Source of the DNA: Bradyrhizobium sp. 200 | GTDB lineage: Bacteria; Pseudomonadota; Alphaproteobacteria; Rhizobiales; Xanthobacteraceae | Length of the DNA stretch: 64,000 nucleotides | Reading direction: 5' to 3' | Assembly: GCF_023100945.1 (NCBI RefSeq) | Contig: NZ_CP064689.1 | Location: forward strand, 6,740,001-6,804,000 | Shown: positions 1 through 64,000 of the stretch, in pieces | How positions within the stretch are numbered: position 1 is the stretch's first letter | How the letters are laid out: each line of letters starts with the position of its first letter | Made by a program: the position numbers and the translations under genes | Notes under the pieces: generated by a model | What the model was told of the DNA's origin: nothing | The model's database searches: none | Seen by the model: only the letters and a program-made list of their open reading frames with translations

Positions 1-2
1 CG

Positions 3-125
3 TTCGACACGCGCGAGTTCCACGATGTCGTCCTCGGCAGCGGTGCACTTCCCTTCGGACTTCTCAGCGAGCTCGTTGATCGCTGGATTGCAAGCAAAGG
101 CCCCGGCGCAACTTCTCGCGGCTAG
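3..125 (+). CDS. C-terminal end of a DUF885-family protein (5' end outside window)
   Basis: An open frame enters from the left edge and stops at TAG 123-125. The roughly 40 residues visible include FHDVVLGSGALP followed by LVDRWIAS, which resembles the C-terminal signature of bacterial DUF885 proteins, a family with M1/M32-like helical peptidase resemblance. The catalytic part lies outside the window, so only a family-level guess is possible. No other gene on this strand follows for 3 kb, so nothing can be inferred from context. Confidence 0.5.
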   Translation, partial: FDTREFHDVVLGSGALPFGLLSELVDRWIASKGPGATSRG

Positions 126-425
126 CGTGCGATGCGCGCAGATACAAGGCGGGACGATCTGATCCTGCTTCTGTCGCGTCATCTGGGCCGGACGAGAAAC
201 GAGGAGCCATCTTCCGGGTGGATTATGTGCCGACGGTCCAAATGAATCTGGTCGCCGAGGATCGAGCGGGCCGCCTGCAAAGAGGGTGAAATGGGTAGAA
301 ATTTCGATCTCCTGCCCCAGACATCTGAAAAAGGAACTGTCCACCCGTAACTTGGCCGCGGCCGAGGAAGCCGCGGCATTTTTGATTGGTTGGGCCGCGG
401 GCGAGACGACGTGTCCTGCGCCAAA

Positions 426-439
426 TTGATCCAGGTCAA
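426..439. promoter_or_regulatory. FixK/FNR-type box (TTGAT-N4-GTCAA), orphan
   Basis: The site reads TTGATCCAGGTCAA, an almost perfect TTGA-N6-TCAA dyad of the Crp/FNR (FixK2) class. It overlaps the stop codon of the EamA-type gene, and no obvious gene starts just downstream on either strand. It may be a relic or a chance match. Confidence 0.3.
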
Positions 440-1359
440 TCGTGCGGTTTGGAACGCAGGGCCAAGGGCATTCCAAGCGCCGACACGAGAACAGTGGCAG
501 CCCCTAGCCACTGTCTTGCAGTCAGGGTTTCCTGAAGGAAAACAGATGCGAAGATGGACGTAAACATCGGAACTAGCGGCAGCAACAGCGCGGCCGCGGT
601 CGCGCTCATGCGCTCCAGCGCAAGGCCGTAGAGAAGAAATGGAATTGACATGAGCAGCAATCCGGATGCGACCACCAAAATAACATCAGTGATAGTTGGC
701 GTGAGCGTCGGCAATGGACGAACACCAATCCATACACATCCCACTGCTGCGAACGCGACGATTTGGCTTGCTGTCGTAAGCCGCAGCGCATCGATCCGAC
801 GCGACATCAAACGGACTGTGACGCTGTAGAGTGAAGCAAATAGAACACCGCCGAGGACGAGGCCGACTCCCAGTCCGCGCGTTGCGTAGGGATCGGGTTC
901 AGAGGTCCAGCTCAGCAAACCAACTCCGGCAAAGGCCAACAAGCAGAGCAAGCCGACGCCCCGGTTGGGGGTCTCGCCAAGGATCAGCCACGCGAGGAGT
1001 ATGATCATTGGCGTTTCAACTGCGAACAGGATCGCTTCCACAGAAGCCGGTAGCATCGTCAGGCCGAAGATCGACAAACCAGACGCAAGCGCCGGCTGCA
1101 GGAGGCCCGGAAGGCCAGCACGCCAATCGCTCAAGCGTGGCGGCGCGCCTGACCAGATGGATAGTACGGTCAGGCTTGCGGCACTCACAGCCAACTGCCC
1201 TGTTAGTAGCGAGAGCGGCTCGATACAGCAGAGGGCGGCCTTGGACAGGACGTTGCCGATACTCCAACTAGCCATCGCAAGCGTTCCGCAAAGAAGCGGT
1301 ACGAAAAGGCTAGGCTGGTTCATCGGATGGCTTTTCGCTTGCATCAGAGCGTGTGACAC
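436..1359 (-). CDS. EamA/DMT-superfamily transporter
   Basis: A 307-residue integral membrane protein, largely hydrophobic, with about ten predicted membrane spans arranged as two EamA repeats (roughly residues 15-150 and 165-300). The end of the first repeat shows the typical FAVETPMIILLAWLILGE pattern, and the second ends in LLPLVPMFTSIFASVFLQE. The family exports metabolites, amino acids or drugs through the inner membrane; the substrate cannot be read from sequence. The listed start is a GTG. ATG codons at 1344 and 1323 are equally plausible because no strong ribosome binding site singles one out. It stands alone, next to an orphan FixK-type box at its 3' end. Confidence 0.8.
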   Translation of the reverse strand: MSHALMQAKSHPMNQPSLFVPLLCGTLAMASWSIGNVLSKAALCCIEPLSLLTGQLAVSAASLTVLSIWSGAPPRLSDWRAGLPGLLQPALASGLSIFGLTMLPASVEAILFAVETPMIILLAWLILGETPNRGVGLLCLLAFAGVGLLSWTSEPDPYATRGLGVGLVLGGVLFASLYSVTVRLMSRRIDALRLTTASQIVAFAAVGCVWIGVRPLPTLTPTITDVILVVASGLLLMSIPFLLYGLALERMSATAAALLLPLVPMFTSIFASVFLQETLTARQWLGAATVLVSALGMPLALRSKPHD

Positions 1360-1658
1360 CCAGGTTCGTGCAATAGATCAGCAGCCGCGGATAACTCCAT
1401 GGTTGGCTGACACGTCGCAATCAGCCTCCTCCAGAGATAGCGACCAAGGTTCTGGATGGTACCGGATCTGCGAGATAAAGAACCAGGGTGCTAACGTTAG
1501 GCATCGCTTGTTTGATCGTGAGGTTGATCACGATGACCGAACGGCTAACGGCCGAGTAATCCAAATCGGCCCGCATCCGTGTGACGCATCGAGCAAAGGA
1601 ACCAACCTAGCCGCTCCGAGAGAGCTACTCAGCATTTTATCAAAAAGCCGGCCAAGCA

Positions 1659-1865
1659 TCAGGAGCTGCGATCAGGCTCGGCGTCGCCATCTTTTTTGAG
1701 CGTCGGCCACTCCTCTGCGCGTCGGGCTAGCTTCTCATATTCCTCGGCGATCTTAAGGAGCCTATCTCTGGACTTGCCTTCAGCGAACGACACCGCTTTG
1801 GTCCGCGTCGCTTCCGCACGGCCTCGCCAGAATTTGGGATCGTAGAACGGATCTTTGGGTTTCAT
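1659..1865 (-). CDS. Small conserved Bradyrhizobium protein, copy 1
   Basis: A 68-residue, highly charged protein beginning MKPKDPFYDPKFW. It has a helical core (RAEATRTKA then RDRLLKIAEEYEKLARRAEEW) that resembles a very common family of short hypothetical proteins in Bradyrhizobium and relatives. Function is unknown. I chose the ATG at 1863-1865 because this is where similarity to the second copy at 23053-23253 begins. It marks the left end of the long duplication shared with 23.0-31.2 kb. Confidence 0.6.
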   Translation of the reverse strand: MKPKDPFYDPKFWRGRAEATRTKAVSFAEGKSRDRLLKIAEEYEKLARRAEEWPTLKKDGDAEPDRSS

Positions 1866-2435
1866 GTAGATGAGATGCACTTCGTACATGAAGAGAATGC
1901 GACACCGGCCCTCCGTATCATTACGTAGTCGCCCTCCCCGCACAATTCGCAAGGGGGCGCGATTCGCTTGAGAAAGCCGAAGCGGGTGCACACGTATTGA
2001 GCTGTTGATAAAGTTGCTTTGCTTATGCCTCACACAGCTCGGTGGCAGCCGGACCCAGCAAGATACGACCCATAGGCGCCACGATCTCCTTCGAAGGCGC
2101 GCTAGGTCAAGTTTCTTCCAGGACGAACGTGTAAAGGCGGCACATCTAAAGCGCCTGCCATCTCGGGAATAAACGCTCTTCGCTTTCGAACTGCTACCGC
2201 CGCGCGCAGTTTACGCTGACAAGGATCGCAAACCTATTCAATGTTTCGATCTCTCCACTTGCCTGCTTAAAGGGATCAGCCGTGCTGGAGCTGTCGCTTA
2301 CGTGCACGGCTCCGCTCGGGCTAGATGGGAATGGAACTGAGATTTGCCGTGAAAGGCCTCTCACTCTATTCGCGCCAGATGGCTCTTGGGCCTGCGAGTT
2401 TTAGGTATATCCACACGAGCAGTCCTGGCGAGGGC

Positions 2436-2466
2436 TTGAATCGCACGTAGCGTCAGATTGTACGAT
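2436..2466 (+). promoter_or_regulatory. NolA/MerR-type promoter repeat, copy 1 (class B)
   Basis: The -35 is TTGAAT, the spacer is 19 bp (core CGCACGTAGCGTCAGATTG) and the -10 is TACGAT. The over-long 19-bp spacer with a dyad is the hallmark of promoters activated by MerR-family proteins. The conserved tail ending in GGTGGCGCC follows. The nearest recognisable downstream sequence is the substrate-binding-protein remnant at about 2.9 kb. Confidence 0.6.
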
Positions 2467-2914
2467 CTTAAAAAACAGGTGGCGCCGCCTCTGGCCACTT
2501 CAAAGCTTCCCGCCAAGTGATGAGAATTGCTAATGCCCCACACTCGTGAGCTCACGTCGCAAAATCACGATGCTCGAGCACTTACCCGAAAGCGAACTGG
2601 TCTATCGGCCGCATCGCAAACTGGCCACGTTGCACCCGGAACAGGATGCGAATTTGGCCCGATCTGCGCAGCATGTGGGTGATAGCCCCGGCTGTTACAG
2701 ACCGCTCCTGGTTCTCTCTCCTCAACCAGATGCAGCTTCGGGAGCATGTTGGAGGTCGCTCAATCCACAATTGCCCCCGAGGTATATCTTACCGCTATCG
2801 TAACTTCTTTCGTCTAGCCGGGTCGCAATCGTTGTTTCGCTCGGCGTTGGCGGCTCTGGCTCATCGGCCGTTTAGCCGCCTCGATGCGCTCGGAAGTTAC
2901 GGTATCTACGAATA

Positions 2915-3030
2915 GGCGACCGAAGCACCGCTGCGATGGGTGTGCAGATACGCGAGTGCGCTTCCGCGGCCGTCAATGCTTTGAATGGTTCCGACCTGTT
3001 TCGCGGTAGACAGGTCATGCTGCGCTTCGC
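2915..3030 (+). pseudogene. Remnant of an ABC amino-acid substrate-binding protein gene
   Basis: The translated stretch GVQIRECASAAVNALNGSD and the nucleotides around it match residues about 40-70 of the intact substrate-binding protein at 59211-60317 (GVQLREGAAAAVDALNASG). The flanking bases align too, but there is no signal peptide, no upstream part and no continuation. It is a short dead fragment lying between a class-B promoter repeat and the acyl-CoA carboxylase operon. The same promoter-then-gene order occurs at 58.9-60.3 kb, which suggests a shared ancestral unit. Confidence 0.6.
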
Positions 3031-3153
3031 GCAGAAAGAACAATACCGCATGATTTATCGACTTGAAGAGGATATCGTGAATCAAAAGCAGCGAACGTAT
3101 CGGCTTGGTTTTTCAACGTACACCGCTGTGCAGCGACACTTGCTGTTGCTGCT

Positions 3154-3384
3154 GTGACGACAATGGGTCTATGCGCCGAACAGGCGGGTGCGCGAGATCG
3201 GCTGGCGACGCCGGAGGAACGAGAGGCTTGCACACCGGACGTGCTTCGCCTTTGTAGCAGCCACATACCTGATGCAGGAGCCATCACTGCCTGTCTCAGA
3301 GCCAAGTTCGTAAACCTGAGTGACCAATGTCGCTACGTGATATCGTTTCGAGACTCTGCCAAGGGAAAGGAAGGCTCGAAATGA
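3154..3384 (+). CDS. Small cysteine-containing, probably exported protein
   Basis: A 76-residue frame with a core CTPDVLRLCSSHIPDAGAIT followed by ACLRAKFVNLSDQC, containing four regularly spaced cysteines. I recall short periplasmic-looking proteins of this pattern being frequent in Bradyrhizobium. The GTG start at 3154 gives only part of a hydrophobic leader (VTTMGLCAEQAGA). The same frame continues upstream with CAATLAVAAV but finds no ATG, so the start or signal peptide may have been lost by mutation. Function is unknown. Confidence 0.45.
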   Translation: MTTMGLCAEQAGARDRLATPEEREACTPDVLRLCSSHIPDAGAITACLRAKFVNLSDQCRYVISFRDSAKGKEGSK

Positions 3385-3563
3385 GCCAGCGCCATAGCCC
3401 GGCGGCTTCGATTGCCCACGTTCGAGACTAGCCCCTGGGGCTGAATCCAGGAGGGTAACGCCGAATGGGGACAGATGAAAGGGCGCGGGCAATTGAGGCT
3501 GCACCAACCGCTTGCGAATGACGGAATTCTCGGCGCTGGGCACTTGCTTGGACGAACAGGCGA

Positions 3564-5036
3564 ATGCGTAAATTACCTTTCCAAACCATTCTGATCGCCA
3601 ACAGAGGCGAGATTGCCGTACGAATCATCAAGACCTTGCGAGGGCTGGGGCTTCGCTCTGCAGTTGTCTACCACGATGCGGATGCGGGGACGCCGGCTGT
3701 CGCCATGGCTGACACGGCGATTGCAATCAGCGGTCGCACGCCGATTGCCGCCTATCTCGATATCCCGCAAATCATTGCTGCTGCCCACAAGGCGAGCGCC
3801 GACGCTCTTCATCCGGGCTATGGATTTCTCTCCGAGAATGCTGAGTTCGCCAGGGCCGTCACAAAGGCGGGCATTGCTTTCATCGGGCCAGCTCCGGAAA
3901 GCATCGAGCTGATGGGCGACAAAATCAGGGCCCGCAACTTCGTTCAGCGGAACGGTTTTGCGGTTGCACCTTCGATCGAAGAAGATGATCCAGCGACATT
4001 CACATTCAGGGCGCGAACTGTTGGCGTTCCTTTGCTGGTGAAACCATCGGCTGGAGGTGGCGGCAAGGGCATGCGGATCGTGCGCGACCTCGCTAACTTG
4101 GAGGATGCGATTGCGCAGGCGCGCAGTGAGGCGCAGAGATACTTCGGCGATGGCCGGCTTTACGTCGAACGATACGTCGAAAACCCGCGGCACATCGAAG
4201 TTCAGGTGCTCGGCGACTCCTTCGGAAACGTGGTCCATCTCTTCGAGCGAGAGTGCTCGGTGCAGCGCCGGTTCCAGAAGGTCATCGAGGAGGCGCCGTC
4301 CCCCGCACTGTCGCCGGAGTTGCGCAGGCGGGTCTGCGAAGCTGCCGCGGGCATCGCGCGTGCCGCCAAGTACCAGAACGCAGGCACTGTCGAATTCATC
4401 TACGGCGGCGGAGAGTTCTATTTTCTTGAGATGAATACGCGTCTGCAAGTTGAGCATAGTGTGACCGAGATGATCACCGGCATCGATCTTGTTGCTCAAC
4501 AGATCTATGTCGCCGCGGGCCGCGAACTTGGATTTTCGCAGTCCGATATTGTCTCGAAAGGACAAGCGATCGAGGCTAGACTGTACGCGGAAGCCCCGGA
4601 ACGCGGATATGTTCCGACGACTGGCAAGGTACTTGTTCTTGAGTATCCGGACGGCGACGGCATACGGATCGACAGTGGCATCGTGCAAGGCCAGCAGATC
4701 ACGACAGCGTTCGATCCCATGCTCGCAAAGATCATCGTGCATTCGCCGACGCGCAATGAGGCTGCGCTGAAGGCCCATCGCGCGATCGGTGAACTGGTGC
4801 TTCTCGGCTGCGAGACAAACGCACACTTTCTCACACGTATCCTCCGCGACGAGGCTTTTCTGAGCGGACACGTCCATACGGGATATCTTGAGGAAAATCC
4901 GCACATCGCATCGGGCGAAGCTGCGTCCGACTTATCGGCCTTCCTCGCCACAGCCGCCCTCCTGACGAGACCTGTCCGCGAATCGGCAGATGCCGTGCCC
5001 GAGCTTCACGCCGCGCTGGGCAGCTGGAGAAACTGA
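3564..5036 (+). CDS. Biotin carboxylase subunit of an acyl-CoA carboxylase
   Basis: A 490-residue ATP-grasp biotin carboxylase, which carboxylates the biotin of the carrier protein using ATP and bicarbonate. Domains in order: N-terminal biotin-carboxylase fold (about 5-110, ILIANRGEIAVRIIKTLRGL), ATP-grasp (about 115-315, with the glycine-rich PSAGGGGKGMRIV loop, HIEVQVLGD, and EMNTRLQVEHSVTEMITGIDLV carrying the catalytic metal and bicarbonate residues, seen in pieces), and C-terminal domain to about 450. Length fits stand-alone AccC/MccA-type subunits. It overlaps nothing upstream and is followed one base after its stop by the carrier protein gene, forming an operon with the carboxyltransferase. 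A decayed second copy lies at about 23.9 kb. Confidence 0.9.
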   Translation: MRKLPFQTILIANRGEIAVRIIKTLRGLGLRSAVVYHDADAGTPAVAMADTAIAISGRTPIAAYLDIPQIIAAAHKASADALHPGYGFLSENAEFARAVTKAGIAFIGPAPESIELMGDKIRARNFVQRNGFAVAPSIEEDDPATFTFRARTVGVPLLVKPSAGGGGKGMRIVRDLANLEDAIAQARSEAQRYFGDGRLYVERYVENPRHIEVQVLGDSFGNVVHLFERECSVQRRFQKVIEEAPSPALSPELRRRVCEAAAGIARAAKYQNAGTVEFIYGGGEFYFLEMNTRLQVEHSVTEMITGIDLVAQQIYVAAGRELGFSQSDIVSKGQAIEARLYAEAPERGYVPTTGKVLVLEYPDGDGIRIDSGIVQGQQITTAFDPMLAKIIVHSPTRNEAALKAHRAIGELVLLGCETNAHFLTRILRDEAFLSGHVHTGYLEENPHIASGEAASDLSAFLATAALLTRPVRESADAVPELHAALGSWRN

Positions 5037-5037
5037 C

Positions 5038-5541
5038 GTGAAACACTCTTTTGAAGTTGATGGCGTAGATTATCAGCTATCGCTTTCACGCTGCCAACAG
5101 GGCTATCGCCTTCGCTTGTGTAATAAAGTGATTGCCCCAGTCGCGCTCTCCCAGCAAGCCGAGGGTTGCGGCGTCCTTACCATCGCTGGCGAAAGCGAAC
5201 CGGTCAGGTTCGCCATCGACGGCGAGGTCATTCACGTGCATATCCGCGGCAGGACGCGCATTTTGCACTACCGCGACCCGTTGAGAACGCTCGCTTGCGC
5301 GAATAATGAGGCGGATCATCTTCTGACCCGCGCGCCAATGCCGGGCCTCGTCGTGACGACCAGCGTTTCGCCTGGTCAATCCGTTTCCGCAGGCACGGCG
5401 CTCATGAAAATCGAGAGCATGAAGTTGGAAACCATCATACGCTCTTCACGGGACGGCGTGATTGACCGAATCCACTTCAACGAAGGCGAGAGCTTCGAGC
5501 GAGGCGCAGTGCTGGTTACGCTCTCCGATGAAGGGCGTTGA
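5038..5541 (+). CDS. Biotin carboxyl carrier protein
   Basis: A 167-residue protein with a C-terminal biotinyl domain (about residues 95-165). The motif IESMKLETI contains the lysine that would be biotinylated, and the upstream half-motif APMPGLVV is also present. The N-terminal half has no strong family signature. The GTG start sits one base after the biotin carboxylase stop (TGACGTG), giving tight translational coupling. An ATG further upstream exists in the same frame but lies inside the preceding gene. It links the biotin carboxylase and carboxyltransferase of this operon. A remnant of the same C-terminal domain is found at about 24.0-24.15 kb. Confidence 0.88.
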   Translation: MKHSFEVDGVDYQLSLSRCQQGYRLRLCNKVIAPVALSQQAEGCGVLTIAGESEPVRFAIDGEVIHVHIRGRTRILHYRDPLRTLACANNEADHLLTRAPMPGLVVTTSVSPGQSVSAGTALMKIESMKLETIIRSSRDGVIDRIHFNEGESFERGAVLVTLSDEGR

Positions 5542-5542
5542 G

Positions 5543-7150
5543 ATGCAGCGGATCGCTTCTGCAGCGGATGTCAAATCCCACGACTTTTGCCTCAACGAAC
5601 TCCACAACAAACGACTTGCGGCCGAATTAAAGGAACGGCAACGTGCCGCCCGCTTCAACCGTCCCGAACGGGACCTTGAGCGCCTGCGTCGGCAAAACAA
5701 GCTGTTTGTGCGTGATCGGATTGAGGCTTTGCTCGATCCAGAAACTCCGTTCCTCGAGCTTTCGACGCTAGCCGCTAACAAGGCTTACGACGGCGAGGTG
5801 CCTGGAGCAGCGCAGGTTGTCGGCATCGGCATCGTATCGGGTCGCGAAGTCATTGTTCACGCGGATGACGCGAGCGTGAAGGGCGGCGCATGGTACCCGC
5901 TATCTGTCAAGAAGATCGTGCGCGCTTTGGATATAGCGATCGAGAACCGTCTGCCCGTGGTTCATCTGTGCGACGGTGCTGGTGGATTCCTGCCTTTGCA
6001 GGCGGAGTTCTTCGCGGATCGGTATTACGCGGGTCGAATCTTCCGCAACCAATCCATTCTCTCAAAGATGGGAGTGCCGCAAGTCGCCATCGCAATGGGT
6101 CATTGCACCGCGGGAGGGGCGTACGTACCCGCACTTAGCGACTACAACATCATCGTGGAGGGAACGGGCGCGATTTTTCTAGGGGGCCCCCCAGTCGTGA
6201 AAGCGGCCACGGGCGAAACGGTATCCGTCGAAGAGCTTGGCGGCGCTCATATGCATACCAGCGTGTCTGGAACGAGTGACTATTTCGCACACTCCGAGAT
6301 GCACGCGATTGCCATCGCGCGGGACATTGTCGCTCGTTTCAATCGTGTTACGAAAGCCTCGATCAATAGGGTCGCTCCTGAGCCGCCCGCTTACGATGCG
6401 TCTGAGTTGTACGGCATTCTTCCCAGGGATCCTCGAGTGCAGTTCGACATGCGGGAGATTATCGCCCGTCTGGTCGACGGCAGCCGATTTCACGAATACC
6501 AGCCTCGCTATGGCGAGTCTTTGGTGTGCGGCTTCGCCCGCCTTTATGGATATCAGATCGGGCTTATTGCAAACAACGGTGCGCTGCTCAGCGATAGCGC
6601 GCTGAAGGGCGCTCACTTCATCCAATTGTGCGACAAGAATCGAACGCCCCTGCTGTTTCTGCAGAATATCACGGGTTTCATGGTCGGCCGCGAATACGAA
6701 CGGCGTGGCATCACCAAGGATGGCGCCAAGCTGATCATGGCCGTCTCTGGAGCGTCGGTGCCTAAATTCACGGTTATTTGCAACCGCTCCCACGGAGCGG
6801 GGACATTCGCTATGGCGGGACGAGCTTTCGATCCACGCTTTATGTTCTCCTGGCCGCAGTCTCAGATTTCAGCGATGGGTGCAGAGCAAGCGGCAGGCGT
6901 GCTTACCCATGTCAAGGCAAGACAATTGGCCCGGGCGGGTGGACGTTTATCGGAACAAGGTTTGGCGGCCATTCGAGAGCCTATTGTCGAAGAGTATCGG
7001 GAACGATCGAGCGCCTACTATGCAACTTCCGAAATCTGGGACGACGGCATTCTCGATCCCGTCGACACCAGAAACGCGCTCGCAATCGTCCTGAGCGCTT
7101 CGCTCAATACTCCCATCGAGCCGCCACGTTACGGCGTCTTCAGACTGTAG
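5543..7150 (+). CDS. Carboxyltransferase subunit (methylcrotonyl-/propionyl-CoA carboxylase beta type)
   Basis: A 535-residue crotonase-fold carboxyltransferase that would transfer the carboxyl group from biotin to an acyl-CoA. N-domain features include the oxyanion-hole region GHCTAGGAYVPALSD and FLGGPPVVKAATGE; the C-domain has LLFLQNITGFMVGREYE and SHGAGTFAMAGRAFDP. Length and motifs fit the methylcrotonyl-CoA carboxylase beta group, but the acyl-CoA substrate (methylcrotonyl, geranyl, propionyl or other) cannot be fixed from sequence alone. The ATG at 5543, two bases after the carrier stop and preceded by AAGGGCG, gives the usual family length; an ATG at 5528 is an alternative. It is the last member of the three-gene operon. 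Confidence 0.88.
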   Translation: MQRIASAADVKSHDFCLNELHNKRLAAELKERQRAARFNRPERDLERLRRQNKLFVRDRIEALLDPETPFLELSTLAANKAYDGEVPGAAQVVGIGIVSGREVIVHADDASVKGGAWYPLSVKKIVRALDIAIENRLPVVHLCDGAGGFLPLQAEFFADRYYAGRIFRNQSILSKMGVPQVAIAMGHCTAGGAYVPALSDYNIIVEGTGAIFLGGPPVVKAATGETVSVEELGGAHMHTSVSGTSDYFAHSEMHAIAIARDIVARFNRVTKASINRVAPEPPAYDASELYGILPRDPRVQFDMREIIARLVDGSRFHEYQPRYGESLVCGFARLYGYQIGLIANNGALLSDSALKGAHFIQLCDKNRTPLLFLQNITGFMVGREYERRGITKDGAKLIMAVSGASVPKFTVICNRSHGAGTFAMAGRAFDPRFMFSWPQSQISAMGAEQAAGVLTHVKARQLARAGGRLSEQGLAAIREPIVEEYRERSSAYYATSEIWDDGILDPVDTRNALAIVLSASLNTPIEPPRYGVFRL

Positions 7151-7186
7151 CGATCGGATCAGGCGCAAAGCGAGAAGGCGCTGATC

Positions 7187-7300
7187 ATGCCGATCCTTCG
7201 ATTTGACGGCTTCCAAATCGGCGGCTGGGTCTACCTCCACACTCACGGAAAGGAAGATAAGTGGAAGCGCATCACCTTCGCCGCGGCCTTCAGCCGATGA
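7187..7300 (+). CDS. Very small ORF downstream of the carboxylase operon
   Basis: A 37-residue frame starting MPILRFDGFQIGGWVYLHTH and preceded by AAGG at a reasonable spacing. It lies 36 bases after the carboxyltransferase stop. The residue mix looks protein-like, but I do not recognise it. It could be a real small gene or the trimmed end of something larger. Confidence 0.25.
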   Translation: MPILRFDGFQIGGWVYLHTHGKEDKWKRITFAAAFSR

Positions 7301-7665
7301 GAGCCGGATCTGAACTCAATGTGCTCCAGTATCGATACTTTCGAAGCAGCTAGAGGAGACCGGGTTCGAACCCGCTCCGGTGGCGACCACTGAGGCGCTG
7401 ATGCATCAGCGAAGTTTGACGCAACACGCGCGACCGGTTTCAGAAACGTTCTGTGCCAGCACCAGGTCATCACACGAATGGGATTCATCAGCTTCCGACG
7501 CCGATATGTCCTTGAGCGAACGCGATTTGCTGTCTCAAGCACGCAGCTTGCGCTTATCGCCTTTGGGGCCCGACTAGCTTTTCGCCTCTCAAAGGATCAA
7601 ATCCCGCGACCCAAGCGCCCGAAGCGACGTTCTCGTCGCCCCGAACGGACCGAAGAGCACACCTA

Positions 7666-8208
7666 GTGGACAAGCCCAACAAACAATCAACATTTGAAGA
7701 ACACTTCGATCAAGGGCAGGCGGTAAACGACGGGAAATGGCATCACGGCCTGAACCGCGAAGATACTCAGCGCGCCCCACGCAAGGTCCAAGTTCGCACA
7801 TTTGTCAGAGAGGCTGCCCTCGATTCAGTCCCGATTGCGCTTCGCGCTCTGATATTGATCAACTGTGGAGCTGGGCTTGCAGTCTTGTCATCTCTCGAAG
7901 GCGTAGAAACCAGAGCCACAATCGATCTGAGCCTTATCGGCGCCCTCTCTTCAGCAGCGATGTACTTCGCGTTGGGGGCTGCGCTCGCTTTCCTTGCAAT
8001 GTTCGCCGGCGCCGCTGCTGAAATGGCGGTTTCGAGGCTCAGGACTTGTGAGCCACAACGGATCCAAGAGGCGCGCCGCTTGCGCGCTGCGAACGCCGCG
8101 CACATTTGCCACGTCTGTTCGTTTATTTCCGCGCTGGCCTCGCTAGCTTTATTCACTTCTGGAATGGCCGAGGCGAGCTCCACACTGCCGATGCTTCTGC
8201 AGAGGTAA
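7666..8208 (+). CDS. Hypothetical inner-membrane protein
   Basis: A 180-residue protein starting at GTG. A polar N-terminal 60 residues is followed by three hydrophobic segments (about 62-85, 93-122 with ALGAALAFLAMFAGAAAEMA, and 145-170), so it is probably membrane anchored. I recognise no catalytic motif. It stands alone between the carboxylase operon and a short hypothetical gene. Function unknown. Confidence 0.5.
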   Translation: MDKPNKQSTFEEHFDQGQAVNDGKWHHGLNREDTQRAPRKVQVRTFVREAALDSVPIALRALILINCGAGLAVLSSLEGVETRATIDLSLIGALSSAAMYFALGAALAFLAMFAGAAAEMAVSRLRTCEPQRIQEARRLRAANAAHICHVCSFISALASLALFTSGMAEASSTLPMLLQR

Positions 8209-8279
8209 GCTGCCCAAGCGCCTTTGGACTTGACTAGAACCGAGCTCGCGAGCTGAGAACTGGCAGGAGCCCCTCGCCC

Positions 8280-8528
8280 ATGCAGTCCCCGAAATGCAAC
8301 TCCGATGATTGGTGCGAAATCGCGTCACATGATCCCTGGAGCGGCCGACCGATGATTGCCTGCAATGTCTGCGGCGAATATACTGTGCACAAGCCGGCCG
8401 AGCGCGAGGAGGCGTACGCGGTCATTGCCGGCGCCCTCACTGGCGAGCGCCAACACGATGCGCCGGCTGATGCGGGCAAGATCCTGGATGCCCTGGAGAA
8501 TGCTGGTCTAACGATCGCGCGCACCTGA
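8280..8528 (+). CDS. Small hypothetical protein with a CxxC pair
   Basis: An 82-residue frame with a good ribosome binding site (AGGAG about ten bases before the ATG). It contains CNVCGEYTVHKPAEREEAY and further cysteines, hinting at a small metal-binding fold in the N-terminal half and a helical C-terminal half. No family recognised. Confidence 0.4.
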   Translation: MQSPKCNSDDWCEIASHDPWSGRPMIACNVCGEYTVHKPAEREEAYAVIAGALTGERQHDAPADAGKILDALENAGLTIART

Positions 8529-9774
8529 AAACGAATAAAAGACCGACCCGTCCATGAACCACACCGTTCTAAGCCCGCAGACCAGACGTCCCGCGGGTCG
8601 ATAAAAGGGGACTATCGAGGCGGTGCGTGATCGTAATGCGAGGCTTCACGCCGCTATCACCGATCTGAAGCGGCAGGTCGAGCGAGTGGCATCGAGCCAG
8701 CACGATCAGCATTTTAGCCGACTATTTCCGTACCCCACCCTCTTGCGCCCGCACCACCTCGAGGAGACCACATTCATGAATGCTGCGTAATGGCTCGCGG
8801 CTCTGAGCCGCATGTATTGCACAGTGGAAGATACGCTCGAGTCGGGGATTGGTGCGCGATCCGGTGGAGCTGCTGGGTAGTTGCGCCGAGATCTATGCAA
8901 GGTCGAGGGGCCCGGTCACGTCATTGTGCGTGTCGTTCTTGGGGCAATAACAGTCGCCGTTGTCGACACAACTTGGCTAGGTCACGGCGGGTTTCCTTTT
9001 GGATTCGTTCCTCTCATTCTTTGCGCCCCATCGTGATCTTAAGCTTCTTGGGTTCAATAATTACAGCGTCGACCGTCACGTGGTGGCGATGTCGCGCGCG
9101 GCGCAAGGAGCGGAAGCACGATTCAGGAGGCTCAGCCGCTTTGAAGTTGTCAGCCTCGACGATCCAGAAGCTAAACGACTTCCAGACACTGCCTAGCGAC
9201 TGTTACGAGTTCTCGACTTCGCGCCTGCCTGTGCGGAATCCGGGCCTTTGTCGTGAACAGCCGGTAAGCGATCGCCATTGTCCGTGGACGCTCCTGATGG
9301 ACGATTGCGCCCTCGAGCCCATCTGACACGACAACGCTAGGTGTCGTGACGATCTCGATGAAAAAGATCCTAGGATAACCATGTAACCTACGGGCCGTAC
9401 GGCTGTTGTCGGCGATAGTCGTCCAGCCATGTTCGTCAGCCCAAGCCAGGATGAGTTCTGAAGGCTTGATCTGGCGTCCATCCCGATCGATTCGATAACC
9501 AGCATGAATGTGGGAAATATCATGACTTGCGCGAGGACCCCTGCACTGGTGGCCGCCGCGCGCGGCCCGCTCCTCGGCCGCCAAGATTTCTCAGTCGTCC
9601 TGGTCTGCCTGGAAACACGCGCAGAACGTGTTTCCATTCAGCTAAACTGCCCTGGGAGGGCGGTTTCTCAGAGGGCGGCGGGCTGCACTTGGTCGCTTGT
9701 GTCCCCGTCACTCTGGAACGCGCGAGATTGCATATTGGGCGGCACAAACGTTTCAGCCAAGCCATTAAAAGGGA
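8529..9774. other. Gene-poor stretch
   Basis: Open frames are present on both strands but none has a recognisable motif, ribosome binding site or consistent coding look. I see degraded coding-like pieces only. Confidence 0.5.
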
Positions 9775-9805
9775 TTGAACCTGACGCTGCGTTAGGTTGT
9801 AGGAA
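9775..9805 (+). promoter_or_regulatory. NolA/MerR-type promoter repeat, copy 2 (class A)
   Basis: The -35 is TTGAAC, the spacer is 19 bp (CTGACGCTGCGTTAGGTTG) and the -10 is TAGGAA. A truncated nolA start follows six bases later, in the same arrangement as at the intact nolA gene. Confidence 0.6.
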
Positions 9806-9811
9806 TCAATT

Positions 9812-9880
9812 ATGACCAAACCTACGCCACGCAAGCCATGGCTACCGGCTGACGCGCCCGCCGGGTCGCCGAACGCATGA
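9812..9880 (+). pseudogene. nolA: Truncated nolA-like 5' fragment
   Basis: The frame begins MTKPTPRKPW, matching the start of the intact nolA at 54979 (MTKATPRRRRW), but it soon diverges and stops after 22 codons. It lies directly behind a nolA-type promoter. Sequence following it (NANLQLTPVRI) recurs in decayed form at about 25.3 kb, tying this locus to the duplicated segment. Confidence 0.55.
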
Positions 9881-10141
9881 ATGCCAATTTGCAACTGACG
9901 CCTGTTCGAATCGACCTTCCGCTGATGAAGCCGGAAGACTGGCAGATCATGCCGCCTGTCGATTTCGCATCCGACGAGGGCAAAGAGCTGAAAGAAGGCC
10001 CTCAACACATGTTGTGCGACAAACAGCGCGCGGCCTTTGTCACTAAGCTGGAACATGGAGGTCGGCACATCGATCAAAGAGGCTACCTTCGCCCTGGCAA
10101 AACGCTGGCAATAGCTACAACCAAGCACGTTCGAAAGCACG

Positions 10142-11155
10142 ATGGACGCCCTCAAATCGATTATTGGCAAGCTCGCCAGTGGCGCCACGTTGACCTGCGA
10201 GGAGACGGCATCAGCTTTTCACAGCATGATGTCGGGCGAAGCCACACCCTCGCAGATGGGCGGACTTCTGATGGCGCTGCGGGTGCGCGGCGAGACGGTG
10301 GACGAAATTACCGGCGCCGCTTCCGCGATGCGGAGTAAGATGCTGCGAGTCAATGCGCCGCACGATTCCGTCGACATTGTCGGCACTGGCGGCGACGCTT
10401 TGGGCTCGGTCAACGTGTCGACCTGCGCCGCTTTCATCGTCGCTGGTGCTGGCGTACGGGTGGCCAAACATGGCAACGGCGCACTGTCCTCGCGCTCGGG
10501 CGCTGCTGACGTGTTGGCGTCGCTCGGTGTGAGGATCGACATCACCCCTGAAGACATCGCTCGCTGCGTGCGCGAAGCCGGCATCGGCTTCATGTTTGCG
10601 CCGGTCCATTATCCCGTTATGAAGCACGTCCGCCCGACCCGGCTTGAGCTTGCGACCCGCACCATCTTCAATCTGCTCGGACCGCTGTGCAATCCGGCGG
10701 GTGTCAAGCGACAGATAGTTGGGGTGTTTTCGCGGCAGTGGGTGCTGCCTTTGGCGCAAGTGTTGAAGACTCTTGGCGCTGAGTCGGTGTGGGTGGTGCA
10801 CGGCTTGGACGGACTTGATGAGCTCACCTTGACCGGCCCGACCTTTGTTGCCTCGCTTGAGACCGGCGAGATCCGCACCTTCGAAGTGACCCCCGAAGAG
10901 GCCGGTCTCCCCCGCTGTGCCAGCGAGGGACTGAAGGGCGGCGATGCCGATGCCAATGCAGTGGCGCTGCAAAGCGTGCTCGACGGCACCCCAAGCCCGT
11001 ATCGCGATATCGCGCTTCTCAATGCGGCCGCGGCATTGATCGTGGCCGGCCGTGCCAAAACCTTGAAGGAAGGCGTCGCTCTTGGGCAGAAATCGCTTGG
11101 TAGCGGTGCCGCGGCGGCGCGGTTGAAACACCTAATCGCAGTATCCAACGCTTAA
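10142..11155 (+). CDS. trpD: Anthranilate phosphoribosyltransferase
   Basis: A 337-residue TrpD that joins anthranilate to PRPP, the second step of tryptophan synthesis. Visible motifs are [17 protein letters not shown] (PRPP-binding glycine loop, about residues 78-95), [17 protein letters not shown], the [11 protein letters not shown] segment and HGLDGLDE. Length is normal. It precedes trpC by 16 bases, so the two are probably co-transcribed. No trpB/trpA or trpE/G accompanies them, which is unusual and suggests a dedicated supply of indole-3-glycerol phosphate or an accessory copy. Confidence 0.93.
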
Positions 11156-11171
11156 CAGCCGAGCCTAACCG

Positions 11172-11990
11172 ATGTCCGATATCTTGACGAAGATCAAAAC
11201 CTACAAGCGCGAAGAGATCGCAGCCGCCAAGCGCGCCTTGCCACTTTCAGAGGTCGAAGCGCTGGCGCGGCAGGCCTCGCCCCCGCGGGGTTTTCTCGCC
11301 GCCATCTGCAACAAGCACGCAGCAGATGAATATGCGCTGATCGCCGAGATCAAAAAGGCCTCTCCCTCCAAAGGCCTTATCCGGAGCGACTTCGATCCGC
11401 CCTCGCTAGCCAGGGCCTATGAAGGGGGCGGCGCGGCCTGTCTGTCGGTGCTGACGGACACGCACCTCTTTCAGGGGGACCCTGATTTCATGGTCGCGGC
11501 GCGCGCGGCAACATATCTTCCGGTGCTGCGCAAGGACTTCTTGTTCGACACCTATCAGGTGGCAGAAGCGCGCGCTCAGGGGGCCGACTGCATCCTGATC
11601 ATCATGGCGGCGCTCGAAGACGAAGCCGCTCGTGAGATAGAGGCTGCGGCCATGGCCCATGGTATGGATGTGCTGATCGAGGTCAACGACGTCGACGAGA
11701 TCGATCGGGCGCTAAAACTTCGCTCGCCGATGATCGGCATCAACAACCGCAACCTGCGCACCTTCGAGACCTCTCTTACGATCAGCGAAGCGCTGGCGCC
11801 GCTCGTACCGAAGAATCGCGTGATCGTCGGCGAAAGCGGTATCCGCTCGCAGGGCGATGTTCTGCGTCTTTCGCGGCTTGGCATTTCGACCTTCCTGGTC
11901 GGAGAAAGTCTGATGCGGCAGGCTGATGTGAGGGCGGCGACCCGCGCGCTGCTCTCGCGCGAGGCGGCGGTTTCAACCGGAGCGCAGTGA
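11172..11990 (+). CDS. trpC: Indole-3-glycerol-phosphate synthase
   Basis: A 272-residue TIM-barrel TrpC that forms indole-3-glycerol phosphate from CdRP. Motifs: [10 protein letters not shown] (about 57-66), [20 protein letters not shown] and VGESGI with the phosphate-binding end. Length is normal and the frame intact. It forms an operon with trpD. Remnants of its C-terminal half are found at 25.97-26.33 kb, with stop codons, in the decayed second copy of this region. Confidence 0.93.
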
Positions 11991-12476
11991 TGCGCGCAAA
12001 ACCTCCCAGCCAAGCTCCCTTCGCTCCGAATACTGCTCGGCGTCGCCGCTGTTCGACGACGGCTATTCAGCATTCAGAAGGTTCGCGGAACTCAATCACG
12101 TCAGCCCGGAGCCGTGGTCTCCCTTGTTTTGAGAGGGCCGATAAGTGCAGCCGGTGATGGAGAGGCGAAATGCACCTTTTGAACGAAATAGCGGTGCCCT
12201 AGCCCGGGGATTTTAACGGCAGAATCATGGAAAGTTTTCAAAAATCGAGTCGGAGATTCGTCAGATGAGTGCGGTCTATGCTCGGAGCAGCGCGCTTTTC
12301 GGGCTGCAGCATGCGTACCGCATCAATCCTGCCGAGCTGATCTAGGCCAAAGCGGCGCCTGACAGATCGACCGCCGCTCAGATCGCCAGAGCCGGTGCGA
12401 AGCGCCCCACCGAGATCATCGAAAAGATAGGCGGGTCGGTGAATGCGCTTCGCTAGAGCGCCAAAGGAGGCAAACA

Positions 12477-12716
12477 ATGATGTCTTGGCAGACAGACACG
12501 GTACTCGGATCAATCGCGCTGATCGAACTCATGTTTCGTAAGCTTCGTGAAGTGATCGATACAGACAACTCGATCCCGCCTGAGCTGCGGCTTTCGTTGC
12601 ACGCGACGCTGGATGAGCGTCTTCTCTCCGGGAAAAAGCGCCTTCTCGACAGTATCGGCAGGCAAAATGGCGTGGCGGCGATGCCCATGTCACCACCAAG
12701 GAATAACTTGCAGTGA
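12477..12716 (+). CDS. Small repeated hypothetical protein, copy 1
   Basis: A 79-residue helical protein starting MMSWQTDTVLGSIALIEL. It has an excellent ribosome binding site (GGAGG six bases before ATG). The core FRKLREVIDTDNSIPPELR then LHATLDERLL recurs in a second copy at 26796-26987 and a broken third copy near 63.54-63.7 kb. The strong ribosome binding site kept in two copies argues that it is translated. No known domain; possibly a short regulatory or structural protein of the island. Confidence 0.55.
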   Translation: MMSWQTDTVLGSIALIELMFRKLREVIDTDNSIPPELRLSLHATLDERLLSGKKRLLDSIGRQNGVAAMPMSPPRNNLQ

Positions 12717-13016
12717 ATGATACCACGCGCGGACAGATCACGGACCGCCAGCCCTTCCGACTACCGGCACCCCTCCCCGTCGCTGTTCCCGCCCTACGAC
12801 ACGAGGAAGTGGAACGTACTCGATCTGACGCGGAGGCGCGACGAACGTTATTATCCAAGCGGAGCCAGCTGTTGTGTTCAGCTGCATCGCCAGATCAGTC
12901 AGATTATCGGTGCCACCAAACGCGAACAGCGCGGAGGCAACTTCAACGGTCGCGAACCTACGCAATCTCCGCATGCCTCAAAGGTTCGAAGTCAAACGCC
13001 ACTCTGGAGCTAGCCT

Positions 13017-13541
13017 ATGAGCTGCCAATCGCCTCCCGGGATAAGCGATATTCGGTCAACCGAGGCGATCGAGTTTCGCCAAGCCATGCGAAATCTGGCG
13101 AGCGGCGTGTCCATTGTAGCGACCGGAACGGCCGACGGACGGCGCGGCTTAACTGTCAGCTCTATTACCTCGATCTGCATGGAGCCTCCCTGCCTGCTGG
13201 TCGGCATTAATGCCAGTTCCGAAACTCACGACGCGATACTGGCCAACGGCACTTTTGGCGTGAGTCTTCTCGGCGGCAATCAGCAGGACCTCGCACTGCG
13301 TTTCGCCGGCCGGCATGGCGCAAACGGTGTCCATCGTTTCGATACAGCGCCATGGGATCAGGGCGTCCTTGACGTACCAGTACTGCAAAGCGCAGTTTGT
13401 GTGCTCGAATGCGTCTTGCATCACCACCAAATCATCGGCACTCATGGGATCTTTATCGGCCGGGTTGTCGCGACGCGAGCAGCTCAAGGCAATCCACTCA
13501 TCAGCTTCCGTGGCGAGCTTCGAACGCTACTGTACGGCTGA
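13017..13541 (+). CDS. Flavin reductase-like protein (FMN-binding split barrel)
   Basis: A 174-residue protein of the flavin reductase-like family (FRD component of two-component monooxygenases). Visible motifs: FRQAMRNLASGVSIVATG, GLTVSSITSICMEPPCLLVGI and ANGTFGVSLLGGNQQDLALRF (seen in parts), with the C-terminal HHHQIIGTHGIFIGRV strand. It would use NAD(P)H to deliver reduced flavin to a partner oxygenase. A plausible partner is the luciferase-like monooxygenase at 62.2 kb, although it is 49 kb away. A frame-broken copy lies at 27.07-27.54 kb. Confidence 0.85.
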   Translation: MSCQSPPGISDIRSTEAIEFRQAMRNLASGVSIVATGTADGRRGLTVSSITSICMEPPCLLVGINASSETHDAILANGTFGVSLLGGNQQDLALRFAGRHGANGVHRFDTAPWDQGVLDVPVLQSAVCVLECVLHHHQIIGTHGIFIGRVVATRAAQGNPLISFRGELRTLLYG

Positions 13542-13627
13542 GTGCGTGTTTTCACCGCAATTCGCTATTCGTAACGAAACTCTACGGCTAGGCTTATGTT
13601 GAAAGCCGCAATGAAGGAGCCGAGTTT

Positions 13628-13929
13628 ATGATCTTAGAATACTCGCCCGAGAGAGGGGTGCAACTGGCGGAGCCCTTCGATTTTTGCGGGTTTAAGCTCG
13701 TCTTGAAGGGCCCGCATGCCGCCAAGCCTTCAGACTTGAAAGGGATCACGCTCGTTGACCACGACAACGCGCTGGTGCCTATTGATTTATGCCTATCCTG
13801 CCTGGCTGCCCCAAGGACAACGAAACCTGGGAAGCAGCCTACGCCAAGATGGTCGCAAGCGCGCGCGAGCGCGGCTGGATTGACGCTAAAGCAAATGCGA
13901 TTCGCGCACACATCGAAAGAAGGTTCTGA
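13628..13929 (+). pseudogene. Small hypothetical gene with an apparent frameshift
   Basis: The first frame reads MILEYSPERGVQLAEPFDF and continues to VPIDL. From about 13789 the coherent sequence continues in the next frame (PILPGCPKDNETW to IRAHIERRF). A one-base indel near 13787 would join them into one protein of about 100 residues. Alternatively, the second half could begin at its own ATG at 13789. A remnant of the N-terminal part occurs near 27.65 kb. Family not recognised. Confidence 0.4.
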
Positions 13930-14204
13930 TCAGAAAAATCCGAGGCAGCTCGCATCCTGAGTTAGTGCCCTGCATGCGAGTGACACTCGTCCCTAATCTG
14001 TCTCGATAGCGACTCCTTTGGCAGCTCGGCTTCTTTCCCAGAAGCGGACAGCATGATGGCGGCAAGAAGATCAGCCCTGAATGGGAACCCGCCAGGCATC
14101 AGCTGCGCCGCTCACCAAGACGGCGCCCTTAAGGCCTTGGCGCTGGCACGCTAGCCCGGCTCGGGCCAGATGAACATATGCACACGACGGCCGCCCAAAA
14201 GGAC

Positions 14205-14235
14205 TTGAATCGCACGTGGCGTCAAATTGTAAGAT
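14205..14235 (+). promoter_or_regulatory. NolA/MerR-type promoter repeat, copy 3 (class B)
   Basis: The -35 is TTGAAT, the spacer is 19 bp (CGCACGTGGCGTCAAATTG) and the -10 is TAAGAT, followed by the class-B tail CTCAAAACAGGTGGCGCC. It lies about 90 bases upstream of the GcrA-like pair, as copy 7 does for the second GcrA-like pair. Confidence 0.6.
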
Positions 14236-14326
14236 CTCAAAACAGGTGGCGCCGGCTTCCGGCCGCGCCGCGCTCAATCCGAGAAGCGTGGTTTTGTTCT
14301 GTCCGCACAGACCCCTGGGAGCTGGT

Positions 14327-14428
14327 ATGGCGACAAGATCGCGCAAACGCATAAAAGTCGACTGGGTTGCAGAAGCTCCCAAGGAGCTGTGGCGGCAAGC
14401 TTCGCTCGCCAGGATCGGCGCGACATAG
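14327..14428 (+). CDS. Short GcrA-like N-terminal ORF, copy 1 (shortened)
   Basis: A 33-residue basic ORF (MATRSRKRIKVDW then ELWRQASLARIGAT) with ribosome binding site GGGAG. It matches the first ORF of the pair at 30.79 kb. There the frame continues to TTFQEIARYFG, a helix-turn-helix-like end; here a small deletion introduces TAG early. It resembles the N-terminal DNA-binding part of GcrA-family regulators, but the match is short and tentative. Confidence 0.35.
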   Translation: MATRSRKRIKVDWVAEAPKELWRQASLARIGAT

Positions 14429-14459
14429 AAGAGATTTCCGAGTATCTCGGAGCGGGAAT

Positions 14460-14666
14460 GTGAAAAGACCTGACGGCTCCAGGAAGGTCTTGCTAGTCAA
14501 CCACACTGAAGGCCAATGCCGGGCCATTGTCGGCCTCAAAGATGGAGATGCCGGAGCCGCCTATATGTGTGGCGAGCCTGTACTGAGAAGATCGCGCACG
14601 AAACTCTCGTCATGGTGCGCTTATCACCATTGTCGGATGCACGCAGCCCCTGTCGGGCAAAACTGA
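14460..14666 (+). CDS. GcrA-like C-terminal domain protein, copy 1
   Basis: A 68-residue ORF from GTG 14460. The core GQCRAIVGLKDGDAGAAYMCG followed by KLSSWCAYHHCRMH carries the Cys-x(n)-MCGxP...SWCxYH pattern seen at the C-terminus of GcrA-type cell-cycle regulators. The same ORF exists at 30895-31212. In both loci it follows a short basic ORF and a NolA-type promoter, so the pair appears to be a split GcrA-like gene. Function here is unknown, and the family assignment is by pattern only. Confidence 0.45.
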   Translation: MKRPDGSRKVLLVNHTEGQCRAIVGLKDGDAGAAYMCGEPVLRRSRTKLSSWCAYHHCRMHAAPVGQN

Positions 14667-14888
14667 AGTACGTGAGCAAGAGCCTACACTTTGAGTCTCC
14701 GGATTACATCCACCCTATCTGAGGCCCCATGGCTTCGTCACAAGCTGCACTCTTGCAGATACCTGACGGGAGACGCCTCATCTAAGACAATAAAGCCGTA
14801 ATTGACACCTTTCGAGCGACGTTGAGGAGCTCTCATTGGCCGCTTCGGCAGGGAAAGTACTGCGCAAGCCAGGGAAAACGGAAGACTA

Positions 14889-16424
14889 ATGATTGATCTC
14901 TGCACGCTGATTGAGCGCAACGCGGCGTTCTCTCCCGACAAGCCCGCGATCCGTTTCCAGGGCGAGACCTTGAGCTACGCGCTCTTCAATCAACGGATCG
15001 AGCAGGTCGCGCGCGCCCTAAAAAGCCAGCTCGGTGTGGAGAGAGGCGATCGCGTCGCGATCCTCAGCCTTAACCGGCCTGACCATCTGGTGCTGCTCTA
15101 TGCGTGCGCGCGGCTCGGCGCAATGCTCGTGCCACTGAACTGGAGGCTTGCGCTCGCCGAGCAGCTCTTCATCCTTTCCGACGCCGCCCCCAGGGTGCTG
15201 GTGGTCGAACAAGCCTTCGAGGCACTCCTGCCGGTGCTGGCGGAGCAACTGCCGGATATCTTTGTCGTCGGCTTGGATTTTGTGCCCCTCGGCGGAAGTA
15301 AATGGGATGGCCTGCTGAACCGAGGGCGCGGCGATGGTCGCAATCCGCACACGGACCTGTCCTGCCCGCTTCTGATCGTCTATACCTCGGGCACCACAGG
15401 GCGGCCGAAAGGGGCTGTGCTGCGCCAAGAGGCGTTGCTGTGGAATGGGGTTATGAGTCAGCACATGCATGGCCTCACCTCGGCTGATCATGTCTTGACA
15501 GTGTTGCCGCTGTTCCACGTGGGTGGCCTCAATATCCAGACGACGCCAGCGTTGCATCACGGCGCGACGGTAACGATCCACACGCGGTTTACGCCAGAGG
15601 CGACGCTTGCTGCGTTCGAGCGCGAACGGCCAACTCTGACCGTGCTGGTGCCTGCCACGATTCAAGCCCTGACCGAGCATCCCCAGTGGTCGACCACCGA
15701 CCTGACCTCACTCAGAGCAATTTCCACCGGCTCAACCATGGTGCCGCAGCACCTGATCGAACGCTTTGTCACACGCAGCGTACCAGTGCTGCAGGTGTAT
15801 GGATCGACGGAGACCTGCCCAATTGCTGTCTATACGAGGCTCGGCGGTGATCTCTCACGTGAGGGTACGACTGGCCTGCCCGGCCTTCTCTGCGAAGCGG
15901 CAATCATCAATGATGGGCGCAACAAACTGCCGCCAGGCACCCTGGGCGAGATCGCCGTGCGCGGGCCTAATGTCTTCTGCGAATATTGGGGCAATCAAGA
16001 AGCAACGCGCGAGGCGCTGCATAACGGCTGGTATCACACTGGCGACATCGGCCGCCGCGATGCCGATGGGTATTTTTGGGTCCATGATCGTAAGAAGAAT
16101 CTGATCATTTCCGGCGGGGAAAACATTTATCCGGCGGAAGTCGAGCGTGTGCTTGTGGAGCATCCCGATGTTGCAGAATGCGCTGTCGTGGGTCGGCCCG
16201 ATTCGCGTTGGGATGAAGTACCAGTCGCCTATGTGATCAGGCGGTCGGGCGCGCGGATTGAAGCGGAAGCACTGAACGCGCATATGCAGTCGCAGCTCGC
16301 CCGTTTCAAAGTGCCGCGCGAAATCATTTTCACGGAAGAATTGCCGCGAACGGGGTTGGGCAAGATCCAGCACTTTATGCTGAAAGCGCTCGATGCGCGA
16401 AGCCAGCAGGGAGGCACCAAATGA
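14889..16424 (+). CDS. AMP-dependent acyl/aryl-CoA ligase
   Basis: A 511-residue adenylate-forming enzyme, expected to activate a carboxylic acid with ATP and transfer it to CoA or a carrier. Motifs: IVYTSGTTGRPKGA (phosphate loop, about 165-178), YGSTETCPIAVY, HTGDIGRRDADGYFWVHDR, NLIISGGENIYPAEVE and the C-terminal catalytic lysine in GLGKIQ. The N-terminus starts cleanly at ATG 14889 after GGAAG. Its stop overlaps the start of a second, truncated ORF (ATGA). It heads the plus-strand arm of the candidate small-molecule locus at 14.9-21 kb. Substrate unknown. Confidence 0.9.
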   Translation: MIDLCTLIERNAAFSPDKPAIRFQGETLSYALFNQRIEQVARALKSQLGVERGDRVAILSLNRPDHLVLLYACARLGAMLVPLNWRLALAEQLFILSDAAPRVLVVEQAFEALLPVLAEQLPDIFVVGLDFVPLGGSKWDGLLNRGRGDGRNPHTDLSCPLLIVYTSGTTGRPKGAVLRQEALLWNGVMSQHMHGLTSADHVLTVLPLFHVGGLNIQTTPALHHGATVTIHTRFTPEATLAAFERERPTLTVLVPATIQALTEHPQWSTTDLTSLRAISTGSTMVPQHLIERFVTRSVPVLQVYGSTETCPIAVYTRLGGDLSREGTTGLPGLLCEAAIINDGRNKLPPGTLGEIAVRGPNVFCEYWGNQEATREALHNGWYHTGDIGRRDADGYFWVHDRKKNLIISGGENIYPAEVERVLVEHPDVAECAVVGRPDSRWDEVPVAYVIRRSGARIEAEALNAHMQSQLARFKVPREIIFTEELPRTGLGKIQHFMLKALDARSQQGGTK

Positions 16425-16522
16425 ATATCGCGGATTGGGTCTGGCAATATTTCCCTTGCTTCCCGCAGGCGATCTTCCGTCTCAAGCTCACTGAGCCGTT
16501 TCGATCAACTGCTCTACATTAA
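16421..16522 (+). pseudogene. Truncated start of a second gene behind the CoA ligase
   Basis: An ORF with a very strong ribosome binding site (GGGAGG) and ATGA overlap with the ligase begins MNIADWVWQYFPCFPQAIF and stops after 33 codons. The N-terminus resembles the first residues of another adenylate-forming CoA ligase, in which MNIADW-type starts are common. It is probably the stub of a deleted gene that once linked the ligase to the ATP-grasp gene. Confidence 0.4.
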
Positions 16523-16595
16523 TACGCTGCCGCACGTTAATCGTAGTGCGGCTTGCGCTTCCGTCGCAATATGCCAAGTACCACGGAGCTCGTTG

Positions 16596-17912
16596 ATGCC
16601 GCGGATCCTAATTATGAACGCCGGTACCGCCCAAATGTCGGGTGCCGATCTGACGGCAATCCAACTTTCGCTTGCAGCCAAGTCGGCCTGGCGCTCCGTA
16701 TGGTTTGCGCAAGCGGGCGACCTAATTGTCTCTCCGGTAGCGATCCCAAATGACCTGCTTCACTACGTTGGCGCGACGCTAAGGTTCGACCCATCGACTG
16801 TCCTGGTGCTCGTGCCAGAAAACGCGGACGAGACCCGAGTCCTTTGTGACTTCACTCTGCAGTCCAATACAATTGTGGAACAAATCCGCCGCCACATTCG
16901 TGAGAAAACACATTGGGAACTATGTGCTTGCTATTCTACTGAAGGCGTTGCGCGCTTGGCGGCAATGCTCGGCATACAGCAGAACGGGGACGACTTCGCT
17001 CTGCAGCGAGGCCCTGATCTATTGAATCGTAAAAGCCACTTCCGTCAATTGGCAACAAGCGTCACGCTTCCGTTGCCCAGCGGATGCATAGCAACAAGCT
17101 CAGAAGAATTGTTCAGAGCGGTCAACTCCCTAAAGCTTGAAACCGGCAGCGTCATTGTAAAGTTAGATAATGGAGCCGGCGGGGTTGGAAATGTCATATT
17201 AACTGGCAAGGAGAGCGCTCCACTACCTGGGGCAAGGGAGACGCGGCGGGTCCTTTGGCCGTCGTTTGATCCTGATGCACTTTGGTCTGAGATGACAACC
17301 CCCTCCTGTAAAACAGTCGTCGTAGAATCATACCACTTGGCCCGTTCTCTGTTCTACCTCGAGTTTGAAATCGAGGAAAATGGTTCAATCACATACGTCA
17401 ACAGTGGAAACATACGTCTGCATCGAAGCGAAGATCGGGCCGAAAGAGCTCTCGTCTGGACTGGTCTAGAGCTTCCGAGCGACCTGAGCAATGAGCAGTA
17501 CTCGACCGCTTACGCGCACGCCTATCGATTTGTGGAGCTTGCGCGGACATTGGGTTACCGCGGAATGATCAACATAGATGCCATTTTCTCGATCGACGGG
17601 CGGCTGCTGTTTAATGAAGCGAACGGTCGGTGGGGCGGAGGCTCGGTACTGCACAGCATTGCTGACCGGTTGCTCGGAGCGGACTATTCCCATTCCTACG
17701 TGATTTCATCTGTGCGGAATGTCCGACTAAACTCCCTCCGAACGGCGCTTGATTGCTTTGTCGATGAAGGATTGCTATTTGATAGCATACACAAGGAAGG
17801 CGTTATTCCGCTTGCCGCCGACCAAGAGGCAGGCACGGTGGAGTGTCTCGTGATCGCGCGCGACAGGCTGGTGGGCCGGAATTTCGAGCATCGATTATTG
17901 AGGATAGTCTGA
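16596..17912 (+). CDS. ATP-grasp ligase with pre-ATP-grasp domain
   Basis: A 438-residue protein. The N-terminal ~130 residues look like the pre-ATP-grasp/Rossmann part. The ATP-grasp core follows, with the lysine strand and glycine-rich loop SVIVKLDNGAGGVGNVIL and the metal-binding end INIDAIFSIDGRLLFNEANGR (seen in pieces: D...FNEANGR). The family joins a carboxylate to an amine or thiol through an acyl-phosphate, often in small peptide or modified amino-acid synthesis. Start ATG 16596 follows GGAG; a TTG one codon earlier is possible. It sits 170 bases after the CoA ligase and may be its partner. The minus-strand oxygenases face it about 1 kb away. Confidence 0.75.
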   Translation: MPRILIMNAGTAQMSGADLTAIQLSLAAKSAWRSVWFAQAGDLIVSPVAIPNDLLHYVGATLRFDPSTVLVLVPENADETRVLCDFTLQSNTIVEQIRRHIREKTHWELCACYSTEGVARLAAMLGIQQNGDDFALQRGPDLLNRKSHFRQLATSVTLPLPSGCIATSSEELFRAVNSLKLETGSVIVKLDNGAGGVGNVILTGKESAPLPGARETRRVLWPSFDPDALWSEMTTPSCKTVVVESYHLARSLFYLEFEIEENGSITYVNSGNIRLHRSEDRAERALVWTGLELPSDLSNEQYSTAYAHAYRFVELARTLGYRGMINIDAIFSIDGRLLFNEANGRWGGGSVLHSIADRLLGADYSHSYVISSVRNVRLNSLRTALDCFVDEGLLFDSIHKEGVIPLAADQEAGTVECLVIARDRLVGRNFEHRLLRIV

Positions 17913-18886
17913 TCTGGACCACTGCCCCATGTTCCACCCTTCAAGATGCTTTGTTCGGTCCATTTGTTCCAACTTGCACAACAGCCCTGTTCCCAACCAT
18001 CTGCTGGAGCCCAAAGGCGCCTGATGAGATGGCAAAGCACTCTCTTCAGTGGCCGCTCGCGCCGCTGTCTTATTCTGCCATTCCAAACCCACCTTGTTCG
18101 GCGCACGAATTGTCACGCTTCTCATGAACATACCACAACCGTGCAAACGGTTTAGTTTCTGTACTCCCGACGCGCGGAGCACCAGACTTCCGGAGCGATG
18201 CAGATCGGCAGCCAACTTTGCGGTAATTGGCCCTGTTCTTCAGTTGATCAAAGTAGTTAGGCCGGCGCTGCGGCGTTTGTCGGTGCCATCTAGATTCCGC
18301 GCGCGAGTGCGATAGTATCGAGCAAGATCGTTTTCGTAAGCTTACGCTAAGTTACCAGACTACAACTAGTTCTGCTACGACATGGCATGAAGCGCGGCAG
18401 ACCTGCCGACCTGACCGAAGGACGCGTCCGCGACGGCGGTGCTCGACGTGAGAGCTCTCCACGGGTTCGCGGCTCGCGATCTCTAACTGGGCACGATCAA
18501 TTCGGCTCGTGTCCTTTCGCGCTTGGCGCCCAAACCCGAGACGCTCGTGCGTGATCGGTGACGCGGGCTCCGGCGACGTTGACGGCACGCGATCACTGGG
18601 CCAGAGCGCGAGCATGCGCGCGAGCGTTGTCATTGTTGCCCATCGTCATGCCCCGGGCTTCTCCGGCAGGAAGAGTTTGCTGGGCATACCGAACCAGCAC
18701 AACCAACGAATGCGCGATAGCCCTGGGCGACAGGGCGATGGGTTGGCCAGAACAAAGTCCTTCCGTTATAGCGACGGGCGACGAAGACCACAAAGTATCT
18801 TTGTGCGCAGCTACGGGCGCATCCAGTTAGGGCATCCGGCCTGCATCAATAGACCTCATTCGCGACGCCATCACACGCCGTGCCAT
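17913..18886. other. Non-coding stretch between convergent operons
   Basis: No convincing gene is seen on either strand in this 970-base gap between the ATP-grasp gene and the 3' end of the minus-strand oxygenase gene. Open frames exist but carry no recognisable motif or ribosome binding site. Confidence 0.4.
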
Positions 18887-19564
18887 CTAGCTAGCCGACC
18901 GCACGCGAGCGGAATGGTCTTCGACTATCCGGCGGTTCGCACCGTCGTATTTTGAACAAAAGTAGACGAGTGACCGACGTTCCCCCGCGTGCACCTGCCT
19001 TACCTCATGCCAGAACCTACATGTTGTGATAAGCACTGTTCCTAAGTGTGGACGAAACACTTGGAGTTTACGGTCGGTTGGATACACGACGAACTCACCG
19101 CCCTCGAACTCTGTCGCGAGCTGAACAATTACAGAATACTCGAAGTCGGGGTCGCTCTCAGCATCCAAATGGATACCAACGAAGGACCGAGGCGGCATGC
19201 GATGCACTTGGCATCGACGAATCACGTACTCCGATGACGCTCCGAAGATCCTTCTAAGCGCAGAGACCCGCTCTTTTCTTTCCAGCAGTTCAATGATCTG
19301 CGCTGAAGCTGTACCATTCACGTTGCTAGGATTATGGCCGGCGTGATCTAGCCGCACTCGTTTCACAAAAACATTGTGACAATCGCCGGCATCTCCCTTC
19401 CGAACCTGTTCTTCTGGAATATCGGACTGCAGCTGATCGATCCTCGTCAACTCGTCTTTGGTGAACAGCGTATCGGGGGCAATCAGGACCGTACCTTTAT
19501 CTGCCAGCTCTGCACGGTATTTCGCGATGGCATCTTCTGAAAGCAGACCAAGTTTATCACTCAT
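18887..19564 (-). CDS. 2-oxoglutarate/Fe(II)-dependent oxygenase
   Basis: A 225-residue prolyl-hydroxylase-type oxygenase. The iron triad is visible as H132-x-D134 (FVGIHLDAE) and H186 (CRFWHEV). A basic residue in HAGERRSLVYF (about R196/R197) is placed to bind the 2-oxoglutarate carboxylate. Strands EYSVIVQLATEFEGGEF complete the double-stranded beta-helix. These enzymes hydroxylate, desaturate or chlorinate small molecules or peptides. It lies 37 bases downstream of the haem-oxygenase-like/GFA fusion gene and is probably co-transcribed from the NolA-type promoter at 20966-20996. Substrate unknown. Confidence 0.8.
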   Translation of the reverse strand: MSDKLGLLSEDAIAKYRAELADKGTVLIAPDTLFTKDELTRIDQLQSDIPEEQVRKGDAGDCHNVFVKRVRLDHAGHNPSNVNGTASAQIIELLERKERVSALRRIFGASSEYVIRRCQVHRMPPRSFVGIHLDAESDPDFEYSVIVQLATEFEGGEFVVYPTDRKLQVFRPHLGTVLITTCRFWHEVRQVHAGERRSLVYFCSKYDGANRRIVEDHSARVRSAS

Positions 19565-19601
19565 TGTGCGCGCCTTTCGGATTCACTCAAATTCGACTCT
19601 T

Positions 19602-20876
19602 CTAATCCGCCTGCAACGAGCGGATCGCCAGATCCCAATTCTGGCCGTCGAAATCATCTATTCTTATGCTTTCGATCGTCGCTCCATCTAGGCATCGAAC
19701 ATTTACGCTGAATCCTGAAGGATTCGATCGCGGCCGATAGAATGGCTTGATGCCGCAAACCCGACAAAACGTATGCCGAGCGATGTTCTTATTGAACTTG
19801 TATGTAGTGAGGAGTTCTTCGCCGCATTCAATCCTGAGCTTGTCGTCGGCAACGAGCATGTGCAAAAATCCAGACATTTCGCAGATTGAGCAATTGCACT
19901 TCACTGCAGAAATCTCTGCTGGCGCTCGTACGTAGAACTTGACAGACCCACAGTGACAGCGGCCACTGTGTTCAACCTCCGGCCGACCATCTCCGTCAAG
20001 CGAATCAATTCCGACTAGATTGCGGCACCACTCTAAGCTGAGATCATACGCCCGGTCGAATTCATCCAAGAAACGGCTATTGCAGTCGGCAGGGACCAGT
20101 TCGCTAATGAGCCTGCTTGTCATCTCTCCGTGATATTTCTCCGCAGGATCCTCGCCGCCAACATGGACCTGGAAATACTCAAGATCGTTAGATCGAGCAT
20201 CAAAGGTTATGACTAAAGTGGTCCAAAGTGCCTGGATCATTTCCGCAGCATGTAGCTCAAAGGCAACCATGTAGGCGCAGCGCATTATGGGGTCTCTCGA
20301 CGACAAGCCATGATATAGCGCACGCAAGTAACGGCTCGTTCTGGCGCTGTAGTTAGGCTGTATTTCTCGGCCAAGTAGGCGCCACGCATCTCGTTTAAAG
20401 AGCTTTGAGTGGAAGTTTTCTGTGTTCAGAGTACTGGGTAGCGCAGCGTTGCCGCCTTGTAGAACCCGACTATGACCTCCCGTTTCATCCCAGCAGATAA
20501 AATTTGCGACCACACTGGTCAGCTCAACGTCCCTCGGGAGGTCTCGATTGCGATGTATTGCGTCGAATATGAGATCCCTTTGCGATCCCGCCTGCAGGTA
20601 CGGGAACGCTTGTGACATCGCCAAGTATTCTGGCAGCAGACTGGCAACCCGATCTTTGGACATCTCCGCAGCGAACGGATGGGGACCAAGCAGAGCCCGG
20701 GCTCGGCTAGCCAAGTGCTCGCCAACTGGTATCTCTGAAGGTTGTTGCAGCTTAGAAGGAGAAGCTTGGGATAACGTCATTCGAACCCGGGCATGCAGAG
20801 AGAGAGATAGAGAATTCAATGGCTTGGCAACGAAGCAATACGCAAGCTTAGCGAAAACACCTAAGCCCGGGGACAA
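19602..20876 (-). CDS. Haem-oxygenase-like (HDO-type) domain fused to a GFA zinc domain
   Basis: A 424-residue two-domain protein. The N-terminal part (about 60-290) has the helical pattern of haem-oxygenase-like metal oxidases, with candidate metal ligands in WDETGGH (E131, H135), AFELHAAE (E207, H209), FQVHVGGEDPAEKYHGE (H238, H249) and FLDEFDRAYD (D271, D274). The C-terminal part (about 300-420) is a GFA/CENP-V-type zinc domain with CxC (GRCHCGSV), CxCxxC (CNCSIC) and CxxC (CRVCG). I do not know this fusion as a characterised enzyme. The listed start is TTG; an ATG at 20780 would give 392 residues. A perfect NolA-type promoter lies 90 bases upstream, and the Fe(II) oxygenase gene follows. 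Confidence 0.7.
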   Translation of the reverse strand: MSPGLGVFAKLAYCFVAKPLNSLSLSLHARVRMTLSQASPSKLQQPSEIPVGEHLASRARALLGPHPFAAEMSKDRVASLLPEYLAMSQAFPYLQAGSQRDLIFDAIHRNRDLPRDVELTSVVANFICWDETGGHSRVLQGGNAALPSTLNTENFHSKLFKRDAWRLLGREIQPNYSARTSRYLRALYHGLSSRDPIMRCAYMVAFELHAAEMIQALWTTLVITFDARSNDLEYFQVHVGGEDPAEKYHGEMTSRLISELVPADCNSRFLDEFDRAYDLSLEWCRNLVGIDSLDGDGRPEVEHSGRCHCGSVKFYVRAPAEISAVKCNCSICEMSGFLHMLVADDKLRIECGEELLTTYKFNKNIARHTFCRVCGIKPFYRPRSNPSGFSVNVRCLDGATIESIRIDDFDGQNWDLAIRSLQAD

Positions 20877-20965
20877 GTTTCAGCGCGCCCTTTCCTTGCC
20901 GCTCGAGCCTGATTTGCCATGAGCGATAGACGCTTGCGTCGCATAGCGTTGATCTTCGCTTTTCC

Positions 20966-20996
20966 ACGCTACAACCTCACGCTACGTGAGATTCAA
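20966..20996 (-). promoter_or_regulatory. NolA/MerR-type promoter with perfect operator dyad, copy 4
   Basis: Read on the minus strand, the -35 is TTGAAT, the 19-bp spacer is CTCACGTAGCGTGAGGTTG and the -10 is TAGCGT. CTCACG-TAG-CGTGAG is a perfect inverted repeat, the best operator of all copies in the window. It points at the haem-oxygenase-like/GFA and oxygenase operon. Confidence 0.65.
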
Positions 20997-21320
20997 GCAC
21001 TTAATTACATATCCATACCGATGATGTGCAGCTGATGGTGAAAGCAGTGATCATCACCGAGCGCCGTCGCCGCACTTCTCTTCCAAATTATTGCAAAGCT
21101 GACGTGGAGCACCATCAGTAGTGACCGCTCAACATTCTTGTTCGCATGCATTTCGCGATACGTCGTGATGGAATGATATTAGAAAGCCCACCAATTGCTT
21201 TGGTAACGTCTCAAAGATCCGCTTGTCCCTTCTTTCTGCCACGTTTGCCTCCAAAGAAGTGTTCGAGACTTGCTGATCGCGCGCTTCGCGATCGGGGTTA
21301 GCGCTTGTGAAGGGAATTCC

Positions 21321-21563
21321 ATGGTAAAGCCGGTTGTGATTGTGGTGGGTGCGGATAAGGGCGGGGTCGGCAAGACGACCGTGTCGCGGACGCTCCTGGA
21401 TTACTTCAGCGCCAACAACGTGCCGACCCGGGCATTCGACACCGAATCACCGCGCGGCACTCTGAAGCGCTTCCATCCCGAAATCGTCGACATGACGACG
21501 ACCTCCGACCAAATGAAGATCTTTGATACGCTGAGCTCAGGGGTATCCGTCACAGCAACGTAA
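21321..21563 (+). pseudogene. Truncated ParA/CobQ-type ATPase
   Basis: An 80-residue frame with a good ribosome binding site (AAGGGA) encodes only the N-terminal Rossmann part of a P-loop ATPase. It starts MVKPVVIVVGADKGGVGKTT, a deviant Walker A with the signature lysine. Homologues are usually around 240 residues with the D-x-x ATPase motifs further on; here the frame ends in unrelated residues. It is probably a 3'-truncated plasmid- or island-type ATPase gene. Confidence 0.6.
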
Positions 21564-21816
21564 TCTGCACTTACAGCACGCCGCCGAGCAACGCGACCAT
21601 GAATCACGAATGAGAGCAGACTCGCGCTCTTAACAATGCCTTTAAGCAAGTGCGCGTCCTCGATCACTTTTCGCAATGGCGCACCCGGATTGCCAATGGG
21701 CTCCCGGAGCTTTCGTTTGCGTGAATTTCACAATGACACGTGGCGCGTTGAACAGTGACTTGAACCCTAGTGCGATTTGATCCATCCATCTGATATCTGC
21801 CAAACAGCAAGGAAAT

Positions 21817-21849
21817 GCCCGACGCACCCGGGGAACGGATGCGTCGGGC
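21817..21849. repeat. Hairpin with 10-bp arms, copy 1
   Basis: Arms GCCCGACGCA and TGCGTCGGGC flank a 13-base loop. Nearly the same arms occur at 22587-22623. On the minus strand it is followed by ATTTCCTT, so a weak terminator role is possible. Confidence 0.5.
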
Positions 21850-22581
21850 CCCAACCCGGGCTGGTTGGGACATGGGGGGATCCATGCCCAAGACTAACCA
21901 TGCAAGTGATATGCCGCTTTAAAGCTATCCATGTGCGTTCAGCCGGCGAGCCGCTGAGCGATATTGCAGCATTGAGAATTGCGCGTCCATTTCCACACGG
22001 CCAACGACAGACTGTCGGGAATCGAACAAACGTATCATCGAACGAGGAGCCAGATCCGTCTGCTTTCAACCCATCGCATCTCATGCGACTCGATGCCGGA
22101 GATCGCCAGTCATTTGGGCGTTCTCAAGAGCGCCGCATCGATTCCGCGGCGCGTTAGGCGGCTACGATCAACTCGACGGATTGGATCGCGACAGGCGCTC
22201 GTCGTAACGCACGCAGACGTAAAACGCTTTCTGCTGGCAAAGCCTTGTGTACAAAGATCGGCGCACACGATGTACTCCGCCACGCATTGCTCTTTCACTT
22301 ATCAGGAATTCCGCCGACAGCAGGCGTTGGGGTCCCTACTGCAATCTGGATCGGAAACTTTCCCGTGTTGCTGATAGTGTTCGAACCCCAATACACAATT
22401 GTTACGCCGGGAGGTCTAACTCCGTCTGTAAAACGCTGATTGTTGCGTGCGCGACAAGTGTTCCAAATCCCACAATGCAAGTAGAAATCGCGCCGCTGCG
22501 CCGATCATCCAACAATCGGCTAAATACGACTAAGACCAGGTGATGCGCCTGAGCGTCCCTCCTCCTATGCTGAAAGCCATG

Positions 22582-22623
22582 AAAAAGCCCGACGCACGCT
22601 GCCGGGTACGAGGTGCGTCGGGC
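22582..22623 (-). terminator. Rho-independent terminator-like hairpin, copy 2
   Basis: On the minus strand, arms GCCCGACGCAC and GTGCGTCGGGC (11 perfect pairs, 15-base loop) are followed by TTTTTC. The same stem is found 760 bases away. No well-supported gene ends just before it; the nearest minus-strand gene is the small protein at 23053-23253. Confidence 0.55.
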
Positions 22624-23052
22624 CAGTGGGTATCGGCGCGGTACCAGACCGTGTCGCCCACAGACCACGTGTTGCAAACCACGTGCCGCCCATCAAGCTA
22701 CCGAGATGACTAGCCCGACCAGCCTTTCAACGGGGCGGGGCGTTCCTATTTGCAGGCGCGCGTGCGTACGGGTACTCTGCCCCGGCCATATGCGCTATCC
22801 ATCTCCCTTCCACGCTCGGGGTGCCACGGTATCCTACACGGCAGTCTCTAGACTTTTCTCCCCTACCGCTCTGGGCGTTTCAAGCGATGGATTGACTTCG
22901 GTTACCTCAGAGTAACCAGGGCTCGGACGTCGAGGACAAGCTGCTTGCATGGCCGGGCGCGACATGCGGCAGACTGGCTGATAACACTCACCGGAAACCT
23001 TTAGCCGCTCTGAGCGTGAGCCACCTGGGACTTGTCGAGAAGCAGCGAAGCA
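22624..23052. other. Non-coding stretch
   Basis: I see no supported gene here. The stretch between the two hairpins (21850-22581) is similar, except for a 61-residue minus-strand frame at 22295-22480 (containing PGVTIVYWGSNTISNTG) that could be a remnant of an unrecognised gene. Confidence 0.35.
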
Positions 23053-23253
23053 TTAAGAATGATTGGACTCTGCATCCCGGTCCTCTCTTAACGTCTGCCA
23101 TTCTTCCGCTCGCCGGGCTAGCCGCTCATATTCCTTGGCGATTTTAACGAGCCTGTCTCTGGATCTGAAACAGAGCGACTCCGCTTTGGTCCGCGTTGCT
23201 TCCGCCCGCTGACGCCAATGTTTCGCACCGTACAATGGGTTTTTCGATTTCAT
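23053..23253 (-). CDS. Small conserved Bradyrhizobium protein, copy 2
   Basis: A 66-residue paralogue of the gene at 1659-1865. It starts MKSKNPLYGAKHWRQRAEAT and continues RDRLVKIAKEYERLARRAEEW. Two to three internal residues are missing relative to copy 1. About 65 bases upstream of its start lies a long (AG)n repeat, which could affect its expression. It marks the left end of the second copy of the collinear duplication. Function unknown. Confidence 0.55.
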   Translation of the reverse strand: MKSKNPLYGAKHWRQRAEATRTKAESLCFRSRDRLVKIAKEYERLARRAEEWQTLREDRDAESNHS

Positions 23254-23315
23254 GTAGATGATCATGCAATCGCTGGGCCAAGCAAGCGCGATCGCCTTCC
23301 GAACAGCAAGGCATC

Positions 23316-23390
<75 letters not shown>

Positions 23391-23669
23391 TGTCTACGTC
23401 TTGGGAATACCAAACGAAGCAGCGAACGCTAGCGGCAATGCCCTCGCTGCAAACAGATAATCCCTAACCGTCTTCCGACGGAAGTTGCCGTGATGTGTTG
23501 CAGCGTCACTCCTTTCGACCGACCGGCCTCACGGATCAATGTGCTTGTCGGCCCCTCCGCAAATGAGGTGAACTGCGAGTCGTATGTCAGTTTAGACCTG
23601 ACATTTGAGCCACATGCTTCTCGAGATGTACGAGTCTGGACATATTCACACGTCGTTTCTCGATGGGGC

Positions 23670-23700
23670 TTGAATCGTACGTAGCGTCAGATTGTACGGT
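23670..23700 (+). promoter_or_regulatory. NolA/MerR-type promoter repeat, copy 5 (class B)
   Basis: The -35 is TTGAAT, the spacer is 19 bp (CGTACGTAGCGTCAGATTG) and the -10 is TACGGT, followed by a tail similar to the other class-B copies. It occupies the same relative place as copy 1 at 2436 in the collinear duplication. Confidence 0.6.
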
Positions 23701-23869
23701 CTCAAAGCAAGTGGCGACGGCCTCCGGTTGTCACGAAAATCGTCCTGACAGGTACTAAACATTGCGAATGTCTCAAACGCCCAGTGCGAAACAGACCCCA
23801 CCCACGAGTCTCTTGCCAGATGGATTGCTGCCTCAGCGTCCCACTCATCTGGCGTGCGGTAGCGCCGAT

Positions 23870-24150
23870 CATGTCGCACTTCAGGTGCTCGGCGACGTGT
23901 TCGGAAACACGGGCTACTGCGACTTATTGCGAAAGCTTGCTTCCGGGAACCAGAGGCAGATCATCTCGTGGCCAGCACCCGATGCCGGGCGTCGTCGTTA
24001 CGATCAGGGTTTCACTTAGTAATCGGCTTCAGCAAGCACGGCGCTGATGATAATTGAGGGTATGAAGTTGGAGACGGTCATACGTTCTCAACAGGACGGT
24101 GTCGCCGACCGAATTCACTTCAAGGACGGCGAGAGCTTCAGAACGTTGCG
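23870..24150 (+). pseudogene. Remnants of the biotin carboxylase and carrier genes (second copy)
   Basis: At 23882 the bases match the biotin carboxylase gene around 4203 (CAGGTGCTCGGCGAC). At 23970-24040 they match the carrier half-motif PMPGVVVT, and at 24047-24150 the biotinyl domain (MKLETVIRSQQDGV then DRIHFKDGESF). Everything between has been deleted and the frames are broken. It is the decayed second copy of 3564-5541. Confidence 0.7.
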
Positions 24151-24474
24151 TTCCTTCTTAACGTTTTGTTCGTCGCTAAGATCTTTTACTTCAAGAGGTA
24201 CGCATGAAAAACTTTGTCATCAGATCCCGATAGCCATGGTTGCTGCGGGAGGGCTAGCCAGCGGAGGTCCGCCGCACGCCCGTTCCACTTTTCTCATTCC
24301 CTCGCCCAGACTGTTCTCAGTTGTCCAAGCGAGACAGCCGAGGGTTCCTCAATGCCGGCCTGCATTTGCAGGTTGTGTCATTATGCCAAAACCGCCTTTA
24401 GGTTGCGCGAAAGTGCATTTTGAAAATGCCGGTCGTCGCCGCCTGCCAAAGACGCTTAAGCGAGTAATCCACTG

Positions 24475-25122
24475 ATGTCATCCTCTTCAAACAAGATCGC
24501 GCTCTTTATCGATGGCGCCAATCTTTACGCGACCGCCAAGACGCTCGGCTTCGATATTGATTACAAACGCCTGCTCCAGGAATTCCAGAGCCGCGGCACG
24601 CTGCTGCGCGCCTTCTACTACACGGCGGTGGTTGAGGATCAGGAACATTCGTCGATCCGTCCCTTGATCGACTGGCTCGATTACAACGGCTACACCGTGG
24701 TCACGAAAGCGACCAAGGAGTTCATCGACGCCTCCGGCCGCCGCAAGCTCAAGGGCAACATGGACGTCGAGCTCGCGGTTGATGCTATGGAGCTCGCGGA
24801 GCACATCGACCAAATGGTGCTGTTCTCCGGCGACGGCGACTTCCGCTTCCTCGTGGAGGCGGTGCAGCGCCGCGGTGTGCGAGTCACGGTGATCTCGACC
24901 ATCTCGACCCAGCCACCGATGATCGCCGACGAACTGCGCCGGCAGGCCGACGCCTTCATCGATCTTGTGGAGCTGCAGTCGAAACTGGGCCGAGATCCGT
25001 CCGACCGTCCGGCGCCGCGCGAGTCGGCTCACCATACGCCGCCATTCCTGCAGCGCGCCACGGTGGCGCCTGGAGGCGGCGATGACGACTTCGACAATCG
25101 AGACTTGCTGAGGCCACAGTGA
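24475..25122 (+). CDS. NYN-domain (LabA/DUF88-type) protein
   Basis: A 215-residue protein with a PIN-like NYN ribonuclease domain. Acidic metal-binding residues are visible in ALFIDGANLY (about residues 9-18), KGNMDVELAVDAM (about 98-110) and LFSGDGDFRFLVEAV (about 118-132). The C-terminal 50 residues are polar and probably disordered. Family members are proposed to be RNases or to link to RNA surveillance. The gene has clean, GC-rich codons unlike the decayed sequence on either side, which suggests a recently arrived or still selected gene sitting inside the degenerate duplicate. Confidence 0.8.
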   Translation: MSSSSNKIALFIDGANLYATAKTLGFDIDYKRLLQEFQSRGTLLRAFYYTAVVEDQEHSSIRPLIDWLDYNGYTVVTKATKEFIDASGRRKLKGNMDVELAVDAMELAEHIDQMVLFSGDGDFRFLVEAVQRRGVRVTVISTISTQPPMIADELRRQADAFIDLVELQSKLGRDPSDRPAPRESAHHTPPFLQRATVAPGGGDDDFDNRDLLRPQ

Positions 25123-25151
25123 AATAAGGTTCAGCAAGAGCACTCAAGGGC

Positions 25152-25182
25152 TTGAATACCACCTAGCGTCAGGTTGTAGGCT
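25152..25182 (+). promoter_or_regulatory. NolA/MerR-type promoter repeat, copy 6 (class A)
   Basis: The -35 is TTGAAT, the spacer is 19 bp (ACCACCTAGCGTCAGGTTG) and the -10 is TAGGCT, identical in -35 and -10 to the intact nolA promoter. A fragmentary nolA start (ATGACCTATCG) follows at 25195. Confidence 0.6.
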
Positions 25183-25194
25183 GCGAATCCGACA

Positions 25195-25380
25195 ATGACC
25201 TATCGTAGCCTACACAACACAACCCTCGATAGGGGTCGGCTGTGGCGGCAGGCTTCCCTGCGCACGAATGGCAACTCGCCGCTATGATCGCAGTCTAGGT
25301 GCCGTGCACACGAATGCTAATGTGCAATTGATAGCTGTTCGAGTCGAACTTTCGGTAATGAAGAGGGAAGGACGCAAGCT
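25195..25380 (+). pseudogene. nolA: Decayed nolA-like start and following remnant
   Basis: The ATG context and the first codons recall nolA but decay at once. At about 25314-25360 the bases match the sequence that follows the nolA fragment at 9.88 kb (NANVQL...VRVELSVMK versus NANLQL...VRIDLPLMK). No functional product is expected. Confidence 0.4.
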
Positions 25381-25568
25381 TATGTAGGACCGAAGGGGTT
25401 CCGCATGCCGGTCCGCGGAGCAAGACCGAAGCGGGGAAAAGAGGAGATCCCAGTCTCGGCCGATGACTCGGCCTGTCCTGCTGCGGGATCGCCGTGGTCT
25501 ACCGTCACCGTGGGGGAATCTAAATTATCGTCTTTAGTAGGTGGCTGCGGTCATGATTGGGGGCTTTC

Positions 25569-25877
25569 ATGAAGCAACTGCGATTTGAGCTGATGGATAC
25601 GGAAGAGCTGTGGGCTTTGCATCTTCGGGTGTTGCAGGCTCTGGATGAAAAACTGAGCGCCGAGAAGGCCGTGCTCGAGCAGCGTCTGAAGCAGCTCAGG
25701 GAAAGGTCGGCCGCACCGGCGCCGGGCGCCTCCGAAGTCAGGAAATATCCCGCGGTTTTACCGAAGTATCGTAATCCGTCAGATCCTTCGGAGACGTGGT
25801 CGGGCAGGGGCAAGACCCCGCGCTGGATAATGGCGGCGCTGGCATCCGGCGGCAAGCTGGGAGATTACAAGATTTGA
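25569..25877 (+). CDS. H-NS-family nucleoid protein
   Basis: A 102-residue protein. The N-terminal half is a coiled-coil oligomerisation region (ELWALHLRVLQALDEKL, AVLEQRLKQL). The C-terminal DNA-binding domain contains KYRNPSDPSETWSGRGKTPRW, with the conserved TWSGRGKxPRW core that inserts into AT-rich minor grooves. Such proteins silence horizontally acquired DNA. ATG 25569 is preferred over the upstream TTG. It sits in the gap where trpD is missing from the second copy of the duplication, so it may have arrived with the event that removed trpD. Confidence 0.85.
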   Translation: MKQLRFELMDTEELWALHLRVLQALDEKLSAEKAVLEQRLKQLRERSAAPAPGASEVRKYPAVLPKYRNPSDPSETWSGRGKTPRWIMAALASGGKLGDYKI

Positions 25878-25969
25878 ATCCCCGAGAGTTTCCATCGGCG
25901 ACGTTTCCCTGTCAGGGCATAATTTCGGAGCCTGGAGGGGCGCTAATGATAGGTCTACCGGGTCGCAGA

Positions 25970-26330
25970 GGACATTGAGGCCGTCGCCATGGCGCATAGC
26001 ATGGACGTGCTGGTCGAGATCCATAACCGCGCGGAACGCGATCGCGCCCTCACCCTCGCTCGCCCAGAATTGGCATGAACAACCGCAACCTGCGCACCTT
26101 CGAGACGAAACTTGCGACCAGTGAGACGCTGGCACCTCATTACCATAGACTGCCTGATCGTCGGCGAAATCAGTATCTTCGCACCGGCCGATCTCATGCG
26201 TCTTTCGCGATTCGCCATTCCACCTTCCTGGTTGGCCAGAGTCTGACGAGGCAGGCCAATGTGACAGGCGGAACGCGTGTGCTGCTCTCGCCCGGAGCGA
26301 GCCTTGAGACAGGGGCGCTCTTCCAGCCGA
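25970..26330 (+). pseudogene. trpC: trpC C-terminal half, decayed copy
   Basis: Translation gives AVAMAHSMDVLVEI, then [20 protein letters not shown] and FLVGQSLTRQANVTGGTR in shifting frames, which match residues about 155-270 of the intact TrpC at 11172-11990. The N-terminal half is absent and several indels break the frame. It is collinear with copy 1. Confidence 0.8.
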
Positions 26331-26795
26331 GCTGTGTTCGCTCGCGAAGGTTGCTCACCGCGGGCGGCATTGAGGCGCCGCGTCGTTCGAGGACGACCAC
26401 ATCAGTATTCAGAAAGCCCATCAGCACAAACGCCGCGCTCTCTCGCATTCTGACGAGGCGAGCTGCGGGCGAGAGACATGGTCAGCATCGGTGGACGAAA
26501 TGCACAGCTTCAACAGAAAACCGTGCATCCAACTAAGACGGCAAAGGTAAGTCATGAAAATGCTTCACAAACCGAGACGGAGCTTTGTCCGATGGAGGCG
26601 GCGCAGGCCCAGCGGCAACTTGCATGTCAGGCTAGAGGCCAACGGAAACAATTTTGTCGAGCGGATCGAGGCCAGAGCGCCGCGCGACAATGGACCGCCG
26701 CTTGGACCGCAGACGCCGGCGCTACGTGTCCGGCCGAGATCGTCGATGTATCCGCCCGGATCGCTTGCACGCTTTCGCGCCAAAGGAGACACACA

Positions 26796-26987
26796 ATGAT
26801 GTCCTGGCGAATGACCATGGTACTCGGATCGATCGGAAACATCGAACGTATCCTTGGCAAATTTCGGGAACTGATCGATACAGACGATTCGATCTCACCC
26901 GAGCTGCGGGGTGCGCTGCACACTACACTGGATGAGCATCTTCTGTCCGAGAGAGAGCGCCTTCTCAAGATTGTCGGCGAGCAATAG
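26796..26987 (+). CDS. Small repeated hypothetical protein, copy 2
   Basis: A 63-residue paralogue of the ORF at 12477-12716 (MMSWRMTMVLGSIGNIERIL, then FRELIDTDDSISPELRG and LHTTLDEHLLSERERLL). The ribosome binding site is kept (AAAGGAG before ATG). The frame is intact although almost everything around it in this copy of the duplication has decayed, so selection may have kept it. Function unknown. Confidence 0.5.
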   Translation: MMSWRMTMVLGSIGNIERILGKFRELIDTDDSISPELRGALHTTLDEHLLSERERLLKIVGEQ

Positions 26988-27064
26988 GGCGAGGCTCATC
27001 GCGAGCCAAGCAATCTCCGCATGGCGCAAGCGTCCGAAACCAACTACCAGTCCGCAAGTGGGCT

Positions 27065-27540
27065 ATGAGCCACCAATTGCCTCCCGATATGAACGAAACT
27101 AAGTCCATCGGCCAGATCGAGTTTCGCCAGGCGATAGGAAATCTGGCGAGCTGCGCCGCCATTGTTGGAGCCGGAACGGCGTTGGGACGCCGCGGGTTAA
27201 CGGTAACTTCTCTTACCTCGATCTTCATGGAGCTGCCTTGCTTGCTGGTCGGCATTAATGACTGCTCTGAGACTCTCACGATGCGATACTCGCCAGCGGC
27301 CGCTTTGGCGTCAGTCTTCTCGGCGGCGATCAGCGGGAGCTCGCACTGAGTTTCGCTTGCTGGGATGGTGCCGGAATGTCCGCCGCTTCGATACAGCGCC
27401 GTGAGATCTAGGCGTCCTCGACGTACCAATTCTGCAAAGGCAGTGTGCGTGCTCGAATGCGTCTTGCATCGCCCGCCATAGAATCTTTATCGGCGGCATC
27501 GAGTGACGCGATCAGCTTAAGGCAATCCACTCATCAACTT
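27065..27540 (+). pseudogene. Flavin reductase, decayed copy
   Basis: It starts like the intact gene at 13017 (IGQIEFRQAIGNLASCAAIV, GLTVTSLTSIFMELPCLLVGI), but the frame breaks after about 70 codons. The remaining sequence matches the reductase C-terminal half only across further indels. Collinear with copy 1. Confidence 0.8.
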
Positions 27541-27639
27541 CCGGTGCGAGCTTCGAACGTTACCGCACGGCTCAGTGACGCTTCTCGCATGCGGTCATTA
27601 GAAGCGAACTGGGGCTATCTCATCTTCCCGAGCCACAAA

Positions 27640-27708
27640 TATGGAGTAGCATACTCGCCCGGAAAGCGGCGTGCACTTGGCGGAGCCCTCGATTTACAGG
27701 TCGCTTAA
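27640..27708 (+). pseudogene. Remnant of the small gene at 13628
   Basis: Bases here match the start of the 13628 gene (coding ILEYSPE-like then GVHLAEPSI-like residues in shifted frames), just before the IS3 insertion site. Confidence 0.45.
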
Positions 27709-28072
27709 TACCCATAAGCGAACAGCATGATTGCGGCGAGAAGATTCGCCTGAGAGAGACCCGACACCGCGTCAGCTGAACCCCTGACCTTGCCCCCAAG
27801 TTTTATCCAGTCCTGAGTTCGCCCCGGCTGTTGGATTTGTCCGGTTGGGCGGTGGTAGCGACGGGAGCTGGCGCGGAGCCCTCGGCATAGCGCAGCGCCA
27901 GGTCCCGGCGCGGATGGCAGGTGGAGGCGAACTCGGACGGCGTTCTCCATCCGAGTTGCGAGTGTGGTCGGGCCTTGTTGTAATCGGCCCGCCAGCATCC
28001 GAGCGCGACGCGGGCCTGGGCCAGCGACGTGAACAGCGTCTCGTTCAACAATTCATCGCGCAGCCGGCCATT

Positions 28073-29433
28073 GATGGGGAAGACGGCCCCGCTCCCTCGG
28101 CGCCGGCGATATACTGGCGATGGACGAACCCGCTAACAGGAGCAATTCACCAATGGAAGTCGCGACAATTGGGTTGGACATTTCGAAGCACGTCTTTCAC
28201 ATCCATGCAGTTGATGGCCAAGGCCAAGTGGCCGGTCGCCAACGCCTCCGGCGAGGCGAGATCGTGTCGTTCTTCTCCTCGCTCGCACCTTGCCTAGTCG
28301 GCATTGAGGCCTGCGCGACTGCTCACCACTGGGCGCGGGAGATTCGGCAGTTGGGACACAATGTGAGATTGATCCCGCCAGCCTATGTTAAACCCTACGT
28401 ACGAAGAGGAGCCAAGAATGACGCCGCTGACGCGGCCGCGATCTGCGAAGCGGTCACCCGTCCCAATATGCGGTTCGTTCCAATCAAGAGCGTCGAGAAC
28501 CAGGGCTTCTTGATGCTTCATCGTGCAAGAGGCTTGTTGGTCCGCCAACGAACCATGACAGCCTGCGCCGTTCGGGCTCACTTTGCTGAGTTCGGAATCA
28601 TTGTCGGGCAAGGCCGGCAACGGATGGATGGTCTGGTGGACTTGTTGGATGACGAGGAACTGACGCTACCGGCCCACGCCCGCATCGCACTAGCCGTCCT
28701 TGTGAACCAACTGAAGGAATTGGACCGGCAGGTCGAGGCCATCGAGCGCGAGCTAGCTCAGATCCAGCGAGTAAATCCGATGGCGAAGTTACTGTCCTCG
28801 ATTCCCGGGATCGGTCCCATAACGGCCACGGCTCTCGCCGCGACCGTGCCGGACGCGATAATGTTCCGCTCCGGGCGGGAGTTCGCGGCTTGGCTTGGCC
28901 TGACGCCTAAGCAGACTTCCACCGGCGGGAAGGATCGGCTCGGCCGGATTACGAAACAGGGCGATTCCTATCTCAGGCACTTGCTTGTCATCGGAGCACG
29001 TAACGTCGTTCGGTACCCAAAGGCACGCTCCCGGGTTGGAGGCGGCTGGATCGAAGCCCTGCTTGAACGGCGTCGGCCCATGGTCGTCGCCGTCGCCGTT
29101 GCCAACAAGTTGGCCCGGATCGTCTGGGCGATGATGACGACCGGGGAGTTCTATCGGCCTAAGCTCGCGGCCTGACTTTCCGCGTATGTTGGCCACCTTA
29201 TGGTGTGAGGGCAAATGACAGCATGATGGACACCGGCGGAGCTGGGGATCGAGCAAGCCCGAAGAGCTTTAAGCGCAACAAGCGCGACCCGTTGATGAGG
29301 CCTCGATCCGCGATCTCCATCAGGGCCAGCGGCCATGGCATCGGTCGCACTAACAGGCCGTATACATGAACGCACCCGACCCGTATCCAAAGTGCTGCTG
29401 AAATCCCTTGCATCCGCGGGGCCGTCTATACAT
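28073..29433 (+). mobile_element. IS110-family element nested in the IS3 orfB
   Basis: The IS3 reading frame stops after FIESF at 29434 and resumes with NGRLRDELLNE at 28072, so the roughly 1.36 kb in between is the insert. A shared TGA at the two junctions leaves the exact ends ambiguous by up to three bases. There are no clear terminal inverted repeats, as is usual for this family. Confidence 0.8.
28153..29175 (+). CDS. IS110-family transposase
   Basis: An intact 340-residue DEDD-type transposase. The N-terminal RuvC-like domain shows GLDISKHVF (first Asp), GIEACATAHHWA (Glu) and KNDAADAAAI (Asp pair). The C-terminal transposase_20 domain shows SIPGIGPITATALAA, FAAWLGLTPKQ and GRITKQGDSYLRHLLVIGA. 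ATG 28153 is preferred because similarity begins there. The 5' and 3' non-coding ends of the element (about 80 and 258 bases) may hold the bridge RNA known for this family. Probably active. Confidence 0.92.
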   Translation: MEVATIGLDISKHVFHIHAVDGQGQVAGRQRLRRGEIVSFFSSLAPCLVGIEACATAHHWAREIRQLGHNVRLIPPAYVKPYVRRGAKNDAADAAAICEAVTRPNMRFVPIKSVENQGFLMLHRARGLLVRQRTMTACAVRAHFAEFGIIVGQGRQRMDGLVDLLDDEELTLPAHARIALAVLVNQLKELDRQVEAIERELAQIQRVNPMAKLLSSIPGIGPITATALAATVPDAIMFRSGREFAAWLGLTPKQTSTGGKDRLGRITKQGDSYLRHLLVIGARNVVRYPKARSRVGGGWIEALLERRRPMVVAVAVANKLARIVWAMMTTGEFYRPKLAA

Positions 29434-30085
29434 GAAGCTTTCGATGAAGGCATTCTGCATGGGCTTGCCTGGCGCGATGTAGTGCCAGGCGACGCGGCTT
29501 TGATCGGCCCAGGTCAAGATGGCGTTGCTGGTAAACTCGCTGCCGTTGTCGCTGACCACCATCTTCGGTTTGCCGCGCTCCATCACCAGCCGGTCCAGCT
29601 CCCGCGCCAGCCGGCTGCCGGAGAGCGAGGTGTCGGCCACCAGCGCCAGGCTCTCGCGGGTGCAGTCGTCGACCACGGTCAGGACGCGAAAGCGGCGGCC
29701 GTCCGTGAGCTGATCCGACACGAAGTCCAGCGACCAGCGCTCGTTCGGCGCCATCGGCACCGTCATCGGCGCCCGGGTTCCGATCGCCCGCTTGCGGCCG
29801 CCGCGGCGGCGCACCGCAAGCTTCTCTTCCCGGTAGAGCCGGAACAGTTTCTTGTGGTTGATCAGATAGCCTTCCCGCTGAGCAGGACGTGCAGGCGCCG
29901 ATAGCCGAAGCGGCGGCGCTCCTGGGCGATCGCCCTCATGCGTTGGCGAAGGCCGGCATCGTCCGCCCGGGTCGTCTGGTATCTCATGGTCATGCGGCAG
30001 CAGCCGATGGCTTTACACGCCCGCCGTTCGCTCATCCCGAATGCGTCTCGCAGATGGGCGACAGCTTTCCGCTTCCCCGCGGGCG

Positions 30086-30351
30086 TCACCATTTCTTTCC
30101 CACGAGGTCCTTCAAGGCCGCATTGTCCAGCATGGCGTCGGCCAGCAGCCGTTTCAGCTGCGTGTTCTCGTCCTCCAGCGTCTTCAGCCGCTTGGCCTCC
30201 GAGACCTCCAGCCCGCCGAACTTGGCCTTCCATTTGTAGATGCTGGCGTCGCTGACGCCATGCTTGCAACACAGATCGGCGACCGAAACGCCGGCCTCGT
30301 GCTCCTTCAAAATCCCGATGTCTGCTCTTCCGAAAAGCGGCTGCGCTTCAT
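30086..30351 (-). pseudogene. IS3 orfA with frameshift
   Basis: The start MKRSRFSEEQ at 30351 is followed by a frameshift at about 30325; the remaining KEHEAGVSVADLCCKHGVSD...YKWKAKFGGLEVSEAKRLK helix-turn-helix and leucine-zipper part is in another frame. One missing base restores EEQIIGILKEHE. Confidence 0.8.
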
Positions 30352-30562
30352 GCTCTGGTCCTTGTCGTCGGCCAGAGCGAACTTCAAACTGGATTAAGCC
30401 CGTGGGGCAAGGTCACCCCTCACAAAGGCGGCACCTTAAGATCGCCCGCTAGCAACGACCGATGCTTTGAGGAATGGCGTTGCTTCCTTCGATTTTCGTA
30501 TGATTGTTGCTCCTGGAGCCGACGAGTTGGGACATATTTTTCTACCAGCGCCCTAAAGGGAC

Positions 30563-30593
30563 TTGAATCGTACGTAGCGTCAAATTGTACGGT
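30563..30593 (+). promoter_or_regulatory. NolA/MerR-type promoter repeat, copy 7 (class B)
   Basis: The -35 is TTGAAT, the spacer is 19 bp (CGTACGTAGCGTCAAATTG) and the -10 is TACGGT. It lies 200 bases upstream of the second GcrA-like pair and mirrors copy 3. Confidence 0.6.
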
Positions 30594-30793
30594 ATCAAAG
30601 TAGGCAGCACCGGTTCCACGTGTCCCAGCTCCTCAAGAAAGTAACAATAGTCGAAAAACAGCAGACGTGATTCCTAGTGCGCTTGCGCGAGCCGCCTGTT
30701 TCGCGCGTGTGACGGCTTGCTCCTCCGTGCTAGCACACAACCAGCTCAGGTCGAAGGCTTTTGTTATGTCCGCACAGATCACTGGGAGGTGAT

Positions 30794-30898
30794 ATGCCGA
30801 CTAAACGCAGAAAGGTCGAGCTTTGGCGGCAAGCCTCGCTCGCCATGACCGGCACGACATTCCAAGAGATTGCCCGTTACTTCGGAGCGGCAACATGA
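30794..30898 (+). CDS. Short GcrA-like N-terminal ORF, copy 2
   Basis: A 34-residue ORF (MPTKRRKVELWRQASLAMTG then TTFQEIARYFGAAT) with a helix-turn-helix-like end and ribosome binding site GGGAGG. Its TGA stop overlaps the ATG of the next ORF (ATGA), which implies coupled translation. Together the two ORFs look like the N- and C-terminal parts of a GcrA-type regulator. Confidence 0.4.
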   Translation: MPTKRRKVELWRQASLAMTGTTFQEIARYFGAAT

Positions 30899-31212
30899 AA
30901 AACCCCGACGGCTCTAAGAAGGTCTTGCTAGTCGATCACGTTGAAGGCCAGTGCCGGGCCATTATTGGCTTCAAAAATGGAGAGCCCGGAGCCCCCTATA
31001 TGTGTGGCGAGCCTGTATTGCGAGGGCCGCACACGAAAATGTCGTCTTGGTGCTCTTATCACTACGATCAGATGCACTCAGCTCCTGTCGAGCAGTACGT
31101 GAGCAACTGCCTATTCCCGATTCGCCCTTCCAAGCAAAAGAAACGCGCGGAGCTCAAGTTGTTTGTGTCCACCCATGGCGCCTCGGCAGGCTTTGGGCGA
31201 GCCGGAGCTTAA
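30895..31212 (+). CDS. GcrA-like C-terminal domain protein, copy 2
   Basis: A 105-residue ORF. The N-terminal 60 residues match the copy at 14460 (GQCRAIIGFKNGEPGAPYMCG, KMSSWCSYHYDQMH) with the same Cys/His pattern. It adds a 40-residue basic tail absent from copy 1. It is coupled by ATGA to the short upstream ORF. It is the right-hand end of the second copy of the collinear duplication. Role unknown; the GcrA link is pattern-based. Confidence 0.45.
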   Translation: MKNPDGSKKVLLVDHVEGQCRAIIGFKNGEPGAPYMCGEPVLRGPHTKMSSWCSYHYDQMHSAPVEQYVSNCLFPIRPSKQKKRAELKLFVSTHGASAGFGRAGA

Positions 31213-31849
31213 CTTACGTCCATCATGGACGTGTAGAAATTGCGTCGCTGGCATCCGTCGTGCGTGGGTACGTCAGCTTCTCTCGCTTTTTCGCAGATCG
31301 CGCAAGCTGCCATCATTCTGGCTGGTGATTCGATGCGGCCCTCAAGGATAAGAGCACGGCGATGACGAACCCGGGCGCGATCGAACAGGCGAGCCAGCAC
31401 TGGCCAGCGCAGCATGTCCCGACCGCGCTTCCCGCTGACGCGCATAGGAGCCCCGCGCCCATACAAACCCGGAATGTAACGTCGATGCTGGCGCCACACA
31501 GCGTCGCGTATCCTTGTACCCGTCGGCCAGTGTTCGCCTACAAGGTGTACCGCAAATATGCCGAGCAAGCGCACTCGACTATTACTATGGTCCCGGCAGC
31601 TGGCGTGTTCGGCAGCGAGCACTCAAAGTGGCCGAGCGAAACTTTCGGTGTGATCGAGACTCGCCGCCTCATGATCGCTCGCTCCTGAAACGCCACTCGA
31701 CGCAATAATACCGTGGTCCAGATCTTCCAAGGAGGTGGAGCGCCCTGCCTTGATCGCGTTGGGAGGGATTTAGTTCATTCATCGTTGGAGGATGGCATAA
31801 CATTAAATGCCACCGGATCCCCTTCATGCGACGGTTCCTAGTCATAATT
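31213..31849. other. Non-coding stretch
   Basis: No supported gene. If an intact fixX had followed fixC it would lie here, but I see no ferredoxin cysteine motif. Confidence 0.4.
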
Positions 31850-33173
31850 TACTCCGTGCTTGCCGAGCGCAACGACGGCCTCTCTACCAGCGTGACGATC
31901 TGCCTGGCTTTCCTTTAGCGATTCACGTCTATCCGGACGACCACCATGGCCGCCGTGCTGGTAAAGTCGACCTCTCCGCCTCCGGCGCGCTGCTGACGCG
32001 ACTGAAGTTCTGTATCGCCTTCGAGACGAGCTGCTGAGGGTGAGAAGAAAATTTTGCGGCTGCGTATGCAGCAGCGATAGCACGTCATGCCTTTTCGCGT
32101 GCTTAAAGGATCCATCCAGCATTTTCTTGTATAGTGAGAGGCTATCCCATCTCATGAGATCGCCGCGCGACTTCACGCGGAAGATCGCTTCCGCGGCAAT
32201 TCTCCCTGAGATCATTGAAACATTCCCGGCTTTGTGATCGATGGTGTCGTTGGGCTGGGCGGCATCCCCGACAACCACCCAGCCCTTGCCATAGAGCCTA
32301 GGTATGCTGTTGTAGCCGCCTTTGGAAATGAGGTGTGCGGAGTATTCTCTAATATTCGAGCCGTCGATTAGCGGTACGATCGACGGGTGACCCTTGAAGC
32401 GGTCGAGTAGCTCGTAGGCTGTTTCTCCCGTGCGCTGGAACTCTAAGCAGCCGATCCGAGGGAGATGCTCTCCCTATTCGCGTAGATGAACCCTACGACC
32501 GTCATGCCGCGCGAGATGTTGCCGACGGCCTCGATCACCACGCCTTTGTCGCCCTTGAGACTGAGACGGGCTTCGATGGCCTCGCGCGGCAAACAGTGCA
32601 TTTCTTTTACCGTCAGCGCAACCTGATCGGGCTTCGGCCTTTCGCGCAAGCCCGCTCGCGTGCCGAGCAAGCCATTAACGCCCTCGGCGAGCACCAGCAC
32701 ATCGGCGTAAATTATGCCATCCTGGCGGTCGGTACGCACACCAATGACACGGCCACGGCGGTTCTGTGACAGCTCCGTAACGTTGGTTTGGCACAGGACG
32801 GTGGCACCCGCCTCCCTTACCTTGGAGGAGAGCCATTTGTCGAACTGGGCGCGGATAACGGTGAAGCGGTTCGAACGCCCGTAGCTGAAATCGTCAAAGC
32901 GATAGCGCAGCCCCAGGCGGGAGCAGTCATCCAGCATCCAGAACCGCTGCTCGGTTACATGACGTTCGAGCGGTGCATCCTTGCGGAAATCCGGGATCAG
33001 CTCGGGCCAGCATGTCGGCATTCAGGATTTCACTCTGCACATTCTTCGATCCGGAATATTCGCCGCGCTCGAGCTGCAGCACCTTCAAGCCGCGCTTGGC
33101 CATGGTCAGCGCCGCAGCGTTGCCGGCCATTCCGGCGCCGACTACGATTGCATCGAACCTATCGTCGATCATG
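31850..33173 (-). pseudogene. fixC: fixC (electron-transfer flavoprotein:quinone reductase-like), frame-disrupted
   Basis: The start is good (ATG 33173 with GGAG), followed by [20 protein letters not shown], the FAD Rossmann motif. The frame shifts near 33005 (before [19 protein letters not shown]), again near 32455 (before EFQRTGETAYELLDRFKG), and the C-terminal end decays after LHTQPQNFLLT. FixC normally passes electrons from FixAB to the quinone pool for nitrogenase. With several lesions this copy cannot work. It follows the fixB pseudogene and intact fixA, and no fixX is visible. Confidence 0.88.
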
Positions 33174-33199
33174 GGCGTTCTCCTTCGTTCAGTTGCGCC

Positions 33200-34213
33200 G
33201 TTTGGAATCCTGCCTTCTTCCGATCCGGTCGCGAATGCGGCGATGGCCGCGCACGCAATGCGGCTGTGAGCGACGGCCCTAAACTGGCTCGCGTCGCTGG
33301 CGCTACGGATGCATACAAGAAAGATCGGCGTGTTGTTGCCGATGATCAGGTCGGTGCCTTCGACGCCGACACGATGCTGGACTGCGCCGGAAAAAACCGG
33401 AGGCGATATACAGACTCGGCTTGCCGTCTTGGCGGCTTGCCCTATTTGCCCGTCGTACGTGAGACGGCCCTTCTGTACCGACGGACGCGAGCGCCATGTT
33501 CGGCAAGCGCTGCGCCGAGCTGGCGATTGTCCGGGGTACCCTAACCCCAAACCGCGGGGAACTAAGACGCCGGCATAGGCGAGATTGGATTCAGCGGATT
33601 CGCGGCCAGCTATAAACGATAGCATTTTGGCGACGAGGCCGGCTTTGAGCAGATCCACGGAATAGATGATAACAGGGCCAAGATCGCGCGTGACGCGCTC
33701 GGGCATTGCCATCACGCGCGGGCGTACGGTGGCCATTTGCGGTCCTATTCATTTGTAGATCGTGCACGGCAGCGAGGTGCTGCCGGCAAGCAACGTGGCC
33801 GTCACGGAGCCGGTCAGATCGCAGCCGAACGTCGTCCGTGATGGCAGGATTGTCGGCCTGTGGGAGTTGACGGCGTCGATCAGCGCCTTCGTGTAGAACT
33901 CCTTGCGATGCTCCTGCTGCACATTATAGACAAAGTCGGCATACACCATGTCGGCGCCGTAAGAGGATGCGCGCGCGGCATTGCGCATCGCCTCGCGCTC
34001 GAGGCGGAGCGCGACGGCTGCGACATCGACCTTCAGCTTTCCCGCAAGTTTGCGCTCGGCTCCCATCAGCTCCCAGGATATGGAATGCACCTCGCCGCGC
34101 CCCTGCTCAATGCCTACCCAGAAATGGTTGTCGGCCCTGAAATGCTCCGCGTTCTTCTTGACGGCAGCGCGCCCTTCCCTAATCGACGCGGCAGCTTTTA
34201 TTGCAGTGCTCAT
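33200..34213 (-). pseudogene. fixB: fixB (ETF alpha-like), truncated internally and degenerate
   Basis: The start at 34213 lies two bases after the fixA stop. Recognisable FixB pieces are HFWVGIEQGRGEVHSISWEL and KVDVAAVAL, then after a stop [20 protein letters not shown] and [16 protein letters not shown] segment of about 35 codons between the two parts is missing (LAGSTSLPCTI joins sequences that are apart in normal FixB), and the frame shifts near 33.5 kb. The FAD-binding C-terminal half is not intact. Confidence 0.88.
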
Positions 34214-34215
34214 CG

Positions 34216-35073
34216 CTAAAACTGCTTCAGATCAGGATCGCCGGTCAGGGCTGCAAGGTCGGCTTCAAGCCTCGGCTGGTACTTGAACATGGCGTCAATC
34301 AATGCTTCCGCCGGTTGCTCGGCAGGCTCCACCAATACGGCCTTCTCAGCGCGCGCAGTTGGCGCGAAGACCCGCTTGACGACCGTTGGCGAGCCCTTGA
34401 GACCACATTTTGAGATGTCTTCGACATCTGCGTGCTGCGCGCTCCATTTCACGATCTGGGCCCGGGCGGCACGCAATGCATCCGCCATGGCGCCGCGGCG
34501 GATCTGGTTGGTCGCCTCCAGCATGGTAATAAGACACGGCAGTCTCGTACGCAGCACCTGGACGCCGCCTTCTGAGCGCCGTTCCGCTTCAATCGTGCGT
34601 GCGGTGAGATCGAGGGTTCTGATCTTGGCGACGTAGGTGAGCTGTAGCACACGAAGCCGCTTCGCGATGCCGGGCCCAACCTGCGCGGTGTCGCCATCGA
34701 TGGTCTGCTTGCCCGTAAAGATGAGGTCGGGCTGGCCGTATTCCTTGCCGATTTTGCGGATGGCAGTCGCCAGTGCGTAAGTCGTCGCCAATGTGTCGGC
34801 GCCCGCGAAGCAGCGGTCGGTGAGCAGTACGGCGCGATCGGCGCCAACGGTCAGTGCCTTACGTAAGGATTCCTCGGCCGACGGCGGCCCCATTGTAAGG
34901 ACGGTGATCTCGCCGCCAAATTTATCGCGCAGCTCGAGCGCGGCTTCCAATGCAAACAGATCGTAAGGATTGATGATGGTCGGCACCCCCTGGCGCATGA
35001 TCGTGTTGGTGACGGGGTGCACACGGATCTGCGCGGAGTCAGGGACCTGCTTGATGCAGACGACATTGTGCAT
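34216..35073 (-). CDS. fixA: FixA, electron-transfer flavoprotein beta-like subunit
   Basis: A 285-residue intact FixA (MHNVVCIKQVPDSAQIRVHP at the start; ETF beta motifs LTVGADRAVLLTD and GKQTIDGDTAQVGPGIAKRL, seen in parts). With FixB it would bifurcate electrons toward nitrogenase reductase. It is the first gene of a minus-strand fixABC order, but its fixB and fixC partners next door are broken, so functional partners must be encoded elsewhere if fixA is used. A -24/-12 RpoN promoter lies 39 bases upstream of the ATG, so NifA control is expected. Position behind nifA agrees with B. japonicum. Confidence 0.95.
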   Translation of the reverse strand: MHNVVCIKQVPDSAQIRVHPVTNTIMRQGVPTIINPYDLFALEAALELRDKFGGEITVLTMGPPSAEESLRKALTVGADRAVLLTDRCFAGADTLATTYALATAIRKIGKEYGQPDLIFTGKQTIDGDTAQVGPGIAKRLRVLQLTYVAKIRTLDLTARTIEAERRSEGGVQVLRTRLPCLITMLEATNQIRRGAMADALRAARAQIVKWSAQHADVEDISKCGLKGSPTVVKRVFAPTARAEKAVLVEPAEQPAEALIDAMFKYQPRLEADLAALTGDPDLKQF

Positions 35074-35111
35074 GTGCTTCTCCAGGCGTTACGTGGGCCT
35101 GTGAAACGAAC

Positions 35112-35127
35112 AGCAAGCCTCGTACCA
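35112..35127 (-). promoter_or_regulatory. RpoN (-24/-12) promoter of fixA
   Basis: On the minus strand the site reads TGGTACG-AGGC-TTGCT, with GG and GC ten bases apart as required for sigma-54. It lies 39 bases upstream of the fixA start codon. I did not find a clear NifA upstream site (TGT-N10-ACA) in the next 300 bases. Confidence 0.8.
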
Positions 35128-35545
35128 TTGCAGCGATTTCGAAAACGGACAGCAACACAAGGGCTTGTGCGAGGCTCATGACAATGTCGGCAACGTTCCC
35201 CAGCGCCAGAATTGCGACATTCGTCGTGAATGCGACAGCTACCGCCATTGATTAACAAGAGCGCGGCCGACCCGGGATGCGCTTCCCCTCAATGCATTAG
35301 TAGATCCGCTCCCGTAGCGGAGCTGCATAGCTCACGAGCGACTGTGACCGCCTGAGCCGATTCGTACTCCATGATACTTCGAATCACAGGAGCAAATCGC
35401 CCTCTGCGTCTCACTGAGGTGAACGCATCTTTTGAGATTCGGCTCTGCATGAGCTCACGCTAGCAAACTCAAATCTCGTATGCATAGCGGACCGTCGTTC
35501 AGATCACGAGGCGGCTTGTTTGACGCGCTCAGGCGAACCGCGCTA
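35128..35545. other. nifA-fixA intergenic region
   Basis: No gene is seen in these 418 bases; they contain only the upstream part of the fixA promoter region. Confidence 0.5.
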
Positions 35546-37306
35546 TTAGAAACGCTTGATCTCGATACCGTATTTCCTCAGCGCGTATCCGATTTGACGC
35601 GGCGTCACTCCAAGCAGGCGCGCCGCCTTTGCCTGCGCCCAGCCTGACCTCTCCATAGCCGCGATAACGCGCTCGCGATCGACCATGTTCGCACCGCTGA
35701 CGAGAGGTGCGCCGGCAGGCGCCAGCGGAGCCTGCTCGCTGCCGCCGGGCGAGACCGCAAACGCCGCCGATGGAGCAGCCTGGAATGTGGCCGGTTTCGC
35801 GGGCACTGGTACAATTGGGCCCGGCTGCAGCGCTATCTCATCCGATGCGCTCTTCCACAGAATCGCGGAAAGGCACTGACCGTGGCAACAGGCAAAGTCG
35901 TCTCTGACAATCGATGGTCCATGGGCGAGCGTCGCTGTCCGCTGCACGCAGTTTTCGAGCTCGCGGACATTGCCAGGAAAACCGCAGTTCATCAGCACTC
36001 CAATCGCACTCGCATCGAATGTCAACGTACGGCCGTTTTCGCTGTTGAAATTCTTAAGAAACTGAGCAGCGAGGAGCGGAATATCACTGCGCCTTTCGCG
36101 CAGCGGCGGCAGCAGCAAGGGGACCACACTAATGCGATAATAAAGGTCGGTTCGGAACTCGTTCCTTGCCACCGCCTCTTCTAGGTTCTTATTCGTCGCG
36201 GCGATCACGCGAACATCGACCTTAATGGTCTGATTACCGCCGACGCGCTCAAATTCCTGCTCCTGCAGCACGCGCAGCAGCTTTGCCTGGAACGAGGCCG
36301 AGATCTCCCCAATCTCGTCTAGAAACAGGGTCCCCTTGTCGGCGAGCTCGAATCGACCTTTACGTGTATTGAACGCGCCGGTGAAGGCGCCCTTCTCATG
36401 GCCGAACAATTCGGATTCGAGGACCGTCTCAGTGAGTGCCGCGCAATTGAGCTTTATGAACGGCCGCTTAGCGCGGGCCGATCGCTCGTGAATGGCCTTA
36501 GCGACCAGCTCCTTCCCTGTACCGGATTCGCCGCGCAACAGAACGGTGCTATTCGACTTAGCTACAACAGCGATCTTCTCCAGCATCGCGCGCAGCGCCG
36601 GACTGTCGCCAATGATCCCCTCGACACTAACCTTCTTCCCCTCCCGCACCGGGTGCTTTAGCTCGGACAACTGCTTCTGCAGCCGGTCCTTCTCCGCCAT
36701 AAGTCGCTCGCGATCGCACTCGAACAGTCGATGCAGCTTTACCGTCTGACCGACCAGGTCGGCGATCATGGTAAGCAGCATGACGTCGTAATCGAGCCGG
36801 ATACTTGACCTGCTGTCCAAAAGGCGGTCGATGGTCAGCGCACCTACGACTTTCGCATCGATGCGAATAGGAACCCCGATGAATGAAACCGGAATGTCGT
36901 CGGAGGCCCCAAGCACATCCAGGTCGGAAGCACTAAAGGCAGAATGCAGCGTGACGTTCTCGGCGACGAGCGGCCCCTCCGTCGCCGCGATCACGTCGAT
37001 TGCCTTCTGCGGCGGTCGCATCCGGTCGCGCTCGTCGCTGCGTTCGCTCAATCCGGCGCCAACGGTTATGTCCGCTACGCCATCATCGTCGAAAAGCGAG
37101 ATGATGCCGTGCCGTACCTGCACAAACGATTGTAGAAGATCTACGACATTGGCCAATGTGACTTCGAGGCGGCAGGGAGCAGTCAGAAGCTTCGCAATTT
37201 CGAAGATGCCGGCGAGCGCGTTCTCGTGCGACGGCGCAATTGTAACCTCGAGGTCCGTTTCTGACCTTGAGTTAGGCCTTTCGCGTACAGAAGCGATATG
37301 CAGCAT
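35546..37306 (-). CDS. nifA: NifA, RpoN-dependent activator of nif/fix genes
   Basis: A 586-residue NifA from ATG 37306 ([11 protein letters not shown], where similarity to known rhizobial NifA starts; an upstream ATG would add 43 residues). Order: GAF domain; AAA+ domain with GESGTGKE (Walker A), GAFTGA loop (sigma-54 contact) and LFLDEIGE (Walker B); then the linker; then a C-terminal helix-turn-helix ([20 protein letters not shown]). The oxygen-sensing pattern C-X11-C ... C-X4-C is present ([14 protein letters not shown] and ACCHGQC), so activity should be lost in air, as in B. japonicum. It lies between fixR and fixA on the same strand. Confidence 0.97.
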
Positions 37307-37585
37307 GACCGTGTCTCCGTTGTTCTGGCCGTCCTCCCTGTCACCTTGTTCGGATTTGCGCGTACTGTGTTGCAATGCCATCCTCGATCTCGGGCCAACT
37401 TTCATGGATGACGGCAAGAGATAACGCATTTTCATGGCACGACAATAAACAAGGCAGTAAAATTATAGTGCCTCGATTTTGCTGCTTACTTTTCGCGACA
37501 TCGACGCGCGAGTTTTCTCGGCGAACGCGAGTTCCATTGAGGTAACTCAAATCAGCTGCGAATTGACTATTCCGGGTGCGTCCGA

Positions 37586-38422
37586 TCACAGGTGTTGGCC
37601 ACCGTTGATCGGAACCTCGGTGCCCGTGACATAACTCGCCGCATCCGAGCATAGGAAAAAGACGACCCGCGCGACCTCTTCTGGCGTGCCCACGCGGCGC
37701 AGCGGGATGTTTGGCACAAGCCGGGCTTCCGTGTCAGGTGACAGAATGTCCGTCTTGATTTCGCCGGGCGCAATCGCATTGACGCGAATGCCATGCGGCG
37801 CATAGTCGTACGCCATTTCGCGCGTTAGGCAGGCGAGCGCAGCTTTCGACGTCGCATAAGCACTGCCGGCAAACGGGTGCACCCGCGAACCCGCAATTGA
37901 GGTCACGTTGACAACTGATCCCGACGCAGTTTTCAGCTCGCGAAAAAGGCCTTGCGCGAGCAGAATCGGCGCCACGAGATTGAGGTGGAACACGCTCATC
38001 CAGGTGTCGACTGACGTCGACAACGACGTCAGTCGCGTGCCGCTCGAGGTCTTCGGTGAAATGCCGGCATTGTTGATCAATGCGTGCAACGGCGCGCCCG
38101 CAAGGCGCTCCTTGATCTCGGCGATGGCACCAGGCAACATCCGATGGTTGCTGAGATCGACCTGGATATGATCGTCTGCACCTGAGTTCCAAGGGCATAG
38201 CCCGCCATCGAAGGCCTGGCGCGCGCAAGAAATGACGCGCCAACCCGCTTGCGAAAATAGCTTTCCGGTGGCGTGGCCGATGCCACGCGATGCCCCGGTC
38301 AACAGCACAGTCTTCTGCTCTCCCTGCGGGATGGGGCCCCTATCGGTCTGAAATGGACAGCGCACATCCGTCGCCGACGATGGATCGGCAACGGCATCGT
38401 CATTTCTCCGGTCGGAACTCAA
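37586..38422 (-). CDS. fixR: FixR, short-chain dehydrogenase-like protein
   Basis: A classical short-chain dehydrogenase: TGASRGIG nucleotide-binding loop, NNAGIS, and YATSKAA active site (Tyr-x3-Lys). I place the start at TTG 38422. It has a GGAGG ribosome binding site four bases away and gives 278 residues, which I recall as the length of B. japonicum FixR. No in-frame ATG fits, and the longer frame upstream runs through the promoter. FixR is co-transcribed with nifA in B. japonicum; its enzymatic role is unknown and it is dispensable there. The gap to nifA is 279 bases. Confidence 0.9.
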   Translation of the reverse strand: MSSDRRNDDAVADPSSATDVRCPFQTDRGPIPQGEQKTVLLTGASRGIGHATGKLFSQAGWRVISCARQAFDGGLCPWNSGADDHIQVDLSNHRMLPGAIAEIKERLAGAPLHALINNAGISPKTSSGTRLTSLSTSVDTWMSVFHLNLVAPILLAQGLFRELKTASGSVVNVTSIAGSRVHPFAGSAYATSKAALACLTREMAYDYAPHGIRVNAIAPGEIKTDILSPDTEARLVPNIPLRRVGTPEEVARVVFFLCSDAASYVTGTEVPINGGQHL

Positions 38423-38459
38423 ACACGCCTCCGATTCTGTCCTTGCCCGTGAGCGACCG

Positions 38460-38475
38460 TGCAGGATTTGGGCCA
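38460..38475 (-). promoter_or_regulatory. RpoN (-24/-12) promoter of fixR-nifA
   Basis: On the minus strand the site reads TGGCCCAAATCCTGCA, with GG and GC at the exact -24/-12 spacing. It lies 37 bases before the TTG start of fixR. B. japonicum fixR-nifA has such a promoter, overlapped by a second promoter under RegR control; that second one I cannot verify here. Confidence 0.75.
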
Positions 38476-39350
38476 GTTGCGATGCAGACGAACCTCTGTA
38501 GTTCTGCGGCCGAGTGTCGTGTTCGCGACAGTTTGGATCGTTCCAGACATAGGCCCGTTTGGCTTCGGACAGCAGCAATGCGCTGCGCGCACCAAGCCGA
38601 ATGCGAGTGCCCGCAAACACGTCGGTGCGTGGCGCGGTGCATAGGCCCGGCGCATCCTCAAAGCGGGTACCGTGCGGCATTGGCGATGGTCGCTAGTTGC
38701 CTGCTGCTGATGCAGCCAGGTGGGGTCCGCAAGCTAAGTTGGGTCGATACACAACAGCTATCGATCTCACTTAATTCGACCCTTTATGTGCGGCGGATGA
38801 CGTGTGGTTGCTTGACACTCCGCGCGTCCTGAGAACCGGATAAGGTCGATAATCATTTCCAATTCATCCTCTCCCGATCGACTGGGTCCGCTTATCCCAT
38901 GAAGCGAGCAGATGAACTACGACGAACGCCTTCCCATATCAAGGCTAGGAAGTGGGAAAGTACGACACGTCGCGATTCTTACTGTCGCCCGGCAGTCGCT
39001 GGGAATTTGTAATCTGACGTGGCTCACGCTTTACGTGAGGTTCGCATGCGAAGCGGCACCATTGTCGGCGGACGCTCTGCACCTTTTGCTCAACGATGCC
39101 AGCTTCTCCGGCTGAATGATGAGGCGACCAGAAGCTGAAAACAATGGATTTCTCAGACGCCCCCGCCCTCACGATCACAAGCATGCTGGTCGATGAAGGA
39201 GTCCGCCCCCGCGGAGTGCGCCCCGGGCACTCGTCGATGCTCCCCCTATTGTCGAACGCTAATCCTTGCAGAGGAAACAACATCGTCGACAGGACCGAAG
39301 GGGCTATACTGGGCAATGCTAAGGGGCGATATGATCCACGACAATGCTGG
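38476..39350. other. fixR-nodZ intergenic region
   Basis: No supported gene in 875 bases. A perfect dyad (CTCACG-N5-CGTGAG) at 39023-39039 is its only clear element. Confidence 0.5.
39023..39039. promoter_or_regulatory. Inverted repeat resembling the NolA operator arms
   Basis: CTCACGCTTTACGTGAG has arms identical to the perfect NolA-type dyad at 20966-20996 but a 5-bp instead of 3-bp centre. There is no convincing -35/-10 pair at MerR spacing around it. Confidence 0.3.
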
Positions 39351-40333
39351 TTATGATCTGCACCCAACCGAGATAACAGCGGACGATTTTTCATTCCAGA
39401 TCAAACGACTGAAATCATTCAAGTCGAACCCAATGACTCGGGGCACGAAAAGTCTCGCATAGCGCGTGAAGGCGCTAGTCGGCGGAAAACGGATCACGGT
39501 ATCGCATCGCCCAAGAAGATACATATCGATGAGAGCGGAAACACCGCGATCGGCCCCGAGGGCTGCACTATGTAATGGCCCGGTCTGATGCGCCTGGAAA
39601 CGTTTTTCGATAGTAAACAAATCGGGAAACACACCCGACACCCGATCAAGGACCTGCGCACTGTCCGTGCACAAGAACACCCTTATGGGTCTTTGATGCG
39701 GTAACGCTTTGGCCTTACGAATCGCAGTGCATACCTGCCCGTAAGGCGAGCTCTGGATCGGCCCAGTACGGCGCGTGCTCCATAACATCTTCGCCGTTGC
39801 CGTGTCGAATATGAACCCCGATAACGGTGTAGTCCTTGAAGTGTTCCTGATAGATCGCATCAATTCGAGCTTGGATTTCAGATCGCGGTTTGATGCTCTA
39901 AAATATCTGTCGTTCCGCATCCTCATCGCAACGCCACATCAGACAAGCATCACACCACCACGGTGTTAGCTTCACTATCCTGTAGGGTTTCGAATAGATG
40001 GCTGAGCTCGTCACGTTCTCGGAAGATTTGTTCATCTGGCCGGTAAACGCAGTCGATCGATGGCCTATTCCACCAGTCGGGGAAAAACGGACCCGGGAAT
40101 GAGAACTGATTAATCTGGTCATCGCAGATGACGCGTACGCCAGCGATGTCTTGAATTGGTTCGAAAAAGACTGGAAGGGCGTTGGTGAAGGGTTCGTCCA
40201 AATAACAGGAGCCACGCCAATCGATGGCTAGGGTCCGCCCCGTCCGCTGCGCATAACGCCAAGCTGCCGCGAGCGACCACAGACAATCGCCAAAACCAGT
40301 ACGTCGTCGAGAAACCACGAACCGATCGTTCAT
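39351..40333 (-). pseudogene. nodZ: nodZ (alpha-1,6-fucosyltransferase), multiply frameshifted
   Basis: It starts cleanly (ATG 40333 with GGAGG; MNDRFVVSRRRTGFGDCLWS) and matches NodZ up to SEANTVV. Then an extra base near 39970 breaks the frame. Further shifts occur near 39900 (TTTT run), near 39880, and near 39745 (GGG run). The peptide-binding core is seen in another frame as IGVHIRHGNGED, and the end as FLCTDSAQVLDRVSGVFPD and FPPTSAFTRYARLF. NodZ adds fucose to the reducing end of Nod factors. At least four indels make a non-functional gene the likeliest reading. Confidence 0.85.
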
Positions 40334-40420
40334 CGAGCCTCCAACAAGCATTTGCGTCGGCCCGCTGGAGGATACCGCATGGATATGAACATTATTGAAG
40401 ATCTCCTATTCTGGCCGCTG

Positions 40421-42466
40421 TTATGCTTCGTCTGGCATTTGATCGCGGTCTCGATGCACCCGAGCGGCATATGGTGGATGTACTCGAACGAGGCGCAGCT
40501 CCCACAACTCCCGAAGTTCCTTGACGAGAACCTCACGCCTAGCCTGATCGAACGTAGTTTTCTCGAGGAGATCCCCGAGCAGGGCTTCGCCCTCGATTCC
40601 CATCAGCAGATCGAACAAATCATGGGAAATACGCACAGCGCCACGGCTGGACGAGCTCACACGGATGCCGCACAAAGTCTCCTGGCGATCTCGGGCTGTG
40701 TAAGCGCGGACGCGATGAAGGGATGCATAAGCCGGCAACGAAACCGCGAGTGAGCTCCAGTCCTTTAACGTTGTCGCCCGTTTTTTGACGAGGAAGGGCC
40801 CGACCACAAGTCCATCTAGCTCTGTGGTCAGAAATGTGGCAATGGCGTCTGCAACCGAATCCACGATTGGCTCGGCATTGTTGTTAAAGGACGTATTGAG
40901 CAGAACCGGAATTCCTGTCCGCTTCTTAAACTCACTGATAAGCTCCCAGTAGGCCGGATTCGCTTTGCGCAACACTGTTTGCAGCCGCGCCGTACCGTCA
41001 ACATGCGTGATGGCGCTGAGCAAGTCACGCTTGGCGCGGTGCACGCGAACGACGAAGTTCATAAAGGGCAATTCGTGCGTGCCATCAGGCAGGTCGAAAA
41101 ATTCGCGCGCATCCTCCTCAAGCACTGATGGCGCGAACGGTCGATAGCCCTCGCGCTTTTTGACCATCGCGTTGATCCGGTCCTTGTTTGCGGCAGGCCG
41201 AGGATCGGCAAGAATGCTGCGGTTGCCAAGTGCACGTGGCCCGAACTCCGAACGACCCTGCACCCAGCCGATCACCGCTCCATTAGCCATCCAGTCGGCT
41301 GCACTCCGTGCCACGTTATCACTACGTTCAACGTCGAGGTGGCCGGCCCATGCATTTAGCTCCTGCTCCACGGCGCGGTCGCTCCCGAGATCAGGACCCC
41401 AATAGACTTCCTGCAGTCGCTCGCGCGGCGCCGGTCGGCCGAACTCGTTAGAAATCATTAGTGCAGCGCCTAACGCGCAGCCAGCGTCGTGAGACGCGGG
41501 TTGCACAAAGATGTCTTCGAAGAGCCCGGAATACAGCAGCTTACCATTCAAGGTGCAGTTGTGGGCTACCCCTCCAGCTAGGCATAACCGCTTCATACCG
41601 GTGGCCCCGCGGTGATGCCTGAGGATATGAAACACGATCCGCTCCAGCGCTTCCTGCAATGAAGCACTTACGTCTCGATGCTGCTGCGTGAAGGGCATTC
41701 CCTTTCGTCGAACCTCGATGTTGCGGAGCAACGTCGGACCGATGCGGTCCAGGTGGACCCGGTAACGTCCATTGTCGGAGAGTTCGTAGAACTGCTTGAA
41801 AAGCTCGCGGTGGGGCGCGGGATCCCCGTAAGGTGCAAGCCCCATGACCTTGTATTCGTCAAATAATCCATAGCCGAGATACCGGATCGTCTCGAGATAA
41901 AATAGCCCCAGAGAATTGCTCTCCGGGAACGTTTCGACTTGCGTAACTTCGGTTCCAGAACCTCGTGCCAAGAGCCCAGAGAGGAAATCACCACCGCCAT
42001 CAATCGCGAAAATCAAGCTTTGGTCGAATCCCGACATCGCAAACGCGCTGACGGCATGCGCCATATGGTGGCTTACGAATGAGACACGCGAAGCATCGAC
42101 CTCAGTGCCGAACTCCTGCTCCAGCATTTTCCGCAGCAACAGTTTGGCATCCAATGGAATGGAGACGTCTGGGTTGGAAATGACCAGACGTTCGAGCATG
42201 GCATTCGAATAGGCCTCGGTAGCGTAGAACGCGATACGATCGATATCACTGAGCTGAACTCCCGCAGCCGAAAGGCAGTATTGAATCGAACTACTCGGGA
42301 ATTTGTTAGAGTGCTTGATCCGATTGAGGCGCTCTTCTTCGACCGCCGCAATCACGCGTCCGTTCCGGACGAGCACTGCTGCGCCATCGTGCAGAAATGT
42401 ATTCCCAAGCTCGAGTGGGTTTTCATATACTTTATCCAACCCGCCGCTCAGTCCCAGACACAGCAT
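40421..42466 (-). CDS. nolO: NolO, Nod-factor carbamoyltransferase
   Basis: A 681-residue carbamoyltransferase from ATG 42466 (MLCLGLSGGLDKV, preceded by GGAG), which adds a carbamoyl group to the non-reducing end of Nod factors. The N-terminal TsaD/kinase-like domain carries HHMAHAVSAF (metal-binding histidines), FAIDGGGDF and AGGVAHNCTLNGKLL. The C-terminal domain has GRSEFGPRALGNRSILADPR and FNNNAEPIVDS. Intact. It is related to NodU upstream but groups with NolO by its extended C-terminal end. It belongs to the nod operon, 212 bases after the small ORF at the nolMN position. Confidence 0.92.
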   Translation of the reverse strand: MLCLGLSGGLDKVYENPLELGNTFLHDGAAVLVRNGRVIAAVEEERLNRIKHSNKFPSSSIQYCLSAAGVQLSDIDRIAFYATEAYSNAMLERLVISNPDVSIPLDAKLLLRKMLEQEFGTEVDASRVSFVSHHMAHAVSAFAMSGFDQSLIFAIDGGGDFLSGLLARGSGTEVTQVETFPESNSLGLFYLETIRYLGYGLFDEYKVMGLAPYGDPAPHRELFKQFYELSDNGRYRVHLDRIGPTLLRNIEVRRKGMPFTQQHRDVSASLQEALERIVFHILRHHRGATGMKRLCLAGGVAHNCTLNGKLLYSGLFEDIFVQPASHDAGCALGAALMISNEFGRPAPRERLQEVYWGPDLGSDRAVEQELNAWAGHLDVERSDNVARSAADWMANGAVIGWVQGRSEFGPRALGNRSILADPRPAANKDRINAMVKKREGYRPFAPSVLEEDAREFFDLPDGTHELPFMNFVVRVHRAKRDLLSAITHVDGTARLQTVLRKANPAYWELISEFKKRTGIPVLLNTSFNNNAEPIVDSVADAIATFLTTELDGLVVGPFLVKKRATTLKDWSSLAVSLPAYASLHRVRAYTARDRQETLCGIRVSSSSRGAVRISHDLFDLLMGIEGEALLGDLLEKTTFDQARREVLVKELRELWELRLVRVHPPYAARVHRDRDQMPDEA

Positions 42467-42677
42467 CTTGCTCTCCATTCCTCGTGACAGGAGGCCCTAT
42501 TGGCCTGATTTCAGCATCGTTCCACTAAGCTGCACTGTCGCTCGCGCCTGCGAACGCCATTCAGACATCACCAGCATCCAAGGATTCTTACGTGGTGCCC
42601 GGCTTACTCAACGATATGAGCTCAGCCATTGTGGCGCCCGCGTTCCATACTGCTGACAAATTCACTGGATCGCCTTC

Positions 42678-42899
42678 TCACAAGTTGACATCCATGCGCG
42701 CGATTTCGCGCTTCAGTCGCGGCACAGAGGCAGCGCCCACTAGGGTGCTTGCAGCAGAGGGCAGGCAGTCGACAAAGATAGCGCGCTGAGCACCAGTCAT
42801 GTCGTCCTTCCAAAACGGCACCGTACATGTGACTGCCGTATGCTGCGCCGTCTCGAGCTGTCGCGGCACAATTGGCGGTACAACATCGTGTGTCTCCAT
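42678..42899 (-). CDS. Small ORF between nodJ and nolO (nolM/nolN position)
   Basis: A 73-residue frame (METHDVVPPIVPRQLETAQH, then WKDDMTGAQRAIFVDCLPSA and VPRLKREIARMDVNL) in the operon strand, 20 bases after nodJ. The residue composition looks protein-like. In B. japonicum two short genes, nolM and nolN, occupy this place; I cannot confirm homology from memory, so no symbol is given. Function unknown. Confidence 0.4.
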   Translation of the reverse strand: METHDVVPPIVPRQLETAQHTAVTCTVPFWKDDMTGAQRAIFVDCLPSAASTLVGAASVPRLKREIARMDVNL

Positions 42900-42919
42900 C
42901 GCTTCTGCGGAACGTCGCA

Positions 42920-43707
42920 TTAACGCATGAGGCGCCGGCGAAACAGCGCCGTCGACAGGAAAAACGGTATCACCGCGTATATGCAAAGCGCACTGATATG
43001 GAGGGCTGCACTGCCAGCCGGGTGCCCCAGCATCGCGGGCCGGATGAGGTCGACCGAATGTGCCAGCGGCAGTATGCCCGCCACGCTTTGAAAGATGCTG
43101 GGCAGCTGGGCTACCGGAACGACTGCGCCGCAGAGGAAGATCATCGGCGTGATGAAGAGCGTCTGGTAAAACACGAAATACTCGTACTGGGCGCAAGCGA
43201 TATGACGACCATCGCAAGGCTCGCGAAGCCGAGGCCAGTGAGAGCGATTGCTGGCAGCACATAAAGAATTGACGGCCATTCGGCATAGCCCAGTGTGGCG
43301 GCAACAATCGTGATTACAGTTCCGGCCAGAACGGCCTTTGTCGCTGCCCACGCCAGTTCAACGAGGACGATGTCGCCTAGCGCGAGCTGCGTGTACGAGA
43401 TTGCTTCCCAAGTGCGCTTGGCATCCATGCGGGCGAAAGTCGCGTACATCGCTTCGAAGCTCGCGGAGATCATCGCACTCGTCGCCACCATGCCAGCCGC
43501 TACAAACGCGATGTATGAAGCGCCGTCAACGCGCCCCACAATCATTCCGAGGCCAAAGCCGAGACCAAAGAGATTTGTCATGGGATCGACGAGATTCCCC
43601 AGAAGCGATGCAAGCGCGACCTTCCTCCATGCCAGAAAATTCCGACGCCATACCGAGACCCAGTTATATGCGTTCGCGGGCATGGCCGCCATGTAGCCTT
43701 CACCCAC
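42920..43707 (-). pseudogene. nodJ: nodJ (ABC-2 type permease), one frameshift
   Basis: The first part (43707 to about 43190) shows the normal NodJ start and membrane spans ([31 protein letters not shown]). After [11 protein letters not shown] the frame is lost. The rest ([36 protein letters not shown]) is in the next frame down to 42920. One missing base in the GCGCCCAGTAC stretch near 43190 explains it. NodJ with NodI exports Nod factors. A sequencing error cannot be ruled out, because this is the only lesion. Confidence 0.75.
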
Positions 43708-43710
43708 GAT

Positions 43711-44624
43711 TCATTTCTCCATCTCGCGCCCGGTTAGCCGCAAAACGACATCCTCTAGATTCGGAGGACGCTGCAGAATGCGTAGACCCGCGCGCCCGCG
43801 CAGCCGCACGCGGACCTGCTCCGGATCTGGCGCATAGCAAAAGAGCGTCTCGCCACTGACTTCGATGCGGCGCGCGTAAGGTTTGATCAGCGCCGACAAC
43901 TCATGCGGATTGCCGCCATAGATCTCGATAACGTCGCATCCGATCTGCTCATCGATCAGCGTATGAGGCTTGCTTTCGGAGATCTTGCGACCATTCTCGA
44001 GCACACACAGCCGATCGCACAACCGCTCGGCCTCTTCCATAAAGTGAGTGATCAAAAGAATCGTCTTGCCGCGGGCCAGAAGTAATCGCAGGCGTTCCCA
44101 GATCAGATGGCGTCCATGCGGATCGAGGCCGGTGGTCGGCTCGTCCATTATCATCAAATGCGGGTCGTTGATCAGCGCACGCGCCAGCGTCAACCGCCGC
44201 TTCATGCCGCCGGATAGGCCGGCGACGCGCGCATCCGTCTTGCTTTCGAGGCGGGCGAACTCAAGCAGTGACGGCACGATCGCTTCGATTTCGCGTGCGC
44301 TCATTCTGAAGTAGCGCCCAAATTGAGCAGGTTCTCGCGTACGGTGAACTCGAGTTCAAGGTTGTCGAACTGCGGCACCACGCCGATACGCACGCGTGCC
44401 AAGGTTGCGCGTACGGGGACCGGCTCGCCGAGCACTGTGATCTTGCCCGCATCAGGCCGTACCATGCCGAGGACCATACGCGCGATCGTGCTCTTGCCCG
44501 CGCCGTTCGGCCTCAGCAGGCCGAAGCACTCTCCCGGCGCAACGGCGAACGACAGCCCGTTGACGGCAATCTTGTCGCCATATGACTTCCTTACGCCGGT
44601 AAAGTCGATTGCTGCGGTGGACAT
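43711..44624 (-). pseudogene. nodI: nodI (ABC ATPase for Nod-factor export), frameshift and Walker A change
   Basis: Part one (44624 to about 44310) carries [19 protein letters not shown] and the P-loop [11 protein letters not shown], in which the first glycine of GxxGxGKS/T is Arg. Part two (to 43711) in the next frame carries [20 protein letters not shown] (signature), [13 protein letters not shown] (Walker B) and [11 protein letters not shown]. One base is missing in the AATTTGGG stretch near 44312; restoring it gives about 304 residues. NodI powers NodJ, three bases downstream. The Walker A substitution is a second, independent sign of decay. Confidence 0.75.
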
Positions 44625-44633
44625 ACGTTGATC

Positions 44634-46343
44634 CTAGACTGAAAGAAGTCGTTCGGCCGGCGATCGCTCACTTACAACGGTTTTGGTCCACAGCAGGCCG
44701 TCGCACCAGACGTGTTCAACGCCTCCCCACTGGCAGGCCGCTGCGGCATCCGGAAAAAACCCGCGTCCATGGTGGTTGGCACTCGTATTGCAAAGTAGCG
44801 GAATGCCGGTGAGTTTTTCATATTCGACGAGAAGCTCGGCCACTTTGTGCTGAGAGGTTCTTGGGATGGTCTGCAATCGCGCAGATCCGTCGAGGTGTAG
44901 AACAGCAGGAATTTTGTCCCACCATTCTGCCCGTATCTGGTGATCGAAAAGCATGTAAGGATCAGGCGTTCCGGGGCTGAAAATTTCCGGCGCACGGTCC
45001 GCCAGGCATATCGGCGCCACTGGCCGGAAGAGCTCACGAAGCTTGATGTCGTTGAGATGGTCCTTCGTTCCCGCCGATGTCGCGGCTGCGAGAATGCTTC
45101 TGCCACCCAATGCCCGTGGTCCAAGTTCGGCGCGGCCGGCCAGGAACACCACGGGCTTGTTGCTCGCGAGGATGGTAGCGAGTTCACGCATACTGCATGG
45201 CGCAGCGTCCCATTCGGACGAGGCGTTGCTGCTGGGTGCCAGAGCCGGGCCACTGTAAACCGACCATTGCAGCGCAACGAAGCCTTTCTCCGCCGCCATT
45301 GCGGAGCAAGCGGCACCGATTGCCGAGCCGCTGTCGTTCGGAAAGGGCGGCACCCAGACATCATCGAACAGTCCGGTAGCACGAAGTGCACTATTCCATT
45401 TGATATTGAGACCGCAACCACCGGCTATGCATAAATTGCGCGGTCCCGGACGTGAATGTCGCTGCAAAGCAACAGCAATTTCCCGGACGAGGAGACGCTC
45501 GAGGAAACTATGAAACGATGCAAGTACATCTTCGGGCAGCTTGGCCTTCAATCGGAGCGCGCTCGCGTCGAAAAAGTCGTGCATAGCCTCAAGTGAGGAC
45601 TCCGCGCTGTTGATCTCGGCACGGTAGCGTCGAGCATGCTCCGTGTCGGCCGCAAAGCGCTCCTCGTAGAGCTCCCGAAACACTGCAACGATGTCTTCAT
45701 CTACAGACCCGACCGCGATGTAGGCCATCAGCTTGCCGGCAACTCCTAGGTCCCAGCTGGTACGGCTCGCCCGTTTATAAGGTCCAAAGTGACGGCCGGC
45801 GACAGCATAAGCATGGCCTATGATCGGAAACAAGCATTCGAGGAAGCGCGCGCCGCTGGGTTCTACGTAGTAGAGACGTGGAAGGATGGACCCATCCCAT
45901 ACCAGGCAGAAGGCGGGTTGTCCGGCTTTGGCAAAAGGACTCGTGCAGTATGCGGAGGCCACATGGCCTGTGACGTGGGGATAGCTTCTATAAGGGAAGA
46001 CCCTGCCGTCAAGCATCAGGCTAGAACCGTCGCGCGAAGTGAGAAGGCCTTCGGCATGGCGCTCAACATACGGCGCCCCTTTGAGAGTGATAGGTGTCGC
46101 CCCACTGAGGACCTGGAATTGCGACTCGGCCTCCCCGTCCCAGCCGTCGATGACGAACTGATCTACATCCTGCGGATCCAGACCATGCTCGGCCAAAGCG
46201 ACAACAACCGCATCAAGATTGTCGATGGATTGATACCGCGGATTATTGTCACGTTTCTCCTGCTCGACGCAAAAGACCAGCCGCCCGTCCTCCACAAGAG
46301 CGATAGCCCCGTCATGCGTCAGCTTGATGCCGCAGATGCGCAT
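44634..46343 (-). CDS. nodU: NodU, Nod-factor 6-O-carbamoyltransferase
   Basis: A 569-residue carbamoyltransferase starting at ATG 46343 with GGAGG. N-terminal domain features are MRICGIKLTHDGAIALVEDG, the histidine pair in PHVTGHVASAYC, and AGGCGLNIKWNSALR. C-terminal domain features are GRAELGPRALGGRSILA, NTSANHHGRGFFPD and a short end. It carbamoylates the non-reducing GlcN of Nod factors. Intact and of the length I recall for B. japonicum NodU. It lies 12 bases after nodS and 9 bases before nodI in the operon. Confidence 0.94.
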   Translation of the reverse strand: MRICGIKLTHDGAIALVEDGRLVFCVEQEKRDNNPRYQSIDNLDAVVVALAEHGLDPQDVDQFVIDGWDGEAESQFQVLSGATPITLKGAPYVERHAEGLLTSRDGSSLMLDGRVFPYRSYPHVTGHVASAYCTSPFAKAGQPAFCLVWDGSILPRLYYVEPSGARFLECLFPIIGHAYAVAGRHFGPYKRASRTSWDLGVAGKLMAYIAVGSVDEDIVAVFRELYEERFAADTEHARRYRAEINSAESSLEAMHDFFDASALRLKAKLPEDVLASFHSFLERLLVREIAVALQRHSRPGPRNLCIAGGCGLNIKWNSALRATGLFDDVWVPPFPNDSGSAIGAACSAMAAEKGFVALQWSVYSGPALAPSSNASSEWDAAPCSMRELATILASNKPVVFLAGRAELGPRALGGRSILAAATSAGTKDHLNDIKLRELFRPVAPICLADRAPEIFSPGTPDPYMLFDHQIRAEWWDKIPAVLHLDGSARLQTIPRTSQHKVAELLVEYEKLTGIPLLCNTSANHHGRGFFPDAAAACQWGGVEHVWCDGLLWTKTVVSERSPAERLLSV

Positions 46344-46355
46344 AGTGCCTCCCTA

Positions 46356-46985
46356 TCAAAGTTGGCGATTCGATTGAATTGAAGATCGAAACGGACGCCG
46401 AAAGCAGGCGATCAAGCAGTCTTCATTATCCGACACACCCTGGCACTGCACGCGCTCGACCTCGACCAAGGTTTCGTTCAACATGGCGATGACCGTTTCG
46501 GCACCAGCAGCGTGACCCCAGCGCCGGCAGTTGGCATCTCGGGCTGATCCGAAAATCAGATGCCCATTCGGCGCGAGCATACTCACCTGCTTGTCAATGG
46601 CCGTGCGCATCTCGGCCACGTCACGGAGGTAATACAGAACTTCCGTCACGACGATTAGATCGAACCGCTCCGCGGTCGAGAACTGTTGAACGTCGGAGAC
46701 TATCCACGCAATGTGCGACCACCTCTTCGTCCGTGCAGACGCACGGCCAATCGCTCGCGGCGCAACATCGATCACCGTCAGCCGTTGGCAGTGAGGTGCT
46801 AGCTTTTCCGTGAATGCGCCGGCCGCACACCCGACTTCGAGACCATTTCTGATGACCCCTTGGGAAATTGACAACCGGAGCATTTGCGTGTGACGCTCCC
46901 GCTCGAACGGATTACCGTCGAGCCGCCACGGATCGTCGGCGGCCAATTCCCGCTCTAACAATTGATAGTTCTCGTTCAGGCGCAC
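46356..46985 (-). CDS. nodS: NodS, Nod-factor N-methyltransferase
   Basis: A 209-residue S-adenosylmethionine-dependent methyltransferase: motif I GLEVGCAAGAFTEKL (about 46-60), motif II around LTVIDVAPRAI, and FDLIVVTEVLYYLRD. It methylates the amino group freed by NodB on the terminal glucosamine before NodA acylates it. Start GTG 46985, 24 bases after nodC. Intact; its presence predicts N-methylated Nod factors, a feature linked to broad tropical-legume host range. Confidence 0.95.
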   Translation of the reverse strand: MRLNENYQLLERELAADDPWRLDGNPFERERHTQMLRLSISQGVIRNGLEVGCAAGAFTEKLAPHCQRLTVIDVAPRAIGRASARTKRWSHIAWIVSDVQQFSTAERFDLIVVTEVLYYLRDVAEMRTAIDKQVSMLAPNGHLIFGSARDANCRRWGHAAGAETVIAMLNETLVEVERVQCQGVSDNEDCLIACFRRPFRSSIQSNRQL

Positions 46986-47009
46986 GGATCGTTTACCACG
47001 GTTGAAGGA

Positions 47010-48362
47010 TCACTTGCCACTGCGAACGCCGTCAGAGGTCACCAACCTCGACGAGGCGCGCGAAAGATCCGTCCTGCGAATTGACCCAGAAACTCCCGAA
47101 GCTCCTGTAGCGTTCGGTCCAGCGATCGGGTTTCGGATGACGACCTGCTGTTCACCCTTCTTCGGTACGCTGGCAGCCTCCCGTGACAGCCAATCGCTGT
47201 TGCTCAAGGTACACAACGCGTAGGCTTTCACGGGTAGTAAGAGAAAGAGGTTGATGAGTGTGTGCAGAGAAAAGCCGAGAAATCGAAGTTGCCGAGCACG
47301 CAACGCTGCCACGCTGCAGCGGACCACGGTCATTAATGTGATCAGTAGGCATGTCCACCACGGCACTGTGGCTGTGAGTGCGAACTGCGTGAGCCCCGTC
47401 AATAATGATAGAGCGAGCAATAGCGGCCCGAGATTCTGCCCGACAACATCTAGTGTGAGATAGCGATCCAGACCGGAGAGCAGGCGCAGCCCAAGTAGCG
47501 TGTCCCGGAAAGTGCTCCGTGCCCACCGGAGTTGTTGGCGCAGATACGGCCTTAGGCTATCCGGGACCACCGTTGCGGCGATGGCGTCCGGAACGTACTC
47601 GGTTCGAAACCCTGCTTTCAGCATGAGTATCGTGAGATGACGATCCTCACCAAAGTCGCTCGGCTTTCCCCGAAAAAATTGCGTCTCGTACTGATCTAGC
47701 AGTAAAAGAAGCGCGGACCGGCGGTACATAGCACAGGGGCCGCAGCAGCACATAACGGCACCGAAGCGAGCCTGTGCCGCGCGCTCTTCGTTGCAAGCCA
47801 GCCAGTACTCCATATCAATCAATCGGGTGAGCCAGGTGTCGCTCCGGTTGCTGGCTGTCAACTGCCCCATGGCCGCGCCGATCGCCGGATTTTGCATCTT
47901 TCGGGTAAGCTTCGTAACCACATCGGGGGCGAGTACCGTGTCCGAGTCGACGTTGAGCACCAAGTCTCCAGATGAGCGCCGTATTGCGGCGATCTGCGCC
48001 TTGCGCTTTCCTACATTCTCTCGCAGCATAACAAACTTAAACCTCGGATCGTCCGTGTAGGTCTCGTGGACGGGCGCCACATCGTCGAGGTTTCCAGAAC
48101 CGTCATCAACAACATAGACCTGCAGTTTTCCTGCGTAGTCTTGACTTGCGATGGACTCTAGGCACGCCGAGAGCGTACGCGGGCCCTCGTTGAAGCAGGG
48201 GACGATGACATCCACGCTCGGCAGAGCTTCGTTGTCGATAGCATTGTGCAGCGATGAGACGTCTGTCGGCAGAGCATAAAGCGTCTGCACGCTCTTATAG
48301 ACAGTCGAGAGCAACGCATAAGACAAGACAGCGACAGTGCTGGTTGTGGCAAGCAGGTTCAT
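47010..48362 (-). CDS. nodC: NodC, chitin-oligosaccharide synthase
   Basis: A 450-residue membrane-bound family-2 glycosyltransferase from ATG 48362 (MNLLATTSTVAVLSYALL, first membrane span). Catalytic motifs are PCFNEGPRTL, VVDDGS, NVDSDTVL, GEDRHLTIL and QQLRWARS, all intact. Two to three membrane spans lie near the C-terminus (LGPLLLALSLLTGL, HTLINLFLLLP). It polymerises UDP-GlcNAc into the Nod-factor backbone. The start is 14 bases after the nodB stop. The longer frame upstream overlaps nodB and is not used. The C-terminal end is somewhat shorter than I recall for B. japonicum. Confidence 0.96.
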   Translation of the reverse strand: MNLLATTSTVAVLSYALLSTVYKSVQTLYALPTDVSSLHNAIDNEALPSVDVIVPCFNEGPRTLSACLESIASQDYAGKLQVYVVDDGSGNLDDVAPVHETYTDDPRFKFVMLRENVGKRKAQIAAIRRSSGDLVLNVDSDTVLAPDVVTKLTRKMQNPAIGAAMGQLTASNRSDTWLTRLIDMEYWLACNEERAAQARFGAVMCCCGPCAMYRRSALLLLLDQYETQFFRGKPSDFGEDRHLTILMLKAGFRTEYVPDAIAATVVPDSLRPYLRQQLRWARSTFRDTLLGLRLLSGLDRYLTLDVVGQNLGPLLLALSLLTGLTQFALTATVPWWTCLLITLMTVVRCSVAALRARQLRFLGFSLHTLINLFLLLPVKAYALCTLSNSDWLSREAASVPKKGEQQVVIRNPIAGPNATGASGVSGSIRRTDLSRASSRLVTSDGVRSGK

Positions 48363-48376
48363 AGGGGCGTGTCTGT

Positions 48377-49036
48377 TCAGTGAGATTGAGGAAGCGAGCG
48401 GATTGCAAATCCACGGCCGCGGATTGCTGGAATGAGGCGAGAGAGCGCCTTCAGGGTCTGGTCGCGCAGACCAGCGTGAGTGCCCCGTCCCAACTCGTCG
48501 GGAGGACATCCGTCGTGCAGGAGCACAATTGCACCTGGCCGGAGAGAGGCCAGCACCATCTCGACAATTGCGTCCACGCCAGGACGAGACCAGTCTCGCG
48601 GGTCGACCGACCAGTGCAGGGCAGCCAGTCCAGCCCTCGCTGACGAAGCGAGCACTTGTTCGGTCCACATGCCATACGGCGCACGGATGTGTCGCACCAA
48701 GGCCTGGGGGCACGCCATTCTGATGACGCTGCTCGCCGCTAGTATTTCAAATTGCACTTCGGCCGGTTTGCACCTGGATAGGTCCGCATGATTCATCGTG
48801 TGGTTTGCGACCTCGTGCCCTTCTGCGATCATTCGTTGGACTAGCTTCGGCTGATCTGCTGCGTAAGCGCCGATAACAAAGAACGTCGCCGGCATCCGCT
48901 GTTCCGCCAGCACGTCGAGGACATCCGATGTGCAAAGCGGATTAGGACCGTCGTCAAACGTCAAATAGACGCTGCGATCCTCGGCGGCCTCAGCGCACTC
49001 GCTACGCACTGCGGACAAGCAGTCGAGATATCTCAC
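48377..49036 (-). CDS. nodB: NodB, chitooligosaccharide deacetylase
   Basis: A 219-residue carbohydrate-esterase family 4 deacetylase. Motifs: LTFDDGPNP (catalytic Asp and metal ligand), NHTMNH (the metal-binding H-x3-H), [16 protein letters not shown] and VLLHDG. It removes the acetyl group at the non-reducing end so that NodA can add the acyl chain. GTG 49036 overlaps the nodA stop by four bases. Intact. Confidence 0.97.
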
Positions 49037-49665
49037 AGCTCTGGCCCGTTCCGATCAATCAACGTACCAGTCGGCCACTCGCTGATCGGCCGTCCAATTG
49101 GCAAAACCACAACGAGCACGTCTTCCGTGCGCGTGGGCGACAAGTTGGGATACACATCTGGGAGGGTTGACCGCACGCGAACGCCCGAGAGTACGGTGGC
49201 CAGACCGGGCCGCTCGAGCAGCCTTGTAAGATGTTCCTTCAGCACATGCCGAACCGCGCCGAAGCCGAATGGCACGCCAAGCTGCTGGAGTACTGGATAC
49301 ATCACGCGCATTGAGTGGCTGATTCCGAGTCCCTCAAGATCCGGACGTACACCGTACAATCCCAATTCGGCCACCAGTAGGTCGACCTCTCCGACTTTGA
49401 TGAAGCGCCGCAGTGCCCCGATGTGAGCAGCTACGCCGCGCGTGTCATAGCCAATGACACGGACCTCAGGCCTCGCGCCGGCCCAACTTCGACCGCCTTC
49501 GAACGGATTTGCATTAAACTCGCCGGTCGGTCCGTAGGTCTCCCGAAAGAACTCGGACAGTTCGATGTGGTCGGCGAGTCGTAACTCATTTTCCCAGCAC
49601 ACCCTCCACTGCACCTGAGAGCGCATTGAGAGACCTCTCGCTGAACTGGAAAGGACTATGTTCAT
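49033..49665 (-). CDS. nodA: NodA, Nod-factor N-acyltransferase
   Basis: A 210-residue NodA, recognised by [39 protein letters not shown] (in parts) and [19 protein letters not shown]. It transfers a fatty acyl chain to the amino-terminal glucosamine. The 210-residue form ([13 protein letters not shown] start) matches the Bradyrhizobium type; an internal ATG at 49629 would give the shorter form used in other rhizobia. Its 5' end overlaps the end of the response-regulator remnant. Intact. Confidence 0.97.
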
Positions 49666-50067
49666 GGCTGCCCCTGCGCACTGTCGGGTGTCTGAGAGTG
49701 GGGTTGTTGATGCATGCGAGCAGTTCGCGCTCGCTGAATGGCCTGCTCAGGTAACGGGACACGCTGGCACGTAGCGCGCGCGGCCGGTCGTCCCCAGGAC
49801 GGCCCGTGAGCAGAATGGTTGGGATCGCCCTTCCAGATGCGACCAGATGCTCGCGTCGCTCGACCGCGAGCATCCCCGTCTAACTGCATCTCCGCGATCA
49901 AGAAGGACGCTCTTAGAAAGCGACTGCATTTTTGGAACTTATCTGCGCTCTGGACCGGTTCTGGGATGTAACCAAGCGAAAAGAGCATGTCCGTCAACTC
50001 ATCACGGAAAGATCGATAAGCACTTGTGACGGAGATTAGGTCCAGCGCCCTTGGCACTCGCACCAAA
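49586..50067 (-). pseudogene. Degenerate response-regulator receiver gene at the nodY/nodK position
   Basis: The two frames together read like a FixJ/NodW-type receiver domain: SFRDELTDMLFSLGYIPEPV, then LIAEMQLDG, then (one base shifted at a GGGG run near 49870) IPTILLTGRPGDDRP, RALRAS and [15 protein letters not shown]. The N-terminal acidic pair is lost (VTSAYR instead of a DDD-type motif), and the phospho-acceptor Asp is Glu. No output domain follows. It is the first unit after the nod box, where nodY or nodK lies in other Bradyrhizobium; whether it is that gene I cannot say. Confidence 0.5.
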
Positions 50068-50483
50068 CCTACGAGGGACTTTCCCTGCAGTTTTGGCACA
50101 ATTTGACTGCGAGGGATGCGCGATCCATTTGGCCGAAGCGCAGACGTATTTGATGCCTGTATTCGACTCCGGTGTCTTCGAGAAGCTAAGACGGAGTCGA
50201 GCGCCGGTTCAGCAGCACGGAGGTAAGCTGCCGATATACTCAGAGTTGGGAAGACTATACGAAGGTTTATCGGCAGTCGGCGGCCATGCGAACTACGCGG
50301 CGCTTGTCGCATCGACCCATGGTGATGCGGCTTACGTATTCCGCCGAATCTCGCGGCAATGGCAGGGTTAAGTTGATGCTCAGCAAACACTTGAGTTCTC
50401 TTGGAGCCAGGGCAAAGATCGTTAATCAGCCTGGTTGCCTGAATTCGATTTGACTGACGTTTTTGCTATCCGTTATTCCGCAA

Positions 50484-50530
50484 AATTGGTAAAATCGATT
50501 GTTTTTATGTAACCCATTCACAGCATGGAT
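50484..50530 (-). promoter_or_regulatory. nod box (NodD-binding promoter) of the nod operon
   Basis: Read on the minus strand it starts ATCCATGCTGTGAATGGG and ends AAACAATCGATTTTACCAATT, a near-consensus 47-bp nod box. It drives the minus-strand nod operon. It also lies only 11 bases from the nodD1 start codon on the other strand, so NodD binding could affect nodD1 itself. The distance to nodA is about 820 bases. Confidence 0.92.
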
Positions 50531-50541
50531 AGCTCACGATC

Positions 50542-51486
50542 ATGCGCTTCAAAGGCCTCGACTTGAATCTCCTCGTCGCGCTCGACGCTCTGATGACCGA
50601 GCGTAATCTCACCGCTGCAGCGCGCAGCATCAACCTGAGCCAGCCAGCCATGAGCGCGGCAGTCGCCCGGCTCCGCGCCTATTTTCGTGATGAACTATTT
50701 ACGATGAGGGGCCGCGAACTTGTCCCAACACCTGGTGCGGAAGGGCTTGCCGTCCCAATTCGGGAGGCTCTGCTGCACATCCAGCTGTCGATTATTTCGC
50801 GGGATACGTTCAATCCAGCGCGATCGGATCGCCGCTTCAGGATCAGCCTTTCCGATTTCATGACAGTCGTGTTCTTCCGAAAGATCGTCGACCGTGTCGC
50901 GCGGGACGCTCCCGCCGTCCGCTTCGAATTCCTGCCTCTCTCGGACGACCCCGATCAGGCTCTTCGGCGCGGCGAGGTCGATTTTCTTATCTTACCAGAG
51001 TTGTTCATGTCGACCGTCCACCCTAAAGCGGCACTGTTCGAGGAGACGCTCGTGTGCGTGGGTTGCCGCACGAACAAGCAGCTATCACGGCAGCTTACAT
51101 TCGAGAGATACATGTCGATAGGGCACGTCGCGGCCACGTTCGGGCCGACGCAAAGGCCCTCCATCGAGGAATGGTTTTTGCTCGAACACGGTGTCAAGAG
51201 ACGCATTGAGGTCGCTGTGCAGGGCTTTAGCATGATCCCGCCTATACTATTGAACACCGGCCGTGTAGCAACGATGCCCGGAAGGCTTGCCAAGCATTTC
51301 GCAAAGACCACGCCTCTGCAGATAGTCGATCTTCCGCTGCCACTTCCCGCATTCACGGAGGCCCTCCAATGGCCTGCCCTTCACAATACTGATCCGGCAA
51401 GCATATGGATGCGGCAGATAATATTGGAGGAGGCGTCCCGCATGGCTTCTCCCCCAGAGGCCACGCGACGTCGCAGGCACTGCTAG
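50542..51486 (+). CDS. nodD1: NodD1, LysR-type flavonoid-responsive activator
   Basis: A 314-residue NodD. The N-terminal helix-turn-helix (about 18-50: [20 protein letters not shown]) is intact, followed by the effector domain. It starts [20 protein letters not shown], the standard NodD signature. It is divergent from the nod operon with the nod box between them, which is why it is named nodD1. Differences from nodD2 concentrate in the effector domain. Intact. Confidence 0.95.
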
Positions 51487-51931
51487 TTTGCTCGCCGCGT
51501 CTGACCACCCGCTCTTCGCCAATCGAGATATATCTTTAGGGGCTTCAAGAGCAGCCGGCCCAGATAAGCTCCCTGCCTGCCAATCCCTCGGATGGCTAGC
51601 CCTGCAAGAGGACACGAACGCCCTCTATTGCACGAATGGGATTGCACAGTCGAACAGCCGCAGCCCGCGCCGAATTGCCATCAAGAACTCGATGCCAGGC
51701 ATCGACTCTGTCGTGTGGTCAAGCGATACAATCCTCCTGAACGCCGGGACCTTGAGCGTCCCGGCAACAGCCGTGAAGCGAAATGTTCTCAGAACTCGCC
51801 CAACGCGAACGAGATGATCATCGGCGATCGCGGCAGTCGGCATTTGGCATACCAGCATCATCGCAACTAATGCATTTCAATCAAGAGAAGACGCCCGCCT
51901 GCCAGGACACGATACCTAAACGACAAATCGC

Positions 51932-51962
51932 TTGAATCGCACGCTGCGTCAGGTTGTAAGCA
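51932..51962 (+). promoter_or_regulatory. NolA/MerR-type promoter repeat, copy 8 (class A)
   Basis: The -35 is TTGAAT, the spacer is 19 bp (CGCACGCTGCGTCAGGTTG) and the -10 is TAAGCA. A decayed nolA start follows. Confidence 0.6.
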
Positions 51963-51979
51963 GGGCTGGAGTTTCGACC

Positions 51980-52095
51980 ATGAGTCCAGCAACATCACGT
52001 AGCCGGCGATTGGCCATTGCAAAAGCGCTGAAGCCACCGGCGTAGCGGTAAGCACTAGCGTCGCTGTGATCGTGGAGGGTTTCCGAGCGAATGTT
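51980..52095 (+). pseudogene. nolA: nolA-like 5' remnant between nodD1 and nodD2
   Basis: Bases align with the first ~100 bases of nolA (ATGAGTCCAGCAACATCACG versus ATGACCAAAGCTACACCACG, then GGCGATTGGCCATTG and GCCACCGGCGTAGCGGTA), with indels and stops. It is dead. It shows that nolA copies once flanked nodD2 on both sides. Confidence 0.55.
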
Positions 52096-52328
52096 ACCGT
52101 GATGGCGTACTTCAAAACTAGGAGCGATTTCCACGCCCGGTCAGCTCTCCTTCGCGCGGACCGACGTGCTTCCGATCGAGTACGAGATCTGGGGCGCTAT
52201 AATTTTGGGAATGGCTGGGCCCGATAGCGATCCCTGATGGCCAGCAGATTCCGTTGCGGACCTCGGGTCTTGGCGAGGAGAGTGAAACTGTCACAGGAGT
52301 CGCCGCCGCTTTCAACAGAGTAACAGAC

Positions 52329-53273
52329 ATGCGTTTTGAAGGCCTTGATCTAAATCTTCTCGTCGCGCTCGATGCTTTGATGACCGAGCGCAACCTTACC
52401 GCGGCGGCACGCAGCATCAACTTGAGCCAGCCGGCCATGAGCGCGGCCGTCGCCCGACTGCGCGCCTATTTCCGCGATGAGCTATTTACGATGAGGGGCC
52501 GCGAACTTGTCCCAACAGTGCGTGCGGAAGAGCTGGCCGCCCCAATTCGCGAGGCTCTCTTGCACATCCGGCGCTCCATTATTTCGCGGGATACGTTCAA
52601 CCCAGCGCGTTCGAATCGCCGTTTCAGGATCATCCTTTCCGACTTCATGACAGTCGTGTTTTTTCCGAGAATCGTGAACCGTACCGCCCGGGAAGCTCCC
52701 GGCGTCAGTTTCGAACTGCTGCCACTCGCCGATGAGCCGGACGAGCCTCTCCGGCGCGGTGAAGTCGATTTTCTTATCTTACCAAAATTGTTCATGTCGA
52801 ACGAGCATCCTAAAGCGACACTGTTCGAAGAGACACTTGTGTGTGTAGGCTGCTGTTCCAACAAGCAGCTGCCAAGGCAGCTTACATTCGAGAGATACAT
52901 GTCGATGGGGCACGTTGCGGTCCGGTTCGGGCTGACGCGAAAGTCCTCGATCGAGGAATGTTTCTTGCTCGAACATGGTCTCAAGAGACGTATCGAGGTC
53001 GTTGTGCAGGGCTTTAGCATGATCCCGCCTATGCTATTAGACACCGGCCGCATAGGGACAATGCCACGAAGGCTGGTTGAGCATTTCGAAGAAACGACGC
53101 ATCTGCGGATCATTCAACTTCCACTATCACTTCCCGCATTCACTGAGGCCGTACAATGGCCTGCCTTTCACAACAGCGATCCGGCAAGCATCTGGATGCG
53201 CGAGATATTATTGCAGGAGGCTTCCCGAATGGCTTCTGCGCGTGAGACCACGCAAATGTCCACCCGTTCTTGA
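52329..53273 (+). CDS. nodD2: NodD2, LysR-type regulator
   Basis: A 314-residue paralogue of NodD1, beginning [20 protein letters not shown]. The helix-turn-helix is identical to NodD1; the differences lie mainly in the effector half (for example [20 protein letters not shown]). I chose ATG 52329, which aligns with nodD1; a longer frame starts at 52254. In B. japonicum NodD2 represses nod genes and is itself raised by NolA, which fits the nolA gene 1.7 kb downstream. No nod box precedes it. Intact. Confidence 0.95.
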
Positions 53274-54094
53274 AATTTAGGCAGAACGTCTCATCACCTG
53301 CTCTTCACATCAATCAGGATCTAGATCCTTAGTGCGAACTGGCCCTCATTTTTCGTAAGCGCGACCCACTAAGTACGTTTACGTGACGGCTTTCTCGCTT
53401 CACCTGAATGGGCGACAATTTGCGGCGCGCGCACGGATCCCCCGCCCAAGCGGTTCGCAATGTTATCGATTCAATGATAGCAGCATTGGTCCTTTGTCAA
53501 CACGCTGCGTCCTGGATAGCGTATTTGGATACTCGGCGACTCTACACGGGCGACGATGAGCCAGCATCGCATCGGTCTATTAGTGGCGCTGCGAGGATGA
53601 TCGCCTGCTGGCGGGTCACTCCCGCGGGTCGCGATGCGCATCGTTATCGCTATAATTTATACTTCGAGGACTTCGAGTAGCGCATCACCTGTAACGCGAG
53701 CATGTCGGACAGCCCGTCGCCACTCGATCGCTTACCCTATCGTCGTTCTTCTCAGCCTCGGCTGCCGATCAACACACGCATTCGGCTTTCCGCATTTCTT
53801 GCAACCATCCCTCAGGATCTGCGTCCCTGCGAATGTGAGACTTCGTACTCTTCACCCGGCCAATCCGCCTGCATATAGAGACCACTTGGCTGGGCTATTC
53901 TTTAGAGAAAGTGGTCCGATATCGCCTCTGCGATTCAAGTCAAAGCACAGCGCGACCGTGTTGCAAAACTGCATCACTTGAATGCGAATTGCATTTCGTC
54001 GATGTACGTCGCCGGTTTGTCTCCATTTGACTCTACCGCACCAAACAACTGGACGATGTGCGCCCACTTGGCGCGATTATAAATAAGGAGCCGA
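53274..54094. other. Non-coding stretch between nodD2 and the small ORF
   Basis: No supported gene. Frames at 53408-53680 and 53634-53981 lack ribosome binding sites and motifs. Confidence 0.4.
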
Positions 54095-54307
54095 ATGTTG
54101 CAGCAATACAGTGGCGTCTACGATCCGGAAGAACTCTCGGCCTTGGGAAAGATTCTTGATGAAGCATTCGCGGCGTTACCGGCATCCATGCAAACACCTG
54201 AGAATCGAACGGAACTCGCCAAGCTTGTTCTCGCTCGTGAAGCCACAAGCGAGAGCGAGTTGGCAACCCTGAGGAATTTGATGGACGCCGTTGCATCTGC
54301 CGCTTGA
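54095..54307 (+). CDS. Small hypothetical protein upstream of nolA
   Basis: A 70-residue protein (YDPEELSALGKILDEAFAAL, then ENRTELAKLVLAREATS and LRNLMDAVA) with a good ribosome binding site (AAGGAG). Amphipathic helices predominate. The same sequence, broken, recurs at 54660-54862, and each copy is followed by a nolA-type promoter, so this ORF and nolA form a repeated unit. Function unknown. Confidence 0.6.
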   Translation: MLQQYSGVYDPEELSALGKILDEAFAALPASMQTPENRTELAKLVLAREATSESELATLRNLMDAVASAA

Positions 54308-54382
54308 TCAATTGGCACTCTGAGGAGAGTCACGTTGCTTGCGGCGGCAATGGACGTCGGTTCACTAGACCCTTGAAATGTC

Positions 54383-54413
54383 TTGACTCTTACGCGACGT
54401 CAGGTTGTAGCCT
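54383..54413 (+). promoter_or_regulatory. NolA/MerR-type promoter repeat, copy 9 (class A)
   Basis: The -35 is TTGACT, the spacer is 19 bp (CTTACGCGACGTCAGGTTG) and the -10 is TAGCCT. It is followed by a broken nolA copy. Confidence 0.6.
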
Positions 54414-54428
54414 CGCAGACCGGGAAAC

Positions 54429-54655
54429 ATGACAAAAGCTACATCACGAACGCGTCGACGAGCATTGGCGAACTTGCGGAGGCTGCCGGCATAACGGTAC
54501 GCATCCTGCATCACTGGAAGCACACAGGCCATTAGGTGCGTCGGAGCGGACCAACGGCGCTCAGCGGATGTACGACCGTGAGGGCGTAGAACGAGTATAT
54601 CAAATTCGATCGCTGCATGAGCTTGGCTTCGCCCCTTCACTAGCGGAGCCAAAAC
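54429..54655 (+). pseudogene. nolA: Broken nolA copy in tandem with nolA
   Basis: It starts ATGACAAAAGCTACATCACG like nolA, then loses the frame near codon 12. Matching pieces continue in other frames through the helix-turn-helix region (GCATTGGCGAACTTGCGGAG) up to about 54650. It is a tandem duplicate of the intact gene 0.55 kb downstream. Confidence 0.75.
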
Positions 54656-54659
54656 GTTG

Positions 54660-54862
54660 CGGCGATGCAGTGGTTTGTACGAGCGGAAGGGCCTCTCGAT
54701 CTTAGGAAACATTCTGATGAAATATTCGCGACGTTACCGGTCTTGATACGAATGAGCGAAGAATGGTACGGCACTCGCCAACATCAAGCGCAGCAGCCAG
54801 CGAAGCCGAATTGACGTTCCTGATGATCTTGATGGTCACCATCGCATCACCGCTTAATCAAT
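54660..54862 (+). pseudogene. Broken copy of the small ORF at 54095
   Basis: Bases match 54095-54307 with indels (GATCTTAGGAAACATTCTGA versus CCTTGGGAAAGATTCTTGA), so the small-ORF plus nolA unit is present twice in tandem. Confidence 0.6.
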
Positions 54863-54931
54863 CGGCGATATGAGCAAAGTCACCTTGCTTGCGCTCGAAT
54901 GGAAGACGGTTCAGCTAGATCATTCAAATAG

Positions 54932-54962
54932 CTTGAATCTCACGCAATGTCAGGTTGTAGGC
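54932..54962 (+). promoter_or_regulatory. nolA promoter (MerR type), copy 10
   Basis: The -35 is TTGAAT, the spacer is 19 bp (CTCACGCAATGTCAGGTTG) and the -10 is TAGGCT. It ends 16 bases before the nolA ATG. MerR-family regulators typically bind such spacers and control their own gene, so self-regulation by NolA is likely. Confidence 0.75.
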
Positions 54963-54978
54963 TTGGAAACTGAGAAAC

Positions 54979-55680
54979 ATGACCAAAGCTACACCACGAA
55001 GGCGTCGATGGCGCATTGGCGAACTTGCAGAGGCTACCGGCGTAACGGTACGCACTCTGCATCACTACGAGCACATAGGGCTATTAAGTGCGGCGGAGCG
55101 CACCGATGGTGGCCACCGAATGTACGACCGCGACAGTGTACAACGAGTGAACCAAATTCTAGCACTGCGTGAGCTTAGCTTCTCACTTGAGGAGATCCGC
55201 GGAGCCATGGAAGGCAGCTCTTCGCTTACCGACCTGTTGCGCAACCACTTGGAGCGCATCGAAGTTCAAGTCGAACGTACGACCCTGTTGCGAGATCGTT
55301 TACGTAACATGACCACGGATGACGAAGTACATGTCAGTGTGGATGAGCTACCTGCGACGTTAGATGCAATGTCGCGGGTTGAGAAACGCGCTCAAACGCC
55401 CCGATGCAGATGCGCCTCAGACCCAAATCGAGAGGAGCGGTGGCAACGGATCCACAAGGAGTTGCGCGATTGTATGATTAGAGGCGAGCATCCTTGCAGC
55501 GAACGGGTCACTGCTGTGGCCCTTCAAGCGCGCTCGCTAATCACCGAAGTCGCAGGAGCGGAATCAACAGCTTCAACGATACTGAAAGTTCTTGCGCGAT
55601 TGAGCGCACCTCGCAATTTGGCTGGCTGGGATCCCGGACTAATGCAGTATCTCGATCTTGCACTTGCCGCCTTACAGTGA
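54979..55680 (+). CDS. nolA: NolA, MerR-family nodulation regulator
   Basis: A 233-residue NolA. The N-terminal MerR helix-turn-helix (about 10-35: RIGELAEATGVTVRTLHHYE) is followed by the wing (GGHRMYDRDSVQRV) and a coiled-coil helix. The C-terminal domain of unknown ligand follows (with a Cys pair in RCRCAS). In B. japonicum NolA limits nodulation on certain hosts and acts through NodD2, and three protein forms arise from alternative starts. Internal ATG codons are present here as well. Intact, and the only full copy among at least five loci. Confidence 0.93.
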   Translation: MTKATPRRRRWRIGELAEATGVTVRTLHHYEHIGLLSAAERTDGGHRMYDRDSVQRVNQILALRELSFSLEEIRGAMEGSSSLTDLLRNHLERIEVQVERTTLLRDRLRNMTTDDEVHVSVDELPATLDAMSRVEKRAQTPRCRCASDPNREERWQRIHKELRDCMIRGEHPCSERVTAVALQARSLITEVAGAESTASTILKVLARLSAPRNLAGWDPGLMQYLDLALAALQ

Positions 55681-56311
55681 TTAGCCGTGCTGGCACTCGC
55701 GCCTAATCCGTGCGCGGCTGCCGTTTGCGTTCAGCCAGCGCGCTTCGGAACCTGTCGGATCTCAATTGAGCAGCCGATTTAGATCTCGATTAGCCGGTCA
55801 TGCGCTTCGAGCCACGAGCGGCCTTAAGGCAAATGTAGAACCAACGTCCGATCTACACAGCAATCTGACAGGCCCCTATGGCGGCGCCGGTCGGCTTGCA
55901 AGTACCTCCGGCCTCTGAAGTCTGATGCTCGAAGCCGTCGTCCCAAGCGATTCCCAAGCCAATGGCGCGAGCAGCACCAAGTGCGGAGAGTGAAATGTAC
56001 CTTGTGACCAGGCACGATCCTGCCTCGGGGGTGAGACGTCCTGACCACTGGTGAGCCCGAGCAGCTTGCTCAACACCTGACCGCTCGGACTTGGCAACTC
56101 GAAACGAGCCTGGGTCGGTGTTCCGAGTTGAAAGATCCTTCTGCATACATCTTTCGTAATTCCGAGCGAAATCTCCAACGGTGGCGAGCAAACGTCCCCT
56201 TCTGGTTCGTGCCAGATGCTTTGAGGCATGCGCTGCATTTTCTCAAGTTTTCCTCGTCTGCTTCTGGGGCCTGCCAGTTTGGCCATATTCATCCAAGAGC
56301 CTTTGAGGGGG
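55681..56311. other. Non-coding stretch before the IS66 element
   Basis: No supported gene. Minus-strand frames in 55853-56300 contain protein-like pieces (GRLTPEAGSCLVTRYISL and WDDGFEHQTSEAGGTC) in one frame but no recognisable family or start; they may be a remnant. Confidence 0.35.
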
Positions 56312-56396
56312 CTTGAAACGTACGCATACGACGAAGACCGCCTGATTGACGCATGCGCGCGGGCACGGCGAGTTCTATGATGGCGATGTGTGAAGG

Positions 56397-58049
56397 TCAG
56401 GCGGCTTGCTGATCGGTGGGGTTGTCGGCTTGGCGCAGGAGCTTCCATTCCCAGGGCAGCAGCTCGTGCAGACGCGATGCGGGAAGATCGGCGATACGGG
56501 CGAGGATGTCGGCGAGCCAGGCTTTGGGATCGACGTCGTTCAGGCGACAGGTCGTGATCATCGTCAGCATGATGGCGGCGCGGTTAGCGCCACGCAGACT
56601 GCCGGCGAAGGTCCAGTTGCGCCTTCCCAAGGCGATGCCGCGCAACGCTCTTTCGGCGGCGTTGTTGCTGAGGCAGATCCTGCCATCGTCGAGGAAGCGG
56701 GCAAAGTCGGCCCAGCGCCTGAGCATGTAGTTCATGGGCTTCAGGACCTCGGAGGAGCGCGATAGGGTTTCTCGCTCGCGGAGCAGCCAGGCGTGCATGT
56801 CGTCGAGCAGCGGCTTGCTTCTCTCCTGGCGCACGGCACGCCGCTCGTCGGCACTGCGGCCGTTGATGGCGCGCTCGATCTCGAACAGGGCGTCCAGACG
56901 CCTGACCGCCTCCAGCGCGATCGGGGAGACCGGTTTGGCTTTCTGTCCGTCCCGGGCGGTTTTCTCGATATCGGCCAGCTCGAAGAAGCCCCGCCGCGCA
57001 TGGGCGAAGCAAAATGCCGGCGTGATCGGCAACACCTTCTTCTGCGGGTCGAACAGCGGCTCGAAGCCATTGTAGCAGTCGGCTTGCAGGATGCCGGTGA
57101 AGGCCGCCAGATGCTTCTGCGGATGCTCACCTCGTCGGTCGCTCGAGGCGTAATAGACCGCCGCCGGCGGCGCAGGCCCACCGTAGGGCCGGTCATCCCG
57201 CACATAGGTCCAGATTCGCCCGGTCGTGCACTTGCCCTTGGCCAGGATACGGATGGTGGTGTCGTCGCCATGAAGGCGCTCGGCCGCGAGCACATGACGC
57301 TCGATCAGCTGGAACAGCGGCATGACGGCGAAGGTTCCGTGGCCGACCTGGTCGGCCAGCGTCGATAGCGGCAAATCGACCCTCTCAGCCTTGAAGCGCA
57401 CGCTCTGGCGATTGAGCGGGATATGCATGCCGAACTTGTCGAACAGGATCGTCGCCAGCAATTGCGGACCGATGAAGCCGCGCGGCGTGGCATGGAACGG
57501 TGCCGGCGGCTGGCTGATCTTCTCGCAATCGCGGCAGGTGAACTTTTCCCGCACCGTCTCGATCAGTTTGAACCGGCGCGGGATCTCCTCCAGCGTCTCG
57601 GTCACATCCTCGCCCAGCTTCGCCAGGCGCGATCCGCCGCAGCATGCACAGCTCGTCGGGGCCTCGATGACGACGCGCTCGCGTTCGATGTCGTCCGGCC
57701 ACGGCTTGCGCACCGGCCGCTTGCGTGTGAAGGCGCGCACGGCCTGGGTTTTCGCCGCGGCGGTACGTGCGGCAAGCTCATCCTCGCTCGCCGTGGTGAC
57801 GAGTTCTTCGAGCTCCAATTCCAATTGCTCGATCAGCCGCGCCGTGCGCTCGGAACGCTGCCCGTACAGTTCGCGCTTGAGCTTCTCGATCCGCAGCTCG
57901 AGGTGCGCGATCAGCGCCTCGTTGGCCGACAGCTCGGCCCGCGCACTGGCAGCTACCGCCTCGGCTTGCAGCCGCGCCTCACGCTCGGCCTGCAGCGCCG
58001 CCAGGGCACTCGCGAGGTCCGATGGAAGGTCGTCCGGCTTCGATATCAT
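56397..58049 (-). CDS. tnpC: IS66 transposase TnpC
   Basis: A 550-residue DDE transposase. Order: N-terminal leucine-zipper-like coiled coil (about 20-90), zinc-binding region with CACCGGS and CRDCEK (about 135-180), then the catalytic core with HGDDTTIRIL, LQADCYNGFEPLF and SNNAAERALRGIALGRRNW (Asp, Asp, Glu), and a C-terminal IS66 domain. Intact. Downstream of tnpA and tnpB in the usual IS66 order. Confidence 0.95.
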   Translation of the reverse strand: MISKPDDLPSDLASALAALQAEREARLQAEAVAASARAELSANEALIAHLELRIEKLKRELYGQRSERTARLIEQLELELEELVTTASEDELAARTAAAKTQAVRAFTRKRPVRKPWPDDIERERVVIEAPTSCACCGGSRLAKLGEDVTETLEEIPRRFKLIETVREKFTCRDCEKISQPPAPFHATPRGFIGPQLLATILFDKFGMHIPLNRQSVRFKAERVDLPLSTLADQVGHGTFAVMPLFQLIERHVLAAERLHGDDTTIRILAKGKCTTGRIWTYVRDDRPYGGPAPPAAVYYASSDRRGEHPQKHLAAFTGILQADCYNGFEPLFDPQKKVLPITPAFCFAHARRGFFELADIEKTARDGQKAKPVSPIALEAVRRLDALFEIERAINGRSADERRAVRQERSKPLLDDMHAWLLRERETLSRSSEVLKPMNYMLRRWADFARFLDDGRICLSNNAAERALRGIALGRRNWTFAGSLRGANRAAIMLTMITTCRLNDVDPKAWLADILARIADLPASRLHELLPWEWKLLRQADNPTDQQAA

Positions 58050-58095
58050 GAAGCCATTGAATCAGATCACGTTGCAGATTCAAACCGTAAAACGG

Positions 58096-58443
58096 CTATC
58101 CGACCCGCGTTGGTCGCAGCGCTTCTTGCGGGTTGCGCCAATCGATTCCGGACAACAGATAGCTCATCTGCGCCGGTGAGATCGTCACTGCTTCGCCCGC
58201 AACCGATGGCCAGATGAACCTTCCTCTCTCGAGTCTTTTGGTGAACAGGCATGCCCCCTGGCCATCGTGCCAGATCACCTTCACAAGATCGCTTCGGCGA
58301 CCGCGGAACACGAACAGATGACCGCTGAGCGGGTCCTTGCGCAGCACCTCCTGAACTTGGAGTGCCAACGACGGAAAGCCTCGGCGCATGTCCGTGTAGC
58401 CTGTCGCCAGCCACACTCGCGCGCCCGTCGGAACCGGGATCAT
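58096..58443 (-). CDS. tnpB: IS66 accessory protein TnpB
   Basis: A 115-residue IS66 Orf2 ([20 protein letters not shown], then [20 protein letters not shown] and [12 protein letters not shown]), the typical length and motif set. The ATG at 58443 overlaps the tnpA stop. Required for transposition in related elements. Confidence 0.95.
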
Positions 58444-58841
58444 CGGCGTACCAGAGCATCGAGAACGCGACATAGCGCGTCTCCATCAACGTCGCCATCG
58501 ACCCGGATGCGGTGCCCGCTACCAAGATCAATCTCGATGATGCCCTGGCTCTTCCGTCGACGCGCCGCCGTCGTCGTCAATGGCGCTTCGGCCACCTCCC
58601 GCGGCGGCGCAGACGGCCCAATCTCGACCGGCACGAACGGCGCTGTACTCGCTTCACCATGCTTGCAAAGCTCTTTGCGCCACCTGAACAGCTGGCTCAC
58701 ATGAAGGCCGGCCATGCGAGCCACCTCGGAAACACCGGCTCCGGGCTCGAGCGATGCTGCAACAAGCCGTTCCTTCTCATCCTGCGACCACCGGCGCCGC
58801 CGCTCGACCGATGTGATAACCTCTGCCCGCGAAATCGTCAT
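58440..58841 (-). CDS. tnpA: IS66 accessory protein TnpA
   Basis: A 133-residue IS66 Orf1 with an N-terminal helix-turn-helix ([40 protein letters not shown]). I chose ATG 58841 ([11 protein letters not shown]); the upstream extension runs into the terminal repeat region. Confidence 0.9.
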
Positions 58842-58919
58842 AGCGCTTCTCCTAGGATTACCCCTAGGACCTGCAGCCCTCGCGTCCCTCAAACAAGACG
58901 GCCTTTGGCGGAGGGATAC

Positions 58920-58951
58920 CTTGAAACGCACGCAGCGTCAAATTGTACGAT
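58920..58951 (+). promoter_or_regulatory. NolA/MerR-type promoter repeat, copy 11, split by IS66
   Basis: Here the -35 is TTGAAA, the spacer is 19 bp (CGCACGCAGCGTCAAATTG), the -10 is TACGAT and a class-B tail follows. The CTTGAAAC at its start is the IS66 target duplication; the matching upstream part (ending GAGGGGG) now lies at 56311 on the other side of the element. The intact promoter core is next to the substrate-binding protein gene. Confidence 0.65.
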
Positions 58952-59210
58952 CTCAAAGTAGGTGGCGCGGTCTCTTGGCAGAACGGTCAGAGACTACTCC
59001 GGCTATCCGTGGAGGATCGCCTGGACTTGCAGTACGTGATGGACTTCTGGGCGAGAGCTCTCGGCGTCTACGGGGCCGAAATGGATGATAATCATGGTGT
59101 TACATGAGTTTGATCAGCGCGAGCCCGGCTCGCGACTAAGCGACACCTCAGAAGGTCAGGCGCACAGCACGACTGACCGCAAACTCCGGCCATATCGGGA
59201 GCTCCGAATA

Positions 59211-60317
59211 ATGTCAATTTATCGTGTCAGTTCAGCCGCGAGTGCAGCCATCCTTGCTTGTGCTTTGGTTTCGACTGCGCCCGCTGCAGACATTAATATT
59301 GCCGTCGCCGGACCGATGACCGGAAGCACTGCTGCGATTGGTGTGCAGCTGCGCGAGGGTGCTGCCGCGGCCGTTGATGCTTTGAATGCCTCCGGCCTAC
59401 TTCCCGGTACAAAGGTCATACTGAGCGTCGCCGACGACGCGTGCGATCCCAAGCAGGCTGTCGCAGTAGCGAATCGGCTGACGGCGGATCGGGTCAAGTT
59501 GGTCGTTGGCCACCTTTGTTCTTCTTCCTCGATCCCAGCTTCCGACATTTACGCTGAAGCGCAAGTTATTCAAATTTCGCCCGGCACAACTAATCCGCAG
59601 CTGACAGAGCGTGGTCTCGAGACGGTATTTCGAATCTGCGGCCGCGATGACCAACAAGGCGTCGTGGCAGCCCAATACATCCTGCGACACTACCCGAACA
59701 ACAAAATTGCCGTACTTGACGACAAGAGCACCGCTGGCAAGGGTATTGCCGATATCGTCGAGTCGCGTCTTCGGGAAGCGGGCAAAAACGTCATTCGGCA
59801 AAGCTATGCAGCCGGCGAAAAGGACTACACGGCCCTGGTCTCAAGGATGAAGAGGGACGGAATCCAGATCGCCTATATTGGCGGCTATTACACCGAGATC
59901 GGGTTGATTGTGCGCCAGGCGGCAGACGCAGGCGCAGCTTTCACGATCATGGCGAACGATCCGTTGATGACTTACGAATTCTGGGCCATCACGAGCAGAG
60001 CCGGAAACGGCACCCTGTTCACCTTCATGCCCGATGCCACCAAGAATTCCCAAGCCGCGGACGTCGTGGCTAGACTCAAGGCTTCCAAACTGTCTGCGGA
60101 AGGCTATACGCTCTACGCCTATGCGGCCGTCCAAGCTTGGGCGGACGCGGTGAAGCGGGCCGGCTCCCTCAACGCCACCCGGGTGGCAGCGGCGCTTCGT
60201 TCGCAGCCGATCGAAACAGTAGTCGGGACGATCCGATTTGATACCAAAGGAGACAACGCGTCTCCCGGCTTCGTAGTTTACCGCTGGCACGACAGTATTG
60301 TCGAACCCGTCGAGTAG
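59211..60317 (+). CDS. ABC transporter substrate-binding protein (branched-chain amino acid type)
   Basis: A 368-residue periplasmic binding protein. The signal peptide is about residues 1-26 (ASAAILACALVSTAPAADI), followed by the Leu/Ile/Val-type receptor-ligand fold (INIAVAGPMTGSTAAIGVQL, VVGHLCSSSSIPASDIYAEA, IAVLDDKSTAGKGIADIV). ATG 59211 with GGGAG is the start. No permease or ATPase genes accompany it, so it must work with a transporter encoded elsewhere or sense a ligand. A fragment of a second copy is at 2.9 kb. It lies behind the IS66-split NolA-type promoter. Confidence 0.88.
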   Translation: MSIYRVSSAASAAILACALVSTAPAADINIAVAGPMTGSTAAIGVQLREGAAAAVDALNASGLLPGTKVILSVADDACDPKQAVAVANRLTADRVKLVVGHLCSSSSIPASDIYAEAQVIQISPGTTNPQLTERGLETVFRICGRDDQQGVVAAQYILRHYPNNKIAVLDDKSTAGKGIADIVESRLREAGKNVIRQSYAAGEKDYTALVSRMKRDGIQIAYIGGYYTEIGLIVRQAADAGAAFTIMANDPLMTYEFWAITSRAGNGTLFTFMPDATKNSQAADVVARLKASKLSAEGYTLYAYAAVQAWADAVKRAGSLNATRVAAALRSQPIETVVGTIRFDTKGDNASPGFVVYRWHDSIVEPVE

Positions 60318-60364
60318 AACTGATCGTCGCGACGGCCCCGCATATTCAGCCAATGAAGGAAATC

Positions 60365-60556
60365 ATGAAACACCCTTTTAACATCGCAAATGGTGTGATG
60401 CTCGCGTCGTTCCTCGTGGTCGTGGAAGCAATGCTCGCCGTCCTATCCTGCCCCTGGATGCCTCGGAGGAAGACAGAGCCAGCCGAAGCCGCAGCGTTAT
60501 TTACGCCTGGTGCCTGGACCAATGCAGGAATGATATTGCCGCCAGCTCAAAAATGA
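60365..60556 (+). CDS. Small ORF with one hydrophobic segment
   Basis: A 63-residue frame (MKHPFNIANGVMLASFLVVV, EAMLAVLSCPWMP, then a polar tail), with AAGGAA before the ATG. It has one predicted membrane span. It lies 47 bases after the binding-protein gene. Unknown; might be chance. Confidence 0.3.
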   Translation: MKHPFNIANGVMLASFLVVVEAMLAVLSCPWMPRRKTEPAEAAALFTPGAWTNAGMILPPAQK

Positions 60557-60820
60557 CGGACCCCCATTCCGGCACCGAGCCACCTGATGCGCATGCGATC
60601 GGCTCGACGATTATTCTCTCGGCTCCTCAGGGGCTGGCGCGGAGCTTCAGGTTCATCCCACCTTTCGTAAATTAGGCACTTCGACCTGCTGCTCGCAGGA
60701 CGATTTGGATGGCCGCCGTCCTTGTTATCCCAACAAGGCATCCAACTCTGCCATCGCCGGCGCAGCGGGCTGGCAAGCTGGCAATCGCCCCTGCCCTAGG
60801 CGGCTCAAACGGAGAACACT
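60557..60820. other. Intergenic stretch before hisC
   Basis: No gene or clear promoter element seen. Confidence 0.4.
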
Positions 60821-61939
60821 ATGTCGGATGCAAAATTGCAAGCTGTACTCTCCTCTCTATCGCAGGCAACGAGACAGTTAGATGCTCTGCCGTCCGGCCG
60901 GACTGCGCCGGATGCTAATTACGTGAAACTAAACACGAATGAGAACCCATTTCCACTACCAACAATCGTACGGCAAAGTGCGATTGCGGCCCTGGAGCGG
61001 CAATATTTATATCCAGAAGATGACAATATCAGCTTGAGGGAAGCAGCCGCCGATGCTTACGGCCTCTCCAAAGATCATGTGATCGCCGGTAACGGATCAT
61101 CTGAACTTCTCGGGCTCATCTACAGAGCTTTTCTTGCCCCGGGCGACAGCGTCGCAATGATGTCGCCGGGCTTTTCGTTCAACCGCAAGCTCGCTATGTT
61201 GCAGGGCGCTCAATTGCTCGAAATCGGATCGAGCGAACCTCATTCCCTGCCGATAGAGCAATTTCTTCTTGGTCCCGCAAGAGATGCCAAGTTCATTCTG
61301 TTAGCAAATCCGAACAATCCCACCGGAACCTTCGTTCCGGTAGCCGACATCGAGTGCCTCCTGGCACAATCGAACCGCTTGATCGTCTTGGACGAGGCCT
61401 ATGTCGACTTTGCACCTGACAATGGCTTGCGCCTCGTCAGTCGCTACTCGAATCTTCTGCTCTTAAGAACATTTTCGAAAAGCTATGCTGCCGCTGGCAT
61501 TCGCGTCGGCTTTGGCTTCGGTCATCCCGAGCTCATTGGGAGGCTACGTAATATCCAGAACGTCTTCAGCATGAATGTAGTTGGGCATGCGATCGGCATC
61601 AGCGTTCTTGCGCATCGCGCCGCTTACGAGGAGAACCATCGACATATCAGGCGTGAAAGACAGCGAGTTACGACCGCTCTGTCGCAACTTGGCTTTTCTG
61701 TATTGCCTTCCCACGCTAACTTCCTGCTAGCTCGTGTGCCAGAGGGCCACGACGGCAGATGCTGGCAGGCCGCTTTGGAGCGGCACAAGATACTTGTGGC
61801 ATTCTTTCCTGATAAAGGCCTTGAAAATCGCATCCGCGTTAGCATCGGTACAAGACCACAAATGGACGCGTTTCTCGCAGCAGTCTGTGACATCTCAAAG
61901 AGCTTAAGGGTTGGAAGATCGCCGCTTCGCCGCTGCTAA
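60821..61939 (+). CDS. hisC: Histidinol-phosphate aminotransferase-like PLP enzyme
   Basis: A 372-residue class-I/II aminotransferase of the HisC type. Motifs: VKLNTNENPFPLP (N-terminal), LANPNNPTGTF, VLDEAYVDFAPD and FSKSYAAAGIRVGFGF (with the PLP-binding lysine). Length is normal. It has a ribosome binding site (GGAGA). Outside a histidine operon, HisC paralogues often act on other amino acids such as aromatic ones. Here it is followed by a luciferase-like monooxygenase and may serve a special pathway; its substrate is not determined. Confidence 0.88.
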   Translation: MSDAKLQAVLSSLSQATRQLDALPSGRTAPDANYVKLNTNENPFPLPTIVRQSAIAALERQYLYPEDDNISLREAAADAYGLSKDHVIAGNGSSELLGLIYRAFLAPGDSVAMMSPGFSFNRKLAMLQGAQLLEIGSSEPHSLPIEQFLLGPARDAKFILLANPNNPTGTFVPVADIECLLAQSNRLIVLDEAYVDFAPDNGLRLVSRYSNLLLLRTFSKSYAAAGIRVGFGFGHPELIGRLRNIQNVFSMNVVGHAIGISVLAHRAAYEENHRHIRRERQRVTTALSQLGFSVLPSHANFLLARVPEGHDGRCWQAALERHKILVAFFPDKGLENRIRVSIGTRPQMDAFLAAVCDISKSLRVGRSPLRRC

Positions 61940-62014
61940 TGTCTGCTTTCGCGTTTCGGCGGCGATAGTACCAAGCCACAGAGATGAGAGCGGTCTATGC
62001 CAATGACAAAGGTC

Positions 62015-62165
62015 TGTTGTGGCTAAGCGACGAACAGTGACAACGGATCGAACCAATCCGGCCGATGGATGTTAGACGCGTCGAGCCGGAAGAACAATCG
62101 CCGCGTGATCAGCGTCATGAACGTATTAACGACCACGCCAGCGGAGAAGTAAAGCGCGGACCACA
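62015..62165 (+). pseudogene. IS5-family transposase N-terminal fragment
   Basis: Translation gives LWLSDEQ, a stop, QRIEPI and then in another frame RRVISVMNVL and PAEK. This recalls the WLSDEQWxRIEPLLP...DRRVISGIxHVL start of IS5/IS427 transposases. It is only about 150 bases and clearly dead. Confidence 0.5.
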
Positions 62166-62247
62166 AAGAGCAGTCCGTCAATGAGAGATCGGATGCCTGG
62201 ACGCGAGCGCACCTCCTGCCTTCACACCTACACTTGGAGATAATCGA

Positions 62248-63276
62248 ATGAGAGACCCTTTTCCTTCAAGGCTAACCTGCGGCATCTTCGATCACCTGGA
62301 CGCGGACGGCCGTGATATCGCCCGACAATACGCAGATCGCCTCATATTAGCGGAGGCGTACGATCGCCTCGGTTTCTATGCGTATCATGTGGCAGAGCAC
62401 CACTGTACGCCTCACGGGAGAGGCCCATCACCGAATCTGTTCTTATCGAGCGTCGCACAGCGGACAAGGCGCCTTCGTGTGGGCCCATTGGTAATGCTGC
62501 TTAATCTTTATCATCCGCTACGCGCGTTCGAGGAGATCTGCATGCTCGACCAATTGAGCGGTGGCAGGCTCGAGCTGGGTATCGGGCGCGGCTCTCTACC
62601 GGTCGAATGCGGCTACTTCGGGATCAGCGCGGACGCGGCGCCAGGACGTTATGAGGAAGCCAGCGAGATCCTTATTAAGGCGATGAAAGGCGGAACTCTA
62701 TGCTATCAGGGCGACCATTTTGAGCTAAATGACGTTCCTTTGACCCTAGGACCTCATCAGCGCCCGTGGCCGCCGACTTGGATTACCACCAATCGACCAG
62801 AGTCCGCAGGTTGGGCCGCCGCGAATGGCGCAAATCTCGCGTGCGTAGGCCCCTCCTCTAGTGTACGCAAAATTACCGATACCTTCCGCGCTCACCTAGA
62901 CCGTAACTGTGCCGCTGATAATCATGCGCCGTTCGTCGGATTGCTGCGTATGATCGTTATTGCGCGTTCTGAGAAAGATGCCCATTCGCTCGCGACCTCT
63001 GCTTACGAACGATGGCTCAAGAGCTTTAGATTCCTATACGAGCTCAATGCCATTCCGCTACCACCAAACCTCCCACTAACCTTCGATGCGGCACTCGCAA
63101 GTGAACTATGCGTAGTCGGAACTCCAGCTTCTGTACGAAAGGATCTGCTTGGCCAGCTGGAAGAGGCAGGTGCCAACTATCTCCTTTGTCAACTCGCATT
63201 TGGGAATCTGCCGATGGATGCTTCCCTATTTGCCGCAAGCACGATTCAATCCGAAATCATCCCTGGAATTGGCTGA
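62248..63276 (+). CDS. Luciferase-like (LLM class) flavin-dependent monooxygenase
   Basis: A 342-residue TIM-barrel flavin monooxygenase of the bacterial-luciferase superfamily. Motifs: RLGFYAYHVAEHHCTPHGRG, PNLFLSSVAQRTRRLRVGPL, EEICMLDQLSGGRLELGIGR (in parts) and CSVVGTPASVRKDL-like SELCVVGTPASVRKDLLGQL. It needs reduced FMN from a partner reductase; the flavin reductase at 13017 is a candidate. ATG 62248 follows GGAG. Downstream of hisC by 308 bases. Substrate unknown. Confidence 0.88.
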   Translation: MRDPFPSRLTCGIFDHLDADGRDIARQYADRLILAEAYDRLGFYAYHVAEHHCTPHGRGPSPNLFLSSVAQRTRRLRVGPLVMLLNLYHPLRAFEEICMLDQLSGGRLELGIGRGSLPVECGYFGISADAAPGRYEEASEILIKAMKGGTLCYQGDHFELNDVPLTLGPHQRPWPPTWITTNRPESAGWAAANGANLACVGPSSSVRKITDTFRAHLDRNCAADNHAPFVGLLRMIVIARSEKDAHSLATSAYERWLKSFRFLYELNAIPLPPNLPLTFDAALASELCVVGTPASVRKDLLGQLEEAGANYLLCQLAFGNLPMDASLFAASTIQSEIIPGIG

Positions 63277-63539
63277 CCATGATTCGCTCCGACTGTGGAG
63301 ATCCAAATTGTTGTCCAGCGCTCCTTAACACCCGAATACAGTCGGCGGGGACTGACAGTAAGCTCCCAGGAGTTGCGTCGAAACACCTCGCGATGGCGTT
63401 CGAAACTGAACAAATGCTCGAACGATCCGTTTCAATATACCGAAGGACTCTGGGGTAAGACGCAGGAATGCCAATCCCAACACTACTGATGATGAGGAGG
63501 ACGATTAACGTGTCTGAGTAGCGAATGATTGCGGCATGC

Positions 63540-63720
63540 GGGTCGATACCAGACTCGATCATATGTTTCAGGCGTTTTGGCATGTGATCGATACTGACAA
63601 CTCAACTTCTCCCCGCCTTCGGGAGCGGTGCACACGGTGCTCGACGCGACTCTTCTTCTCGCGAAGGCACGACTTCTTGACCGCATCACGCAACAAGAGG
63701 CGCAACGCGATGAACGTTAG
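63540..63720 (+). pseudogene. Small repeated hypothetical protein, broken copy 3
   Basis: Pieces FWHVIDTDNSTSPRLRE and, one frame away, VHTVLDATLLLAKARLLDRI match the small proteins at 12477 and 26796. A one-base shift near 63630 separates them. No ribosome binding site is retained. Confidence 0.55.
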
Positions 63721-64000
63721 CGCGGCTATTTCAGGTGCTGCGGCGCTCGGCACGGCCAAGGCGCCGCGTTCACCCAGCGCCTCAGCGAGAAGCCGAACAG
63801 GATCGCAAACAAGAGCACCTGCAGGATACCCCACCCGCCAGCGCGCCGATGACGCTTTCGGGAATGAGGTTAAGGATGAAATCGACGGTTCTTGAGGCCT
63901 CGTCCAGTTTCACACAGTTGGCAAGTTCCGCGGCATCGGGCTTGGCGGCAAAGCCACGGCCGATCTGGAACAGGCTGCCCACAACCAGGCCGAGCACCAG
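63715..64000 (-). pseudogene. Dicarboxylate:cation symporter (DctA-type) fragment, runs off the window
   Basis: On the minus strand the sequence LGLVVGSLFQIGRGF, LNLIPESVIGALAGG and, after a one-base shift near 63835, ILQVLLFAILFGFSL matches an internal stretch of the DAACS family (DctA/GltP). It ends in unrelated residues and a stop. The other end lies beyond 64000. Such a fragment cannot be functional. Confidence 0.65.

Follow-up and report, generated by a model that had tools for sequence, protein, structure and literature searches.

A haem-oxygenase-like/GFA fusion operon and a convergent ATP-grasp gene suggest a symbiosis-associated small-molecule pathway in nodulating Bradyrhizobium

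Several described pathways combine haem-oxygenase-like dimetal oxidases (HDOs) with ATP-grasp ligases. The beta-ethynylserine (Bes) pathway of Streptomyces cattleya, which also includes Fe(II)/2-oxoglutarate (2OG) enzymes, employs the HDO BesC and the ATP-grasp enzyme BesA, parallel in kind to the enzymes encoded at the locus described here. Belactosin and hormaomycin biosynthesis involve the HDO N-oxygenases BelK and HrmI and the nonheme Fe enzymes BelL and HrmJ, with ATP-grasp ligases in addition for belactosin. In the mangotoxin cluster (MboA-E) an HDO is found beside ATP-grasp ligases, as at the present locus, and the mangotoxin paper reports 1447 HDOs near an ATP-grasp gene, distributed over at least 25 cluster types.

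The window analysed, a stretch of 64,000 nucleotides from Bradyrhizobium sp. 200, contains a minus-strand operon of two open reading frames, an HDO-GFA fusion and a 2OG oxygenase, at the positions where a sequence-only reading had placed them (Table 1). That reading knew of no described system with such a fusion, and literature searches likewise yielded no description of one. The length of 424 residues it gave the fusion protein is obtained with a TTG start at 20876, which adds a 32-aa leader; the ATG start is preferred here because the deposited relatives (P0003, P0005) are 392 aa long. Its view of a two-gene system proved too narrow, since an ATP-grasp ligase gene goes with the operon.

Table 1. 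Coordinates of the features discussed, as positions in the window.
Feature	Position	Strand	Remarks
HDO-GFA fusion gene	19602..20780	-	392 aa from ATG 20780; ORF list, deposited relatives
HDO domain	20007..20738	-	residues 15-258 of fusion; fold match, conservation
GFA zinc domain	19617..19979	-	about residues 268-388; Pfam, PDB 3fac
Fe(II)/2OG oxygenase gene	18887..19564	-	225 aa; H132, D134, H186, R196; Pfam, PDB 6n1f
MerR/NolA-type promoter of operon	20966..20996	-	TTGAAT, perfect operator CTCACGTAGCGTGAG, 19-bp spacer, TAGCGT
271-bp promoter/leader module	20814..21084	-	97% (263/271) identical to copy at about 6.663 Mb, same genome
PreATP-grasp amino-acid/peptide ligase-like gene	16593..17912	+	weak BesA and PGM1_C matches; convergent with operon
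AMP-binding (acyl/aryl-CoA ligase-like) gene	14889..16424	+	precedes ATP-grasp gene
NolA-type promoter before ligase pair	14205..14231	+	1 mismatch
NolA-type promoter before trpD-trpC	9775..9801	+	trpD 10142+, trpC 11172+
NolA-type promoter before nodD-like gene (52254+)	51932..51958	+	pattern scan
NolA-type promoter upstream of nolA	54383..54409	+	pattern scan
nolA, MerR-family regulator	54979..55680	+	presumed cognate activator

In the AlphaFold model of the fusion protein (pLDDT 90.2, pTM 0.71) the HDO half has the seven-helix haem-oxygenase fold; its structural matches are CADD-like proteins, BesC, PolF and HrmI. No Pfam family, PF14518 included, matches the window protein's N-terminal domain at E<=1; among ten relatives scanned, six match PF14518 at E<1e-3, one of these above the cut-off, and four give no match. 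A PDB profile search returned nothing for the HDO half; apart from 3fac, matched by the GFA half, it gave two chains at chance level. An hhalign comparison of the HDO family with three single PF14518 proteins produced an unusable alignment. Judged by the modelled fold and by its relatives, the N-terminal domain is HDO-like and not of another fold.

Six residues of this domain, H124, D131, E175, H206, E214 and H217, are invariant in 102/102 HDO sequences from several phyla and could form a 3His/3carboxylate dimetal set. Ligand correspondence was derived from a coarse mapping to PF14518 in Pfam coordinates, which puts H124, E175, H206, E214 and H217 near canonical positions. The canonical Glu ahead of H124 (E-x6-H, helix 1) was not found in the HDO domain. 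Helix 1 carries H124-x6-D131, the reverse of the canonical order, and the alpha3 ligand spacing contains an insertion, so the predicted metal site is uncertain. Structure prediction, which the sequence-only reading had proposed as a check on six metal ligands, supports the fold; the six candidate ligands come from conservation, with the first pair out of canonical order.

The GFA domain (PF04828) reaches 47 bits (cut-off 24.3), and its cysteines 275, 277, 295, 297, 300, 339, 342 and 363 are invariant in 42/42 aligned proteins longer than 330 aa. Taken with the modelled fold and the PF14518 matches of relatives, this bears out the fusion. The claim of an oxygenase with an intact H-x-D...H triad also holds: the protein matches 2OG-FeII_Oxy_3 (PF13640) at 40.8 bits against a cut-off of 27, and H132-x-D134, H186 and R196, the last of which we take to be the 2OG-binding Arg, are invariant in 12/12 aligned proteins. 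Its named relative in B. diazoefficiens USDA 110 is blr2042.

Within the genus, the operon is confined to genomes with nodC. In a set of 265 Bradyrhizobium genomes, one per species (presence thresholds 1e-40 for the fusion, 1e-100 for nodC, 1e-60 for the ligase and 1e-20 for nolA), it occurs in 78, all nodC+ (78/78), and in none of the 130 nodC- genomes; this is not the pattern of homologues standing alone and outside symbiotic islands. A draw of 398 genomes from the phylum contained the HDO only in Bradyrhizobium (three genomes), and HDO loci outside the genus include those of Legionella, Oligoflexia, Frankia (L091) and Roseateles (L090). In six other loci the HDO stands beside a small partner (tRNA_bind where scanned), with no GFA or ligase match. 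One scan of viral contigs (query P0108) and a search of plasmid records (query P0118) did not turn up the HDO family, and the best 30 of 186 plasmid matches to query P0001 all fall on the C-terminal part. NCBIfam at E 1e-3 gave no match for the Legionella HDO or for the PreATP-grasp, CP-ATP-grasp-like, 2OG or GFA proteins. As to whether the oxygenase always adjoins the fusion, it was detected in 0/14 other HDO-bearing genomes, in a search without a positive control that covered 14 of the 16 non-Bradyrhizobium loci; the 2OG gene therefore looks like a Bradyrhizobium-specific part.

The ATP-grasp ligase is present in 73/73 genomes with an unbroken fusion match and in 3/5 with the fusion in pieces; fusion and ligase thus occur together in 76 of the 78 carriers. 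Their loss is not always joint, since the ligase is kept in G006 and G087, where only the GFA end of the fusion was found, and in G191, where the fusion is split; the ligase match in G099 is a fragment containing a stop. Among 50 named loci, 38 hold HDO and ligase within the fetched stretch, the arrangement of the HDO/ATP-grasp cluster class (PMC13185094); ATP-grasp and acyl-CoA ligase loci were counted by tblastn within excised stretches, and the AMP-binding gene is absent from the loci of some species. The same block of the window also holds a flavin-reductase-like gene (13017-13541), and trpD and trpC lie in the same island block.

Expression of the operon would be tied to symbiosis through NifA/sigma54 in most orthologues examined and through a NolA-type promoter in the window lineage. 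With a -24/-12 promoter and an upstream TGT-N10-ACA as the criterion, 30 of the 50 named orthologues have a strong sigma54 site (score >=11 of 12), 23 of them with a NifA site; in the window lineage the best -24/-12 score is 9 of 12, at chance level, with no TGT-N10-ACA. In nodules of a nifA mutant, blr2041 and blr2042 are down about 18-28-fold (PMC4926349, Table 3); from its place before blr2042, blr2041 would be the HDO-GFA gene. Inspection by eye of the 500-bp leader between NifA promoter and HDO gene in 16 loci revealed no conserved peptide or small ORF.

The sequence-only reading had singled out the operon promoter as the most symmetric NolA-type operator of the window, and this was upheld: it is the most symmetric of six promoter-like sites and the only copy of CTCACG-N3-CGTGAG at 0 mismatches. 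Scanning for the operator loosely, at 3 mismatches, is worthless, since it gives 43 window matches against 41.9 expected; specificity comes from the fixed -35/-10 context, with which the pattern at <=3 mismatches has 1 match against 0.08 expected. The NolA-family pattern matches ten times in the 9.49 Mb genome, all within 0.52 Mb, and its reversed control not at all. At the operon, however, the operator occurs only in the window (L001), L005 and L077 among the fetched loci, the last two possibly one strain. At this operon the promoter is lineage-specific, not the conserved one, and it is carried by the duplicated 271-bp module. The suggested place of this chemistry in the nodulation programme accordingly stands as regards the symbiotic (nod) setting of the carriers, whereas NolA control of the operon is not general.

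The ligase operon, whose promoter differs from that of the HDO-GFA operon in most loci examined, has a NolA-type promoter in every locus with sufficient sequence: it was found upstream of the ligase in 35/38 named loci (the remaining three have too little upstream sequence; reversed pattern 0/38). The same holds before trpD in 22/22 named loci with enough upstream sequence. Across the genus the motif largely tracks nolA, which 128 of 131 motif-bearing genomes possess; the motif is missing from eight genomes in which the nolA match spans only about residues 7-130 of 233, but present in twelve with a stop-broken match ending at residue 152-175. NolA is the presumed cognate activator. The operon promoter belongs to the published nolA promoter type TTGAAT-N16-TTGTA, and the 2017 survey that describes it reports, from a preliminary screen, that the region upstream of nodD2 lacks a conserved NolA site (PMC5596368). 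No account of the palindromic operator and its regulon was found in the literature searched, and the promoter work yields a concrete NolA operator candidate together with a predicted NolA regulon.

We consider it reasonably probable that the two operon genes and the convergent ligase gene belong to a single small pathway of the HDO/ATP-grasp kind that is specific to symbiosis. The HDO, binding two metals through the six predicted ligands, would catalyse the O2-dependent oxidation of an amino acid or small peptide; the fused GFA domain, loaded with zinc and probably also with glutathione or another thiol, may hold a C1 or thiol-reactive oxidation product; the Fe/2OG enzyme, its chemistry assigned by motif, would hydroxylate or further oxidise the product, and the ATP-grasp enzyme might couple it to an amino acid. 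Against this reading count a report that Gfa does not catalyse S-hydroxymethylglutathione formation, the missing PF14518 match and unusual ligand order of the window protein, the failure to find the 2OG gene in the HDO-bearing genomes searched outside the genus, the six HDO loci with neither GFA nor ligase match, the genomes that keep a ligase with a damaged fusion, and the differing promoters of the two operons in most loci examined; PMC4682968 concerns another GFA protein. Because the operon travels with a peptide-bond-forming enzyme and sits under symbiosis control, nodulating Bradyrhizobium probably produce, inside root nodules or close to them, a small molecule not yet described. A tentative and rather doubtful further step is to suppose that dozens of Bradyrhizobium species share it as a natural product specific to nodules, that the HDO splits off formaldehyde or some other fragment reactive towards thiols and GFA captures it, so that a single polypeptide both cleaves the C-C bond and disposes of the C1 unit, and that the pathway is switchable between NifA and NolA by promoter-cassette exchange.

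In an unlikely alternative the HDO substrate would be tryptophan or a (halo)indole amino acid, fed by trpD-trpC, with the AMP-ligase and ATP-grasp enzymes conjugating the product, much as AetD and SktA are described as tryptophan HDOs (PMC13108848). The shared island block and promoter type of trpD/trpC and the flavin-reductase-like gene agree with it, as do the neighbours of the HDO elsewhere: a Trp_halogenase-family gene (302.7 bits) shortly after the HDO in Frankia L091, and its BLAST relative about 7 kb from the fusion in Roseateles L090. PF04820 enzymes, however, also take other substrates, a carrier-protein gene adjoins the Frankia gene, the window ORFs scanned include no halogenase, and trpD has no match in the Legionella, Oligoflexia, Frankia and Roseateles loci. 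Improbable is an UndA-like HDO working on a fatty acid, with the AMP-binding enzyme as acyl-CoA ligase of the same pathway, which would suit the acyl-CoA ligase-like gene adjoining the ATP-grasp gene in many loci and the fatty-acid desaturase that neighbours the HDO in Legionella L085 and has relatives in L087 and L088. A shade more improbable is a self-sacrificing CADD-like protein that converts a residue of its own chain to an aromatic amine or to the precursor of a cofactor: the top structural matches are CADD and a CADD-like protein, and Tyr151 and Tyr202 are invariant, but sequence identity is only 13-16% and we know of no CADD linked to a GFA fusion, an ATP-grasp ligase or a 2OG oxygenase. 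Least probable of all is a bacteroid redox/formaldehyde stress module, not biosynthesis, in which GFA works and HDO catalysis is lost; NifA control points to nodules, GFA is named after formaldehyde chemistry and two genomes retain only the GFA end, but the invariance of the candidate ligands across several phyla and the ligase accompanying every unbroken fusion speak against it.

The preferred reading, a small symbiosis-specific pathway, points to an overlooked nodule-bacterial small molecule made by only a few enzymes (HDO-GFA, 2OG, ATP-grasp) that lend themselves to expression and assay, and the fusion of HDO to GFA suggests built-in handling of a reactive C1 or thiol-reactive product. It differs from Bes in that the window's ATP-grasp protein lies far below the BesA equivalog (19.6 bits against a cut-off of 750), the HDO is fused to GFA, and neither a halogenase nor a PLP enzyme is found among the window ORFs scanned. 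CtCADD and CADD-like proteins show the highest fold similarity to the window HDO and differ in helix 1 ligand order, and no CADD fusion or operon of the HDO-GFA/2OG kind is known to us. The likeness to belactosin and hormaomycin is one of enzyme kinds, not of demonstrated sequence relation, and no GFA domain is mentioned there; the mangotoxin cluster counts the reductase MboB and the deiminase MboE among its members, with no 2OG enzyme or GFA fusion described in the available portion of that paper. Set beside these systems, the locus is read by us as a variant of the HDO/ATP-grasp amino-acid pathways placed under symbiotic control.

The operon consists of two minus-strand genes separated by 37 bp, which encode HDO-GFA, joining a haem-oxygenase-like dimetal oxidase (HDO) to a GFA zinc domain, and an Fe(II)/2OG oxygenase. 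HDO-GFA is 392 aa long in deposited relatives, and the 424-aa reading from TTG 20876 takes in a leader. In Pfam scans, GFA exceeded the cut-off in the C-terminal third of HDO-GFA, with no match in its N-terminal 260 residues, and 2OG-FeII_Oxy_3 exceeded it in the second protein; of ten relatives scanned, six matched PF14518 (Haem_oxygenas_2) at E <1e-3, one of them above cut-off, and four had no match. An AlphaFold model computed from an alignment of 102 sequences has high confidence (pLDDT 90). Its N-terminal part matches a CADD-like protein, BesC, PolF and HrmI; the C-terminal part matches 3fac, with a weak match to Gfa as well. Together, these results bear out the domain assignment of the sequence-only reading.

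Features of the window and of related loci
Feature	Location	Position	Strand	Remark
PreATP-grasp ligase-like gene	window	16593-17912	+	convergent; Pfam 88 bits; weak BesA match
Fe(II)/2OG oxygenase gene	window	18887-19564	-	operon
HDO-GFA gene	window	19602-20780	-	operon
CTCTCT/GAGAGA repeats	window	20797-20814; about 23300		first just upstream of HDO-GFA
Operator of the operon	window	20976-20990		perfect
NolA-type promoters, near-identical	window	2436-2462; 9775-9801; 20970-20996; 23670-23696; 51932-51958; 54383-54409		six
Further NolA-type promoters	same genome, outside window	7.06-7.26 Mb		four
Second ThrRS gene	Legionella L085	17396-19366		
Second ThrRS gene	Legionella L087	12387-14294		
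Trp_halogenase-family gene	Frankia L091	11029-12330		
Relative of the Frankia halogenase gene	Roseateles L090	1362-2723		BLAST

Residues H124, D131, E175, H206, E214 and H217 (392-aa numbering) never vary in 102 aligned sequences, nor does H177, and D98/E99 are invariant in the 101 alignment rows with a residue there. A coarse mapping via Pfam coordinates places H124, E175, H206, E214 and H217 near canonical HDO positions. HDO-GFA has no Glu at the canonical position, seven residues ahead of the first His; D131, seven residues beyond this His, could take its place. In alpha3, extra residues are inserted between that His and Glu-x2-His. That HDO ligand spacing can vary is indicated by MboA, with ligands Glu86/His89 and His172/Asp176/His181 (PMC13185094). 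The GFA domain keeps eight Cys in 42/42 aligned long proteins, and the 2OG protein keeps H132, D134, H186 and R196 in 12/12.

Within Bradyrhizobium, the fusion was matched (E<=1e-40) in 78 of 265 genomes, all with nodC (135/265 overall), and in 0/130 nodC-negative genomes; a phylum draw of 398 genomes returned three matches, all Bradyrhizobium. In five of the 78 it is in pieces, being split in genomes G011, G092 and G191, with the GFA end alone found in G006 and G087. A single scan of the genome collection yielded 66 named loci, of which 50 are from Bradyrhizobium and 16 from elsewhere. As to whether the oxygenase always adjoins the fusion, a check proposed earlier, it follows directly in 49/50 named Bradyrhizobium loci and in 30/30 loci of a second set, which includes the window and may overlap with the 50; fixA lies inside the fetched stretch in 36/50. 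The convergent ligase gene emerges as a third partner: of 265 genomes, 77 match it, and 76 of these 77 also carry the fusion. It is present in 73/73 genomes with an unbroken fusion match, among which G099 has a fragment with a stop. Three of the five genomes with a broken fusion (G006, G087, G191) keep the ligase, and no match was found in G011 and G092. The sole ligase-positive, fusion-negative genome, G079, matches at 41%, like a second copy in G073.

The operator of the operon lies between TTGAAT and TAGCGT within a 19-bp spacer, the MerR arrangement. The family pattern has ten matches in the 9.49-Mb genome, all within 6.742-7.264 Mb, and the reversed control none; together the ten sites form a candidate NolA regulon that includes a nodD-like gene, nolA and trpDC. 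One site outside the window (locus L117) precedes a gene pair that appears gmd- and epimerase-like by eye. The window family has the form of the nolA promoter type TTGAAT-N16-TTGTA published in PMC5596368, and no defined NolA operator was found in the literature searched, mostly outside subscription journals, including passages of PMC9927474 and PMC5596368. The motif occurs in 131/265 Bradyrhizobium genomes; nolA is matched (E<=1e-20) in 128 of these, and three nodC-negative genomes with nolA have the motif. Eight nodC-positive genomes in which a short stretch of nolA is matched (G046, G048, G049, G114, G148, G149, G150, G264) are without it, which fits loss of the regulon together with its regulator. 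A simple rule is contradicted by 12 genomes that retain the motif although a stop interrupts their nolA match, which ends at residue 152-175, by three with the motif and no nolA match (G037, G079, G133), and by G216, with nolA and no motif. NolA is therefore the likely regulator. With up to two mismatches allowed, 35/38 named loci have the motif ahead of the ligase gene at a distance of <=3.2 kb, the other three stretches ending early (reversed pattern 0/38, shuffles 0/380), and it lies within 600 bp of trpD in 22/22.

Of the fetched loci, just three have the NolA-type operator in front of the HDO-GFA operon: the window, L005 and L077, of which L005 and L077 may be the same strain. The window's operator lies within a 271-bp module that has a second copy, 97% identical, at about 6.663 Mb; homology with other strains stops at the CTCTCT repeat just upstream of HDO-GFA. 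A sigma54 site scoring >=11/12 precedes 30/50 named orthologues (8/2000 shuffles reach at least 11/12), with TGT-N10-ACA 50-160 bp further upstream in 23 of the 30; six more score 10, and 14, L077 included, score below 10, 11 of these being >=84% identical to the window's HDO part. In B. diazoefficiens nifA-mutant nodules, blr2041 and blr2042 change by log2 -4.2 and -4.8, and no value is given for either in the nifH mutant (PMC4926349 Table 3). From the sigma54/NifA sites, the nifA-mutant data and the window module, symbiotic control of the operon is therefore robust, and the window lineage seems to have swapped one regulator for another. The earlier proposal that this chemistry may be part of the nodulation programme is partly supported: symbiotic control holds, and the NolA-type operator is confined, among the loci fetched, to those three. 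The repeat beside HDO-GFA also marks the upstream divergence point in the window's relatives, as would be expected of a recombination site at which promoters are exchanged.

HDO, GFA and PreATP-grasp-like genes recur together outside Bradyrhizobium: as separate genes in Legionella L085 and L087, Oligoflexia L088 and Frankia L091, where they are scattered across about 9 kb, and in Roseateles L090 as an HDO-GFA fusion adjoining ATP-grasp and NRPS genes. Further genes of the L085 block encode a desaturase, a 2OG-Fe_Oxy_2 enzyme, an SDR, a Cys/Met-type PLP enzyme and a protein with weak circularly-permuted-ATP-grasp matches, and several of these extra genes have BLAST relatives in L087 and L088. 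Beside GFA in both Legionella blocks lies a second ThrRS gene, 43% identical to the other copy; this arrangement in two species resembles self-resistance to a threonine analogue. In the Frankia block, the halogenase-family gene is accompanied by genes for a carrier protein and a radical SAM protein, and the Roseateles relative of the halogenase lies near the fusion; for these two clusters this is a hint that the substrate is halogenated or aromatic. In six loci (L034, L086, L089, L093, L096, L097) from cyanobacteria, actinobacteria and others, an HDO relative adjoins a roughly 110-aa protein family, with no GFA or ligase match; the small partner was scanned in L034 alone, where it is a tRNA_bind domain, a hint that aminoacyl-tRNA may be the substrate of this branch. 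In another Bradyrhizobium genome, locus L100 carries a different, canonical PF14518 HDO gene with neighbours that look ATP-grasp- and methyltransferase-like by eye, possibly a second HDO/ATP-grasp cluster.

The suggestion that the HDO-GFA fusion is undescribed agrees with the literature searched, mostly outside subscription journals, in which no paper describing the fusion or the function of this operon was found; one paper lists the operon's locus tags in a table. In the proposed pathway, HDO-GFA would oxidise a small peptide or a single amino acid; finishing the side chain would fall to the 2OG enzyme, and capping the product to the ligase. A substrate of tryptophan type is a live alternative. 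Gfa reportedly binds glutathione but does not catalyse formation of the adduct, and a carrier role has been suggested for it (PMC4682968); it is therefore attractive to view the fused GFA domain as a possible catcher of a reactive fragment. HDOs with a neighbouring ATP-grasp ligase form a recognised class, with 1447 such HDOs in at least 25 cluster types counted in PMC13185094, and in the belactosin pathway, too, ATP-grasp ligases occur together with an HDO and a nonheme Fe enzyme (PMC10764440).
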